Shown in pieces: positions 1-64,000 of a stretch of DNA of 64,000 bases (position 1 is its first letter; each line of letters opens with the position of its first letter). A model generated the notes under the pieces. That model made no database searches and had not been told where the DNA came from. It saw nothing but the letters and a program-made list of their open reading frames with translations. Both the position numbers and the translations under genes were made by a program. Source of the DNA: Gammaproteobacteria bacterium (GTDB lineage Bacteria; Pseudomonadota; Gammaproteobacteria; SZUA-229). The DNA lies in NCBI GenBank assembly GCA_026195255.1, contig JAPHSS010000017.1:49628-113627 (forward strand). The letters are read 5' to 3'.

Positions 1-555
1 CGGTGCTGCTTTTTCGCCCTGTACCGCAACCGGGTAAACTTGAACAGGTATAGACGGAAATCGGCGCCCTAAAACACTTAAAACATCACGTATCGCTGCG
101 CCGGTACCCGAAGTGATGACGGCTATACATTTTGGTAATTCTGGTATGGGTTGCTTGAGTGATTCGTCAAACAGGCCTTCTTTAGCCAGGCGTGCTTTCA
201 GTTCTTCAAATTCTCGTCGTAAAGCGCCGTCACCGGCTTCTTCCATGTGCTCAGCTACAAGCTGGAATTCACCTCTGGCCTCATATAAGCCTACTTTTGC
301 GCGAATTAGTATTTGCTGGCCGTTTTGAGGTTTGAATCGTAAGAGTTGTTTGCGCCCTTTAAACATTGCACAGCGTACCTGGGCTTTGGCGTCCTTTAAT
401 GTGAAATAAATATGCCCCGAGGCGGGCTCCGCTAAATTGGATATTTCACCCTCTATCCATAAAAGAGGAAACTGGCTCTCCAGTAATCCGCGTATAGTTC
501 GGTTTAATTCAGAAACACTGTAAACAGTGCGCTCTTTGTTTTCGGTATTTGGCAT
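1..555 (-). CDS. xseA: Exodeoxyribonuclease VII large subunit, partial (C-terminal part lies beyond window start)
   Basis: Minus-strand reading from ATG at 555 gives MPNTENKERTVYSVSELNRTIRGLLESQFPLLWIEGEISNLAEPASGHIYFTLKDAKAQVRCAMF..., typical XseA N-terminal OB fold; frame open to window edge (absent from the ORF track because it is truncated). Confidence 0.93.
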   Translation of the reverse strand, partial: MPNTENKERTVYSVSELNRTIRGLLESQFPLLWIEGEISNLAEPASGHIYFTLKDAKAQVRCAMFKGRKQLLRFKPQNGQQILIRAKVGLYEARGEFQLVAEHMEEAGDGALRREFEELKARLAKEGLFDESLKQPIPELPKCIAVITSGTGAAIRDVLSVLGRRFPSIPVQVYPVAVQGEKAAP

Positions 556-610
556 GGCAGGGATATTAATCTGTATTGCAGGATAAGCCAAGATGGAACT
601 CATCGGAGAT

Positions 611-726
611 GAGTCGTAAGTCGGAAGTCATAAGTCAAAAACGAGACACAAAAAAAGATGCTGCTCCGCAGGAGCACCGCCTGGACTTACGACTTAAGAC
701 TTAAGACTTCTGACTTCTGACTTAGT
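611..726. repeat. 7-bp-periodic inverted repeat element (AGTCNNA heptads), copy 1
   Basis: Left arm 612-639 AGTCGTA AGTCGGA AGTCATA AGTCAAA; central hairpin TGCTCC-GCA-GGAGCA 662-676; right arm 685-726 ACTTACG ACTTAAG ACTTAAG ACTTCTG ACTTCTG ACTTAG (reverse complement of the same heptads). Confidence 0.85.
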
Positions 727-789
727 TATAAAAAGAAAGGAGACGTCCGTTGAGGGGGAGTTTCTTACGAAGTAAAGTAATCTCAGGGC

Positions 790-822
790 GAAAAAAAACC
801 GGGCTAGCTACAGACCCGGGTG
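790..822 (-). terminator. Rho-independent terminator of the lipoprotein gene
   Basis: On the minus strand: CCGGG-TCTGTAGCTAG-CCCGG followed by TTTTTTTT, just downstream of the stop at 854. Confidence 0.7.
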
Positions 823-853
823 ATTTTTAGCTTGTTTGACCTGGTTTTTAAAT

Positions 854-1177
854 CTATCGAGGGCCAGCGTTGGCTTCTGTTTTAGATTGTTCCAGCGCCA
901 GATCGCCCTGGCGTTTAGCTTTATTGGCTAGTTTGATGGCCGTTTCATAGTCACCTTTTTTAGCCGCCTTATCAGCTTTATGTAGTATTTTTATACTGTC
1001 GCGCCATACATAGTTGGCCTCAACGGCCGCTTTAAGTGATTTGTTAGCACTTATCAAAGCTGCGTTGTAGCCTGCTTTAGTTGCAGCAGCAGTGTTGTCG
1101 GAAGTGCCATTACTGGCACACCCAGAAAGCAGTGCAAATGCCAGCGCAATGCCGGCATAGAGTTTAGCGTGGTTCAT
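854..1177 (-). CDS. Small Ala-rich lipoprotein of unknown function
   Basis: 107 aa ORF with lipobox (LLSGC) and repeated Ala/Lys helical segments. Confidence 0.75.
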   Translation of the reverse strand: MNHAKLYAGIALAFALLSGCASNGTSDNTAAATKAGYNAALISANKSLKAAVEANYVWRDSIKILHKADKAAKKGDYETAIKLANKAKRQGDLALEQSKTEANAGPR

Positions 1178-1227
1178 AAAATGACCTCATAATTGTTTTT
1201 TTTATATTATATTTCCCTGTTTTCCAA

Positions 1228-1261
1228 AATCCCTGTCTGATTTTACAATCAGACAGGGATT
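1228..1261. repeat. Perfect 15-bp inverted repeat in divergent intergenic region
   Basis: AATCCCTGTCTGATT-TTAC-AATCAGACAGGGATT. Confidence 0.9.
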
Positions 1262-1393
1262 GTAACTCACAGTTGGTGGGATTCAAGTGTGTTATGTCGG
1301 CGATAGTAATCAAAAACATTTATAAATTGATGATGAATTATTCAGTGTTTTCTTATATAATCAATCGATTAACCAGACCAGACAGGAGCCGAT

Positions 1394-2851
1394 ATGCGTA
1401 TAGCCCAGGAAGCACTAACTTTTGACGATGTGCTGCTGATTCCCGCCCACTCTACGGTCCTGCCCAATAATGTTGAACTGGGTACTCAGATCACCCGAGA
1501 CATTAAACTAAATATTCCACTGGTTTCAGCTGCGATGGATACTGTAACCGAGGCTGAACTGGCAATTTCTATTGCCCAGGAAGGTGGTATCGGTATATTA
1601 CATAAAAATATGTCGATCGAGTTGCAGGCCAAAAATGTTGTTAAAGTAAAAAGATATGAATCTGGCGTAATCAGTGATCCGATTACGGTATCACCTGATA
1701 CAACTATTCGTGCCGTTGCCGAGTTAACCAGTAAAAACAAAATTTCCGGTTTACCAGTTCTAGAAGGTAAAAACCTGGTCGGTATCATTACCTCACGTGA
1801 CCGTCGTTTTGAAACTGATTTAGATAAACCGGTTTCAAGTGTTATGACCCCAAAAGATAAACTGGTTACAGTAAAAGAAGGTGCTGGTCGCGAAGAAGTA
1901 TTAGCCTTGCTGCATAAACACCGAATTGAAAAAGTGCTGGTGGTGAATGATAATTTTCAGCTTCGCGGTATGATTGCGGTGCGTGATATTCAAAAATCAG
2001 ATGACTTTCCTATAGCCTGTAAAGATGAACTAGGTCGTTTACGGGTGGGTGCTGCGGTTGGTACAGGCGCCGATACTGAAGACAGGGTGACTGCACTGGC
2101 AAATGCGGGTGTAGATGTGATTGTGGTCGACACAGCGCATGGCCACTCACAAGGGGTGTTAGATCGCGTTAAATGGGTTAAAGCTAACTTTCCGAATGTG
2201 CAGGTGATTGGAGGCAATATTGCAACTGCATCAGCGGCACGAGATTTGGTTAATGCGGGCGCAGACGCGGTGAAAGTGGGTATAGGCCCCGGTTCTATCT
2301 GTACTACTCGTATTGTTGCCGGTGTCGGTGTACCACAAATTACCGCCGTATCTAATGTTGCTAAAGAATTAGAAGGCACAGGTGTGCCATTAATTGCCGA
2401 TGGCGGTATTCGTTATTCAGGTGATATTGCTAAAGCCATGGCAGCAGGTGCTCACTGCGTTATGCTGGGTGGCCTGTTAGCCGGTACTGAAGAAGCACCG
2501 GGTGAAGTTGAATTATTCCAGGGGCGTTCGTATAAGTCTTATCGCGGCATGGGTTCTATTGCAGCAATGGAGCAGGGGTCAAGTGACCGTTATTTTCAGG
2601 ACAAAGATGCCGGAGCTGAAAAACTGGTTCCTGAAGGCATAGAAGGTCGAGTGCCTTTTAAAGGCCCAATGACAGCTATCATACATCAGTTACTTGGTGG
2701 TATTCGCTCAAGTATGGGTTATGTAGGTTGTGCAAATCTTGAAGAAATGCGCACTAAACCTGAGTTTGTACGTATCTCTGGTGCGGGCATGAAAGAGTCA
2801 CATGTGCACGACGTGACGATCACAAAAGAAGCGCCGAATTACCGAACGTAG
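1394..2851 (+). CDS. guaB: Inosine-5'-monophosphate dehydrogenase
   Basis: 485 aa; [22 protein letters not shown] domains, [20 protein letters not shown] active-site loop. Confidence 0.97.
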
Positions 2852-3090
2852 TAACCCGGCTCACCTCTGGCTGACTCCATATCTTCGTTAAAAAATGGAT
2901 ATTTACGGCTCTACCATCAAATCCGTAAACTCACATTTTTTGCCTTGATCTGAAGCCTGTCAGGGGCAACCAGAACAGTTACTGTATTACATAGAATTCT
3001 TGTAAAAAATAAAAGTGACTTTGTTATTCACGCTTAAAGTATTTGTGGGTAACAGGGTTTTTATTATTTGATTAAAAACAGACCTATCAC

Positions 3091-4671
3091 ATGACCACAC
3101 AAAACATTCATACAGATCGTATTTTAATACTCGACTTCGGTTCTCAATATACTCAACTTATCGCGCGGCGCATTCGTGAAGCCGGTGTGTATTGTGAGTT
3201 ATATGCGTGGGATGTAAGTGATGAAGATATTAAAGCATTTAAACCGAAAGGTATTATCTTATCCGGTGGTCCTGAATCTGTTACTGAAGGTGAGTCTCCG
3301 GTTGCACCGCAAATTGTATTTGAATTAGGTATACCGGTTCTTGGCATATGTTACGGCATGCAAACCATGACGGCGCAGCTGGGCGGTAAGGTTGAAGTTG
3401 CAGACGACCATGAATACGGTTATGCAAAAGTTCGTGCTCGTGGGCATACGTCATTATTAAAAGATATTGAAGACCATATTACGGAAGAAGGTTACGGTAT
3501 TCTTGATGTCTGGATGAGTCATGGTGATCGTGTTGTAGTTATGCCAGAGGGTTTTAAACTGATGGCCTCAACTGAATCAGCACCGATAGCTGGAATCGCA
3601 AATGAAGAGAAGAAATTTTACGGTGTTCAATTTCACCCTGAGGTGACACATACTAATCAGGGCAAGCGAATTATAGAACGTTTTACTCATGATATCTGTG
3701 GTTGTGGAAACTTATGGACAGCAGATAATATTGTTGAAGACTCTATAAAAAACATTCATGAGTTAGTGGGTGAAGATGAAGTGTTACTGGGTTTGTCTGG
3801 TGGCGTGGATTCATCCGTAGTGGCCGCATTGTTACATCGCGCCATAGGTGACAGATTAACCTGTGTTTTTGTCGATAATGGTTTATTGCGTTTTAACGAA
3901 GGCGATCAGGTAATGAAAACCTTTGCAGATCACATGGGTGTTAAGGTGATTCGTGTTGATGCAGAAGATAGATTCCTGACAGCACTTAAAGGTATACCAG
4001 AGCCAGAAGCTAAAAGAAAAATTATTGGTAATTTATTTGTTGATATTTTTGAAGAACAGGCTGCCAAACTTAAAAATGCAAAGTGGCTTGCACAGGGCAC
4101 AATTTATCCTGATGTTATTGAGTCAGCAGGTTCTAAAACCGGTAAGGCGCATTTAATCAAGTCGCATCATAATGTAGGTGGCCTGCCTGATTACATGAAG
4201 TTAAAACTGTGTGAGCCATTACGTGAATTATTTAAAGACGAAGTGCGTGAAATAGGTGTTGAGTTAGGTCTACCTTATGACATGGTTTATCGTCATCCGT
4301 TCCCGGGGCCGGGCCTGGGTGTGCGTATTCTGGGTGAAGTTAAAAAAGAATACGCTGACACCCTGCGTTTAGCTGATCATATTTTTATTGAAGAACTATA
4401 TAAACACGAGTTATATCACGGTGTGTCACAGGCATTTACCGTTTTCTTGCCAGTAAAATCTGTGGGTGTTACCGGTGATGGTCGTCGTTATCAGTGGGTT
4501 GTTTCATTACGTGCGGTTGAAACAATAGACTTCATGACAGCTCGTTGGGCGCATTTACCTTATGATTTTCTTGATCTGGTTTGTCGCCGAATCGTAAATG
4601 AAGTAGATGGTATTTCGCGTGTTGTATATGACATAACCGGCAAACCACCCGGCACTATTGAATGGGAATAA
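3091..4671 (+). CDS. guaA: GMP synthase (glutamine-hydrolysing)
   Basis: 526 aa; class I GATase (GICYGMQ) plus PP-loop (LSGGVDSSV); C-terminus KPPGTIEWE. Confidence 0.97.
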
Positions 4672-4677
4672 TGATTT

Positions 4678-4752
4678 TCCACAGAGACACGGAGCTCACG
4701 GAGAAAGGCATTTCTTCAAGTAATATCTCTGTGCCCTCCGTGTTTCTGTGGA
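4678..4752. repeat. Imperfect inverted repeat of a dispersed CTCTGTG..CTCCGTG..TCTGTGG family, copy 1
   Basis: TCCACAGAGACACGGAGCTCACGGAGA (4678-4704) opposite TCTCTGTGCCCTCCGTGTTTCTGTGGA (about 4726-4752). Confidence 0.8.
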
Positions 4753-4768
4753 GAAGTTTTTTTTCATA

Positions 4769-5233
4769 ATGTCTTTTTCTCATGAATACTGGATGCAACG
4801 TGCCATTCAGTTAGCGCAACAGGCCGCAAATGAAGATGAAGTGCCTGTTGGCGCTGTCATCGTAAAGGATAATCAACTCATAGCAGAAGGCTGGAACCAG
4901 CCAATACAGTCACACGACCCTTCAGCTCATGCTGAAATTATGGCGATTCGAAATGCGGGTCAAGTTTTAAATAATTATCGTTTAGTTGATACAACAATGT
5001 ATGTCACATTAGAGCCCTGCTCTATGTGTGTGGGTGCCATCATTCATGCGCGAGTACAACGTCTGGTGTTTGGTGCAGCTGATTTAAAAACCGGTGCCAC
5101 TGGCAGTGCAATAAACCTGCTTCATGATCCGATTCATAATCATAAAGTAAGCCTTACCAGCGGTGTGCTTGAAGAAGAGTGTAGGCTTTTGTTGCAAAAC
5201 TTTTTTAAGCTAAAACGTAGCCAAAAGAAATAA
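4769..5233 (+). CDS. tadA: tRNA-specific adenosine deaminase
   Basis: HAEIMAIRNAG and PCSMCVGAIIHAR zinc motifs. The track ORF starts at a GTG (4748) inside the repeat; ATG at 4769 (MSFSHEYWMQRAIQLAQ) is the likelier start. Confidence 0.93.
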   Translation: MSFSHEYWMQRAIQLAQQAANEDEVPVGAVIVKDNQLIAEGWNQPIQSHDPSAHAEIMAIRNAGQVLNNYRLVDTTMYVTLEPCSMCVGAIIHARVQRLVFGAADLKTGATGSAINLLHDPIHNHKVSLTSGVLEEECRLLLQNFFKLKRSQKK

Positions 5234-5276
5234 AAATATTTTTTATTATCCTGTCATAAATAAGCAGATTTTCTGA

Positions 5277-7733
5277 TCAGGTTCTGGGGTCTAGTAAACT
5301 GCGGATTTTGTTGAGGAGTTCGCGGCTTTTATACGGTTTTCTTAACTGGTTCTCAAATAAATCATTATTAATAGAATCATTAGGCTGATGGTCATTAAAA
5401 CCACTGGCAATTAAAATTTTAATATGTGGGTGCTTTTTTTTCATTTCAATAATTAGCTGGTTACCATCCATTTTAGGCATAATCATATCAGTCAGTACAA
5501 GGTCAATAGTTTCATTGTGTAATATTTTTAATGCTGCTTCACCATTTTCCGCACAAAAAACATTATAACCATGAGCGTATAATATGTCTTTTGTCAGCTC
5601 TAGTAATGCAGGTTCATCATCTACAATGAGTATCGTTTCATGGCCTTTGTTTTCTGTATCAGTTGTGTTTTTAATATCTAGCTGTTCAGGTTCCTGGTGT
5701 TTTATATGACGCGGGAAGTAAATTGTAAAAGTTGATCCTTTGTTTTCAATAGAGTCAACGGTGATTGAGCCTTCGGATTGTTGCATAAGGCCGTAAACCT
5801 GACTAAGCCCAAGGCCGGTGCCACTTTCACCTTTAGTGCTAAAAAAGGGTTCAAATATTAACTCTTTAACCTGTGGACTCATGCCACAGCCAGAATCAGA
5901 AATAGTTAGTTGTGCATATTCCCCGACTTTTAAAGATAACTTTGTAACATCAGATTGTGAGATATTCACATTATTAGTTTTAAATGTAAGTGTGCCATTA
6001 TCAGGCATAGCATGCATTGCATTAATGCTTAAATTCAAAATTGCATCTGTCAACATCTGAGGGTCTACAAACACGGGCCATATTTGATCGAATAAATCTA
6101 ATTTTAATGTTATTTTTGCAGTTAGCGTTTTCTCCAGCATATGCTGGTTTTGTAATATTAATTCATTAATATTAGTGACCTGGGCATTGGGTGTACGTTT
6201 TCTTGAAAAATCGAGCAGTTTAGATGTTAGCGTTTTAGCGCGCTCACCTGCCTGTATAATATTTGACACATAAAGGTTATTTTTATTGTCTGTAATTTTT
6301 TCCTGTAATAACTCAGCGTAACCGGTCATTATACCTAACATGTTATTGAAATCGTGAGCGATGCCTCCGGTTAGCTTACCTAAGGCTTCCATTTTCTGAC
6401 TATGTCGCAGCTGTTGTTCTGTTTCTATACGAGTAGTGATGTCTCTGGAGAGCATAATAAAGTGTTTGAGCGGAGTTTTAGAAGGTTTGAGTGCGGTAGA
6501 TAATTCATACCAGTGAATGGTCTGATTTTTTTTAAGCTGAATTATCTGTCCCTGAGAGTAACCACTTTTAGCCGCTTCAGTTAATGCTGAATGTACCTCT
6601 TTTGCTACATGTTCAGGTAAAACTTCATCAATTAAATTGCCTATTAAAAGTTTTTTTTGAGCTGCAAGCAGTGTTAAATCACTAACCCATAGATTGAGAT
6701 AGCGACCTTCCTCATCAAGTTCAAACAGCATGTCAGGTATGGCTTTTAAGGTAGCCGAAAAATCTGCATTAGCTTCATGTAAGGCATCTATAGCTCGTTG
6801 TCTTTCGGTAATATCTCTGGAAACACCCAGTAGACCAAATATGTTTCCTGCAGAGTCTTTTAAGGGGGTCTTTCTGGTGTCAAATATTCGAATTTCACCA
6901 TTTACATTTGCCAGGTCGTTAGAGTTGAGTATGCTCTTACCTGATAAAGCCACTCTGTCATCATGTATAAAGCCTTTATTGCCTTTTTTGTCATTACCCA
7001 TTACTAATTCAGGGTCCCAGCCATTCTCTATATCTGTGTTGCCAACCATTTCGTCTCGGCTTTTACCAACAGCGTTAGCGCACGCCTCATTGCATAAAAT
7101 GGTTTGTAGTTGCGTATTTTTTACAAAAATCAGGTCGGGGGTGGAGTTAATGACATTGTTCAGGAGGCTTGTGGTTATCTCTAATTCATCTTGTGCAACT
7201 TGACGATCAGTATTATCGAATAAAGTAACAAGGTGTATATTTTTATATGAATCGGTTATGGATGCGGCTGACGCAATAATATAGCGAGTGCTATTATCTT
7301 TACACCTTACTTTTAATTCAACAGGTTTAAATGGGTCGCCAGATTTGATGGCATTGCTTAGGTGGTGTGACCATGTAGTATTAACCCAGTTACGGTAATC
7401 TTCATCTGGGTATGCCTTTGGCCACCATGCATCTAATGTGGGTATGTCAGATAAATCATAACCAAAAGTTCTGGTAAAAGCGGGGTTTAGGTAAACGATA
7501 TTTTCTTCATCATCATTTAATGCATAAGGTACGGGTGATGCGTCAATTATATTTTGAAACGGAATTCCAAAATCATCCAGAAAGCTAGCGGGTTTAGTCT
7601 GAGAGGGCTCGTGTTGGTTGCTTGAACTCGACCGAAATTGCCTTAGTTGAAACTCAAGCCGAGCAATTTTTTCCTGCGCAGAGGTAAGCTGAATTAGCAG
7701 ATTTTCATTTGTTGTGGAGTGTTTTTCGCTCAC
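5277..7733 (-). CDS. Hybrid sensor histidine kinase: multiple PAS domains, HisKA, HATPase_c, C-terminal receiver
   Basis: PAS-like segments, GGIAHDFNNMLGIMTGYAELL H-box, GTGLGLSQVYGLMQQSEG G-box, ILIVDDEPALL..LVLTDMIMPKMDG receiver. No obvious TM helices. Confidence 0.92.
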   Translation of the reverse strand: MSEKHSTTNENLLIQLTSAQEKIARLEFQLRQFRSSSSNQHEPSQTKPASFLDDFGIPFQNIIDASPVPYALNDDEENIVYLNPAFTRTFGYDLSDIPTLDAWWPKAYPDEDYRNWVNTTWSHHLSNAIKSGDPFKPVELKVRCKDNSTRYIIASAASITDSYKNIHLVTLFDNTDRQVAQDELEITTSLLNNVINSTPDLIFVKNTQLQTILCNEACANAVGKSRDEMVGNTDIENGWDPELVMGNDKKGNKGFIHDDRVALSGKSILNSNDLANVNGEIRIFDTRKTPLKDSAGNIFGLLGVSRDITERQRAIDALHEANADFSATLKAIPDMLFELDEEGRYLNLWVSDLTLLAAQKKLLIGNLIDEVLPEHVAKEVHSALTEAAKSGYSQGQIIQLKKNQTIHWYELSTALKPSKTPLKHFIMLSRDITTRIETEQQLRHSQKMEALGKLTGGIAHDFNNMLGIMTGYAELLQEKITDNKNNLYVSNIIQAGERAKTLTSKLLDFSRKRTPNAQVTNINELILQNQHMLEKTLTAKITLKLDLFDQIWPVFVDPQMLTDAILNLSINAMHAMPDNGTLTFKTNNVNISQSDVTKLSLKVGEYAQLTISDSGCGMSPQVKELIFEPFFSTKGESGTGLGLSQVYGLMQQSEGSITVDSIENKGSTFTIYFPRHIKHQEPEQLDIKNTTDTENKGHETILIVDDEPALLELTKDILYAHGYNVFCAENGEAALKILHNETIDLVLTDMIMPKMDGNQLIIEMKKKHPHIKILIASGFNDHQPNDSINNDLFENQLRKPYKSRELLNKIRSLLDPRT

Positions 7734-8102
7734 ATTTTATAACCTGTCAATAGCATATCCAGTAAGTGAGTCCTTTTAGATGCTGCTTGATAAATTAGAC
7801 GTCCATTCAAACAGTATAGATTAAGATTTAACAATCGGCATTGTTAATCTGAATATTCATGGCGATTTTTTTTAAAATATTAACAATTTAAGTAGATGTT
7901 CTAAGTTCAGAAAAGCCTGTTCTATAACGCGTTTTGGCTCATGTTGGTAGCTAAATTGGAAAAACAGTATCCAGCAGAGGCTACCCAATAGGATCGGGCT
8001 CGATTGCTTTGTTTGATGATAGATGCTTAGGAAAACTATAATCTGTTGTCAGACAATCGAATCTAAGCCTGATTACTGCACTAATTGTAAACATGCATAG
8101 TT

Positions 8103-9140
8103 TTAAACAATTTTAATTAATGGTAAATCAGGCGAAGCAGTAAGCAGTTCCCCGAAAGATGATAATTCAAGATCTAATGTTTTTGCAAAATTAATAAACT
8201 CAATTGCAAAATCATTTTTAACTGCAACTAACAAACCACCAGAAGTTTGTGGATCACAGAGAATTTTTTTCTGTGTATCGGTCATGTTCCCTAATTTATG
8301 GGCATAACTATCAAAATTACGTTGTGCACCACCTGGTGAACAGCCCAATGAAATATAATTTTCAACTTCTGCTAATTTTGGAACTGCGGAATATTTAATC
8401 TGTGCGTGTACATTACTGCCTTCACAGATTTCTGATAAGTGTCCCATTAAACCAAAACCAGTTACATCCGTCATTGCAGTAACATATGGTAACCTGGCAA
8501 ACTCTGCACCGGCATTGTTTAACTGACACATAATTTCAGAGGCTAAATGTTTATGTTCGTCTTTTAATAGTTTCTTTTTTTCTGCGGTGGTTAATATGCC
8601 AATGCCAAGCGGTTTAGTAAGAAAAATTTGGCAGCCCGGAGTTGCCATATCATTTCGTTTTAATAAAGTATTATCAACAGTCCCGGTAACGGCTAAACCA
8701 AAAATAGGTTCAGGTGTATCAATCGAATGACCTCCGGCCAATGGAATACCCGCTAATTTACAGGCATGCCGTCCACCCTCTATAACCTGAGAAGCCACAT
8801 CGGTGCCAAGCTTACTGATGGGCCAGCCAAAAATAGCAATTGCCATTAAAGGGGTGCCACCCATTGCATAAATATCACTAATTGCATTGGTAGCGGCAAT
8901 CTGTCCGAATTCAAAGGGGTCATCTACGATAGGCATAAAAAAATCGGTTGTACTGACAACCGAGCTGCCATTACCTAAATCAAATACGGCTGCATCGTCT
9001 TTAGTATCGTTACCCACCAATAACCGAGGATCTGTAAAAGGAGCAGAGGAGGTTTTTAAAATATCTTCCAGTAGCGCGGGCGCAATTTTACAACCGCAAC
9101 CAGCACCATGGCTGTATTCTGTTAATTTGATTTGTGTCAT
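8103..9140 (-). CDS. selD: Selenide, water dikinase (Cys form)
   Basis: 345 aa; [10 protein letters not shown] catalytic loop, [26 protein letters not shown] motifs. Confidence 0.95.
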
Positions 9141-9230
9141 ATTCAGGCTTAGCGTTCAATAGGCTAAAAGGAGCGTTAGTATACCTTTATACTCGACAAA
9201 AATTGAATTGTTTTTGGCCGATGATATCTT

Positions 9231-9270
9231 TTTAACTCGTTCCCACGCGAGAACATTGGAACGAGTTAAA
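9231..9270. repeat. Perfect 13-bp inverted repeat (possible terminator or REP-like hairpin)
   Basis: TTTAACTCGTTCC-(14 nt)-GGAACGAGTTAAA between the VOC gene and selD; contains the CTCGTTCC core seen elsewhere in the window. Confidence 0.8.
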
Positions 9271-9274
9271 CCTT

Positions 9275-9769
9275 CTAGTAAGCACCCTGTGAATAAGTCA
9301 ATTCATAACTGTGTGAATAAACTTCAAAGATGAGACCAAATGGATCTTCGACGTAACACATCCTGTAGGGCTTTTCTCCAGGGTAGTATTCGCGGATAGG
9401 CATCCTCTGTTTTCCTCCGTGTTCGACAATTTTTTTTACGAGACCTTCAATGTCCGGGTCCTGAACACAAAAGTGAAAGGTACTCGTCTTCCAGTACTCA
9501 AAGTCTTTTGGGGTTTCATTGTTTTTAAATTCAAACATCTCGACGCCAATTTTATCACCAGTAGACATGTGTGCGATTTTGAAAGAGCCCCAGCCCTGAC
9601 CAAATACATCAATACACATTTGTCCTATTGGCGTGTTTGACTCTTCGGTAATGATGGTGGGTTCCATTATGTGATACCAGCCCATAACTTCGCTATAGAA
9701 TTTGGCTGCTTTCTCAACATCTGGGACGGAAATTCCTATATGCGAAAATGTTCTTGGGTATGTGCTCAT
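9275..9769 (-). CDS. VOC-family (glyoxalase/dioxygenase-like) protein
   Basis: FSHIGISVPDVEKAAKFYSEVMGW N-motif and RMCYVEDPFGLIFEVYSHSYE C-motif. Confidence 0.85.
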   Translation of the reverse strand: MSTYPRTFSHIGISVPDVEKAAKFYSEVMGWYHIMEPTIITEESNTPIGQMCIDVFGQGWGSFKIAHMSTGDKIGVEMFEFKNNETPKDFEYWKTSTFHFCVQDPDIEGLVKKIVEHGGKQRMPIREYYPGEKPYRMCYVEDPFGLIFEVYSHSYELTYSQGAY

Positions 9770-9859
9770 ATTTATTCCTTGTTTTAAAAGTTAATACCAT
9801 CATAATTTGCCGACTGAAACGTAGCCTAAGGAGGTGAATTAGTTGGCATTGTTAAACAC

Positions 9860-10108
9860 TTACTGGCTCATGATTTTCAAAGCAATATAGGGTGCAACTA
9901 TAAAAACTAATGTGACAATTTTATAATGGCTCAAAAAATCAAAATACTTAGAACTTAATTCCTTTTCATCTATATCAAACATCTTGCTATGAATTGAAGA
10001 TATTGAGCCTCTCATAAACATAAGAATTATAGTGGCTAGAACAAGATAAGCAAGATTGATTACTGATGCCCATCCTAAAAACTCAGTTAATTGTGAAATA
10101 TTAATCAT
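9860..10108 (-). CDS. Small two-helix membrane protein, DUF6868-like
   Basis: MINISQLTEFLGWASVINLAYLVLATIILMFMRGSISSIHSKMFDIDEKEL...; ATG at 10108 preceded by a GAGGAAA-type RBS. Confidence 0.7.
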   Translation of the reverse strand: MINISQLTEFLGWASVINLAYLVLATIILMFMRGSISSIHSKMFDIDEKELSSKYFDFLSHYKIVTLVFIVAPYIALKIMSQ

Positions 10109-10397
10109 AACGTTTCCTCTTGTTGATTGCCTGTGATGCATATAAGTTATTACTACGAGACAAAGAAACTGGCCAAACTAAAATATTACTCACCTATAAC
10201 TTTCTTTTCGCTCACGCTCATATTTATCATATGATTTATTTGCGTTTTACATACACTCCTCATACTGAGATGGTGGAAGTTTAGTGCACTCAAATCTATT
10301 GCTCGTCTGGATGCTTTCGTAAGTTCCTCTGCTCGAACAACCAGCGATAATAATAAAAATCTGCAACTCCACTTTCATTATTTTTTGCATGGTGATT

Positions 10398-10781
10398 TTA
10401 TTCTCGGGTGTTTTTAATGTAGACTAATGCATCATTAATATTATTAAATATTTGCATATCTATACCTTTATTTTCATTCTTAACCCTGAAAATATTAGAC
10501 ATACCTTTAGCTATATCCTTAGTGGCAACAAAACATGTGCCTTGAAGTTTTTTATGTTTTGTAAGTTGCGCTAACTTATTAGAAATTTGCTCTGATTGAT
10601 AATAACCAAAATCAAAATTATCTGTTTCTGAAAAATCTACAAGCTCATAAAATGGTTTGTTTATTCTATTATCTTCAAGTACTGAATCAATATAAGAAAG
10701 TACTTCTTTAACAGTGACTGTGTTCGTAACTTTGGTATGTATATATCCATGATTTGAGTTGTATTCGTAACTTATGCTCAT
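10398..10781 (-). CDS. Hypothetical cytosolic protein, possibly STAS/SpoIIAA-like fold
   Basis: From ATG at 10781: MSISYEYNSNHGYIHTKVTNTVTVKEVLSYIDSVLED...; fold suggestion is an inference from pattern. Confidence 0.55.
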   Translation of the reverse strand: MSISYEYNSNHGYIHTKVTNTVTVKEVLSYIDSVLEDNRINKPFYELVDFSETDNFDFGYYQSEQISNKLAQLTKHKKLQGTCFVATKDIAKGMSNIFRVKNENKGIDMQIFNNINDALVYIKNTRE

Positions 10782-11136
10782 TTTATATACCTGACAGTGA
10801 TTTATAGAGAGTGCCTGATATTGGAAATAATGCTTAATATTAATAATAAGATGCCATATATAACTATAAATTGCCATATATAGTCATATACCTATATGGT
10901 ATTACCTATCATTTATTTAAATTTGTTTTTAACTAATTTAAACCTTTGATTTACAGGTATATTTTTCGGTGTTTGTTACTACATCGATCCCGACTCAAAG
11001 AGGGTTTAATTTCTGTATAAACTGTCTACCTAAGTTGATATCTATATTAGTTTTGTCTCACTAACGTCTATTATTAAAAAGACTAAGCGTACATGACTAT
11101 TTGATTAAATTACATTTACATGCCATATTCACACTT

Positions 11137-11451
11137 ATGAAATCACCGATTCTTACATTGCTCATCCTCTTCAGCTTGCTGGCTGTTAATATCGCCTCAG
11201 CAATGAATATGCATATAGAGGAATCAGGTGAGTCACATCTGGCACACATTCAGGGTGAAGCAGAGCTAGCAAGTAATAATAATGAAGCTGATTGCGATGA
11301 TCATTCGTGCCACTTGTCATTACATATGCTCGGCATCATCTCGAATATAGATTCAATTTTTCCTGTTACGGGGTTTATGGCTCTCATCAATTTCGATGAT
11401 TCAATTAAATATCAAGACCTGGATCCCCCTTCTGAACCTCCTCAAGCCTGA
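11137..11451 (+). CDS. Small secreted/membrane protein with Cys/His-rich segment, heading the metal efflux operon
   Basis: Signal-like N-terminus (MKSPILTLLILFSLLAVNIASAM) then HIEESGESHLAH...EADCDDHSCHLSLHMLG; 72 nt upstream of the outer-membrane factor gene. Confidence 0.6.
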   Translation: MKSPILTLLILFSLLAVNIASAMNMHIEESGESHLAHIQGEAELASNNNEADCDDHSCHLSLHMLGIISNIDSIFPVTGFMALINFDDSIKYQDLDPPSEPPQA

Positions 11452-11523
11452 TTTATAAAATTTTAAGCATGTTGTGAATTTAGTTCATAACCTGTATTTG
11501 GTTTTTTAAATCAGGAACAACAC

Positions 11524-12792
11524 ATGAATATTGTAAATCCCCGGTCGTTTGCTGTGTGGGGCCCTGTATTTGCCTTTACTATGATGGTGAATACGCTAGT
11601 AGTGGCCTCAGAGATTACCAGCAAGGCGCCAGCGTCATTAAGTAGTTTCATTCTGCGTTTTATTAACGATCATCCAGATTTAATCGTTGCAAAAGCGCAG
11701 CTTGGATCAGCTAAAGCTATATTGCGTGCCTCTGATCAGGCTGTATTTAACCCGCAGCTTGAGTTTGAATATGAGGAAACCGATGTAACCACAAAAAGCA
11801 TTGGTATTAGACAAACGATTGACTGGGGTGATCAACAAGGTAGTCGTAAAGCAGTCTCAAAAGCAGAGTTACATAAGGCAGAAGCAGATTATGCAATCGC
11901 CACTCAATCTCTAATTAGTGATCTACTAAAGCACCTCGCTGAAAAACAGACGAAAAGTAAATTATCTAATCTTAGTGACGAAACTTTGAAATTAATGAAG
12001 GAATTTAAGGATATTTCAGAGCGCCGTTATCTAGCCGGTGATTTAAGTCAGGTCGAGTTGAATCTAGCACGACTGGCTTACAATCAGGCACTAATGGAGC
12101 AGGCCAATATGATGTCAGATATGTCTGCAGCGCGTGAAAAGTTGAGAGCCTTAACAGGTTCTATGCCAGACCATATACCCGCTTTACCCGAGTTATTTTT
12201 CGAACCAAAACTGAATCATAATCTTGAAGTTTTTATACAAAAACTGCCGGCTATTCGTAGTTTGCTAGCGGATACACAGGTTACTAAACAGCAGGTTTTA
12301 TTACGCAAAAGCGAGACCGCCTGGAACCCGACTATTGGTATTTCTGCCGGTTCAGAAGGTGATGAATCTCTAGTCGGTTTAAATCTTAGCATTCCGTTAA
12401 ATATTCGTAATAACTACAGTGCAGAAGTCGATGCTGCACAGCAAGTTTTTATTGCAAGTGAGCAACGTACGCATATGGCATACCGTGATACTCGCGCAAA
12501 TCTTATCGCGACAACTGAGCGCTACCGTAATTTATTAAATGCATGGAATAACTGGCGTGACTACAGTGGTGACAATGTTCAGCAACAATTGCGACTGATA
12601 AAAAAACTTTGGCGGGCAGGTGATCTTAGTGCGTCAGAGTATTTATTGCAGCTAAAGCAGGCGCTTGAAACGCAAGCGACAGGTGTTGAGTTGCGTAACC
12701 AGCTTTGGCTAGTTGCTTTCGACTGGATGAGTATGACCGACAGCATTGATGACTGGTTAGGCATCAATATCGAATTATTGGGAAACAGTTAA
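11524..12792 (+). CDS. czcC: Outer-membrane efflux protein, TolC/CzcC family
   Basis: 422 aa coiled-coil OEP pattern, upstream of adaptor and RND pump. Confidence 0.8.
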   Translation: MNIVNPRSFAVWGPVFAFTMMVNTLVVASEITSKAPASLSSFILRFINDHPDLIVAKAQLGSAKAILRASDQAVFNPQLEFEYEETDVTTKSIGIRQTIDWGDQQGSRKAVSKAELHKAEADYAIATQSLISDLLKHLAEKQTKSKLSNLSDETLKLMKEFKDISERRYLAGDLSQVELNLARLAYNQALMEQANMMSDMSAAREKLRALTGSMPDHIPALPELFFEPKLNHNLEVFIQKLPAIRSLLADTQVTKQQVLLRKSETAWNPTIGISAGSEGDESLVGLNLSIPLNIRNNYSAEVDAAQQVFIASEQRTHMAYRDTRANLIATTERYRNLLNAWNNWRDYSGDNVQQQLRLIKKLWRAGDLSASEYLLQLKQALETQATGVELRNQLWLVAFDWMSMTDSIDDWLGINIELLGNS

Positions 12793-12793
12793 C

Positions 12794-13900
12794 ATGAATA
12801 TAAATTTAATACTTATGCTGTTAGTGGGTAGCTTATTACTAAATTCTGCCATGGCGTTAGAAAATCATGACGAACATCAAGAAGGTGTCATAAAACTATC
12901 AAAAGAACAAATGCAGGCTGCAGGAATTAAAGTTAAATCTTTGCAGGCTGAAACGCTGCGTTCTGTAATTAACGCCCCTGGAGAAGTTAAATTAAATCGT
13001 TACAAAACCGTTTCTATAACACCTCGCATTACGGCACAGATTATTGGTTATCACGTAGTACTGGGGCAAGAGGTTAAAACAAATCAGCCTGTTTTAACAT
13101 TATCCAGCGTTGAAATGGCTGAAGCCCAGGGTGCACTGTTAGTAGCAGATAGTGAATGGAGACGAGTCAAAAAACTTGGTCGTAAAGTCGTTTCTCAGAG
13201 TCGTTATACGCAGGCAAAAGCAAATTGGGAACTGAAAAAAGCTAAAGTAAAAGCTTATGGCATGACAGAACAACAGCTTAATGATTTATTAACAAGTGAA
13301 GACTTTTCCCAGGCTGATGGTATCTTTGATTTAGTCGCTACTCAAAATGGAACGGTTCTAAAGGAAAATTATATCTTAGGGCAACAGGTGGAACCCGGTT
13401 ATGAACTTATGCGTATTACAGATGAATCTACCTTGTGGATAATCGCGAATGTTTCACCTGCGGATGCAAGAAAGGTTTCTATAGGTAATAACGCCAGTAT
13501 CAACTTTGATGGTCATAAACTATCAGCAAAAGTTATTCAGTTACATCATTCATTAGATGAAATTACAAGGACAACGGGTATACGGCTTGAAGCGAATAAC
13601 CCTCAGGAACTTTTGCATCCCGGATTATTTGTTAATACCAGCATTGAAACATCTACAGATTCACAGGTTTTAACTTTACCTGAGTCAGCAGTGCTGCGTA
13701 GCCCTGATGGAGATTGGCAAGTTCTGGTTCAACAGGATGAACCGGGTGAATTTAAACCTGTTGAAATTAAACTGATTCGTGTCACTGATGGTAAAGCCGT
13801 AATAGAAGGTCTTGCTATTGATACATCTGTTGTTATTGAAGGTGCTTTTTTTGTTCAGTCAGAGCTGGCAAAAAGTGGCTTTGATATACATAACCATTAA
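12794..13900 (+). CDS. czcB: RND efflux periplasmic adaptor (CzcB/CusB type)
   Basis: Signal peptide, HlyD-type lipoyl/barrel signature, immediately upstream of pump. Confidence 0.85.
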   Translation: MNINLILMLLVGSLLLNSAMALENHDEHQEGVIKLSKEQMQAAGIKVKSLQAETLRSVINAPGEVKLNRYKTVSITPRITAQIIGYHVVLGQEVKTNQPVLTLSSVEMAEAQGALLVADSEWRRVKKLGRKVVSQSRYTQAKANWELKKAKVKAYGMTEQQLNDLLTSEDFSQADGIFDLVATQNGTVLKENYILGQQVEPGYELMRITDESTLWIIANVSPADARKVSIGNNASINFDGHKLSAKVIQLHHSLDEITRTTGIRLEANNPQELLHPGLFVNTSIETSTDSQVLTLPESAVLRSPDGDWQVLVQQDEPGEFKPVEIKLIRVTDGKAVIEGLAIDTSVVIEGAFFVQSELAKSGFDIHNH

Positions 13901-13911
13901 AGGCATGTGAC

Positions 13912-16900
13912 ATGTTAAATAAATTGATTGAGGTATCTGTCGCTAGTCGTCTTTTAGTGGTGATTGCTTTGCTCACTATACTCTTGGGTGCCGGTTTGAT
14001 AATTCCCAAACTTAATCTTGATGCGTTTCCTGATGTATCAAATATTCAGGTAACTATTAATACAGTTGCTGAAGGTTTAGCTTCTGAAGAAGTAGAACAA
14101 CTGATTACATACCCGGTAGAAGCCGTAATGTACAGCCTTCCCGATGTCAAAGAAGTACGCTCTATTTCTAAAACGGGTTTGTCAATGGTGACGGTGGTTT
14201 TCAGGGAAGGCACCGATATTTATTTTGCGCGCCAATTAGTTTTTGAACGTTTACAAGCGGCAAAAGAACAGGTACCCGATGGTATAGGTATACCTGAGAT
14301 TGGCCCTAATACGTCGGGTTTGAGTATGGTGTTTCAGTACATTCTTCGTGCAGATGATGCGCAGAAATATGACACCATGGCATTGCGCAGTTTAAATGAC
14401 TGGGTTGTGAAACTGTTGCTCATGCCAGTAGAAGGGGTAACTGAAATTCTTTCTTTTGGTGGTGAGGTGCGCCAATACCAGGTGCAGGTCGATTTAAAAA
14501 AGTTACTGGCTTATAACATTAATATCTCTGATATAGCAGGTGTAATTGAAGACAGTAATCGTAATGCCGGCGGCTGGTATATGGACCGGGGTCAGGAGCA
14601 ACTGGTGATTCGTGGTGTCGGTTGGTTACGTTCAGGCAAGGACGGCTTAAGAGATATTGGGAATATTCCCTTGAAGGAAGAAAATGGAACTGTGGTTCAT
14701 GTCAGGGATGTGGCCAGGGTAGAATTTGGTTCAGAAATACGCCAGGGTGCGGTTAGTTTATCGCGACGTGATGAACAAGGTAATGCGTTATCACTTGGTG
14801 AAGTAATGACGGGCGTTGTATTAAAACGCATGGGTGCCAATACCAAAGAAACCATTGATAGCATAAAAGCTCGTTTACCGATAATTCAACGGGCATTACC
14901 AGAAGGTGTGACGCTTGATACGGTTTATGATCAGGCTAATCTGGTGGAAAAAGCGGTTAACACCGTGAGTAAAGCATTGGTTGAAGCCTTTATACTTATC
15001 GTTATTGTGCTTATGTTATTCCTGTTAAATATTCGCGCCACACTACTCGTTTTACTATCGGTGCCTTTGTCTATAGGGCTTGCATTAATGGCCATGGCAT
15101 ATTGGGGAGTATCTGCCAATCTAATGTCACTAGGTGGGCTTGCAATTGCAATAGGTATGATGGTGGATGGTTCTGTAGTGATGATGGAGCATATCTTTAG
15201 TCGTCTTGGTCATGCAGACAAAGCAGCAGAACCGTATAATAAAACTAATGATGCAAATCATAATAAAAGTGAAATGACTTTACGCATAATAGAAGCAGCA
15301 AAAGAAGTCGGTCGGCCTGTTTTTTTTGCGGTGATGATTATTACGATTGTGTTTGCGCCATTGTTTTCACTAGAAGGTGTCGAAGGTAAGTTATTCAAAC
15401 CTATGGCGATATCTATCGTGCTGGCAATGTTGGCATCGTTACTTATCGCGCTGATTGTTGTACCCGCAATAGCTTCATATCTGTTTACAAAAAGAATTGA
15501 AGAAAAAAATAATCCGATTTTTTCACCGATTGAAAAACAATATCAAAAACGTCTTATGCAGGCACTTGCTTTTAAATCACGTATTGTTGGCGCGGCCATT
15601 GGTTTATTTATTTTATCATTAGCTTTAGTGCCATTTCTGGGAACAGAGTTTGTGCCCGAGCTGGAAGAAGGCACCTTAAACGTCAGGGTCACACTTGCGC
15701 CATCATCCAGCCTGGATACATCACTCAAAGTTGCCAATGAAATGGAGCGTTTACTTATGACGTTCCCTGAAGTGGACTATGCAACGAGTCGGGTAGGGCG
15801 TGCTGAAATAGGCGGAGACCCTGAACCGGTTTCAAATATAGAAATTTATGTAGGAACAAAACCTGTCGATGAATGGACAAGTGCCAGTAACCGACAGGAG
15901 CTACAGGTATTAATGGAAGAAAAAATGTCGGTGTTTCCCGGATTACTGTTTTCTTTTTCCCAGCCCATTGCGACTCGTGTAGATGAGTTGTTATCGGGTA
16001 TTAAGGCACAACTTGCCATTAAATTGTTTGGGCCAGATCTCAGCGTATTAGCAGAGAAAGGTGGCGAAATAGAAAAACTGGTGAAATCAATTGATGGAAC
16101 AGTTGGTGTCGCCATGGAGCAAATAACCGGAGAAGCACAGTTAGTGATCAGACCTGATCGCGATAAACTGGCCAGATATGATATTCCAATGAATCAGGTA
16201 ATGAGCCTGGTGAGTGATGCTATTGGCGGGCAAGCAGCCGGGCAGGTGATTAATGGTAATGAGCGTTATGATATTTATGTGAGATTAGACTCACAATATC
16301 GTAATAATATTGAAGCCATAAATAAATTAATTATACAGTCCACTGGAGGGGCATGGATCACACTTGGTGATGTTGCAAAAGTCGCTATTGAATCAGGGCC
16401 ACCACAAATTCGCCGAGATAATGTACAACGACGAGTGGTAATTCAAACGAATGTGGATGGTCGTGATATGGGCGGGCTGGTTGCAGAGATTAATAATCGT
16501 ATAGAAAACGATATTGATTTGCCAGCGGGTTACTCCGTTGAATATGGTGGCCAATTTGAAAATCAACAGCGAGCCCAGAAACGCCTGATGATTGTTGTGC
16601 CATTGTCACTTGGTTTAATTTTTCTGATGTTGTATTTTGCTTTCAGCTCAGTGGGTCAGGCATTGTTAATAATGCTGAATGTTCCATTAGCATTAATTGG
16701 TGGCATCGCTGCCTTATATGTTTCCGGCCAGTATTTATCAGTGCCAGGCTCAATTGGTTTTATCGCACTATTTGGTGTTGCCGTGTTAAATGGTGTAGTG
16801 ATGGTAAATGCCATTAATCAACGTTACGAAGCAGGCCTTGATCTCGAGCGCTCTATCTTTGAAGGCGCATTATCTCGCTTACGCCCTGTGCTCATGACCG

Positions 16901-17073
16901 CATCCATAGCCGCTCTAGGTCTTATACCCATGTTATTAGCAACCGGCGTTGGCTCTGAGATTCAACGGCCATTAGCAACAGTAGTAGTAGGCGGACTGGT
17001 AACCGCAACGGCACTTACATTATTTGTATTACCCGTTTTGTACGCCAGGTTTTCTAAAAACAAATATAAATAA
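13912..17073 (+). CDS. czcA: Heavy-metal-efflux RND transporter (CzcA/CusA family)
   Basis: 1053 aa; NKLIEVSVASRLLVVIALL, LNLDAFPDVSNIQVTINT, GLAIAIGMMVDGSVVMMEH, ALFGVAVLNGVVMV. Confidence 0.93.
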   Translation: MLNKLIEVSVASRLLVVIALLTILLGAGLIIPKLNLDAFPDVSNIQVTINTVAEGLASEEVEQLITYPVEAVMYSLPDVKEVRSISKTGLSMVTVVFREGTDIYFARQLVFERLQAAKEQVPDGIGIPEIGPNTSGLSMVFQYILRADDAQKYDTMALRSLNDWVVKLLLMPVEGVTEILSFGGEVRQYQVQVDLKKLLAYNINISDIAGVIEDSNRNAGGWYMDRGQEQLVIRGVGWLRSGKDGLRDIGNIPLKEENGTVVHVRDVARVEFGSEIRQGAVSLSRRDEQGNALSLGEVMTGVVLKRMGANTKETIDSIKARLPIIQRALPEGVTLDTVYDQANLVEKAVNTVSKALVEAFILIVIVLMLFLLNIRATLLVLLSVPLSIGLALMAMAYWGVSANLMSLGGLAIAIGMMVDGSVVMMEHIFSRLGHADKAAEPYNKTNDANHNKSEMTLRIIEAAKEVGRPVFFAVMIITIVFAPLFSLEGVEGKLFKPMAISIVLAMLASLLIALIVVPAIASYLFTKRIEEKNNPIFSPIEKQYQKRLMQALAFKSRIVGAAIGLFILSLALVPFLGTEFVPELEEGTLNVRVTLAPSSSLDTSLKVANEMERLLMTFPEVDYATSRVGRAEIGGDPEPVSNIEIYVGTKPVDEWTSASNRQELQVLMEEKMSVFPGLLFSFSQPIATRVDELLSGIKAQLAIKLFGPDLSVLAEKGGEIEKLVKSIDGTVGVAMEQITGEAQLVIRPDRDKLARYDIPMNQVMSLVSDAIGGQAAGQVINGNERYDIYVRLDSQYRNNIEAINKLIIQSTGGAWITLGDVAKVAIESGPPQIRRDNVQRRVVIQTNVDGRDMGGLVAEINNRIENDIDLPAGYSVEYGGQFENQQRAQKRLMIVVPLSLGLIFLMLYFAFSSVGQALLIMLNVPLALIGGIAALYVSGQYLSVPGSIGFIALFGVAVLNGVVMVNAINQRYEAGLDLERSIFEGALSRLRPVLMTASIAALGLIPMLLATGVGSEIQRPLATVVVGGLVTATALTLFVLPVLYARFSKNKYK

Positions 17074-17356
17074 TGACTTAGTTGTATAGGGGGTTAAAGT
17101 GATAGTGAGAAAAGTAGGCTGATATAAGAACTCAGGATTGTTTCTAGCAGTGTCCTTTAAATTGCCAGGTTACTCATATGATTGAACCAAAGAGTTTATG
17201 CACCAGTTATATTTAAATAGTAAAAAGACAATTACTCATTAAAAAACATCATCATCTCTGAAGGATATATTGTAAGAAATGAGGTAAAAATATTTTCTGT
17301 GATAATTTTTCTGAAGATATGAAAATTTTGGTTTTGCTTTTCTCCACTGCTAGCGA

Positions 17357-17830
17357 TTATTTATGATAATTTTTAGTCATCTTAACAATAGTTACTTGTT
17401 CACCGTTAATGCCTTCAAATTTTTCTGAAATTTCTTCAGAGTCTATAGTAAATCCCATATGTAAAAAAGCATGCGTATTCCCTGTTTCTTTAATGGTGCT
17501 TAGTGTTAATTGAGTTCTAATATCTTTTTTAGCACATAGTGTAATATGATCAATTATTGCTTTAGCAACTCCCTGTCTGCGATGCATGGGTGATACTGCT
17601 AACCCACGAATTAAAATGCTATTATCATAAATAACATATTCAGCTATACCAACTACGTTTTCATTAACTACTGCAACAATATAAATTGTTTTTTCATTGT
17701 TATTTTCATTTTTGTTTTTTACGAAAGGTTTTACTGGACGATAGACGGTTCGTAGTTCATCAGTTGTAACCGCAGTTATGAATTTAACATCCTCGGCATC
17801 GGAATCAATTTGTTGTCTTATTTCAATCAT
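17357..17830 (-). CDS. GNAT-family N-acetyltransferase
   Basis: ILIRGLAVSPMHRRQGVAKAIIDHI motif A and FLHMGFTIDSEEI. Confidence 0.85.
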   Translation of the reverse strand: MIEIRQQIDSDAEDVKFITAVTTDELRTVYRPVKPFVKNKNENNNEKTIYIVAVVNENVVGIAEYVIYDNSILIRGLAVSPMHRRQGVAKAIIDHITLCAKKDIRTQLTLSTIKETGNTHAFLHMGFTIDSEEISEKFEGINGEQVTIVKMTKNYHK

Positions 17831-17877
17831 ATTTTACTGGGCGTATCATTGAACTACATAATATTTATAGTATCAAA

Positions 17878-18015
17878 AATAAGATGACATATATAACTAT
17901 AAATCAAAAAATTAAAGGAAAATAATTAAAGGGGTAATTAGAATTAAAAATTAAAGGGGTCGGAATTAAAGGGGTCGGTGACAGCTGAGAATGGTTAACA
18001 TTTGTCGTCGACCCA
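17878..18015. repeat. REP-like block with repeated AATTAAAGGGGTCGG units and inverted GGGTCGGTGACA/TGTCGTCGACCC
   Basis: Four AATTAAAGG-type units between 17908 and 17977, then a partly complementary TGTCGTCGACCCA at 18003-18015. Confidence 0.7.
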
Positions 18016-18191
18016 TTGTTATATTTTTAATTTTTCTGTATTGTGAAATATCATGAGATGGTTGTTCCTATATCATTTTATTAAATGGGTTATATCTTTG
18101 TGTTTTGGTAATGCCATGTCTTATCCTTTTTACACTTAACAGTTTAATTATTGAGATGACGTGTCTCGTTGTACATTTTTATATGAAAGCT

Positions 18192-18410
18192 TTATTCATG
18201 CGACCATTGTACTTGAAACTCAATTTCTTCACCTGAGTCATCACGCTCATGTTCGATATTGTATTTAGCTCTTACCGGGACATAAATTCTTTCATTGGCG
18301 ATTTGGATTTCAAATTTTTCACCGTTTTCTAAAGCGTCTGCTAGACGACGAAGTTTGGCTACAAATTCTGAGGTTGAATAATCTTTTTCGATATCACGTT
18401 CTTTTTTCAC
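18192..18410 (-). CDS. amphi-Trp domain-containing protein
   Basis: VKKERDIEKDYSTSEFVAKLRRLADALENGEKFEIQIANERIYVPVRAKYNIEHE...EIEFQVQWSHE; GTG start at 18410 preceded by AAGGAG. Confidence 0.8.
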   Translation of the reverse strand: MKKERDIEKDYSTSEFVAKLRRLADALENGEKFEIQIANERIYVPVRAKYNIEHERDDSGEEIEFQVQWSHE

Positions 18411-18514
18411 GCTATCTCCTTTTATATAAAAGATGGTTGGGGTATTGTCGCATAACGTTAAAGCTGTTTGGTACAAACGAAGCGCAGAGTAGTTTGTGTA
18501 CGATCAGCAACGTG

Positions 18515-19198
18515 TTAGTCAGCTGTTTCTCCAATGAAAATTATAGAAGCTGGTTTGAGAGTCTTTGGGTGGATCGGCTCACGTACTTCACATAATTTAA
18601 AGCCGTTATCAACGAACAACTTTATCCAGCTTTCCAGGGTTCTAAAAAACCACGGTGCCGGGTGAGAAAATTCGCTACTGAATCCGGCCCATGAACCTTC
18701 GCGCCAGCCATCGCGGTATGGCAAATCGCCGCACGTCATCACAGGGTGAAGGGTTTGTACTACAAATGTGCCATGTGGATTTAACAGGGATGGCACAGCT
18801 TCAAATATTCCCTCAACCGATTCTTTTCCGAGTAACGCGAAGTTACAGGCAACAGCATCGACCGAGACTTTTAGTTTGCCAGCAGCAACCTCCTCGTAAG
18901 ACAGCAAGCGAAAATCTCCGCCACCGGCGCGCCGGGCTTCTTTTATAAGTTTTTGTACAACATCGGTACCTGTAACATCTATATTTCTTGTCGCAAGTTC
19001 ACGAACAAGCCAGCCTTCACCACAGCCAATATCAAGGACGGAACGTGGCAGGCGGTTGAGAATGGTCTCGATGATGGCTTGATCCGTAATCTGTTTGCGA
19101 CTTTCAATCTGTCCCTCACGTACTGCAGTAGTCCATGGCAGGGCATTTATGCCCCATGACTCTACAATCTTTGCATCGCTGTATAGTTTAGTATGCAT
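18515..19198 (-). CDS. Class I SAM-dependent methyltransferase
   Basis: VLDIGCGEGWLVRELATRNIDVTGTD motif I and downstream motifs. Confidence 0.88.
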   Translation of the reverse strand: MHTKLYSDAKIVESWGINALPWTTAVREGQIESRKQITDQAIIETILNRLPRSVLDIGCGEGWLVRELATRNIDVTGTDVVQKLIKEARRAGGGDFRLLSYEEVAAGKLKVSVDAVACNFALLGKESVEGIFEAVPSLLNPHGTFVVQTLHPVMTCGDLPYRDGWREGSWAGFSSEFSHPAPWFFRTLESWIKLFVDNGFKLCEVREPIHPKTLKPASIIFIGETAD

Positions 19199-19282
19199 CT
19201 GGTTCCGGCTGGCTAAGCGGCCACTTTAGACAGAACAGAGTGAAACGGCGCGACGCATAAAAAGGTCGAAGTTATACCCATG

Positions 19283-20029
19283 TCAGGTTCGCTCTCTATT
19301 GTTGTAAGAAGTCAGTAGTAAATATACACCGAAGGCTACAATAACATGCTTTATTGAGTGTCCACTGATAAAGAATAAAACATTGTATGTTTCAGTATCA
19401 AAATGTTCTACTAGTTTAGCTATTACATATATTAACAACAAAAACCAGTAAGCATATGTATTTGTGAATGTGGATTTAAAGAATAGTAGTATCAATGGTA
19501 TTACTAAGACGGGTAAGAATTGCACTAACATATATAGTCTTAAATCGTCTACGCTGTGCCAGTAAAAGACAGATAAAATACCTGTTGAAATTAACGGCCA
19601 TAATAATGTCTTGCCAATTTTGGGAGAGATGAATTCGCTAATGACAATAGTGAGTAGTGACATGAAAGCAATAGACATTGGCAGGCGATCCCAGACTAAA
19701 GAGGCATTGTCTGGTCTAATGTGATAATAAGATGAACCAATAGCAACTATTGAAACAGCTAGAAAAAATAGTATATATACTATTTTTAGACTAGTTATTA
19801 TTTTAATTTTAGTGGAATAGATGATGTTATATAGGCCAATAACACCAACTAATAAAAATGGAATATTTGAAATAACATTCCAGAAATTTTGTATACCAAA
19901 ATAGGTTCTTTGGTCTGTAAAATTATGGTATTCAATATTTTGCTTGATAGGGTCAAGTAATAAGACTATTAATATCGAAATGATTGTAGTGCTAATTACT
20001 GCAATAGAGCCTGTTTTTTTATTATCCAT
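19283..20029 (-). CDS. Ceramidase/CREST-like multi-pass membrane protein
   Basis: Multiple TM segments; NVISNIPFLLVG, GSSYYHIRPDNASLVWDRLPM, FISGHSIKHVIVAFGVY. Confidence 0.7.
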   Translation of the reverse strand: MDNKKTGSIAVISTTIISILIVLLLDPIKQNIEYHNFTDQRTYFGIQNFWNVISNIPFLLVGVIGLYNIIYSTKIKIITSLKIVYILFFLAVSIVAIGSSYYHIRPDNASLVWDRLPMSIAFMSLLTIVISEFISPKIGKTLLWPLISTGILSVFYWHSVDDLRLYMLVQFLPVLVIPLILLFFKSTFTNTYAYWFLLLIYVIAKLVEHFDTETYNVLFFISGHSIKHVIVAFGVYLLLTSYNNRERT

Positions 20030-20203
20030 AATTAACGGTATACCTTTGTCTTTTAAAGCCTGACTTTCGAGTTAAGTGACTGTAGCGAAGAGGAGATCAC
20101 GCTTGAACAATTTCTTAGGCATTTTTATTTTCGCTATACTGGATAATTATGAGTGATTCACTCATTAGTTCGTAAAGTTTTAGATCACTATTGGTTTTAT
20201 TAA

Positions 20204-20270
20204 TTAATCAGGGTCGAGATCAATATACTTTAATAATATAAATAATTGTTCAATGTCCGGGTTTATTTAT
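20204..20270. repeat. Degenerate dispersed repeat, copy A
   Basis: TTAATCAGGGTCGAGATCAATATACTTTAATAATATAAATAATTGTTCAATGTCCGGGTTTA resembles 21560-21626. Confidence 0.7.
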
Positions 20271-20304
20271 AAATATATTTATGGACTGATTCTTGCCTTT
20301 TCTA

Positions 20305-20505
20305 CTAAACGGCTATGAATATCAAAAATACACCAATTAACAGGTAAATACAGGTAAAACAGTAGTATAAAAACGGACTATCTTTCCTGGTATAATAATT
20401 TGCTTGTAGACCTTTTGACCCAGCCATTATTTTGCCAGATATTAAACCCCAGATAGCCATACCTATTATTATGGAGCTAATGATTTTCAGAAGTAGAGGT
20501 GACAT
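20305..20505 (-). CDS. Small two-TM hypothetical membrane protein
   Basis: 66 aa ORF with two hydrophobic helices and strand consistent with neighbours. Confidence 0.5.
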   Translation of the reverse strand: MSPLLLKIISSIIIGMAIWGLISGKIMAGSKGLQANYYTRKDSPFLYYCFTCIYLLIGVFLIFIAV

Positions 20506-20587
20506 ATTTTAGTTTTGGAGTTAACGTCCTGAATCACGGGCCACAGGTCCCGTGCAGCAATGGCAATGTTCACGATGATAGCAACCA

Positions 20588-21241
20588 TTAATTTTTTTCA
20601 TCCTTGAAGCCTATGTTCCAATGCGTTCCGTCACAGAACGGCTTATTTTTTGATCCCCCGCAGCGGCAAAGCGTATAGTGTTCCGTTGACGCTCCTTCAC
20701 CTAACGCTTGATCAACAAGCTCAATGCCACCTGAAACTGCATATGGGCCATCCTTTGTGAGCGTAACCATCGGCTCCTGATCATGATCTCGATGCTCAAC
20801 ATTATCGATTGTGTAACTAAGCGCTCCCGACGGGCATTTCTCTATTGTGCTGATAATATCCTCGACTGTCGCACTATCGGGATCAATCCATGGTTCTTCA
20901 TTCAATTTAAATACCGAACTGAGACTGTCTGTGCAGTGGCCGGCGTGGGCGCATATTCCACGGTTGTCGTGGATCGTAATCTGCTTGCCAATGTAGCTAA
21001 CACGTTTGTTGATCAAGCCATCTGTCAGTTTCTGATCGGTGAAACCATTTTTACCATGAGTACCATCACAAAACGGTTTGTTATTTGATCCACCACAGCG
21101 GCATAACGCCACACCGGTGATCGTAGCGCAGGGGTCTCCGTTAGATTTTTGAATGTTTGGGATTACACGTGGCGTGGGATCATTTAACAAATAATACGGC
21201 CCGTTCGGAAGGCAGGCAATTTTAGGTTTCTCAGTGCTCAT
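20588..21241 (-). CDS. CDGSH iron-sulfur protein with two CDGSH motifs flanking a divergent 4Fe-4S domain
   Basis: Two CRCGGSxNKPFCDGTH motifs flanking GICAHAGHCTDSL...EKCPSGALSY. Confidence 0.92.
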   Translation of the reverse strand: MSTEKPKIACLPNGPYYLLNDPTPRVIPNIQKSNGDPCATITGVALCRCGGSNNKPFCDGTHGKNGFTDQKLTDGLINKRVSYIGKQITIHDNRGICAHAGHCTDSLSSVFKLNEEPWIDPDSATVEDIISTIEKCPSGALSYTIDNVEHRDHDQEPMVTLTKDGPYAVSGGIELVDQALGEGASTEHYTLCRCGGSKNKPFCDGTHWNIGFKDEKN

Positions 21242-21534
21242 TTCAATACCTTCATTCTGTTAGTTGACGTCAGCAGTGAACCAGGTAGAAAACCCCAATA
21301 ATATGATCTGTAGAATTCTCTATAGTCTTGTTTTTAGTTGTTATTAATAACGCTTATATTGCACGTTTAGTATTTGTTTGTACAGTGACTAACATTGATG
21401 TTGTTATGGATGATTAAGTTACCCGGTTCTGAAATAATTATATTTTAATATCAAAGGTTTAAAAGGTTAGGTGAATGTTGTTCGGTGTTATGTGATTCAT
21501 GTTGAGAAGTATATCGCAGCATATAAGGGCATAC

Positions 21535-21672
21535 GAGTTAATCAGAGTTAATCAGGGAGTTAATCAGGGTCAGAGATCAATAAACTCTTATATTCAAAAT
21601 AATTGTTCTTTATCCCAGTTTATTCTATTAGTTGTTTATTGTGATGCCGTATTGCAAGACCTGACCCCGGCT
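21535..21672. repeat. Tandem GAGTTAATCA x3 plus copy B of the GGGTCAGAGATCAATA repeat and an outward TTGCAAGACCTGACCCC motif
   Basis: GAGTTAATCA at 21535-21544, 21545-21554, 21557-21566; similarity to 20204-20270. Confidence 0.75.
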
Positions 21673-21831
21673 TTTTCTCTTTAGTTATTTCTTATATATC
21701 GCTTAGCATTAGCCCTTATTACTTTATCGTGTCGATAAATGATAATTGTCATTGTGTTAAACACACACGAACTGGTAAAAGTTAATAACTAATCATTTAA
21801 TAAATTCATAGTAATTAAACAGGGCATAATA

Positions 21832-22260
21832 ATGAAAAAAGCATTCTCTTTAGTATTGGTTATCTTTCTATACTTCGGTTTAAACGCAGCCGCCTTTGCA
21901 GACGACGATGATAAAAAACTGTTTGTTAATTTAATATCTGATGATCTTGACCGTGCCGCCATGGCCGTCAGCATCAGTAGCAAGGTATTGAGTTCCGAAG
22001 ATATGAAGGTAACTATATTTTTAAGTGCGCAGGGTGTTAGATGGGTAGATAAAACTATCCCACAGAACAGATATGCAAACGGGAAAACGATACCCGAAAT
22101 GTTACAGGCCTTTATGAAATCGGGTGGTCAGGTCATTATCTGTAAAATGTGTATGGAAAATGTTGCTGGAATGAAACAGAATGAGGTCATCGACGGGGTT
22201 AAATTTACAGGAACTCTGAAAGCATTGTTTGCCGATAACACGACTGTGCTGACCTATTAA
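21832..22260 (+). CDS. Periplasmic DsrE-family-like protein
   Basis: Signal peptide ending AFADD; KLFVNLISDDLDRAAMAVSISSKVL...VTIFLSAQGVRWVD...GGQVIICKMCMEN. Confidence 0.75.
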   Translation: MKKAFSLVLVIFLYFGLNAAAFADDDDKKLFVNLISDDLDRAAMAVSISSKVLSSEDMKVTIFLSAQGVRWVDKTIPQNRYANGKTIPEMLQAFMKSGGQVIICKMCMENVAGMKQNEVIDGVKFTGTLKALFADNTTVLTY

Positions 22261-22338
22261 GGAAAGTATTATTCGGTGGGCGGATCACGATTGATCGACA
22301 AGCACTAATTTTGTCGTGGTCTGACCCTGTTGCGGAGT

Positions 22339-23355
22339 TTAAGTTGTGTAATCCTTGATGGTTTTCAAATAACTATTAAACCTGAGCTGTGAAATTTCTC
22401 CGTCTTTTAATGCTTGCTGAATGGCGCAACCGGGTTCATGTTGGTGGCTGCAATTTGAAAATTTACAGTGGCCTATGTATTTTTTAAATTCAATGTAACC
22501 GTGAAGTATGTCTTCGGCTGTTGAATTCCATAAACCGAAGTCACGTACGCCGGGTGAGTCAATTAAAATACCACCACAGGGCAATGTGTAAAGTGTTGAA
22601 CTGGTGGTTGTATGTGTGCCTTCTCCGCTTGCCGCAGAAAGCTCGCCGACGCGAATATTTAGCTCGGGCATCAGGTGGTTAATTAAAGAAGATTTACCGA
22701 CACCTGATAAACCTACAAAAATACTCGTGTGTGATTGCAGTGTTTCTAATAAATCATCGAAGCCACTATCCGTTACCTTGCTGGAGGTGATTACTTTATA
22801 GCCGATGTTCTGATAATCGTTTACCAGTTTTGTAATGTTATCTTTGTTTTTATCATCCAGCAGGTCGATTTTATTGATGAGAATTATTGGTGTGGCCGGC
22901 AGGTTTTCTGCGGCAATTAGATAACGGTCAATTAGATAGGGTTTGGGTTCTGGTTGTACTGCAGAGACAATAATGATCTGGTCTATATTGGCGGCCATGG
23001 GTTTGAGTTTGCCACCAAAACCGGGTTTCTGTAACAGTGACTGGCGTTCTTCAACGGCCACTACTACGCCTTCATTATTATCTGCGAGGGCGGCTTGCCA
23101 GATTACCTGGTCACCACAAACCAGTGATCCCAGGTTTCGTCTGGCTACACAGCGGTGTAATTTTTTTTCTTTGTCTTCAACTATTAAGGCGCGGCCATAG
23201 TTGGTGATAACCAGGCCAGATTGTTCGGGGCCAAGCCCTTGCTGTGAAAGTTTATCTGATTTGTGCTGTTGATTATCGGCTACTTTTTCACGACGTTTCT
23301 GTTGAATATTTTTAATGCGTCTTTGTTGCTGGTCGTTGATACGGTTTTTTGGCAT
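22339..23355 (-). CDS. rsgA: Small ribosomal subunit biogenesis GTPase RsgA
   Basis: Circularly permuted GTPase motifs (INKIDLL, GLSGVGKSSLINHL, DSPGVRDFGLW) and CKFSNCSHQHEPGC zinc finger. Confidence 0.96.
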   Translation of the reverse strand: MPKNRINDQQQRRIKNIQQKRREKVADNQQHKSDKLSQQGLGPEQSGLVITNYGRALIVEDKEKKLHRCVARRNLGSLVCGDQVIWQAALADNNEGVVVAVEERQSLLQKPGFGGKLKPMAANIDQIIIVSAVQPEPKPYLIDRYLIAAENLPATPIILINKIDLLDDKNKDNITKLVNDYQNIGYKVITSSKVTDSGFDDLLETLQSHTSIFVGLSGVGKSSLINHLMPELNIRVGELSAASGEGTHTTTSSTLYTLPCGGILIDSPGVRDFGLWNSTAEDILHGYIEFKKYIGHCKFSNCSHQHEPGCAIQQALKDGEISQLRFNSYLKTIKDYTT

Positions 23356-23399
23356 TATTTCAAGGCGTAATTTTGTATGAAAAAAAGCGCTGGTTTTTT

Positions 23400-23486
23400 G
23401 TCGTGCTGAGCAAAGTGAAATGGCTGGTTAAGTGCACATTTAGAATAGAGTATGTGACTCGATTCTCTGCTTTCGCTCAGCATGAC
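23400..23486. repeat. Inverted repeat GTCGTGCTGAGC.../...GCTCAGCATGAC
   Basis: GTCGTGCTGAGCAAAGTGAAA at 23400 opposite TTTCGCTCAGCATGAC at 23471. Confidence 0.7.
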
Positions 23487-23524
23487 ATTTAATGCAGGTG
23501 TGTAAATCATCTGCTTAAATAAAG

Positions 23525-23812
23525 TTAAAATTTGTAATAACGATCATTTAAAAAATCAACAACAGAGGTGGTTTCAGTTTCTGACCATTCGGCTTTTGCC
23601 GCACCTTTCATGCAGTTGTTTACCTGATGCTCTAATGCAGACATGGTTTTCACCATGCGATCTTCACGGGTATAAACTTTATCGCCATGACAGCTAACGC
23701 ATTTTTTATCGTGCAAATCTTTGCCGTCGTGATGTTTGTCATCGGCGGCATAAAGATTACTCGCCAGGCTTAAAAGAAGGCCAGTTAAAAGAAAGTGAAT
23801 TGCTTTTTTCAT
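23525..23812 (-). CDS. Small periplasmic c-type cytochrome
   Basis: Signal peptide, single CVSCH haem motif. Confidence 0.88.
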   Translation of the reverse strand: MKKAIHFLLTGLLLSLASNLYAADDKHHDGKDLHDKKCVSCHGDKVYTREDRMVKTMSALEHQVNNCMKGAAKAEWSETETTSVVDFLNDRYYKF

Positions 23813-23836
23813 ATCTATTTCTCTTTATTAAAATAA

Positions 23837-25081
23837 TTAGTGCTTAGCCAAATTCGCGATGCGCACCGGTGCAGGGGGGTGACTGTCATAAAACGCAGAA
23901 TATAACGGGTCTGGTGTAAGTGTATTGGCATTTTCTTTATAAAGGTTCACCAGTGCGTGTATTAGGTATTTAGCCTCTGATTGCTCTGCTGCATAGTCAT
24001 CGGCTTCAAATTCATTTTTACGCGAGAACATGCTCATTATCGGGCTTAGTAAAAATGTAAATACAGGCGCTACAATTGTAAATAGTAATAGTGCCATATA
24101 GGTTGATGAAGTGCTAACGCCTAGCGCATTATAAAACCATTCTGCTTTCATTAGCCAGTCTAATATAGCCAGACCAATAAATGTGGTGGCAAATGAAATG
24201 GCCATACCTTTAACTATGTGTTTGCGTTTGAAATGGCCTAATTCATGAGCCAGCACCGCTTCGAGCTCATCATCACTTAGTGACTCAAGCAGGGTGTCAT
24301 AAAAAACAATACGTTTGTTTTTGCCGAAGCCTGAAAAGTAGGCGTTGCCGTGGCTTGAACGTTTTGATCCATCAATAACAAAAATACCGTCACTATTAAA
24401 ACCACAACGTTTTAAAAGGCTGGTAATTCGGTTAAGTGTTTCACCTTCTTCTAGCGGTGAAAATTTATTAAATATGGGGGCAATCCAGGTAGGGTACGCC
24501 CAGGCTATAAAGAGGCTGAAGCCAGTTAAAATAAGCCAGGCATATACCCACCAGAACTGTAATTCTAGTGCCTGTTCCATTAACCATAAAACAACCCAGA
24601 TTAAAGGCACGCCTAAAATCAGTGCTAGTGTGGCACCTTTAAACATATCAATAATAAATGTTTTCAGTGTGGTGCGATTAAAACCAAATTTTTCTTCAAT
24701 TACAAATGTGCTGTAAAGGGAAAAGGGCAGGTCAAGCAGCGATGAAATTAACATCATGCTGAGAATAACCAGTATACCCGTGTAGATTGGGCTTAGTTCA
24801 TAACCACGAGCGAACTGATCGAGTAATTCCAGACCACCGCCGAATGTCCAGGCTAATAAAATAGCGGCATCATATATAAGGGGTAAACGGCCAAATTTAA
24901 CTTTAGTTGAGGTGTAATCTGCGGCTTTCTGGTGTTCTTCAAGGCTTATTTTTTCGCTAAAAGCCTCGGGCACCTGCGCTCTGTGTTTTTGAATATGAGA
25001 AAGGTGGCGCTGAGATAGCCAGAATTTAACAACTATAGAGAGAGCAAAAAAAGCTAAAAATAGAACTGCAAAGTTGTGCAT
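23837..25081 (-). CDS. M48 family metallopeptidase (Ste24-type CAAX protease homologue)
   Basis: VLAHELGHFKRKH zinc motif, multiple TM helices, NEFEADDYA downstream Glu. Confidence 0.93.
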   Translation of the reverse strand: MHNFAVLFLAFFALSIVVKFWLSQRHLSHIQKHRAQVPEAFSEKISLEEHQKAADYTSTKVKFGRLPLIYDAAILLAWTFGGGLELLDQFARGYELSPIYTGILVILSMMLISSLLDLPFSLYSTFVIEEKFGFNRTTLKTFIIDMFKGATLALILGVPLIWVVLWLMEQALELQFWWVYAWLILTGFSLFIAWAYPTWIAPIFNKFSPLEEGETLNRITSLLKRCGFNSDGIFVIDGSKRSSHGNAYFSGFGKNKRIVFYDTLLESLSDDELEAVLAHELGHFKRKHIVKGMAISFATTFIGLAILDWLMKAEWFYNALGVSTSSTYMALLLFTIVAPVFTFLLSPIMSMFSRKNEFEADDYAAEQSEAKYLIHALVNLYKENANTLTPDPLYSAFYDSHPPAPVRIANLAKH

Positions 25082-25174
25082 GTAAACCTCAATTTATTAA
25101 TTACATGCTGATTATCGCTTTTCTAATAAAAATGTTCTACTGTGTATTTTGTAAGTTTATATAAATAATTTGAT

Positions 25175-25747
25175 GTGGAGAAAACCATGCCTCAGCCGGC
25201 AGCTAGTGTAAACGCGGAAAATTTAATCTGGATTGATCTTGAAATGACCGGTCTTGAACCCGCCAGTGATGTGATTATTGAAATTGCTACAATCATTACA
25301 GATAAAGAACTTAATATCTTAGCTGAAGGCCCGATGATAGCGGTGCATCAGAGTAATGAGTTACTTGATGGTATGGATGAATGGTGTACAACTCAGCATG
25401 GCAAGTCTGGTTTGACCCAGCGTGTGAAAGATAGCGCAATTAATGAAGCTGAGGCCGAAGCACAAACTATAGCGTTTTTAGAGCAATGGGTGCCAGCTGG
25501 AAAATCACCCATGTGTGGAAACAGTATTTGTCAGGATCGCCGGTTTTTAGCCAACTATATGCCAGCGCTGGAAGAGTTTTTTCATTATCGTAATCTGGAT
25601 GTCAGCACACTTAAAGAGCTGGCGGCTCGTTGGGCTCCTGATATCGCTAAAGGATTTAAGAAAGATTCAGCACATTTAGCAATGGATGATATTAAAGACT
25701 CGATTAATGAGCTGGTGTATTACCGTGAGTTTGTGTTGAAGATTTAA
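25175..25747 (+). CDS. orn: Oligoribonuclease
   Basis: [43 protein letters not shown] motifs. ATG at 25187 is an alternative start. Confidence 0.96.
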
Positions 25748-25764
25748 AATTATCAGGCTTCTTC

Positions 25765-25838
25765 GCCGCAGAGATGCAGACTACACGCAGAAAAGCATTG
25801 CAATAATAAAAACTCTGTGTGCTCCGTGCTCCTGTGGC
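25765..25838. repeat. Dispersed CTCTGTG family, copy 2 (degenerate inverted repeat)
   Basis: GCCGCAGAGATGCAGACTACACGCAG ... CTCTGTGTGCTCCGTGCTCCTGTGGC. Confidence 0.65.
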
Positions 25839-25848
25839 AAAGAGTGTT

Positions 25849-26685
25849 TTATATCTCAATCGGCGTATCAGTTCGATTACCCCATTCACTCCACGACCCG
25901 GGGTACCCCCTGACTTTCTCATAACCCAGGTATTTCAGCATTAAATAAGACAACGCCGAGCGATGATGGCTTTGGCAATAAACAATGATTTCCTTATCCT
26001 GAGTCAGACCCAGTTCATCTAACATGGCTTGTAGTTTTTCCCTGCTTAACAGGCGATAGTTTGTATTTTCATCCATTGCCCGTGTCCATTCAAAATGTTT
26101 TGCTCCAGGAATGCGGCCTGTTTTTTGAGCGTATTTTGCTGTGCCGGTAAATTCACCAATGCTACGGGCGTCGAGTAAACCGATTTTATTGTTTTCAAGA
26201 TTATTTATTATATATTCTGTATCTGCGACTACCGGTTGCAGGCTGAAATCAACGTTATATAACTGATCAGCCGAATTGGGTGTGCTGACGACGGGTTCAT
26301 TACTTAGGGGGTGTTTTTCACGATACCAGGCAATTAAACCCCCATTAAGCATGCTGGCTTTGTTGTGCCCCATGGCATGTAATGTCCAGATCAAACGCGC
26401 CGCCTTGCCGCCGCCTTCTTCATCATAAGCGACTATCCGGGTATCAGCTTTGATGCCTAAAGAATTCAGAATATGTGCAAACTGCTGTGCATCTGGTAAC
26501 AGGCCGGTATAGGGGCGGTTCATGCCCACAATATGAGCGTAATCTATAAATACCGCGCCCGGTATATGAGCCTGTGCATATTGTTTAGGGGTTGATAAAT
26601 CGACAATTAGTAAATCTTCATTATTTTCAATAGAGTTGAGTTCTTCAGGTTCTATTACTAAAGCTAAAGGGGGAGAGTTTGTCAT
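25849..26685 (-). CDS. Sulfurtransferase, tandem rhodanese domains
   Basis: Two rhodanese domains; catalytic loop IVYCQSHHRSALSYL; GYPGSWSEWG C-terminal motif. Confidence 0.9.
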   Translation of the reverse strand: MTNSPPLALVIEPEELNSIENNEDLLIVDLSTPKQYAQAHIPGAVFIDYAHIVGMNRPYTGLLPDAQQFAHILNSLGIKADTRIVAYDEEGGGKAARLIWTLHAMGHNKASMLNGGLIAWYREKHPLSNEPVVSTPNSADQLYNVDFSLQPVVADTEYIINNLENNKIGLLDARSIGEFTGTAKYAQKTGRIPGAKHFEWTRAMDENTNYRLLSREKLQAMLDELGLTQDKEIIVYCQSHHRSALSYLMLKYLGYEKVRGYPGSWSEWGNRTDTPIEI

Positions 26686-26754
26686 GTGTGTTATCTGTTC
26701 AATATTATGGTTAAGGTAATGGCTGCTCGAAATCAGCTAAAGGCTGTTTGTTTT

Positions 26755-28362
26755 TCAGGGTGTTAAAATTGTGTTTTCAGGCACGTCATTGGTTTTTGGG
26801 TAGTCAAGGGTATAGTGCAAACCCCTGCTTTCTTTACGTTGCATGGCGCTACGAATAATTAAATCAGCTACTACCGCCAGATTACGAAGTTCTAGCAAAT
26901 CAGAGGTTACGCGGAAATTACCATAGTACTCTTCTATTTCCAGCAATAATAAATCAACACGCCTTTTGGCTCGTTGTAAGCGTTTATCGGTGCGAACTAT
27001 GCCTACATAGTCCCACATGAAACGCCTGAGTTCATCCCAGTTATGGGAAACTACCACCTCTTCATCTGAGTTGGTTACGCGGCTTTCATCCCAGGCTTTT
27101 ATGGCGTCCCATTCATGTTTATTTTCATTCTCTGTTATGTGTTTAGCTGCGGCTCTGGCAAAAACCAGGCATTCAAGTAATGAATTGCTGGCCATACGGT
27201 TGGCACCATGTAGCCCGGTAAAGGCTGTTTCACCAATAGCGTACAAATTTTCAATGTCAGTCTGACCGTGCAGGTTTGTCATTACGCCGCCACAGGTGTA
27301 GTGAGCAGCGGGGACTACCGGCACGGGCTCTTTTGTCAGATCAATGCCAAACTCTTTGCACTTTGCATAAATGGTGGGGAAATGAGAACGAATAAAAGCC
27401 GCGGGTTTATGACTGATATCCAGATATAAACAATCCACCCCTAAACGTTTCATTTCATGGTCAATTGCCCGTGCCACGATGTCACGGGGGGCAAGCTCTG
27501 CTCGTTTATCAAACTTGTGCATAAAACGGCTGCCATCGGGCAGTAGTAAACGGCCGCCTTCACCGCGTAATGCTTCTGTGAGTAAAAATGATTTGGCTTT
27601 TGGGTGATACAGGCAGGTAGGGTGGAATTGCATAAACTCCATATTTGCTACGCGGCACCCGGCACGTGTCGCCATTGCAATGCCATCACCGGTTGAACCA
27701 TCAGGATTAGATGTATAGAGGTATACTTTGCTTGCACCACCAGAAGCCAGAACCACATGTTTGGCCTGAAAAGTCTGTACACGTAAGTTCTTTTTATCTA
27801 AAACATAAGCGCCAATACAACGGTTATGTTCCAGCCCTAATTTTTTGCCGGTGATTAAATCCACTGCTATATGATGTTCTAGTAAGGTAATGTTTTCGCT
27901 ATGTTTAACATGGTTAATCAGTGTGGTTTCAAGGGCTTCACCGGTTGCATCGGCAGCATGAATTACCCGACGATGGCTATGACCACCTTCACGTGTCAGG
28001 TGCCAGGTTTTTTGTCCATTTTTGTGTTTATCTGTGGTGAAGGGCACGCCCAGGTCTGATAACCAGCTGATTGCCTGTGGGCCATTTTCAATGGTGAACT
28101 TCACTGCCGCCTCATCGCATAAACCACCACCGGCGTTTAAGGTGTCTTCAATATGAGATTCAAATGAGTCACTGCCTCGTAAAACAGCGGATATACCACC
28201 TTGGGCGTAAAAAGTACTGCCTTCGGTTTCCCGGTCTTTGGAGATGACAGCAATCTGCATATTCGTGGGCAAATTCAGCGCAAGGCTTAATCCTGCGGCT
28301 CCACCACCAATAATTAGAACTTCGTAACGATTTGTATGTCTACTGTTTAGTTTGTTGGACAT
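26755..28362 (-). CDS. nadB: L-aspartate oxidase
   Basis: [56 protein letters not shown]. Confidence 0.97.
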
Positions 28363-28562
28363 TGTAAAATATAAGGTAAGTCTTTATGTCAGTATGCGAA
28401 TCAGGTATTGTCCCCAGTATAGTTGCAGATTTAGTTCCGAGGTTAGGTAGTGATAGTACACCAATTAAGGTGATTTCGCCTAAACGAACTTTACAGGTCA
28501 GAGATGACATAAATAATAAGGCACAGGAAACATCAAAAGTGTCGAGTGGAGGAAAAGCCCGT

Positions 28563-29147
28563 ATGGGCGAGCGCGAAATTGATCAGGCCCTGGTGGAACG
28601 GGTACAACAAGGTGACAAAAAAGCTTTTGATGTATTGGTGCTGAAGTATCAGCACCGCATTATAAAACTGGTTGCACGATTTGTGCGAAACAGTGATGAA
28701 GTTCAGGATGTAACACAGGAAGCATTTATAAAGGCCTATCGAGCACTTAAAAACTTTCGTGGTGATAGCGCTTTTTATACCTGGATGTACCGTATTGCCA
28801 TAAATACAGCAAAAAACTATCTGGTGTCTGCACGTCGCAAGGCAACAGATTCGGCTGTGGATGCTCAGGATGCAGAACAGTATGATGGTGCTGACTGGTT
28901 ACGTGAGTACGCTACACCTGAGAAAGAGTTGCTGGCGCAGGAAATAAAACAGGTTATTCATAAAGCGATTTCAGATTTACCGTCAGATTTAAAAGAAGCG
29001 GTTACCCTGCGTGAGATGGAAGGCCTGAGTTATGAAGAAATAGCCGATGTCATGGACTGTCCTATCGGCACTGTTCGTTCACGAATATTTCGTGCACGTG
29101 AAGCAATAGATACGCAGCTTAAACCTCTGCTAGACAGTAATTATTAG
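28563..29147 (+). CDS. rpoE: RNA polymerase sigma-E factor
   Basis: MGEREIDQALVERVQQGDKKAFDVLVLKYQHRI...; the 28386 start in the track adds 59 residues that do not look like RpoE. Confidence 0.93.
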   Translation: MGEREIDQALVERVQQGDKKAFDVLVLKYQHRIIKLVARFVRNSDEVQDVTQEAFIKAYRALKNFRGDSAFYTWMYRIAINTAKNYLVSARRKATDSAVDAQDAEQYDGADWLREYATPEKELLAQEIKQVIHKAISDLPSDLKEAVTLREMEGLSYEEIADVMDCPIGTVRSRIFRAREAIDTQLKPLLDSNY

Positions 29148-29774
29148 GTGAGTGTGATGAGTAAAGAACAAAACAATGAGCAATTATCAGCATTACTGGA
29201 TAGTGCATTAGAAGAACAGCAATTACAGTCTTTTATGCAAGATTTAAAGCGAGACCCAATAGCGGATGCTGAAGCTTCGCAGCGTTATAACCTAATGGGT
29301 GACGTGATACGCGATGAGTTAGATCAGTCATCATTTATGGATATTAGCTCTGCTGTGCATCGAGCAATCGAAAAAGAAGCGCCACATAATGAAACTCCCG
29401 TTGTTCACACTAAGGAACAGGGCTTTAATCTTGCGTCTATCTTTTCGGGCTGGCAAAAACCTTTGACGGGTATGGCAGTAGCGGCTTCAGTTGCTGTGGT
29501 GACACTGCTTACATTTAATACCATACAAAGTACAGATAATGCTGAGCAGCCTGCGCAGCTGGCACAATCAACACCGATAGATAGAGTGAGCACTGAAATT
29601 TCACGTAATGTGCAGGTAACATCAACATTAGATATTAATAAAAAGTCACCCGAGCAACAGAAGCAGTTAAATGAATACATGCTGAAACACTCAGGTTATG
29701 CAAGCCAGTCGACTATGCAGGGTATGATGCCTTATGTACGTGCGGCGGAAGTTAAAAGCCATGAAAAAAACTGA
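29148..29774 (+). CDS. rseA: Sigma-E negative regulatory protein
   Basis: NEQLSALLDSALEEQQLQSF...Y.LMGDVIRDEL plus single TM; follows rpoE. Confidence 0.9.
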   Translation: MSVMSKEQNNEQLSALLDSALEEQQLQSFMQDLKRDPIADAEASQRYNLMGDVIRDELDQSSFMDISSAVHRAIEKEAPHNETPVVHTKEQGFNLASIFSGWQKPLTGMAVAASVAVVTLLTFNTIQSTDNAEQPAQLAQSTPIDRVSTEISRNVQVTSTLDINKKSPEQQKQLNEYMLKHSGYASQSTMQGMMPYVRAAEVKSHEKN

Positions 29775-29820
29775 TATCGGCATGAATTAATATATTTAGC
29801 TAATATATTTAACGACTAGT

Positions 29821-29856
29821 ATCAGGGGCCGTGTAAGTTTTTATATTGCCCCTGAT
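29821..29856. repeat. Perfect 9-bp inverted repeat between rseA and rseB (possible attenuator)
   Basis: ATCAGGGGC ... GCCCCTGAT. Confidence 0.75.
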
Positions 29857-29946
29857 TGTAAAAAAGATCGATATTTTTAGTCATTTTTTAATCGGGCGAG
29901 GCCCGAGGCGTGTGCTTTAATAGTGTGAGCCCCAAGGAATACAAGA

Positions 29947-30891
29947 TTGTTTAAAATTGTTTTTTTATTATTTCTGAGTCTAGTTTCACTGGCAGTTAAT
30001 GCGAGTTCAGTCGATGACTGGTTAGATAAAATGAGTGTTGCGATGAAACAGCAAAACTACCAGGGAACACTGATAATTCGCCAGAATGACAATTTACAGG
30101 CAATAAAAGTTAAACAGGGAGTAGAATCAGGTGAGAGCTGGCAAACGCTGGAGTCGCAAAGCGGAGAAGATCAGATTATTATTCGTAATAATAGCAGTGT
30201 AACCAGTATCTTTCCCGCAAAAAAACTGATTACAGTTTCAACAGGTAAAGATGCAAAAGCTAATAAGGGGCCCTTGCATTCTGGTCTACCAGAAAATAGA
30301 GATAAATTAAAACGATATTATGTTTTAAAACTGGGCGACGAAGACAGGGTGGCAAATAAAGTCACTCAAATTATGCAAATGACACCTCGCGATAATCATC
30401 GTTATGGCTACACTTTCTGGCTAGATAAAAGCAGTGGGTTACTCTTGAAATGTGACCTGTTAAATAATAAAGGCCGCGTGCTTGAACAGCAGATGTATAG
30501 TGAAATTGAATTACTAAACAGTGCGCCACTAAATCAGATTGATGAATCTAAACTCGTTAATTTTAAAAAAGTAACACTATCAAATAATTCCGATATCACC
30601 TCAAACACCTGGGTTGTAGAAAAAATGCCTGCGGGTTTTACGTTAGTACGTTCAGTAAAAACCAATAAACAGGAGCCGGCGTATCATATGGTTTATAGTG
30701 ATGGCATGGCTTCTGTTTCGGTATTTATTGAGCCAACAAATGTAAATATGAAAACCTTAAAAGGGCGATCAAGTATGGGGCCGGTAAATGCATATAGCTC
30801 ATATTCAAATGGCGCATATATTACGGCAATTGGTGAAGTGCCGGAATCGACTGTTCGTATGATTGCGCAATCTACGCAGCCTGTTCAATAA
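29947..30891 (+). CDS. rseB: Sigma-E regulatory protein MucB/RseB
   Basis: Signal peptide, DDWLDKMSVAMKQQNYQGTLI, C-terminal domain; TTG start. Confidence 0.92.
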   Translation: MFKIVFLLFLSLVSLAVNASSVDDWLDKMSVAMKQQNYQGTLIIRQNDNLQAIKVKQGVESGESWQTLESQSGEDQIIIRNNSSVTSIFPAKKLITVSTGKDAKANKGPLHSGLPENRDKLKRYYVLKLGDEDRVANKVTQIMQMTPRDNHRYGYTFWLDKSSGLLLKCDLLNNKGRVLEQQMYSEIELLNSAPLNQIDESKLVNFKKVTLSNNSDITSNTWVVEKMPAGFTLVRSVKTNKQEPAYHMVYSDGMASVSVFIEPTNVNMKTLKGRSSMGPVNAYSSYSNGAYITAIGEVPESTVRMIAQSTQPVQ

Positions 30892-30893
30892 AT

Positions 30894-31322
30894 ATGATTG
30901 AAGAAACCGCACTAGTAATTGAGATTGATGGGCACAGTGTTTTATTAGAAACACAGCGTAAGTCTGCCTGTCAAACTTGTTCAGTTAAATCAGGTTGTGG
31001 AACGTCTAGTCTGGCAAAAGTGGTTGGTAAGCGCAGTTCACGGTTTACTGTTGAGAAAACACTGGATGTTAAGGTAGGGGATTCAGTTATCATTGCTGTA
31101 GATGAAAATGCACTGGTTCAGGGCTCTCTGCTGATTTATTTGCTGCCTTTGATTTTTATGCTGGTTACAGGTCTGCTGGCAGAATATGTATTTGTTAGTG
31201 AGCTGGTGACCATATTATCCGTTATTGCTGGCTTTATTTCGGCAATGATTTTTGTACGTTATGTGCTTTCACAAAGCACTTTAAAAAAAGCTATTCAACC
31301 CCATTTAATACGTCGAGTTTAA
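30894..31322 (+). CDS. rseC: SoxR-reducing/sigma-E regulatory protein RseC
   Basis: CQTCSVKSGCGTSSLAK Cys motif and two TM helices. Confidence 0.93.
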   Translation: MIEETALVIEIDGHSVLLETQRKSACQTCSVKSGCGTSSLAKVVGKRSSRFTVEKTLDVKVGDSVIIAVDENALVQGSLLIYLLPLIFMLVTGLLAEYVFVSELVTILSVIAGFISAMIFVRYVLSQSTLKKAIQPHLIRRV

Positions 31323-31411
31323 GACTTATTAAAAAGTTGATCTAATATGGCCGTTATTCTCAGATTAAACTAAAAACACCAATATTATTCGAATATTTAT
31401 AAGAGGCTTTC

Positions 31412-32830
31412 ATGTTGTTAAGTAACCGCTATTTATTAATTTTTATTATGTTATTCAGCAGTTTTCAAATACAGGCGACTTCCCTGCCTGAATTTGCAGA
31501 CCTGGTAGAAGAAAATGGCAAAGCTGTGGTGAATATAAGTACTCGACAGAAACTACCATCAAACCACTCATGGAATAAATTAAGAGAGGAGTTAGGTGAG
31601 GAGTTACAAATACCAGAAGGCTCGCCATTCGGTGAGTTGTTTAAGCATTTTCTTGGAGAAGGCGCTTCACCTCGACAACAGCAGGAGGCTACCTCATTAG
31701 GTTCAGGTTTTATTCTTTCTGAAAACGGATATATTATTACTAATCATCACGTAGTTGATGGTGCAGATGAAATTTTAGTCCGTTTAAGTGATAAACGTGA
31801 ATTATCAGCAAAAGTAATCGGCAGTGACGAGTTTAGTGATATTGCATTACTAAAGGTTGAAGCAAATGATTTGCCAGTGGTTGATATTGGCACCTCGGAA
31901 AATTTGCGAGTAGGTGACTGGGTATTGGCAATAGGCTCTCCTTTTGGTTTTGATCACTCGGCAACCGCAGGAATTGTAAGTGCCAAGGGGCGCAATTTGC
32001 CTAAGGCTAACTATGTCTCGTTTATTCAGACAGATGTGGCTATTAACCCGGGTAATTCAGGTGGCCCGTTATTCAATCTTGATGGTGAAGTAATAGGTAT
32101 CAATTCACAAATTTATAGTCGCACAGGCGGATTTATGGGTTTGTCATTTGCTATTCCTGTTGAGGTGGCAATGAATGTGGTTGATCAGTTAAAAAAATCA
32201 GGCTCTGTTAGTCGAGGCTGGTTAGGTGTTTATATACAGGAAATTACACATGAAATTGCCCAGAGTTTCAATCTTAAGAAACCTGTCGGTGCACTGGTTT
32301 CACAGGTAATAGCGGGTAGTCCGGCCGAAAAGTCAGGGTTTATGGCGGGAGATGTCATTTTATCTTTTAATAAAAAGAAAATACTAGATTCATCCGACTT
32401 ACCGCCACTGGTCGGTAGAGTGCCTGTGGGTTCCAAAGCCAGAGTTGAGATACTTCGAGATGGCCGTGAAAAAACACTGAATGTGATCATTGAGCAATTA
32501 CCCTCAGATAACAAAAAGGTTGTGGCGGCTAAAACTGAGGCGACTTCATCAAACCGCATGGGTGTTGAGGTCATTGATCTGGATGAAGACACTCTTAAGG
32601 CTTTAGGAAGGGGTGTGCTCATCAGAAAAGTGCAGGCAGGTAGCCCAGCAGAACAGTCAGGCATGGCCGCAGGTGATATTTTATTGCAGCTTAACCGCAA
32701 AAACGTAAAAAATGTGGCTGATTTTCGTAAAAAAGTTGCCAATTTGCCCATAGGCCGTATGATTCCCGTTCTGGTTCATCGCCAGGGGGCAGATCAGTTT
32801 ATTGTAATGAAGATTTCCGAAAACGAGTGA
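31412..32830 (+). CDS. mucD: DegP/MucD-type periplasmic serine protease
   Basis: Signal peptide, ITNHHVVDGADEI, SDIALLKVE, NPGNSGGPLFN triad, two PDZ domains. Confidence 0.94.
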   Translation: MLLSNRYLLIFIMLFSSFQIQATSLPEFADLVEENGKAVVNISTRQKLPSNHSWNKLREELGEELQIPEGSPFGELFKHFLGEGASPRQQQEATSLGSGFILSENGYIITNHHVVDGADEILVRLSDKRELSAKVIGSDEFSDIALLKVEANDLPVVDIGTSENLRVGDWVLAIGSPFGFDHSATAGIVSAKGRNLPKANYVSFIQTDVAINPGNSGGPLFNLDGEVIGINSQIYSRTGGFMGLSFAIPVEVAMNVVDQLKKSGSVSRGWLGVYIQEITHEIAQSFNLKKPVGALVSQVIAGSPAEKSGFMAGDVILSFNKKKILDSSDLPPLVGRVPVGSKARVEILRDGREKTLNVIIEQLPSDNKKVVAAKTEATSSNRMGVEVIDLDEDTLKALGRGVLIRKVQAGSPAEQSGMAAGDILLQLNRKNVKNVADFRKKVANLPIGRMIPVLVHRQGADQFIVMKISENE

Positions 32831-33063
32831 TCGAATTCACCGTCTATTCACGTATGGGATGTCATCTTTGTGAGGACCTGCTGCAGCAGCTAACACAGCT
32901 GCAGCAGACTCATGACTTCATAGTTAATGAGGTTGATGTTGATTCCAGTCCCCAGTTAATTGAACAATATGGTTTACAGGTGCCAGTGGTTACCTGTAAT
33001 GATGAGCAAATTTGTCATTATTTTTTAGATCAGGCAGCAATACTGCAAGTGCTTAGCAATTAA
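32827..33063 (+). CDS. Glutaredoxin-like (DUF836) protein
   Basis: VYSRMGCHLCEDLLQQL CxxC; GTG start overlapping the mucD stop. Confidence 0.85.
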   Translation: MIEFTVYSRMGCHLCEDLLQQLTQLQQTHDFIVNEVDVDSSPQLIEQYGLQVPVVTCNDEQICHYFLDQAAILQVLSN

Positions 33064-33122
33064 TTGCGGGCCACTTCTTATATGCCAGGCTGGTCTTTTA
33101 CGTAGATTTAAGAAAATAAAAC

Positions 33123-34913
33123 ATGCAAAACATTCGTAACTTTTCCATTATTGCTCATATTGACCATGGCAAATCAACTCTGGCAGACCGTTTTATTCAG
33201 GTTTGTGGTGGTTTGGCCGAACGTGAAATGGAAGCTCAGGTGCTCGATTCAATGGATATTGAGCGAGAGCGCGGTATCACGATCAAGGCTCAAAGCGTAG
33301 CACTGGATTACAAGGCTAAAAATGGAGAAACTTATCAGCTCAACCTGATTGATACTCCTGGTCATGTAGATTTCTCATATGAGGTTTCGCGCTCTTTACA
33401 GGCCTGTGAGGGCGCTTTACTGGTAGTGGATGCATCACAGGGAGTAGAAGCTCAGAGTGTTGCTAACTGTTATACTGCTATTGATTTAGGGCTCGAAGTA
33501 ATGCCCGTTTTAAATAAAATTGATTTACCTGCAGCTGATTCAGAACGAGTAGCACAGGAAATAGAAGATATTATTGGTATTGAGGCCACCGACGCATGTC
33601 GAGTGAGTGCAAAATCGGGTATTGGTATAGAGGATTTATTAGAAAGAATAGTAGAAGAAATACCTGCACCTGCAGGAGATCCAGATGCACCCTTAAAAGC
33701 CTTAATTATTGATTCATGGTTTGACTCATATGTAGGTGTAGTAACTCTAGTACGTATTATTGATGGCTCTATTGCTAAAGGTAGCAAGATGCAAATAATG
33801 TCTACCGGAAGATCTTATGGTGTTGATTTTGTTGGTATTTTTACACCTAAACGCATGGATACACCTGTGCTGGAATGCGGTCAGGTCGGTTTTATTATTG
33901 CCGGCATTAAAGAAATAGACTCGGCGAAAGTCGGTGATACCATTACTATGCAGGACAGGCCAGCAGAGGTGCCTTTGCCTGGCTTTAAAGAAGTTCAGCC
34001 ACGGGTATTTGCCGGTATGTTTCCGGTTGAAGCCGATGACTTTGAAAACTTTCGCGATGCGCTTGATAAGTTGACTTTAAATGACTCGGCCCTGAAGTAT
34101 GAGCCCGAAAACTCATCAGCCCTGGGTTTCGGTTTCCGTATTGGTTTTCTGGGCATGCTTCACATGGAGATTGTGCAGGAGCGCCTGGAACGTGAATATG
34201 ATCTAAACCTGATTACAACAGCTCCAACAGTTGTTTATGAGGTTGAGAAAACAGATGGTGAAGTGATTAAGATTCATAATCCGTCTGATTTGCCAGAAGT
34301 TAACTATATCGAAGAAATTCGTGAACCTATTATTCAGGCAAATATTTTAACGCCTCAGGACTATGTAGGTAACGTGATTAGTCTGTGTATTGAAAAACGC
34401 GGTGTACAGACGAATATGCAATATATGGGAACACAGGTCGCTTTGACCTATGATATGCCGATGTCAGAAGTTGTTTTAGACTTCTTCGATCGTTTAAAAT
34501 CAGTAAGTAGAGGTTATGCTTCTTTTGATTATGAATTTAAATATTTTCAGGCATCAAAACTAACAAAAGTAGACATATTGATTAACTCGGAAAGAGTAGA
34601 TGCACTGGCGGTGATAGTGCATTCGGATTCGGCGCAACGAAGAGGCAGGGACGTTGCGGATAAGATGCGTGAACTGATTCCACGACAAATGTTTGATATC
34701 GCTATACAGGCTGCAATCGGTCGACAGATTATTGCACGTAGTACTGTTAAAGCTTTACGTAAGAATGTAACCGCAAAATGTTATGGTGGTGATGTCAGTC
34801 GTAAGAAAAAACTGCTGGAAAAGCAGAAAAAGGGTAAAAAACGTATGAAGCAGTTTGGTAAGGTGGAAATCCCTCAAGAAGCCTTTTTAGCTGTTTTAAA
34901 AGTAGATAGTTAA
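33123..34913 (+). CDS. lepA: Elongation factor 4
   Basis: 596 aa; [19 protein letters not shown]-terminal LepA signature. Confidence 0.98.
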
Positions 34914-34982
34914 AAATAATAGTAGAAATCGTCAGGTTGCCTTTTTCTACAGATTAATTAAATAAAAATATTAGAGCTGGAT

Positions 34983-35789
34983 ATGAATATTAATTACGAT
35001 TTTGCATTTTTTCTTTTATCGGGAACGTTACTGACAGGTTTAATCTGGCTGTTTGATGCTATTGCCCTGGCACCTCGTCGAAAAATTAATAACCCGCATG
35101 AATATAGTGGTGACAATATTCACGGTAGTGCTAATAGTAATGCTGAACCTGTGGTGGTTGAATACGCCAAGTCATTTTTTCCTGTTTTACTTATCGTGTT
35201 TTTATTAAGAGGCTTTCTGGTAGAGCCGTTTCGTATACCTTCAGGCTCGATGATACCTAGCCTTTACATAGGTGATTTTATTCTGGTTAACAAGTTTGCC
35301 TATGGTGTAAAAGTCCCGGTCTTTAATAAAGTGATTTTTGATGTAGAAAAGCCAGCAAGGGGTGATGTTGCTGTATTTAAGTATCCGCGAGACCCATCTG
35401 TAGATTATATTAAACGTGTAGTCGGTATCCCCGGGGATCACATTGCGTATTACAATAAAGTGCTCTATGTAAATGGTAAGAAGATTGAACGTAAACGAAT
35501 TGGCGAATATAGCGGGCCAGGTGAATTTAACCCGGCAAATGAATATATCGAAAATTTACATGGTGTAGAGCACAATCTTTTAATCATACCCGGGCGCCCC
35601 GGGCTTGATGCTGAATATATTGTTCCCGAAGGGCATTACTTTATGATGGGAGATAATCGTGATAATAGTAATGACAGTCGTTATTGGGGTGTTGTACCAG
35701 AAAAATATTTGGTCGGAAAAGCCTTTATGATCTGGATGCACTGGGATGGTGGTATTGGTTTTGGTCGTATTGGGCAATCAATTGAATAA
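34983..35789 (+). CDS. lepB: Signal peptidase I
   Basis: EPFRIPSGSMIPSLYIGDFILVNKFAYG, DYIKRVVGIPGD, MGDNRDNSNDSRYWG. Confidence 0.97.
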   Translation: MNINYDFAFFLLSGTLLTGLIWLFDAIALAPRRKINNPHEYSGDNIHGSANSNAEPVVVEYAKSFFPVLLIVFLLRGFLVEPFRIPSGSMIPSLYIGDFILVNKFAYGVKVPVFNKVIFDVEKPARGDVAVFKYPRDPSVDYIKRVVGIPGDHIAYYNKVLYVNGKKIERKRIGEYSGPGEFNPANEYIENLHGVEHNLLIIPGRPGLDAEYIVPEGHYFMMGDNRDNSNDSRYWGVVPEKYLVGKAFMIWMHWDGGIGFGRIGQSIE

Positions 35790-35796
35790 GGTTTAA

Positions 35797-36177
35797 GTGA
35801 TTATGAAAAGAAAACAGTCAGGTTTAACAATGATTTCCTGGGTCGTGATTTTAGCTTACATAGCGGTTCAGGTGATAATGGGAATGCGCATAATTCCAGT
35901 GTATTTAAATTATAATTCTGTTAAATCAGTAATGGATGAACTTGCTGTTGATTCTGAAATTAAAGGCATGAGTGCCAAAAATATAAGCACATTATTTCGT
36001 AAGCGACTAAGAATTAATAACTTATATGATTTAGCTAAAGACAAGGACGCATTTAAATTTAAGAAAATTAAAAATGGATACAATCTAACCGCTAAATATG
36101 AAGAGCGTGGCCCTATTTGGGGCAACCTTAAGTTTGTAGCCGATTTTGAATACGAAGTAGATATTTTTGTACGATAA
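35797..36177 (+). CDS. DUF4845-family membrane protein
   Basis: KRKQSGLTMISWVVILAYIAVQV N-terminus, position between lepB and rnc. Confidence 0.85.
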   Translation: MIMKRKQSGLTMISWVVILAYIAVQVIMGMRIIPVYLNYNSVKSVMDELAVDSEIKGMSAKNISTLFRKRLRINNLYDLAKDKDAFKFKKIKNGYNLTAKYEERGPIWGNLKFVADFEYEVDIFVR

Positions 36178-36182
36178 TTTAT

Positions 36183-36890
36183 ATGTCTAAGAAACCTAAC
36201 TCAAGTCAGCCTGATTTACCTCGACTAGAACAATTATTAAACTATAAATTTAAAAAAATTGATTTATTAAAAGAGGCAGTGACTCACCGCAGTGCAGCAG
36301 CTAAAAATAATGAACGTTTAGAGTTTTTAGGCGATAGTATATTAAACTTTGTGATTGCTGCCGAATTATATAAACGTTACCCCTCCTCTTCAGAAGGTGA
36401 CTTAAGTAGGTTGCGTGCCAGTTTGGTTAATAAAGAGGGCCTGTTTCTTGTTTCACAGGATTTAAACCTTGGTGACTATTTAATTCTAGGGAGTGGTGAA
36501 TTAAAAAGCGGTGGCTATCGTCGCAATTCAATTCTTGCCGACACTGTAGAAGCTATATTTGGTGCAGCGTATATGGACAGTGATCTGGAGCGTTGTAGAA
36601 TGCTGATTCTTCAACTTTATCATAAACAATTAGAAAATGTACCTGATGCCGATACACTTAAGGACCCTAAAACACGACTACAGGAATTACTGCAATCAAG
36701 AAAGCTAGGTTTGCCCGAGTACAATGTAATAGAAATTGTCGGTAAAGCACATAATCAGAAATTTACAGTTGATTGCCAAATTAGCAAGCTCGAATTAACT
36801 ACACAAGGCTCAGCAACAAATCGAAGAAAAGCAGAGCAGCTAGCGGCTGATAATATTATTCCACTAGTTCTGGATATCTATAAAAAGTAA
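36183..36890 (+). CDS. rnc: Ribonuclease III
   Basis: NERLEFLGDSILNFVIA, dsRBD at C-terminus. Confidence 0.97.
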   Translation: MSKKPNSSQPDLPRLEQLLNYKFKKIDLLKEAVTHRSAAAKNNERLEFLGDSILNFVIAAELYKRYPSSSEGDLSRLRASLVNKEGLFLVSQDLNLGDYLILGSGELKSGGYRRNSILADTVEAIFGAAYMDSDLERCRMLILQLYHKQLENVPDADTLKDPKTRLQELLQSRKLGLPEYNVIEIVGKAHNQKFTVDCQISKLELTTQGSATNRRKAEQLAADNIIPLVLDIYKK

Positions 36891-36941
36891 TATCTTCCTG
36901 TTATTTCGACAGGTTTAAAACAGCAACATTAAGACTAAATA

Positions 36942-37841
36942 ATGACAGATCAAAATTTCAGATGCGGTTATATCGCAATTATTGGCAGACCTAATATGGG
37001 CAAATCAACTTTGTTGAACCATATGTTAGGTCTTAAGTTAAGTATTACCTCTCGTAAACCACAGACAACTAGACATCAAATATTGGGTATTAAAACAGTG
37101 GAAAACGGGCAGTTTATCTTTGTTGATACTCCCGGCATACACAGTGGTGGTAACCGAGCAATAAACCGTTATATGAATCGTGCTGCAAGCTCAGTTATTC
37201 ACGACGTGGATGTGGTGCTGTTTCTGGTGCAGGCTTTAAAGTGGAATGACGAAGACCAGCTGGTTTTAAATAAACTGGAGCAGGTTGATGTGCCTGTGAT
37301 TTTGTTAGTTAACAAAGTAGACAGGGTAAACGATAAAGATCAGCTGTTGCCTTATATTCGTGAAATTAGTGAGAAATTCGACTTTGCAAATGTTATTCCT
37401 ATTTCTGCAACACAGGGTCATAATGTTCAACAACTAGAAGACTATATCTTAACTCAGCTACCTGAAGCACCGGCCTTTTTCAAGGATGATGAATTTACTG
37501 ATCGAAGCACGCGTTTTCTAGTGGCTGAAATTATTCGAGAGAAGTTAGTTAGAGAACTGGGTAATGAGTTGCCTTATCAAACAACCGTAGAAATTGAACA
37601 GTATAAAGACGAAGAAAAAATAACACGTATACATGCATTAATTTTGGTGGAAACAAAAGGCCAGAAAATTATTGTTATAGGTGATAAAGGTGCACGTTTG
37701 AAAAGCATAGGTTCAAAAGCACGCAAAGATATAGAAAAATTAATTGACCGTAAAGTGTTTTTAAAATTATGGGTCAAGGTTAAATCAGGCTGGTCTGACA
37801 GTGAGGCTTCCTTGCGTAGTCTGGGATATGATGCGGATTAG
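36942..37841 (+). CDS. era: GTPase Era
   Basis: [30 protein letters not shown] domain. Confidence 0.97.
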
Positions 37842-37908
37842 TATTATAAATTAATTCAGAATTTTATATTGTACAAAACTATGTTTTATCAATGATTTTA
37901 AAAACAGG

Positions 37909-37935
37909 CTCTGTGTACTCTGTGCCTCCGTGGTA
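37909..37935. repeat. Dispersed CTCTGTG family, copy 3 (single arm)
   Basis: CTCTGTGTACTCTGTGCCTCCGTGGTA between era and recO. Confidence 0.65.
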
Positions 37936-37953
37936 AAAAAGTAAAATAAAAAT

Positions 37954-38658
37954 ATGAGAGTTCAGGATCAACCAGCTTATATTCTTCATCATCGTGCTTT
38001 TCGCGACACCAGTCAGATATTAGAAGTTATTACACCAGAATATGGTCGCCTGTCATTGATGAGTCGTGGCAGCAGGGGAGCTAAATCACGCTTAAAAAGT
38101 ATATTGCAACCTTTCAGGCCGATACTTATTGGCTGGTCAGGTAAGGGTGAGATGCCGACTTTAACTGCTGCAGAACCTCAGGCAGTTAAGATATTTAGCT
38201 TAACCGGTAAAGCCTTACCCAGTGCTTTTTATGTTAATGAATTAATCATAAAACTTTTGTATAAACATGATGTGCACGAGCGAGTGTTTCAACTTTACGA
38301 GTCTATTGTTCAATTATTAGCAGATAAGAATGAAGTAGAACCGGTACTCAGATTATTTGAAAAGCAGTTACTTGAAGAGCTTGGTTTTGGTTTAAATTTA
38401 TCTATTAATGCAGAAACTAATGAGGCGATATTAGCTGATGAGCAATATGCTTACTATCTTGAGCATGGGCCTGTCAGTTTGTCCTGTGTACATGATGAGT
38501 TGTATATTTTAAAATTACATGGAAAAAGCTTACTGGATCTGCATGAGAATAGACTTGATAGCGAACAGTCATTAAGAGACGCAAAAAGGTTAATGCGATC
38601 TATTTTGAATTATTATCTTGAAGGTAAACCGATTAAAAGCCGGGAGCTTTTTCGGTGA
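37954..38658 (+). CDS. recO: DNA repair protein RecO
   Basis: AYILHHRAFRDTSQILEVITPEYGRLSLMSRGSRGAKS. Confidence 0.95.
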   Translation: MRVQDQPAYILHHRAFRDTSQILEVITPEYGRLSLMSRGSRGAKSRLKSILQPFRPILIGWSGKGEMPTLTAAEPQAVKIFSLTGKALPSAFYVNELIIKLLYKHDVHERVFQLYESIVQLLADKNEVEPVLRLFEKQLLEELGFGLNLSINAETNEAILADEQYAYYLEHGPVSLSCVHDELYILKLHGKSLLDLHENRLDSEQSLRDAKRLMRSILNYYLEGKPIKSRELFR

Positions 38659-38740
38659 TTAATAACGACGACATGTAATTACTTAGAAGCGGTGTTTTTA
38701 TAGTTTAAATGTCTGCTAAAAGCCTGCACTGTTATGTAAC

Positions 38741-38906
38741 TTTCCCCGATCGAGATGCGTCTGAACACTGCAATCCCTTTCAGCGCATAACAATCTGCCA
38801 TTCATCTCGTTCCCACGGTCCTCCGTGGGAATGCATACTCAATATAAATAATGATTGAAAATAGCAGATTAACCAACCGTATTCCACGCGGAGCATGCTA
38901 ACAAGA
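38741..38906. repeat. Dispersed ~166-bp repeat, copy L (inverted relative to 56623-56790)
   Basis: TTTCCCCGATCGAGATGCGTCTGAACACTGCAATCCCTTTCAG...ATAGCAGATTAACC...GAGCATGCTAACAAGA aligns along its length with the reverse complement of 56623-56790. Confidence 0.9.
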
Positions 38907-38928
38907 TGCTCAAAACAGGGTAGAGCAG

Positions 38929-39372
38929 TTAAGCCTCAATCCCACCTAACAAAGATGCCTGAGCGGATTGATTGCCTTTTGCGTTATAGGTTTCATCGGG
39001 TTGTTCATTGCGACCGCTTAGAATACTAATGATATCCTGATTTATCTGACTGCGTTTATTAATAATGCGCCCATTAACTTCATTTAGATGCCGGCACTCA
39101 GAAATAGTCTGGCGAGTTAAGGCCCATTGTTTTATTAGTGGCTGATTATTGCTATTGGTTATAAAGTCATTGAAGTTTTCATTGGCTGAACTTGCTGCAC
39201 GTTGTTTGTCCAGCTGGTTCAGCTGATCAAGTAAAACCTGCTTTTCAGATGAAATTTCATTGAGTTTATCTAGCTGATTATTGTTCAAAGCCAGCTTCTC
39301 CTGCTGTAAGCAATCGATTAATTGCTGGCTATGATTCTGAATGTTTTTTAAGAGAGAGAGTAAAGCAGTCAT
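38929..39372 (-). CDS. flgN: Flagellar export chaperone FlgN
   Basis: FlgN-type helical protein adjacent to flgM. Confidence 0.85.
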   Translation of the reverse strand: MTALLSLLKNIQNHSQQLIDCLQQEKLALNNNQLDKLNEISSEKQVLLDQLNQLDKQRAASSANENFNDFITNSNNQPLIKQWALTRQTISECRHLNEVNGRIINKRSQINQDIISILSGRNEQPDETYNAKGNQSAQASLLGGIEA

Positions 39373-39396
39373 AAGATTTCCGTTTAATTATGTATA

Positions 39397-39702
39397 TTAT
39401 TCAAGCAGGGATTGTTCCAGGTTAATTAGATTTACGGCTATTTTTTCAGCATCTAATGGATAGTTGCCATTAGCAATTTCCTGTTTAATAGAATCTACTT
39501 TTGCCTGGTCAATGGCAGGGCTGTCTTTTAATTGCTGTTGTAATCCCGAAACCTGCTGTGATTGCTGTGAAAGACTGACAGTATCTTCAGCGTTACTACG
39601 GCTAGTTGTACTGCTATCAGCCTTATTAGTCTGGGTTTTTTCTGTATTAATGCTAACAGAGCCGGCTACAGATCTGCTTAATGGGTTAATTGGGTTGGTC
39701 AT
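39397..39702 (-). CDS. flgM: Anti-sigma-28 factor FlgM
   Basis: DTVSLSQQSQQ... DQAKVDSIKQEIANGNYPLDAEKIAVNLINLEQSL. Confidence 0.93.
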   Translation of the reverse strand: MTNPINPLSRSVAGSVSINTEKTQTNKADSSTTSRSNAEDTVSLSQQSQQVSGLQQQLKDSPAIDQAKVDSIKQEIANGNYPLDAEKIAVNLINLEQSLLE

Positions 39703-39749
39703 AACTTTCTCCGGGCCTAAAATGCCTGATTTTCACTCTCTCGCAGTCT

Positions 39750-39776
39750 TTATCGGCCGACTATATAATAACTTTA
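39750..39776 (-). promoter_or_regulatory. Sigma-28 (FliA) promoter upstream of flgM
   Basis: Minus strand TAAAGTTA-N11-GCCGATAA, matching TAAAGTTT-N11-GCCGATAA at 15 of 16 positions. Confidence 0.88.
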
Positions 39777-39790
39777 GCTAAAAAATGATA

Positions 39791-40540
39791 TTAATTTATG
39801 CTCACTACGCCAGCTTCTTTAATAATGCCTTCTACGATGCGCTTAGATGAGGAGTTCTTAACCTGTATTCTTTCTCCTTTAGCTCCGTTGTTCATGGCTG
39901 TACCAGTCATTTTAACCGAATATCCTGTGTTTTCTGCAACTATAGATACAAGTTCACCTCTTTTTACTAACGTTGGTGCTTTAACGTAATTGGCTTTGAC
40001 TATTCGATTTTGCGGCAAGCGGCGTTTTAACTGTTTACCAATTAAATGCTCTTTAGACGTAAAGTAACCATATTTAATACGGCTTAAGTCTTCTTCTACT
40101 GCGTGCAGGTCGCCTTTTCTTATGATGTGACCTTTAGTGAGTGGGCTAGCTGTTTGAATAACTTTTCCAAAGAGATTGATTCGTGCGCTAATATAAACAG
40201 TCCAGGGGTTATTGGTGCTACAGCGTAAATGTACGGTTGTTTTACCGGCAAACTCACTACCGGGTGCTAGAGTGGCGGTTAGAGGTAGAGGGCATTTAGA
40301 TAGTTTGAGTCTTGAATCCAGTTGTCCCATGGTGATTTTGATTCGAGAAAACTGAGACTTATTAATATTTGCGTCAAGAAATTGTCGTGCGGTTTCTTTT
40401 ATATCCTGATGATTATGTAAACTTTGTTTATCGTGGCTTTGAGTCGTGGGGTCTGCGTATGAGGTGCTTATTATGGCGATATTTAATAGAAAAGCGCTAT
40501 AAATAGCATATCTACTCAACTTTACAGACCCGATGTTCAT
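39791..40540 (-). CDS. flgA: Flagellar basal body P-ring formation protein FlgA
   Basis: SAF-like domain; [45 protein letters not shown]. Confidence 0.92.
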
Positions 40541-41886
40541 GTTGAATTAACCTCGTTTAATAATTCTTGTATGTGTTCAAACAGTTGATTGCTGTAACCG
40601 GAAAGCTCTACGATTTTCTGGCTTGCGGCATCTGTTTGACCCTGTAATGCTAAAGATGCAACTTCCTTGCCAATTTCATGTACACGAGCATGAGGCTGTT
40701 CCATTTGCTTGAAAGCATCAATATTACTGAACTGCTGCTCGCCTCTACTGTAATACCATTGACCTAAACGGCATTGTGTATGGTCTGTAAGTTCATTATC
40801 AGGAATCATCTCTCCACCCATAACCATTGAAGCAAGACGAATCTTCCAGGTAATATGGTCAGCCTTTACAGTTTGTAATAAAATTTGATCCTGATTTAAA
40901 CCAGCCAAATGATTAAACTGATTCAAAATAGCCGCATTTAACTGTTTGGCATGGTGTGCAATATCTTCAACGTGCTGGTTTTCGTGTTGCACTGCGAGTG
41001 TGATTTGATTCAGTTTTCCGGCCATTTCAGCTGATACAGCCTGCTGCTCGTCTGCAGATGCGGAGATAGTTTGCACCTGCTCAGTTACATCATTAACAAC
41101 CGCAGTGACATCACCGAGTGCCATGGCAACCGTCTCCAGGCTATCAAGGCTTTTGGTTAGTCGGTCCTGACTTGAGGTCATTGAGCTACTTACTTCACCC
41201 ATTAATGAATTCATGGTGTTGGTTACCGATTCGATTTCAACAGTTGCATTTTCTGTTTTAGAGGCGAGCTGTTTAACCTCGTCAGCTACCACAGCAAAAC
41301 CTCGGCCGGCTTCTCCAGCGCGAGCAGCTTCGATTGCAGCATTTAGAGCAAGTAAATTGGTCTGGTTAGCAATACCACGCACTGTGGCGGTCAGGTTGTT
41401 TATTTCATCAGTAAAACCGGCAAATTTCTGCACTTCACCAAACATAGATGACATCGCGGTTTCAAGCAGGTCCATATCACCCATCATAGATGAGATAGCC
41501 ATATTGCCTTCTTCGGTTTTACTGTAACTTTCGATAGCTCTCTGTGCGGTTGATGTAGATGATTGTGATATTTCGAAGGCGGTAGCGGCCATTTCTTCTG
41601 TAGCCGTGGCGACGCTCGCAATAGCATCATTAATATTTATGGCCTCTTTCTGCAATTGCATGTTTCTATTCAAAATTTCATAAGTTTCTGAGAGGCTATG
41701 AACGCCTGATTCGGCTACGTTAGCAATTTTTTGATTGTGATCTTCAATCGTGGAGATAATATCCGCGATGGCTGCCACTGAGCCAGGGTTGGCATTTGTT
41801 AATTGTTTAAGCCGTTTAACATCGGAATCTAATGCGGCTTTAAGTATCGGCAGTACAAGCTTTGTTAAGATAATCGGACTGGGCAT
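40537..41886 (-). CDS. Soluble methyl-accepting chemotaxis protein with C-terminal CZB zinc-binding domain
   Basis: [32 protein letters not shown] signalling tip; [13 protein letters not shown]...[11 protein letters not shown]...[11 protein letters not shown] motif; no TM helices. Confidence 0.9.
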
Positions 41887-42123
41887 GCTTCTCTCATTAA
41901 CTTATTATAATTTTTGTATCAGTTTAGCGTTATTTACTAGCACTTCACGTTATATAGACTAATATCCTATTTAAACCTATAAAATATTTGAAAAAGTGAG
42001 CCTTAAGTATTTTGAGTATAGATTAAAAAAATGAAACTATGTTTAATTATTAAGTATTATTAATTTAGATAGTAATTGTGCAATATAAATGATTGATTTA
42101 AATATCACGATTGGGAGTCATAA

Positions 42124-43086
42124 ATGGCAGGTGTATTAGATAGTGTTGATAGTCGCACCCAGCTGGCTGGAACAAACCGACTCGAATTATTGCTCTTCAG
42201 GTTACAGGGAAAGCAGCGATATGGTATTAATGTTTTTAAAGTACAGGAAGTTATTCGTTGCCCCAAGTTGACACATATGCCAAGAGCCAATCACCGGGTC
42301 GTTGGTGTTGCACATTTAAGAAATCGTACCATACCCGTCATTGATTTAGGGCTGGCTATAAGTAATGAGCCCATAAAAGACAGAGAAAACAGTTTTGTTA
42401 TTGTTACTGAATATAACCGTTACATTCAGGGTTTTATGGTAGCAGCTGTTGAACGCATTACTAATATGGGCTGGAAGGAGATATTGCCTCCACCCAAGGG
42501 CAGTGGTGCAAGTAGTTATCTGACCGCAGTAACTCATGTTGATAATGAGATGATAGAAATTCTGGATGTGGAACGTGTATTTGCTGACATTATGGGGGTT
42601 AATGAAGAAATTTCAGATGGTGTACTTGATGGCATGACTGAATTCACGGATGAAAAACCTAAACATATACTGGTGGTTGATGATTCATCTGTTGCACGTA
42701 ACCAGATTAAAAGAGTATTAGAAAAAGTTGGTATTGAAGTCACAATGGCTAATGATGGCCTGGAAGGTTACGAAGCTCTGGAAAAAATGCTCGAAGATGG
42801 AAAACCTTTAAGTGAAAAAATTGCGCTGGTTATTTCGGATATAGAAATGCCACGAATGGATGGTTACACTCTCACTACAAAAATACGTAAAGACCCTCGA
42901 ATGAAAGATCTTTATGTTATGTTACATACATCTTTAAGTGGTGTATTTAATAACAGTATGGTTGAAAAAGTCGGTGCAAACCATTTTGTACCCAAGTTTA
43001 AACCTAATGAGCTTGCTCACTCTGTTATTAATGTCATTAATAATAAAGATCCATCAGAGGGTATGGAAAATATTTCTGATGCTTAA
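42124..43086 (+). CDS. cheV: Chemotaxis coupling protein CheV (CheW + receiver)
   Basis: CheW-like N-terminus and ILVVDDSSVARNQIKR..LVISDIEMPRMDGYTLTTKIR receiver. Confidence 0.94.
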   Translation: MAGVLDSVDSRTQLAGTNRLELLLFRLQGKQRYGINVFKVQEVIRCPKLTHMPRANHRVVGVAHLRNRTIPVIDLGLAISNEPIKDRENSFVIVTEYNRYIQGFMVAAVERITNMGWKEILPPPKGSGASSYLTAVTHVDNEMIEILDVERVFADIMGVNEEISDGVLDGMTEFTDEKPKHILVVDDSSVARNQIKRVLEKVGIEVTMANDGLEGYEALEKMLEDGKPLSEKIALVISDIEMPRMDGYTLTTKIRKDPRMKDLYVMLHTSLSGVFNNSMVEKVGANHFVPKFKPNELAHSVINVINNKDPSEGMENISDA

Positions 43087-43159
43087 TTTTACTGTAGAAT
43101 CTATAATCAAACTGCAATAAATAGAATGTGCCTCTACATAGAGGCGGACTAGATTTCAT

Positions 43160-43984
43160 ATGACAGCGAGCTTTTCCCCCGATGAGTATAAAAATTTCCA
43201 GAGTTTTCTGGAAAAAGCATGTGGTATTGTTTTAGGTGAAAATAAACATTATCTGGTTTCCAGTCGCCTTAACAGGTTAATGAAAGAGAGTAATATCCCT
43301 ACATTGCAGGGTTTAGTTGATGCGCTTAATAAATCGATAAACTCCGCATTACGTACCAAAGTCATTGAGGCGATGACGACTAACGAGACTCTCTGGTTTC
43401 GAGATACCTATCCATTTCAGGTTTTAAGTCAGACTATATTTGAAGATTACAAACAACAGAAAAAAAATGCCATTCGTATCTGGTCAGCCGCCTGCTCAAG
43501 TGGACAGGAGCCTTATTCAATAAGCATGATAGCTGATGAGTATTTGAAAAAAGACCGGGCTTTTAAGGTAGATGTTGTTGCCACTGATATATCTCAGGAA
43601 ATTTTAAATGCAGCAAAAATGGCAAAGTATGATGCACTGGCTTTAGCCAGAGGTTTGTCAGAAGAGCGAAAGCGCCAGTATTTTTCTCAGGTGGGCGACC
43701 AATGGCAGGTAAACGCTAATGTTCGCAGCAGGGTGAATTTTCGTGAAGTGAACTTACTAAAGAGTTATGCTGCTTTAGGAAAGTTTGATGCTATTTTTTG
43801 TCGTAACGTTCTAATTTATTTTTCGGCTGAATCCAAGAAAGATATTCTCAATCGCATGGCCGATGCCCTGAACCCTCGAGGTTTTTTAATGCTGGGTGCT
43901 TCCGAGTCAATCGCCCAATATTGTGACCGTTTTGAAATGGTCAGAGCGAGCACCGGTGTTGTGTATCGTTTGAAGTTTGCTTGA
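43160..43984 (+). CDS. cheR: Chemotaxis protein methyltransferase CheR
   Basis: MTTNETLWFRDTYPF, IRIWSAACSSGQEPYSI, FDAIFCRNVLIYF. Confidence 0.96.
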   Translation: MTASFSPDEYKNFQSFLEKACGIVLGENKHYLVSSRLNRLMKESNIPTLQGLVDALNKSINSALRTKVIEAMTTNETLWFRDTYPFQVLSQTIFEDYKQQKKNAIRIWSAACSSGQEPYSISMIADEYLKKDRAFKVDVVATDISQEILNAAKMAKYDALALARGLSEERKRQYFSQVGDQWQVNANVRSRVNFREVNLLKSYAALGKFDAIFCRNVLIYFSAESKKDILNRMADALNPRGFLMLGASESIAQYCDRFEMVRASTGVVYRLKFA

Positions 43985-43990
43985 AAATAT

Positions 43991-44053
43991 AGTCAAAAGT
44001 TGTAAGTCTTAAGTCTTAAGTCGTAAGTCCAAAGTCCAAAGTCCAAAGTCAAA
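43991..44053. repeat. AGTCNNA heptad repeat, copy 2 (nine units, one orientation)
   Basis: AGTCAAA AGTTGTA AGTCTTA AGTCTTA AGTCGTA AGTCCAA AGTCCAA AGTCCAA AGTCAAA. Confidence 0.9.
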
Positions 44054-44229
44054 ATCTTCAGGTTCTTTTTTTAAATTTCGTATTTATTATATTAGCCTGG
44101 TATGTTTCTGCTGCTGTGTGATTTTTATTAGCGAATTTCTTTTCCGCCTGGCGGCAACACTTGCCGCTTAATCATAATATTCATTGCCTCTTTTACTCTA
44201 ACTGATTGAAAAACATGTAAATAATAAAC

Positions 44230-44245
44230 TGGCATTGCTCTTGCA
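44230..44245 (+). promoter_or_regulatory. Sigma-54 promoter upstream of flgB
   Basis: TGGCATTGCTCTTGCA: GG-N10-GC spacing, close to TGGCAC-N5-TTGCA. Confidence 0.85.
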
Positions 44246-44270
44246 ATATTACCTGCAAGAGGAAAATTTA

Positions 44271-44681
44271 ATGCCAGTGAGTTTTGATAAAGTTTTTGGG
44301 GTACATGATGATGCGTTGCTGCTTTTTGAGCGCCGTAATCAATTGTTATCTGAAAATATAGCTAATGCAGATACCCCCGGTTATAAAGCTCGCGATATTG
44401 ATTTCAACCAGGTTTTACAAAATGCTCAAAATTCTGGCTCTCAGAGCATAAGTGGTGGGCAATTAAAAACAACCCATCAGGGTCATATAAATTCACAGCA
44501 GCAAGCATTTACAGCTGATATTCAATATAGAGCGGTTGAACAGAGTTCAGCAGATGGTAATACGGTTGATACACAGAAGGAAAAAGCGGCATTCGCTGAA
44601 AACGCTGTTCGATATCAAACAACTTTGAGTTTTTTGACACGTAAAATTTCCGGGCTGAAAACAGCATTTAGAGGTGAGTAG
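44271..44681 (+). CDS. flgB: Flagellar basal-body rod protein FlgB
   Basis: ANADTPGYKARDIDF; ATG at 44271 preferred (the 44235 start would overlap the sigma-54 site). Confidence 0.95.
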   Translation: MPVSFDKVFGVHDDALLLFERRNQLLSENIANADTPGYKARDIDFNQVLQNAQNSGSQSISGGQLKTTHQGHINSQQQAFTADIQYRAVEQSSADGNTVDTQKEKAAFAENAVRYQTTLSFLTRKISGLKTAFRGE

Positions 44682-44777
44682 TGTACCTGTTAAACAAGAA
44701 TAATCATTCATCTCTTTGGGAGAAAGAAATGTGCTTTACAAGTAAACATATTGTACAAAATAAATTAGGAGCAATTC

Positions 44778-45200
44778 ATGTCAGTTTTTAATGTGTTTGA
44801 TGTGGCAGGTTCAGGTATGAGTGCTCAGATGTTACGTTTAAATACGGTGGCATCAAATTTAGCAAATGCGGAAACAGTTTCCGGCAATGAAGGTGATGTT
44901 TATCAGGCACGTCATCCTGTGTTTGAGTCGGTATTACAAGAAGCAGAAAGTATGAATGGTGATGAGGTTACTATTGTAAAAGTGCGCGAAATTATGCAGG
45001 AGCAAACGGCCGCGATTCCACTTTATCGTCCAAACCATCCGTTAGCGAATAATGAAGGTTTTGTTTATAGCCCGGATATAGACACGGTTGCAGAAATGGC
45101 CGACATGATTTCCGCATCTAGAAGTTATCAGAATAATGTTGAAGTTTTGAGCACAACGAAAGAACTGTTATTAAGAACCCTGCAGTTAGGTCAGGGATAA
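44778..45200 (+). CDS. flgC: Flagellar basal-body rod protein FlgC
   Basis: FDVAGSGMSAQMLRLNTVASNLANAETV... Confidence 0.96.
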   Translation: MSVFNVFDVAGSGMSAQMLRLNTVASNLANAETVSGNEGDVYQARHPVFESVLQEAESMNGDEVTIVKVREIMQEQTAAIPLYRPNHPLANNEGFVYSPDIDTVAEMADMISASRSYQNNVEVLSTTKELLLRTLQLGQG

Positions 45201-45212
45201 GAGGATTAAATA

Positions 45213-45884
45213 ATGGAAATTAATGATATCGGTAGTATTCCGGGGATACGTACTTATGCTGACCCCAGTGAAGAAGAAAATAACACAGAGTTGGGTCAGG
45301 ATGATTTTCTAAGATTAATGACTGAGCAACTTGCCAATCAGGACCCGTTAGAACCTCAGGATAATAATGAATTTATGAGCCAGATTGCACAGTTTGGTGC
45401 TGTTGATGGCATTAATGGTTTACTGGATTCATTCAATGATCTGGCGACAAATTTACAGTCATCTCAGGCATTGCAGGCATCAAATATCATAGGGCGTCAG
45501 GTACTGGTTGAACATGACCAGGGTTACTTGCCAACAACGGGTACATTAGATGGAGCAGTGGAACTGGATTCAAGTTCATCTAATGTTGCAGTTAATGTTT
45601 ATGATTCTAATGGCGAATTATTTGGCCGCGTTGAACTGGGGCCACAGCCAGCAGGATTGGTACCGTTCAACTGGGATGGTACAACGTTTAGTGGGCAGCG
45701 AGCACCAACCGGGCGTTATCGCATCGATGTTGAGGCAACTTTTGGCAATACCACAGAATCTTTAACACCACAGATTGCCGATCAGGTTCAAAGTCTTACA
45801 TTAGGTGGTGTGGGTCAGGAGATGTTAGTTGAATTAGAAAATCTTGGAACGGTCGGTTTCAGCCAGGTTAATCAAATCCAGTAA
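45213..45884 (+). CDS. flgD: Flagellar hook capping protein FlgD
   Basis: LGQDDFLRLMTEQLANQDPLEPQDNNEFMSQIAQF. Confidence 0.95.
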   Translation: MEINDIGSIPGIRTYADPSEEENNTELGQDDFLRLMTEQLANQDPLEPQDNNEFMSQIAQFGAVDGINGLLDSFNDLATNLQSSQALQASNIIGRQVLVEHDQGYLPTTGTLDGAVELDSSSSNVAVNVYDSNGELFGRVELGPQPAGLVPFNWDGTTFSGQRAPTGRYRIDVEATFGNTTESLTPQIADQVQSLTLGGVGQEMLVELENLGTVGFSQVNQIQ

Positions 45885-45909
45885 TTACGATAAAGCGAGG
45901 AATAAAAGT

Positions 45910-47241
45910 ATGTCATTTAATATTTCACTCAGTGGTTTAAACGCTGCATCATCTGATCTGGATGTAACCAGTAATAATGTAGCTAATGTTTCAACAACCG
46001 GTTTTAAAGGTTCGCGTGCAGAGTTCGCAGATATTTTTTCAGCGTCACCCTTAGGCACTACATCTAATGCTGTTGGTGCAGGTGTTCAATTAGCCGCTGT
46101 ATCACAACAGTTTGGTCAGGGTAATTTAGAATTTACAGAAAATACACTGGATATGGCGGTAAGTGGTGAGGGCTTTTTTGTAATGAGAAATAATCAGACC
46201 AGTTCTGATTTATCTTATACACGAGCAGGTGCATTTCAGGTTGACCAGGATGGTCTGGTTGCAAATAGTGCAGGGCAAATTTTGCAGGTTTTTCCTGTTG
46301 ATCCAGTAACAGGTGTTGTTGCTACAACAAGTTTAACGGGTACCGTCGCATTACAGGTTCCCAATACGGTGGGTAGTCCTCAGGCTACTACGGATGTGAG
46401 TATTAATTTAAATTTACCCGCGGGTATAACACCGGCTATTAATCCTGCTGCAGTGGGTGGAATTGATGCGGAATTCACAGCTGCAATAGGTGCAGGCACA
46501 ACGGTTGCACCGAGTACTTCTAATTTTCATAATTCAACATCAGCAACGGTTTTTGATTCGCAGGGTAGTTCACATATTTTGACAATGTATTATGTGATGA
46601 CAGATGAATTAAATAATACCTGGGAAGTGCGTTCAACAATGGACGGTTTCCCAATGCAAACGGGTGCTGCGTTATCACCAGCTACTCTGGATTTTGATGC
46701 ATCGGGCACGCTTGATTTAACTAACTCAACCACAGCGGGTGCGTTGAATTTTGACCCCTTTGTGTTAACCAACGGTGCGGCACCAATAGATATAACAATT
46801 GATTTTAATAGTACGGGTAATACGATTACACAGGAAGCGCAAGGTGGTTTCTCCGTGCAGTCTTTAAGTCAGGATGGTTTTTCTACAGGTCGGTTAGCGG
46901 GTCTTGAGGTTGATGATAATGGCCTGGTTCGTGCAAATTTTACCAACGGACAAACAACGTCTTTAGGTAAGGTAGCACTGGCGAAATTTGATAATCCACA
47001 GGGTTTACGTCAAACAGGTAATACATCCTGGGTGGAAACGGTTGATTCAGGGCCTGTTATAGGTGGAGAAGCGGGTACAGGTAACCTGGGTTTAATCCAG
47101 ACCGGTGCGCTGGAAACATCAAACATTGATTTAACAGCAGAACTGGTGAATCTAATTACTGCGCAGCGTAATTTCCAGGCGAATTCAAAAGCAATTGAAA
47201 CCGCCAACACAATTACACAAACAATTATTAATATTACATAG
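45910..47241 (+). CDS. flgE: Flagellar hook protein FlgE
   Basis: MSFNISLSGLNAASSDLDVTSNNVANVSTTGFKGSRAEF; ATG at 45910 preferred over 45844 (overlaps flgD). Confidence 0.95.
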   Translation: MSFNISLSGLNAASSDLDVTSNNVANVSTTGFKGSRAEFADIFSASPLGTTSNAVGAGVQLAAVSQQFGQGNLEFTENTLDMAVSGEGFFVMRNNQTSSDLSYTRAGAFQVDQDGLVANSAGQILQVFPVDPVTGVVATTSLTGTVALQVPNTVGSPQATTDVSINLNLPAGITPAINPAAVGGIDAEFTAAIGAGTTVAPSTSNFHNSTSATVFDSQGSSHILTMYYVMTDELNNTWEVRSTMDGFPMQTGAALSPATLDFDASGTLDLTNSTTAGALNFDPFVLTNGAAPIDITIDFNSTGNTITQEAQGGFSVQSLSQDGFSTGRLAGLEVDDNGLVRANFTNGQTTSLGKVALAKFDNPQGLRQTGNTSWVETVDSGPVIGGEAGTGNLGLIQTGALETSNIDLTAELVNLITAQRNFQANSKAIETANTITQTIINIT

Positions 47242-47253
47242 ATTAGCTATGTA

Positions 47254-47277
47254 AGCAGTCGCGAGCTGAAGACTGCT
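47254..47277 (+). other. Hairpin between flgE and flgF (possible attenuator)
   Basis: AGCAGTC-N10-GACTGCT followed shortly by GAATTTTTTC. Confidence 0.5.
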
Positions 47278-47346
47278 CCTGAATTTTTTCGTTCTCACAG
47301 GAGTGATCTTTAGATCACGATGTTATAGAAGTTACAGAGGTTTAAA

Positions 47347-48087
47347 ATGGATAAGATGTTATATACAGCAACGAATAGTGCAAGACAGGCTTCGCAGGCC
47401 CAGGCCACTATTTCGCATAATTTATCTAATACGAATACAACAGGTTTTAAATCACATCTTAATACTTTTACCAGTTGGCATGTCAGCGGTCCGGGTTATA
47501 ACACGCGTGTAATGAATCAGCAGGATGCGGATAGTATTGATTTAACTGAAGGTTCATTAGCAACCACAGATCGTGAACTTGATGTTGCAATTAATGGAGA
47601 CGGATTTATTGCAGTACAAAACAAGCAGGGCGGTGAAGCTTATACCCGCGCAGGCGATTTCAGGTTAGATAACACGGGGCGTTTAACCACTGGAGCCGGT
47701 TTTGCGGTTTTAGGAAATGGTGGCCCTATTACTATGCCTCCCGCTGAAAAAATAGATATTGGCAGTGATGGCTCTATCAGTATTGTGCCTGTAGGGCAAT
47801 CTTCTGAATCACTAGTGATTGTTGATAGAATTAAACTGGTTAACCCCAATACACAAAACTTACAAAAAGATGCAGATGGATTATTACAGTTAAATGATGG
47901 AGGCCTTGCCCCGGTAGCAGCTGAAGTTAAACTGGAAAATGGAGTGCTTGAGCGAAGTAATGTGAATGCAGTTGGTCAGATGATTCAGTTAATAACAAAT
48001 GCGCGTCAATTTGAAGCCAGTATAAATATGATGAAAGAAGCTAAAACTTTAGATGAAGCATCAGCTAGTTTATTAAGAAATAGCTAA
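47347..48087 (+). CDS. flgF: Flagellar basal-body rod protein FlgF
   Basis: MDKMLYTATNSARQASQAQATISHNLSNTNTTGFKSHL. Confidence 0.95.
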   Translation: MDKMLYTATNSARQASQAQATISHNLSNTNTTGFKSHLNTFTSWHVSGPGYNTRVMNQQDADSIDLTEGSLATTDRELDVAINGDGFIAVQNKQGGEAYTRAGDFRLDNTGRLTTGAGFAVLGNGGPITMPPAEKIDIGSDGSISIVPVGQSSESLVIVDRIKLVNPNTQNLQKDADGLLQLNDGGLAPVAAEVKLENGVLERSNVNAVGQMIQLITNARQFEASINMMKEAKTLDEASASLLRNS

Positions 48088-48147
48088 CTTTTAAAAATAA
48101 ATTATAAAAAATATGACTGATAAAAAAAGAATTTTTGGAGAAAACTT

Positions 48148-48933
48148 ATGAACCCCGCATTGTGGATATCGAAAACCGGGCTGGATGCACAGCAAACCCG
48201 GTTATCAGTTATTTCAAATAACCTGGCTAATGTGAATACAACTGGTTTTAAACGTGATCAGGCTATTTTTCAGGATTTAATTTATCAGAATAAAAAACAG
48301 GCTGGCGGTAACACAACAGAAGATACCCGCGCGCCTTCCGGTTTGTCTATTGGTACGGGTGTGCGTGTGGTTGCAACGGAAAAGCTGCATACACAGGGAA
48401 ATATTTCTCAAACAGGTAAGCCACTAGATATGGCTATTCTAGGCAGAGGTTTTTTTCAGATTCAACAGTCTGATGGTTCAACTTTTTATACTCGTGATGG
48501 TTCATTTCAGATGGATGCCGATGGACAGGTAGTTACATCTCAGGGTTTGTTATTACAGCCTGCTTTAACCATTCCGCAAGACACACAAAGTATTACGATA
48601 GGTGCTGACGGTACGGTGTCTGTATTAACAGGTAATAATACGGCACCTTCGCAGATTGGTAATGTTCAGTTAGCAGATTTTGTTAATCCAGCGGGATTAC
48701 AGCCAGAGGGTAATAATTTATTCGCGGAAACAGCGTCCAGTGGATCGCCCACAACGGGAACACCAGGACTAACCGGTTTAGGTTTTTTAGAAAGTGGTGC
48801 TGTTGAAACATCAAATGTAAATGTTGTTGAAGAACTCGTAAATATGATTGAAACACAACGTGCATATGAAATGAATTCAAAAGTTATTTCAACCGCAGAT
48901 CAGATGTTGCAATACGTAAATAATAACTTGTAA
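48148..48933 (+). CDS. flgG: Flagellar basal-body rod protein FlgG
   Basis: [40 protein letters not shown]. Confidence 0.97.
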
Positions 48934-48951
48934 ACATAGACTTAAATAGTA

Positions 48952-49067
48952 AGTCGTAAGTCTTAAGTCGTAAGTCAAAGCGGTAGCGCCGTAGGCGCTT
49001 ATGTTTTTTTTACTTATGACTTACGGCTAAAGACTTAAGACTAAAGACTTCTGACTTAAGACTAATT
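48952..49067. repeat. 7-bp-periodic inverted repeat element (AGTCNNA heptads), copy 3
   Basis: Left arm 48952-48979 AGTCGTA AGTCTTA AGTCGTA AGTCAAA; hairpin AGCGCC-GTA-GGCGCT 48985-48999; right arm 49012-49067 ACTTATG ACTTACG GCTAAAG ACTTAAG ACTAAAG ACTTCTG ACTTAAG ACTAATT. Confidence 0.9.
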
Positions 49068-49763
49068 ATGGTGAATAGTATGAATAAACAGCAGTTAATA
49101 AAATTCTCGCTACTTGCGATAGCAATACAGTCTGTTTCCGGCTGTAATGTAAAACCTCAGGAGCTTGCTGATTTTCAACCGATAGTAAGACCGGTGGCAC
49201 CTCAACCGATAACCTATCAAAGTGGCTCGTTATTTAGTTCTCGTGGCGTTTTGTTATATGAAGATCCTAAACCTCACAATATTGGTGACGTATTAACTAT
49301 TCTTCTAAATGAAAAAACCAGTGCCAGCAAAAAAGCCGGTACCAGTACCAAGAAAGAAGATGAACTGGTTTCAGCTAATCCCACTCTGTTCGGTGTACAG
49401 CCAACCTTCAAGGGAAATAATGTTCTGGAATTTAACGTGGCGCCAGAACGTGAGTTTTCAGGTGAGGCAGATAGTTCTCAAAGTAATAGTTTAACCGGTG
49501 AAATTACCGTAACGGTGGTTGATGTATTACCTAATGGTAATCTGGTTGTGCAGGGTGAGAAGTGGTTTACTTTAAATCAGGGTAAAGAATATATACGCAT
49601 TGCGGGCGTTGTTCGGCCTAATGATGTGTCACCAAATAATACATTGCCATCTTCAAAACTGGCAGATGCACAAATTGCATACAGTGGTGAAGGTTTCCTT
49701 GCAGATGCGAATACGCAGGGCTGGTTTGGTCAGTTTATGAATGGTAAATGGTGGCCGTTTTAA
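49068..49763 (+). CDS. flgH: Flagellar L-ring lipoprotein FlgH
   Basis: Lipobox SVSGC, GSLFSSRGVLLYEDPKPHNIGDVLTILLNEKTSASK; alternative ATG at 49080. Confidence 0.94.
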   Translation: MVNSMNKQQLIKFSLLAIAIQSVSGCNVKPQELADFQPIVRPVAPQPITYQSGSLFSSRGVLLYEDPKPHNIGDVLTILLNEKTSASKKAGTSTKKEDELVSANPTLFGVQPTFKGNNVLEFNVAPEREFSGEADSSQSNSLTGEITVTVVDVLPNGNLVVQGEKWFTLNQGKEYIRIAGVVRPNDVSPNNTLPSSKLADAQIAYSGEGFLADANTQGWFGQFMNGKWWPF

Positions 49764-49834
49764 TTTTTAATTTTTTAGTTTGAAATATTAGATGTAATGC
49801 AGCTCATAAACTGGGAAGTTAAGTCTGCATTACG

Positions 49835-50269
49835 TTATGGTTTGATATAAGCATAACCCTCTTGTTGAAGTTTAACGAGTCTAATTACCCCGCCGTCCTC
49901 AAGATAAGAAACACCCTCATATAACTGCTCTTTAGAAATGTTTTTGTTTTTTAAAGCAAAAGAGCAAATACTTACATCAGCATCTTGCTGCAAAATTTCA
50001 TCTAACTGTTTTCGAGAAGAAAACGAAGAAGAAAACCGGGCAACAGCCGGCCCGTTTACAACAACAGCAATCACAGCATCTTTATCTAAACTCTTTCTGA
50101 GGTTTTTAATGTTATTAACTAGCATGGTCATTTTTAATGGATTACTAATGTGCAGAACAACTTTATCTGTTGTTTGCGCATAAAGCGGACTGCCTGTTAG
50201 AGCCGATATAATTAACAAAGTAGCAAATGCCTTTGTTACATAATTTAAGAACTTCATTTCAGTTGTCAC
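49835..50269 (-). CDS. Secreted DsrE-family-like protein inserted between flgH and flgI
   Basis: Signal peptide (SPLYAQ) then DKVVLHISNPLKMTMLVNNIKNLRKSL...AVVVNGPAVARF...ADVSICSFALKN; opposite strand. Confidence 0.75.
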   Translation of the reverse strand: MTTEMKFLNYVTKAFATLLIISALTGSPLYAQTTDKVVLHISNPLKMTMLVNNIKNLRKSLDKDAVIAVVVNGPAVARFSSSFSSRKQLDEILQQDADVSICSFALKNKNISKEQLYEGVSYLEDGGVIRLVKLQQEGYAYIKP

Positions 50270-50338
50270 CTGAGTAAGGGGTCTATAAATACTAGCTTAA
50301 ATAACTAAAATTTGCATTTATATTATAAAACATGAGGT

Positions 50339-50354
50339 TGGCCCTACTTTTGCA
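50339..50354 (+). promoter_or_regulatory. Candidate sigma-54 promoter upstream of flgI
   Basis: TGGCCCTACTTTTGCA, GG-N10-GC spacing. Confidence 0.7.
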
Positions 50355-50386
50355 GTAATACAGATAGAGATCTAATTACCTGGAGA

Positions 50387-51502
50387 GTGCCAATGTTTTG
50401 GCAACGCTGTTTATTACCATTATTATTCATAATCTTGATTCCGTTTAATGCGTCAGCTGAGCGAATTAAAGATATAGCAAGTGTGGCGGGGGTGCGAGAT
50501 AACATCCTGGTGGGTTATGGGCTTATTGTTGGCCTTGATGGAACCGGTGATCAGACTTCACAAACCCCTTTTACGGTACAAAGCTTTAAAAACATGCTGC
50601 AGCAATACGGCATAGTATTGCCGGCGGGTGTCACGCCTCAACTGAAAAATGTTGCCGCTGTCGCTATACATGCTGATTTACCCCCATTTAGTAAACCCGG
50701 TCAGAAAATTGATATCACGGTTTCCTCTTTAGGTAATTCAAAAAGCCTGCGTGGGGGAAGTTTATTAATGGCACCCCTTAAGGGCGTTGATGGAAAGATA
50801 TATGCCATTGCACAGGGCAATTTGATAGTCGGTGGTTTTGGTATTTCAGGCAGTGACGGCTCTAAGGTAACGGTTAATGTACCCAGTGTTGGGCGAATTC
50901 CCAGCGGAGCGACCATTGAGCGTGAGGTGCCTAATCCGTTTGCGGATATGAATAAAATTGTGCTTAATTTAAATCGAGGCGACTTTACAACCGCAAATAG
51001 GGTAGTTCAGGCCATTAATAATGAATTAGGCCCGGACAGTGCACATGCGCTGGATTCAGTTTCAATTCAGGTTTTAACCCCGCCTACAACTACTCAGAAA
51101 GTTGAATTTGTTTCTTTTCTTGAGAACTTGAAGGTATCGCCAGATAGTGCGCCGGCCAGAATTGTTATTAATTCACGTACAGGCACCATTGTTATTACTG
51201 ACGATGTGCGTGTGAAACGTGCGGCGGTGGCTCACGGTAATCTGGTGGTCAGTGTTACAGCTGACCCGATTGTGAGTCAGCCAGGCGGTTCATTTAATCG
51301 GGGAACAACAGCGGTTGTTGGTCGTGATCGTATTGATATTGAACAGCAGGATTCACGTATGTTTTTATTCCGCCCCGGTATCAGTTTAAGAGAGCTGGTT
51401 GATGCGGTAAATCGGGTCGGTGCTGCACCGGGCGATTTAGTTGCCATGCTGGAAGCACTAAAAACATCAGGTTCATTAACCGCTGAGCTGATAGTGATTT
51501 AG
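50387..51502 (+). CDS. flgI: Flagellar P-ring protein FlgI
   Basis: [33 protein letters not shown]. Confidence 0.97.
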
Positions 51503-52477
51503 ATGATCACGGACTCTGCAGTAGTAAACGACTTTCAATCTCTGGCGCATCTTAAAAAAGGTGCGCGGGAGCAAAGCCCTGAAGCAATAAAAGAAGTCGC
51601 TAAACAGTTTGAATCGTTATTTGTAAAGATGATGCTTAAGAGCATGCGGGATACGATTCCTGAAAATGAATTGTTTGGTAGTAAAGCTGAAAAAATGTAT
51701 CAGGACATGCATGACAAACAATTGAGTACAGACATTGCGAATGGAAGAGGCATTGGGCTGGCGAGTGTTATTGAGCGACAGTTGGGCGGTGTGCCTGATT
51801 CAGATATAAATGAAAAACCTGTTGAAGATTATATCAATAACCCCAGACCCGTAATGCCTTATTCAAAAAGCAATGTCACATTATCCAGATTACGCAGTGA
51901 CTTTTTTGCTGTGACTGCAGATACACAGACACAGCAAAAAACGCAAGTCGATACAGAGGTTAGCAATTTATGGCACTCAAAACAGGCGTTTATAGAAGAT
52001 GTATGGCCACATGCATTACGTGCCTCTGAAAAGTTAGGCGTGGATGCAGAAGTATTGATGGCACAGTCAGCACTGGAAACAGGCTGGGGTGAACACTTGC
52101 CGGTTAAAGCTGATGGGTCTAATAGTTTTAATTTATTTGGCATTAAAGCAGACCAGCGCTGGAGCGGAGATAAGGTAGAAATTACCACGCGGGAATTTCG
52201 ACATGGTGTGATGCAACATGAGCAGGCCGCGTTTCGTACATATGATTCGGTATCACAGGCATTTGACGATTATACCAATTTCATAATGGAAAACCCTCGT
52301 TATCAAAAAGCATTAGAGCACGGATATGACCCTTCATCTTATGCCAGCGAATTGCAGCGAGCAGGTTATGCGACAGACCCTGACTATGCCAGCAAAATTA
52401 ATCGAATACGTGCAAGTGAAGAATTGCAAAGTAAAGTCTCTGAATTAAAGGCTTTAAATAAAGTGCCGCTAACCTGA
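51503..52477 (+). CDS. flgJ: Flagellar assembly protein/peptidoglycan hydrolase FlgJ (two-domain form)
   Basis: Rod-binding N-domain (FVKMMLKSMRDTIPENELF) plus glucosaminidase domain (MAQSALETGWGEH, SNSFNLFGIKAD). Confidence 0.95.
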   Translation: MITDSAVVNDFQSLAHLKKGAREQSPEAIKEVAKQFESLFVKMMLKSMRDTIPENELFGSKAEKMYQDMHDKQLSTDIANGRGIGLASVIERQLGGVPDSDINEKPVEDYINNPRPVMPYSKSNVTLSRLRSDFFAVTADTQTQQKTQVDTEVSNLWHSKQAFIEDVWPHALRASEKLGVDAEVLMAQSALETGWGEHLPVKADGSNSFNLFGIKADQRWSGDKVEITTREFRHGVMQHEQAAFRTYDSVSQAFDDYTNFIMENPRYQKALEHGYDPSSYASELQRAGYATDPDYASKINRIRASEELQSKVSELKALNKVPLT

Positions 52478-52575
52478 GTGATAACAGATGTTTAACGTTT
52501 TTAATTAAACGTTTGCTTCTCACGCAGGAAGACGGTTGTAAAGAATCAACACTGTAAAATAGGAAGTGAGGCGTT

Positions 52576-54930
52576 ATGCCTGATTTACTCAATATATCTG
52601 TAAGTGGTTTAAGCGCCTATCAGGGCGCACTGGCGACAACATCTCATAATATTGCTAATGTTGGCAATGAAAACTATACACGTCAGCGTGCTGAGCTTGA
52701 TGCACGTAATCCACTACGTGAAGGGCCTGCATTTTTTGGCCAGGGTGTTGATTTAACGTCGGTTAATCGAATTATTGACCAGTTTAATAGCTTGAGTTTA
52801 CGTGATAGCACATCAAATGTAGGGCGTCTGGATACGTTTGAATCCTATGCTGTGCGTGTTGAAAGTATTGTGGCTGATGAGCAGTCGAGTTTGATGCCCG
52901 CATTAGATAATTATTTTAATGCTCTGAATGATGTGGCCAATGATCCTTCGGCAAATGCTCCACGGGTTGCTTTATTGGGCTCAGCAGAAATTCTGGAACA
53001 GAGTTTTGCTTCTATTGGTAGCGAGCTTCAGGCCCTTGAGTCTGAAATTAACCTGAGTGTTCGTGCAGAAATTAGTGAAATAAACTCAATAACTACCGAG
53101 CTTGCAAGTCTTAATGAAAGAATAAGTAGTGTGAGTGCGGTAGGGGATCGCCCCAGTGATTTGCTTGATCAACGTGACGCTTTATTAAAAAGGTTATCTG
53201 AAAAAATAGCTGTTACGGTCGTCGAGCAGGCCGATGGAAACTTAAATGTACTTGTGGGTACAGGTCAGTTACTGGTATCAGGCTCAACTGTTTCAACACT
53301 GGTCGCACAGCAGGATGCGGCGCAGCCTGATAGAATTTCAGTTGGCATGCAAAGTAGTGCCGGCACGGTTGATGTAACCGACTCACTGGTAGGTGGTGAC
53401 CTGGGTGGGTTACTGGATGTAAGAGACAGCTTTTTAAAAGATACTCAGAATCGTATGGGGCTTTTGGCCATATCGGTAGCGGAGTCTATGAACGCCCAGC
53501 ATACTCAGGGTTATGACTTAAATGGTGATTTTGGTACTAATCAGTTTAGCACTGTGAGTACAGGCCATTTACAGGCACAGTTCGGAGGTGATTATCTGGC
53601 TAATGGTTTAGCGGTAGGTGAAACCATCAGTTTCGATTTACAGTTTGATGGGCGTACAGTAAACACGGCTTATACGGTTCAGGTGGGTGATACCAACCAG
53701 GATATCGCAAATGGATTATTGTTTGGCGCAACCGGCATCGATAATGATGCCAATGTAACCGATAATGCGGACGGTACATATACTTTAGCGGGTACAACCC
53801 CCGGTGTGAGTATGACGTTTGAGCTTTATGGCAGTAATATAAAGTTTGAGACGGCCGGTGGGCCGAGTCCATTAGGTAATAATCTTGCGATTAGCAATAT
53901 TACTGATGGCGCTACGAATAACGCAACATTAGCTTTGTCAGCGCTCGGTTCAAGTAGTACACGTGCAACAGCGGGCGTGGTCTCGACAGGTAACCCGGCG
54001 ACGTTTATCGGGCCGAGTACCGTAGCAACGCCGAATCAGAATAATACCGGCACAGGGGTAATGAATTTTTCTATTACCGATGTATCCGCACTAACCGTTT
54101 CAGATTATGAAGTGGGTTTTGATGGTGTTAATTATAATGTTGTCAGGCTTAGTGATAATGTAACGGTGGCTACAGGCGCTGGGCCATTTTCAGTTGATGG
54201 GCTTGAAATTACAGCGGGTGGTGCAGCTGCCGCAGGTGATTCATTTTATATTCGCCCTACTGATTTAGGTGCCGTGAGTTTTCAGGCATTAATATCTGAC
54301 CCGGCACAAATAGCGGCAGCGGGCCCGGTACGTGCAACGACTAATATAAATAATATTGGTTCAATTGAAATATCTTCACCAACAGTGACTGATGTTTTAG
54401 ATGGAGATTTAACCGATACGGTTGATATCTATTTTGATCCGGCAAACCCGTCTGGAACATTTGATGTTGTTGATCGCGCAAGCGGCACGGTGTTGCAAAA
54501 TGACGTGGTTTATTTTAATGGTATTAATATCAATCAAAATGGCTGGCAGATTCAGTTGACCGGTGAGCCAAGACCAGGTGATACATTTACAGTGCAGGAT
54601 AATGCGGGCGCTGTCGCTGATAACCGAAATGCATTATTGCTTGCATCGTTACAGACTACTGGCGTGTTAAATAATGGTAATACAACGTTTGAGCAATCGT
54701 ATACCGCGTTAACATCCAGCGTGGGAGTTGTTACGCAACAGGTTAAAATTGGTCTGGAAGTTGAAGAGAGTTTATTAAATAGTGCAATTGAAAGACGGGA
54801 AAGTGTTTCTGGTGTAAATTTAGACGAGGAAGCAGCAAATTTAATTCGTTATCAACAGGCATATCAGGCTTTATCTCGTGTGATACAGGTATCACAGGAA
54901 ATATTTGATTCATTACTTAACGCGGTGTAA
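52576..54930 (+). CDS. flgK: Flagellar hook-associated protein 1 (FlgK), enlarged
   Basis: NISVSGLSAYQGALATTSHNIANVGNENYTRQR N-terminus, LIRYQQAYQALSRVIQVSQEIFDSLL C-terminus; 784 aa. Confidence 0.95.
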   Translation: MPDLLNISVSGLSAYQGALATTSHNIANVGNENYTRQRAELDARNPLREGPAFFGQGVDLTSVNRIIDQFNSLSLRDSTSNVGRLDTFESYAVRVESIVADEQSSLMPALDNYFNALNDVANDPSANAPRVALLGSAEILEQSFASIGSELQALESEINLSVRAEISEINSITTELASLNERISSVSAVGDRPSDLLDQRDALLKRLSEKIAVTVVEQADGNLNVLVGTGQLLVSGSTVSTLVAQQDAAQPDRISVGMQSSAGTVDVTDSLVGGDLGGLLDVRDSFLKDTQNRMGLLAISVAESMNAQHTQGYDLNGDFGTNQFSTVSTGHLQAQFGGDYLANGLAVGETISFDLQFDGRTVNTAYTVQVGDTNQDIANGLLFGATGIDNDANVTDNADGTYTLAGTTPGVSMTFELYGSNIKFETAGGPSPLGNNLAISNITDGATNNATLALSALGSSSTRATAGVVSTGNPATFIGPSTVATPNQNNTGTGVMNFSITDVSALTVSDYEVGFDGVNYNVVRLSDNVTVATGAGPFSVDGLEITAGGAAAAGDSFYIRPTDLGAVSFQALISDPAQIAAAGPVRATTNINNIGSIEISSPTVTDVLDGDLTDTVDIYFDPANPSGTFDVVDRASGTVLQNDVVYFNGININQNGWQIQLTGEPRPGDTFTVQDNAGAVADNRNALLLASLQTTGVLNNGNTTFEQSYTALTSSVGVVTQQVKIGLEVEESLLNSAIERRESVSGVNLDEEAANLIRYQQAYQALSRVIQVSQEIFDSLLNAV

Positions 54931-54932
54931 TT

Positions 54933-56579
54933 ATGCGAGTATCTACAGCACTCATTCATAATCAGGGTTTGCAAAATATCCTTCAGCAGCAGGAAGATTT
55001 GTTGCGGGTACAAAATGAGATATCGGCAGGTAAAAAAATATTGTCACCGTCGGATGATCCCAGTGGTGCTGCGCGTGTAGTTGATATAAATGAAGCATTA
55101 AGTCAAATTGAACAGTTTGGCGATAATGCAAACTACGCAACACAGCAGTTAAATCTGGAAGACTCGACACTCACCAGTTCTAATCTTGTTTTACAACGTG
55201 TGCGTGAGCTGTCTATTCAGGCAGCGAATACCGGTGTAAATGATTTAGAAAGTAACCAGGCGATTGCCAGTGAAATGAAAGAAAAGTTAGCCGAGCTTTT
55301 TGATTACGCTAATGCAAAAGATGAAAATGGTGATTATATTTTCTCCGGTTTCCAATCTAAAACTCAGGCGTTTACAACAGATGGTGCAGGTAACTATACA
55401 TATAATGGTGATGAAGGTCAGTCAGCTATTCAGATTGGTAGCAGCCGTCAGGTCATTGCAAATAATTCAGGTGCAGAAGTTTTTCAAATGATTCGCACCG
55501 GTAATGGTGATTTTTCGGTAGATGTTAATCGCACCAATGCGGGCACAGGAAAAATTTCCACCGGTTCAGTTATTGATCGTAGCGCATTTCAAAGTCACGA
55601 TTATACAATTCGTTTTATCGATGCAGATAATTATGAAGTGTTTGATAATACGGCAGGTGCAGTAGTAGGGGTAACGCCACGGCCCTATAATGACGCAAGC
55701 TCAATTACCTTTGATGGTATTGAAGTGCAGATTTCTGGGACGCCGGTAGCCGGTGATGAGTTCACTGTTGAAGCCAGTCGTTATCAGGATGTTTTTACCA
55801 CATTAAATGACCTGGTCAGAGAACTTGAAACCCCGGGAACCGGAGATATTACCGGTAACTTTGGTGGCGCTTATCTGGCGAATGGCTTTGCCGCAGGTGA
55901 TGCCATTGGTTTTGATCTTGACTTTGACGGGATTACACTCAATGTGGCTGCAGTCGCCGGCGCAACTGATCTGGCCACCGCAGGAAACTTAACAACCGCT
56001 TTAGTGGCCGCTGGTGTCACTGATAATCTTGACGGTACCTTTACATTAAATGGCTCTACGCCAGGTTTGAGTGTTACTTTTCAGGCTAACCCTACGACGA
56101 ATGCGATTGAATTTAGAACCGATGGTGGAAACGGCGAAGTTTTCAGTAATCTAAATTTAAGTAACTTAACCGATACGGGTAATGATGGTGTGTTGTTAAT
56201 GAGTAACAACGGTAATACGGTAGCATCGTCCGCATCAATTACATCAGCAATTGTGGGTGACACCGCTTTCTTTGCTGCGGGAGCGCCGAGTAATTCATTT
56301 TTATCGCAAAAAATTGATAATGCATTGAATAATATTGATCAGTCGATGGATAAAATAATCAATGTGCAAACCAGTATTGGTGGGCGTCTTAATTCTATCG
56401 ATAGTCAGCGTGATGATAACGAAGCTAAATCAGTGCATCTGCAAGCGGTGAGGTCAGATATTGAAGATCTTGATCTTAACGAAGCCATTAGTAATATGAC
56501 GTTTCAAACCACCAACCTGCAGGTAGCCCAACAAACTTTTGTACGTATCCAGAGTTTAAGTCTGTTTGAGTATATATAA
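54933..56579 (+). CDS. flgL: Flagellar hook-associated protein 3 (FlgL), enlarged
   Basis: MRVSTALIHNQGLQNILQQQEDLLRVQNEISAGKKILSPSDDPSGAARVVD; 548 aa. Confidence 0.94.
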   Translation: MRVSTALIHNQGLQNILQQQEDLLRVQNEISAGKKILSPSDDPSGAARVVDINEALSQIEQFGDNANYATQQLNLEDSTLTSSNLVLQRVRELSIQAANTGVNDLESNQAIASEMKEKLAELFDYANAKDENGDYIFSGFQSKTQAFTTDGAGNYTYNGDEGQSAIQIGSSRQVIANNSGAEVFQMIRTGNGDFSVDVNRTNAGTGKISTGSVIDRSAFQSHDYTIRFIDADNYEVFDNTAGAVVGVTPRPYNDASSITFDGIEVQISGTPVAGDEFTVEASRYQDVFTTLNDLVRELETPGTGDITGNFGGAYLANGFAAGDAIGFDLDFDGITLNVAAVAGATDLATAGNLTTALVAAGVTDNLDGTFTLNGSTPGLSVTFQANPTTNAIEFRTDGGNGEVFSNLNLSNLTDTGNDGVLLMSNNGNTVASSASITSAIVGDTAFFAAGAPSNSFLSQKIDNALNNIDQSMDKIINVQTSIGGRLNSIDSQRDDNEAKSVHLQAVRSDIEDLDLNEAISNMTFQTTNLQVAQQTFVRIQSLSLFEYI

Positions 56580-56622
56580 AACCTAAGCTGTTCTGCTACA
56601 TCTCCATCGGGTATAAACCATA

Positions 56623-56790
56623 TCTTGTTCCCATGCTCCTGCGTGGGAATACATAGAGTTAATCTGCTATTCACAATCATTATTTATTTTAAGTATGCAT
56701 TCCCACGGAGGACCGTGCGAACGAGATGAATGACAGATTGTTATGAGCTGAAAGAGATTGCACTGTTCAGGCACGTCTCCATCGGGGAAA
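56623..56790. repeat. Dispersed ~168-bp repeat, copy R (inverted relative to 38741-38906)
   Basis: TCTTGTTCCCATGCTCCTGCGTGGGAATAC...ATCGGGGAAA; reverse complement aligns to 38741-38906 with about 22 differences counted by eye. Confidence 0.9.
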
Positions 56791-56952
56791 AGCACTGTTC
56801 AGGCACATCGCCATCGGGGAAAGGTCTCGTTTTTTGAGCCCTGTCCCCTAAACCCATACCACTAGAAGCTGACAGTGTAGTGAGGCGACTCCGTAAAACT
56901 CTTGATGGCATCACAACAGGGGACAGGGCACAAAAAGCAGTGACCTTTCCCC
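56760..56952. repeat. REP/MITE-like block upstream of fliC
   Basis: Tandem GCACTGTTCAGGCAC(GTC/ATC)(T/G)CCATCGGGGAAA (56760-56791, 56792-56822), then long imperfect inverted repeat GGGGAAAGGTC..GTTTTTTGAGCCCTGTCCCCT / AGGGGACAGGGCACAAAAAGCAGTGACCTTTCCCC. Confidence 0.8.
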
Positions 56953-57154
56953 GAGTATGGTGATTTCTCCGCAGTTCACTTGCAATCCGCCTGGCTGAGT
57001 GCTCTTCACAGCTTAAATTTCACTGCTAAACTTTAAATATATTTGAAAAAAGATGTCTTTTTCTTTATTGGTAATATCCTGTTTAATTAATATTTTCTTA
57101 ATAAACAATGACTTATGCTTATTAAGGCCTTGTCAAAAAAAAGCAAATGAATGC

Positions 57155-57181
57155 TAAAGCTATCTCAAAAGCGGCCGATAC
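57155..57181 (+). promoter_or_regulatory. Sigma-28 (FliA) promoter upstream of fliC
   Basis: TAAAGCTA-N11-GCCGATAC. Confidence 0.88.
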
Positions 57182-57271
57182 AATCATTGAGAACGAATTA
57201 AACATAATTCGCTGCAACCAGTTTAAGACCTTAAGTCGCCTGGTAAGGCGACTGAAGCTCAGGAGATAACC

Positions 57272-59845
57272 ATGCCTCAAGTCATTAATACAAATATTCC
57301 ATCAATAAATGCTCAGCGTAATCTGAATACATCGCAGAATGACCTAAATACATCATTACAGCGTTTATCTTCTGGTTTACGGATTAACAGCGCAAAAGAC
57401 GATGCTGCGGGTCTGGCGATTTCAAATCGTTTTACATCACAGATTCGTGGTCTGACTCAGGCATCACGTAATGCGAATGACGGTATCTCTTTAGCGCAAA
57501 CCGCTGAGGGTGCACTTGCCGAATCTACTAATATCCTACAACGTGTTCGTGAGCTGGCGATTCAATCAGCTAACTCAACTAACTCGTCTCAAGATAGATT
57601 AAGCCTGCAGTCTGAAGTTAACCAGCTGGTTTCAGAGCTTGACCGTATTGCAAATACGACAACGTTTAACGGTCTGAAATTACTCGATGGTTCATTTACA
57701 GCGCAGAGTTTCCAGATTGGTGCTGAAGCAAATCAGACAATCAATGTGAATGTATCCGGTGCAACCGCTGATACAATCGGTATAAACAAGGTTAATACTG
57801 ATAATGCAGATGTTGGTCTTGAAGTTGCTACTTCAGGTTTCTCTGTAGCTACATCAACTACAGCCTTCAATACAGCAGCAGCTGATGCAACTTCTACAGC
57901 CGCTTTAGCTACATTGATGGGTGATCAGGTTATTTCTGTAACAGGTCCTGGCGGAACGACAACAGTAAATGTTGATGCAGCGAGTAATAATCGTGATGCA
58001 TCTGATATTGCTACTGCTCTGAACAACATTAATGGTGTTCGTGCGACTGCTGAGCCAAACTCGGCTTCATTCGCAGCAACTGCTGCACCTACTAATGCGA
58101 ATAACGGTGATGTTGTATCGTTTGACCTGGTAACGGGCGATGGTGCACAAAGTGAATCAATTAGCTTTACCGTTGATACTGCAACTTATACAACAGACTT
58201 CAACGCAGCTGTTCAAACAGCAGTTGATGCAATCAATGTTTCAAATGGTAATGACGGTGATCTTACCTTTAACTCTACTACTCAAACTCTGACCAGTGCT
58301 AAAGGTGCAAACGTTGGTATTGAGAACTTTGATGTAGCTGATAATGCCACTGTAACTATCAGTAACTTTGTAGATGATACAAGTAATGATGGCACCGGCT
58401 TATCGTTTACTATAGATGGTAATGCGGTAACCGTTGTAACTCCAATGTCTGGCAGCCAAAACGCTATTGCAAGTGCAGTGCAAACACAAATTAATGCAAT
58501 TGGCGGTATAACTGCAACCTTAAACGGTGCGGGCACGGGTGTTATTGTTAGTAGTACTGCTGAAGGTGGCCTGGACATTGGTACACTTGCGGTTACAGGT
58601 GGTACTACGGGTGATGGTGGTTTTGATGTGGCAGCGAACACAGGCACAACAGTATCTGCTACGGTACTTCGTGAAGGCGCAACAGTTGCATCAACAATTG
58701 CACCAGTTATAGTTGAAACAGATACGCTTAGCTTTGCCGGTCAGACTGTGACAGAAACAGGTGGTGCGGGTAATGAAGCTGCTATTCAAGTTGGTAACCT
58801 AACGGTTCTGATGGAAGATGCAGGCATTAATATTCAATCTGATGAAGTTCTGGCTACAAGCATTATTAATGCAGCTGCAGGTGTTAACGCGACACTAACT
58901 GCGGGTTCTGCACAGAGTGATGTAAGTGGTGGTAACTTTACTTCTGCTCAAACATTAACTATCACAGGTGATGCTACAGGCACAGTTGATGTAGCAAAAG
59001 ATAGCACGGCTGCTCAAATAGCCGCATCTATTAACAAAATTTCTGATTCAACAGGTGTTAATGCTTCTGCAACGACAACTGCCACCATCAGTAATATAGA
59101 TGCAGACGGTATTGTTTCACTAACACTTAATGGTTCAACCGTTTCGGCTAGTGTAACTACAACTGATTTAAGCGAACTGGCAACCACGATAAACGATAAG
59201 TCAGGCGCTACCGGTGTTAGTGCTTCTATTAGTGTAGATGGTGCATCTATTGAGTTAACTCATTCATCTGGTGAAGACATTGACGTGCTTAACTTTTCTC
59301 ACTCGGCAGCAAATGTAAATACTGCAACTGTAGTAAGTGCAAGGGTTACAGGTAGTGAAGGTAGTCATGTTACATTACAGGATGGTACAGCACTTGACCT
59401 GGACTCAACTGTAGTTGGTGGTAATGTTGAGATACAGTCAAATGGTTCTTTCACAATTGCATCTAATGTCGATTCCTCTGCTGGTGGTATGTTCTCTGGT
59501 AATGCGAATGATATTAACGCAAGTTCATTACAAACTGTAAATACAATTGATATTAGTACTAAGACAGGTGCTAATTTAGCAATTGATATAACGGACGGTG
59601 CACTGGCTAAAGTTGATAGTATTCGTGCAGATTTGGGTGCGATTCAAAACCGATTTGGATCAACTATCTCTAGCCTGGATACAGCAGTTGAAAACTTCAG
59701 TGCAGCGCGTAGCCGAATTCAGGATACGGACTTTGCGGCTGAAACTGCTAACCTGACACGTAACCAGGTGTTACAACAGGCGGGTGTAGCGATGTTGGCT
59801 CAGGCAAACTCTCAGCCACAGTTAGTATTGAGTCTTCTTCAGTAA
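57272..59845 (+). CDS. fliC: Flagellin, unusually large (857 aa)
   Basis: [51 protein letters not shown] and [46 protein letters not shown]. Confidence 0.97.
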
Positions 59846-59865
59846 GGGTAGACAGGTGATAATAA

Positions 59866-59918
59866 CCAGAACAAGTTTTGCTAAAGCGGCCGGTGAGTTT
59901 CTCACCGCCGTGTTCTGG
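59866..59918 (+). terminator. Nested hairpin after fliC, candidate terminator
   Basis: CCAGAACA(59866-59873)...CGGTGAG-TTT-CTCACCG(59891-59907)...TGTTCTGG(59911-59918). Confidence 0.55.
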
Positions 59919-59961
59919 TGTTTGTCTAACAATATATATAATACTGTGAACAGGTGTAAAC

Positions 59962-60375
59962 ATGTCTACTGATATCGTGACAAACCAGATTTCAAAAGAT
60001 GTTTTGAGCTCATCATCAGCTGTTAAATCTAAACCTGCGAATGATGCGGGCCAGGTGGAAAGCCGGCAAAGTGTCGCTGCTCAGGCGGCCACTTTAGAAG
60101 GCAAATTTTTACCGCCTGAATCCCAAAAAGCGGAAATAAGCAGTGAAGAAATACAACAGGCAGTAACTGATCTAAATTCACACATACAAAACATAGAACG
60201 GAATTTGTTATTTAGTGTTGATGAAAGCAGCGGTCGTACCGTCGTACGAGTGGTGAATTCTGAGACAGAAGAGGTTATCAGGCAGATGCCTACTGAAGAG
60301 GTGTTGCGTATTTCTCGTAGCATTCATGAGCAGATGGGTGATGTTTCAGGTATGATTTTTGAAACTTCTGCATAA
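59962..60375 (+). CDS. flaG: FlaG-family protein
   Basis: ERNLLFSVDESSGRTVVRVVNSETEEVIRQMPTEEVLRISRSIHE. Confidence 0.92.
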   Translation: MSTDIVTNQISKDVLSSSSAVKSKPANDAGQVESRQSVAAQAATLEGKFLPPESQKAEISSEEIQQAVTDLNSHIQNIERNLLFSVDESSGRTVVRVVNSETEEVIRQMPTEEVLRISRSIHEQMGDVSGMIFETSA

Positions 60376-60376
60376 T

Positions 60377-60392
60377 TGGCCTTTTAATTGCA
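60377..60392 (+). promoter_or_regulatory. Candidate sigma-54 promoter upstream of fliD
   Basis: TGGCCTTTTAATTGCA, GG-N10-GC spacing. Confidence 0.7.
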
Positions 60393-60429
60393 ACCAGTCT
60401 TTCTGACAATATTGTAATTAGTTTTAATA

Positions 60430-60466
60430 ATTGTAATCATTCAAGTTAAACTCGAATGATTACAAT
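60430..60466 (+). promoter_or_regulatory. Perfect 13-bp stem hairpin in fliD 5' leader
   Basis: ATTGTAATCATTC-(11 nt)-GAATGATTACAAT, ending 13 nt before the fliD ATG. Confidence 0.8.
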
Positions 60467-60478
60467 ATCGAGGTTTTC

Positions 60479-62515
60479 ATGGCAACAATTTCGGCAGCGG
60501 GTATAGGTTCTGGACTGGATGTTAATAGCATTCTGGAACAGATCGTTGAAGCTGAACGTGCACCAACTGAAAATCGTCTTAATCTTAAAGAAGCTAAACT
60601 TCAAGCTGAGCTCAGTGCCTTTGGTACATTAAAAGGTTCAGTCAGTTCATTTCAATCTTCATTAGGTAAATTAACTTCTGCATCTTTGTTTAATAGCAGC
60701 AAAGTATCGGTGAGTAATAATGATGTGTTAAGTGCTTCCACATCAAGTATCGCCCAGGAAGGTAATTATTCTGTAGAAGTTAAAAGTCTTGCTCAATCTC
60801 ATACCCTGGCATCTATTGCTTTTGATGAACTGGATGATGTTATTGGTAATGGCACACTGACATTTAATTTTGGTACCACGGTTTATGACCCGGGCACAGA
60901 TTTTGAAACTGCTGATGATACCTATACCAGTTTTACAAATAATACTGAACGCTCCAGCGAATCGGTTGTTATAGATAACACAAACAATACAGTTAGCGGC
61001 GTTCGTGATGCTATCAATAATGCCGACATAGGTGTAACCGCATCTATAGTCGATGATGGTTCAGGTTATCGTTTGCTTATCTCGTCTGATCTACAGGGTC
61101 TGGATAATAGCCTGGGTATTATGGTAGATGAAGGTGGTGCCGCGGCTGACAATATTGATACAAGCGGACTATCCCAGTTAGCCTTTAATGGTGGTGCTAC
61201 TAATGCGGAGCAGACACAGGCAGCTGCAGATGCAGAATTAACAATAAATGGCTTAACTGTTTTTCGAGAAGAAAATACCATTACCGGTGCCATTCCCGGT
61301 ATTACACTGAATTTAAAAGCTGCTGATGTGGGTAACCCGGTGCAGGTGAATATCAGTAGTACTAACACCAGTGAAGCAGAAAAAAATATTAGTGCTTTTG
61401 TTGCGTCATTTAATGAAATGGCCGGCGTCTTTAACAGCCTCACCGAATATGGTGGTGAAGATGGACAGAACGGAATATTGCTGGGTGATACAACAACAAA
61501 AAATTTAATGCAACAGATGCGCCGTGAAATGGGTGGTTTTGTTGATAATGGCGGTAGCTTTAATAGTCTTAGTTCAATAGGTATAACAACTAATAGAGAC
61601 GGTACGCTTAAGCTGGACAGTGCGGCGCTTAATGAAGCACTAAGTGATGATTTTGATTCAGTTGCACAGTTATTTTATGCTAATGGGAGTTCATCTGACA
61701 GTGAAGTACTCGTTACAGGTAGCAGCCTTTCAACTCAGGAAGGTTTATATAATGTATCAATAGGTTCACTTGCGACACAGGGGCAATTTTCTGCAGCAGC
61801 TGTGACGGGCCCCATTACAATTGATTCAAGTAATGATACTTTTTCATTTATTGTCGATGGAACATCAAGCGGTACGATTTCAATTAGCCAGGCAACTTAT
61901 ACTGATTTAGATGAACTGGCCCAGGAAATTGAAAATCGTATTAATAGTTCTAGCAATTTACAGAGTAATGGACAGGGAGTTTCCGTTTCATATGAGTCCG
62001 GTGCGTTTCAGATTACGTCAAGCGCTTATGGTTCTGACTCCAGCGTAAGGGTTTCATCACAAAATAGTAGTCTGGGTTTTATCAGTAGTGGTGTTTCAAC
62101 AGAGGGTACAGATGTTACTGGTACGATTGGCGGTTTCGTCGCCACCGGCTCAGGACAGCTTCTGACCGGGACCAGTGCAGCGACTGGACTGCAGCTGGAG
62201 ATCACCGGTAATACTGAGGGAAATCGTGGCAGTATTAATTTTTCACGGGGTCTGGCAACTAAATTAAATTCTCTGTTAACTGCATTCCAGACAGAAGATG
62301 GCCAGATTACGGCAAAAACTGACAGTATTAATGATCAGATCAATAGTATTGCCGAGGATCGCCTTGATTTAACAAAACGAGTGGATGCGATAGAGGAACG
62401 TTATAGAAAACAATTTACGGCATTAGATATTTTGATTAGTCAGATGAATGCAACCAGTGATTTTTTACAGCAGCAACTCGATGCTTTGCCAGGTAGTACT
62501 TTTAACAAAAATTAA
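60479..62515 (+). CDS. fliD: Flagellar filament capping protein FliD
   Basis: ISAAGIGSGLDVNSILEQIVEAERAPTENRL N-terminus; C-terminal FliD coiled coil. Confidence 0.95.
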   Translation: MATISAAGIGSGLDVNSILEQIVEAERAPTENRLNLKEAKLQAELSAFGTLKGSVSSFQSSLGKLTSASLFNSSKVSVSNNDVLSASTSSIAQEGNYSVEVKSLAQSHTLASIAFDELDDVIGNGTLTFNFGTTVYDPGTDFETADDTYTSFTNNTERSSESVVIDNTNNTVSGVRDAINNADIGVTASIVDDGSGYRLLISSDLQGLDNSLGIMVDEGGAAADNIDTSGLSQLAFNGGATNAEQTQAAADAELTINGLTVFREENTITGAIPGITLNLKAADVGNPVQVNISSTNTSEAEKNISAFVASFNEMAGVFNSLTEYGGEDGQNGILLGDTTTKNLMQQMRREMGGFVDNGGSFNSLSSIGITTNRDGTLKLDSAALNEALSDDFDSVAQLFYANGSSSDSEVLVTGSSLSTQEGLYNVSIGSLATQGQFSAAAVTGPITIDSSNDTFSFIVDGTSSGTISISQATYTDLDELAQEIENRINSSSNLQSNGQGVSVSYESGAFQITSSAYGSDSSVRVSSQNSSLGFISSGVSTEGTDVTGTIGGFVATGSGQLLTGTSAATGLQLEITGNTEGNRGSINFSRGLATKLNSLLTAFQTEDGQITAKTDSINDQINSIAEDRLDLTKRVDAIEERYRKQFTALDILISQMNATSDFLQQQLDALPGSTFNKN

Positions 62516-62564
62516 ATTTTACAATTAAAGACATTTGTTGTGAGTAGTCTGCTATAAACAACAG

Positions 62565-63011
62565 ATGGATAAAGACAAGCCAACAGACAGGAAAAAGCCA
62601 ATGCAAAATTCAGCAGCAATGAATCAATATAAGCAGGTAGGTGTACAGGCAGCAGTCGGTAACGCCGATCCGCATACACTTGTGCAGATGCTTATCGATG
62701 GAGCCATTCAGCGTTTGAATACAGCCAAAATGCATATGAAGCAAAATAATATTCCCTTAAAAGGAGAGAGTATTAGCAAAACGATTACTATTATTGATGG
62801 TTTACGTACATCGCTTGATATGGAAAAAGGTGGTGATATCGCTAAAAACCTGGAGTCACTTTATGACTACATGCAACGTCAGTTATTAGCGGCAAACCTT
62901 AATAATAAATTAGAGAATATTGATGAAGTTCTTTCTCTGATGAATGAAATTCGTGCTGGCTGGACAAGTATTCCTCAGGATGTCAGGAATAGTAAACCTC
63001 AGGAAAGTTAA
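62565..63011 (+). CDS. fliS: Flagellin export chaperone FliS
   Basis: NQYKQVGVQAAVGNADPHTLVQMLIDGAIQRLNTAK; ATG at 62601 also possible. Confidence 0.93.
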   Translation: MDKDKPTDRKKPMQNSAAMNQYKQVGVQAAVGNADPHTLVQMLIDGAIQRLNTAKMHMKQNNIPLKGESISKTITIIDGLRTSLDMEKGGDIAKNLESLYDYMQRQLLAANLNNKLENIDEVLSLMNEIRAGWTSIPQDVRNSKPQES

Positions 63012-63016
63012 TCCGC

Positions 63017-63334
63017 ATGTTACAGGCCAGACAACAACAATGGAAAAGTATTCTAAAGATGACTGAAATGCTGCATCAGTTATCGGCAGAAGAAAACTGG
63101 CAGGCTATGACCGAGCTGGAATCTGAACGGTTTGGTAAGATTGAAAACTTTTTCTCGACACCTGTTTCAGCGTCAGAAGCGGAAGAGATTGGAGAAGGTA
63201 TTCGTCAGATGTTAAAAAGTGATGAACTGTTAAAGCAAAACAGTTTGTCTCAACAACAAAACATGTCAGATGGTATCAAAAAAATATCCAGAGGACGTCA
63301 GGTTGTTGAAGCTTATAACAAACACAGTGTTTAG
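63017..63334 (+). CDS. fliT: FliT-like flagellar chaperone
   Basis: Short helical protein directly after fliS; weak sequence signature. Confidence 0.65.
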   Translation: MLQARQQQWKSILKMTEMLHQLSAEENWQAMTELESERFGKIENFFSTPVSASEAEEIGEGIRQMLKSDELLKQNSLSQQQNMSDGIKKISRGRQVVEAYNKHSV

Positions 63335-63763
63335 ATGTTATGTCTGTGCAGCCTTCACTATGGTGTTTAACCTGGTATCCAACATAAAAAAACAACTACA
63401 TCCGTTCCTTTGAACCTGCGTGGGAACGAGTTAACAAGAATCCGTAATAGCGACGAAGCAGGCACTGTTATAAAGTGAAACTTATTTGTAGTTGTTCATA
63501 TCTGATCTTACAATGTCTGGGCTTCATGGGAATTTGAATGCTGTGATTTCGCCTTTGTGGCGACTCACTTTTTTGCCTGCAGCCCATGTTAATAGATTTG
63601 GAAAAGTAAGCAAAAAATAGCCGCCCTTTATTCGCCAGTTCTCATCAAAAAACAATGAGAATACCCAAAAAATGTACAATTATTAAACTCTATTATTTAA
63701 TTGCTGCTTAATTCCTACTCTGTTCCCGGGTCGTTCAGATGCGCCATCCAGGCTTACAGAACT

Positions 63764-63787
63764 TAAAATTACATCCCTGTAATTTTA
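63764..63787. repeat. Perfect 10-bp hairpin in terminal intergenic region
   Basis: TAAAATTACA-TCCC-TGTAATTTTA. Confidence 0.75.
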
Positions 63788-64000
63788 CCCCTCGATAGAA
63801 ACATTTTTTGGCTAGCTCCAGAGGGAATAAAAGTCAAAACCAGTAAGAACTGATATTTCAATGCAATACCAGAGCTTCATAATCTGCTTTTCTCATTCCC
63901 ATGCTCCCGCGTGGGAATGCATAGGTTTCTATGTACTAGCCCACACTCCGTACGTTTTCAGGTGCAGAACTTATTCCATCTTTTAAAACACAGCGAGTGA

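Follow-up and report, generated by a model that had tools for sequence, protein, structure and literature searches.

What kind of element sets arrays of seven-nucleotide repeats in opposite orientations around a small hairpin? The question was raised by the window, the whole stretch of 64,000 nucleotides of gammaproteobacterial DNA analysed here (contig JAPHSS010000017.1, assembly GCA_026195255.1), in which three sites carry such repeats. We read the family as intervening-sequence (IVS)-like RNA-stem insertion elements, some copies of which carry a gene for the 23S rRNA-intervening-sequence protein (IVP) while others are IVP-less derivatives. With a probability of roughly 0.6, copies 1 and 3 of the window are IVP-less members of a small family of insertion elements bordered by inverted 7-nt arrays. 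The parts of the three sites are as follows.

611-636, plus strand: left arm of copy 1, four heptads ([AG]AGTCNN; GAGTC, AAGTC, AAGTC, AAGTC) in 7-nt phase, then AAA
662-676, no strand assigned: core hairpin of copy 1, TGCTCC-GCA-GGAGCA, a perfect 6-3-6
684-723, minus strand: right arm of copy 1, six GACTTNN heptads, in phase and in inverted orientation
43990-44050, plus strand: copy 2, a single-armed heptad array starting 5 bp past a stop codon
48951-48976, plus strand: left arm of copy 3, four heptads, with the flgG stop codon 17 bp before
48985-48999, no strand assigned: core hairpin of copy 3, AGCGCC-GTA-GGCGCT, then a T-run on the plus strand
49018-49064, minus strand: right arm of copy 3, spanning seven heptad positions, of which some are degenerate, and ending shortly before flgH

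Copy 1 has the layout that the earlier note had given it, with four left heptads, a perfect 6-3-6 hairpin and six inverted right heptads, and copy 3 repeats this layout at 48951-49064, although some of its right-arm units are degenerate. The third site, counted as a further copy in the earlier note, differs: it consists of one arm, and neither an inverted arm nor a hairpin was found at 43990-44050. The pattern AAGTCNNAAGTCNNAAGTC matches the window 20 times with at most two mismatches, against 0.09 matches expected by chance, and RNA folding gave z-scores of -4.9 for copy 1 and -5.9 for copy 3. The hairpin of copy 1 is terminator-like, with a T-run after the core on the minus strand, and a lipoprotein ORF (854-1177, minus strand) lies upstream of it.

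In what follows, G000 is the source genome, G001, G002, G003 and G004 are its sisters, and L-numbers denote loci. Across the genome, AAGTCNNAAGTCNNAAGTC has 75 exact matches, compared with none for the reversed control pattern. The earlier note had allowed for a genome holding only three copies with no conserved hairpin geometry; the matches instead group into about 23 loci, and the loop is 3 nt long in 38 of 43 cores drawn from four genomes. Sixteen of the loci are short and two-armed and one encloses a gene; single-armed arrays also occur among them. The short elements resemble MITEs in being short, ORF-less and dispersed, with terminal inverted repeats. No MITE parent with a transposase and matching ends was found, and the element that shares the ends encodes an IVP. 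No target duplication was definable, the empty sites being too diverged. Very long arrays of the AAGTCCA or AAGTCGG type, with one arm detected and about 18-20 heptads, were seen at G023:C22:30911-31089 and G008:C204:19289-19404.

A separate repeat of the window lies at 56760-56822 and 56918-56935, where a 32-bp direct repeat, GCACTGTTCAGGCACATCGCCATCGGGGAAAA, is followed by ACAGGGGACAGGGC. In G004 and G001, similar sequence occurs at the site orthologous to that of the L033 element, and the repeat may be one of a REP-like family that goes with the resident Y1 transposases.

With the T-rich side placed on the right, the 43 cores have in common AAAGCGG, a stem rich in GC and about 6 bp long, the loop and a T-rich tail. 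Their best hairpins score 15.9, whereas dinucleotide shuffles reach 10.55 (sd 0.43); the shuffles are a fair control because each hairpin was picked by its pairing and the shuffles were picked identically. Pairing cells, counted in an alignment built without structure, amount to 81.5%, compared with 60.2% in the shuffled set, and stem covariation scores 0.554, whereas the shuffles give 0.180 and none of 500 reached the observed value. RNAalifold, run on a MAFFT alignment, returned only three pairs because two hairpin registers were mixed, and pairs were therefore counted directly. The hairpin of the L039 element is kept by compensatory change, reading GGCAGTATTGCC, GCAGCATTGCTGC and GGCAGGTTTTGCCTG in three species. 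More generally, orthologous copies in sister species retain the hairpin while its sequence is altered, and at G001 sites it persists even where the heptads have decayed. The covariation and the behaviour of these orthologues support the earlier suggestion of selection on structure. The GC stem and following T-run are oriented with the upstream gene in most copies, although not in all. At L037 (G000:C22:63500-67600), the element at 2020-2125 has a core like a textbook intrinsic terminator before a galU-like ORF; at the orthologous site, G004 has a different, equally perfect hairpin and G001 an unrelated one.

The gene enclosed by AAGTC arms in the source genome is an ORF at 1727-1987 of L032. 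It matches PF05635, the profile of IVP (also S23), a four-helix-bundle protein, at profile positions 1-44 only, and is therefore a broken copy. Intact IVPs lie between AAGTC arms in sister genomes (L050, L051 and L059), so that the long form has the IVP/S23 ORF, broken in the source genome and intact in the sisters, while copies 1 and 3 have none. In other genera of the family, IVPs lie between different heptads, e.g. GAATAGT and GAAAAGT. The IVP of G003 is identical over 113 residues to that on QIDK01000079.1 (Gammaproteobacteria bacterium isolate SZUA-229). Arrays are present with no IVP detected in G002, G006, G018, G023 and G032, some of these assemblies being incomplete. The whole IVP element L059 folds at a z-score of -10.5 with the arms as the stem (the strand opposite to the gene was folded), and inversion and predicted folds agree on a putative RNA stem formed by the terminal inverted repeat. 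At L055 (G004:C11, ~737 kb), an N stretch breaks the heptad arm beside the IVP gene; it is probably an assembly gap at the repeat. Draft genomes may make arms look shorter than they are. We know of no catalytic activity of IVPs, and they are not clearly basic (median pI 7.9). The solved relatives, PDB 2gsc and 2rld, have five chains each, and 2gsc is reported to be a toroidal homopentamer in work cited in a passage of PMC4990558. A fixed number of five heptads per arm, matching such a pentameric ring, was considered and rejected, as the medians are 5.6 and 7.0 with a wide spread.

The link between IVP genes and heptads extends across several phyla. We assembled 122 IVP loci from the family, from 80 named contigs of one scan, whose records were titled gammaproteobacteria, deltaproteobacteria, epsilonproteobacteria, Planctomycetes and Lentisphaerae, and from a phylum sample of 30. 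At period 7, the best 35-nt score has a mean of 20.5 on the upstream side of these genes and 22.5 on the downstream side, compared with 14.0 in controls, and among periods 3 to 12 none but 7 was raised. An array lies on at least one side in 81 of the 122 loci, compared with 7 of 229 single control windows. Left and right arrays compared with each other score 0.697 in inverted orientation, 0.429 in direct orientation and 0.473 across loci, and inverted beats direct in 54 of the 59 loci with both arrays clear. The heptad motif is locus-specific, arrays being far more alike within than between IVP loci, and it tracks the IVP protein only where identity exceeds ~70% (Mantel r 0.157). Below that level, motif similarity is unlinked to protein similarity, and the idea that the IVP recognises a specific heptad sequence was dropped as unsupported. 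Twenty IVP loci were scanned and none lies in rRNA; Rfam gave no relevant match in them. In an independent lineage, of another class and with TAGGCAG heptads, an IVP-carrying array pair occurs in the same genomes as many IVP-less inverted pairs, which are mostly without a hairpin. The hairpin is therefore the lineage-specific part; what is general is that the elements have heptads, that these are inverted, and that a stop codon comes before them. The arms of copies 1 and 3 belong to this wider class, in which inverted heptad elements elsewhere enclose an IVP gene.

A facing stop codon lies within 25 bp of the start or end of 20 of 22 short G000 elements (hand count). Among IVP elements, the upstream gene is co-oriented and its stop faces the element in 40 of 44 loci, at a median distance of 3 bp, and 38 of 43 genes on the downstream side are co-oriented as well. 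As a background, adjacent ORFs of the window run in the same direction in 43 of 56 pairs, their median gap being 96.5 bp. Stop trinucleotides on the sense strand of left arms have a frequency of 0.097, against 0.064 in shuffles, and the arms can therefore close a reading frame that they interrupt.

Orthologous sites were compared by joining both flanks of each G000 element as one query. G000 and G002 have the element between flgG and flgH, whereas G001 and G004 have an empty site there, without an array. Among 16 further elements, several are not found at the corresponding position in one or two of the sisters, the IVP copy being one that G001 lacks; others are common to G000, G002 and G004 with altered arms, and arm length and composition shift quickly between sister species. 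The family therefore has a history of gain or loss together with fast heptad turnover. Most of the short elements compared are old, orthologous insertions, and they do not support recent movement.

We propose the following working for the family. The presumed complete form would have a single gene between its arms, encoding the PF05635 protein, and the short form of this genus has in its place a GC hairpin accompanied by A and T tracts (AAAGCGG-stem-NNN-stem-T-rich). The element would sit in a transcribed unit, in the sense direction and directly after a stop codon, and in the mRNA its arms would fold into a long stem enclosing the cargo, as in the IVS of 23S rRNA, so that neighbouring genes would tolerate the insert and the stem could be processed, probably by RNase III. 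Slippage by 7 nt and conversion would let the arms grow, shrink and homogenise, and period and complementarity would be maintained rather than sequence. A working at the level of the RNA stem would fit because of the sense orientation, the place inside transcribed units and the inverted arms. Any mobility, past or present, may have come from the IVP protein or from a host activity.

Several observations could also be accommodated if the short elements were host transcription terminators or 3'-end stabilisers around which heptads grew by slippage, the IVP link being incidental. The hairpins resemble intrinsic terminators (copy 1 and the element before galU), they covary and persist at orthologous sites, in G001 beyond heptad decay, and the elements sit past stop codons. 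We nevertheless consider this explanation unlikely: when T-tracts are compared with genes by eye, about 3 of 15 hairpins are wrongly oriented; copy 3 separates the two members of the flgG-flgH gene pair; most TAGGCAG elements have no hairpin, and IVP elements have an ORF where it would be; and the association of IVP genes with period 7 is seen again in many lineages. Any role as terminators may be secondary. That slippage first made the arrays, with IVP genes or hairpins inserted into them later, is very improbable. Arms do change fast between sister species, one-armed arrays exist, and small repeats are reportedly embedded in heptads of Nostoc. However, insertion into a tandem array predicts direct flanks, whereas 54 of 59 loci have inverted ones, and the empty flgG-flgH sites hold no array.

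An unrelated transposase, e.g. a resident IS200/RAYT-type (Y1) enzyme, could have moved the elements as MITEs or REPIN-like repeats; we regard this as improbable. Y1 transposase genes occur in all five genomes of the genus (seven matches in G000), and the elements are short, inverted and dispersed, but the search detected no Y1 gene in six of the genomes rich in heptads (G006, G008, G023, G032, G212 and G110), G001 has two Y1 genes yet no AAGTC arrays, and in place of fixed ends the elements have arrays whose copy number and motif vary. Mobilisation by a RAYT was rejected, as the distribution of the enzyme does not fit that of the elements. A resident reverse transcriptase, as in an Avd-like IVP retroelement, was rejected as well, RVT_1 having been found in one of ten genomes searched and in none of the genus.

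The preferred reading, IVS-like elements with and without an IVP gene, has its closest counterpart in Coxiella, where the S23p ORF of the 23S IVS is preceded by heptads, the IVS has a 28-bp terminal stem, and RNase III cuts at the first heptad (PMC4990558). Shared with the elements described here are the PF05635 protein, heptamers beside the ORF, a terminal inverted stem and a site within a transcribed unit. With this layout, the Coxiella IVS looks like a family member placed in rRNA, a comparison that rests on PMC4990558 and not on sequence analysed here. IVSs without an ORF are known as well. The 23S IVSs differ in lying in 23S rRNA, where no G000 element was found; the elements here lie between protein genes past stop codons, are numerous, have longer heptad arms and include a hairpin form that has no IVP. 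REPIN/RAYT systems (PMC3116915) share small palindromic intergenic elements but have fixed REP ends and a Y1 enzyme, which was undetected in the six heptad-rich genomes. Intergenic heptads of unexplained origin have been described as TAACTGA repeats of Beggiatoaceae (PMC4679880) and as GGGAATC/GGGGATT repeats of Xanthomonas and Nostoc (PMC4692102); accounts of these deal chiefly with direct repeats close to start codons or with the formation of G-quadruplexes, and no inverted IVP element is described for them.

Our literature search, which lay outside most subscription papers and bioRxiv preprints, returned no paper tying non-rRNA IVP genes to inverted heptads. Already in print are the IVS with S23p, the TAACTGA and GGGAATC heptads and, reportedly, cyanobacterial heptads with small hairpins. 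The latter are the STRR heptanucleotide repeats of cyanobacteria, in which SDR elements with small hairpins are embedded in Nostoc, as Elhai et al. are said to have described in 2008. The earlier note's likening of the elements to these repeats seems apt. Compared by architecture, they share 7-nt tandem arrays, embedded small hairpins and compensatory changes with the elements here, but the sequences differ and we know of no link to IVPs.

That arms of this kind enclose, in several phyla, the gene of a ring-shaped protein known from inserts in rRNA genes points to a little-recognised family of tiny elements placed right behind stop codons. To our knowledge, no function is accepted either for IVP proteins (PDB 2gsc, 2rld) or for the heptanucleotide repeats of bacteria, both of them long-standing puzzles, and inverted heptads around IVP genes join the two. 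A 7-nt period and inverted complementarity combined with free sequence are unusual and need a mechanism of their own. We tentatively suggest, at somewhat less than even odds, that IVP genes across bacterial phyla may be the sole gene of a widespread, undescribed class of RNA-stem insertions, which would have self-homogenising inverted 7-nt arrays, lie directly after operon stop codons and give rise to copies without an IVP. The known IVSs of 23S rRNA would be its members or relics, as would perhaps many of the unexplained heptad repeats of bacteria. The link predicts co-transcription, processing of the stem, and gain and loss as a unit.
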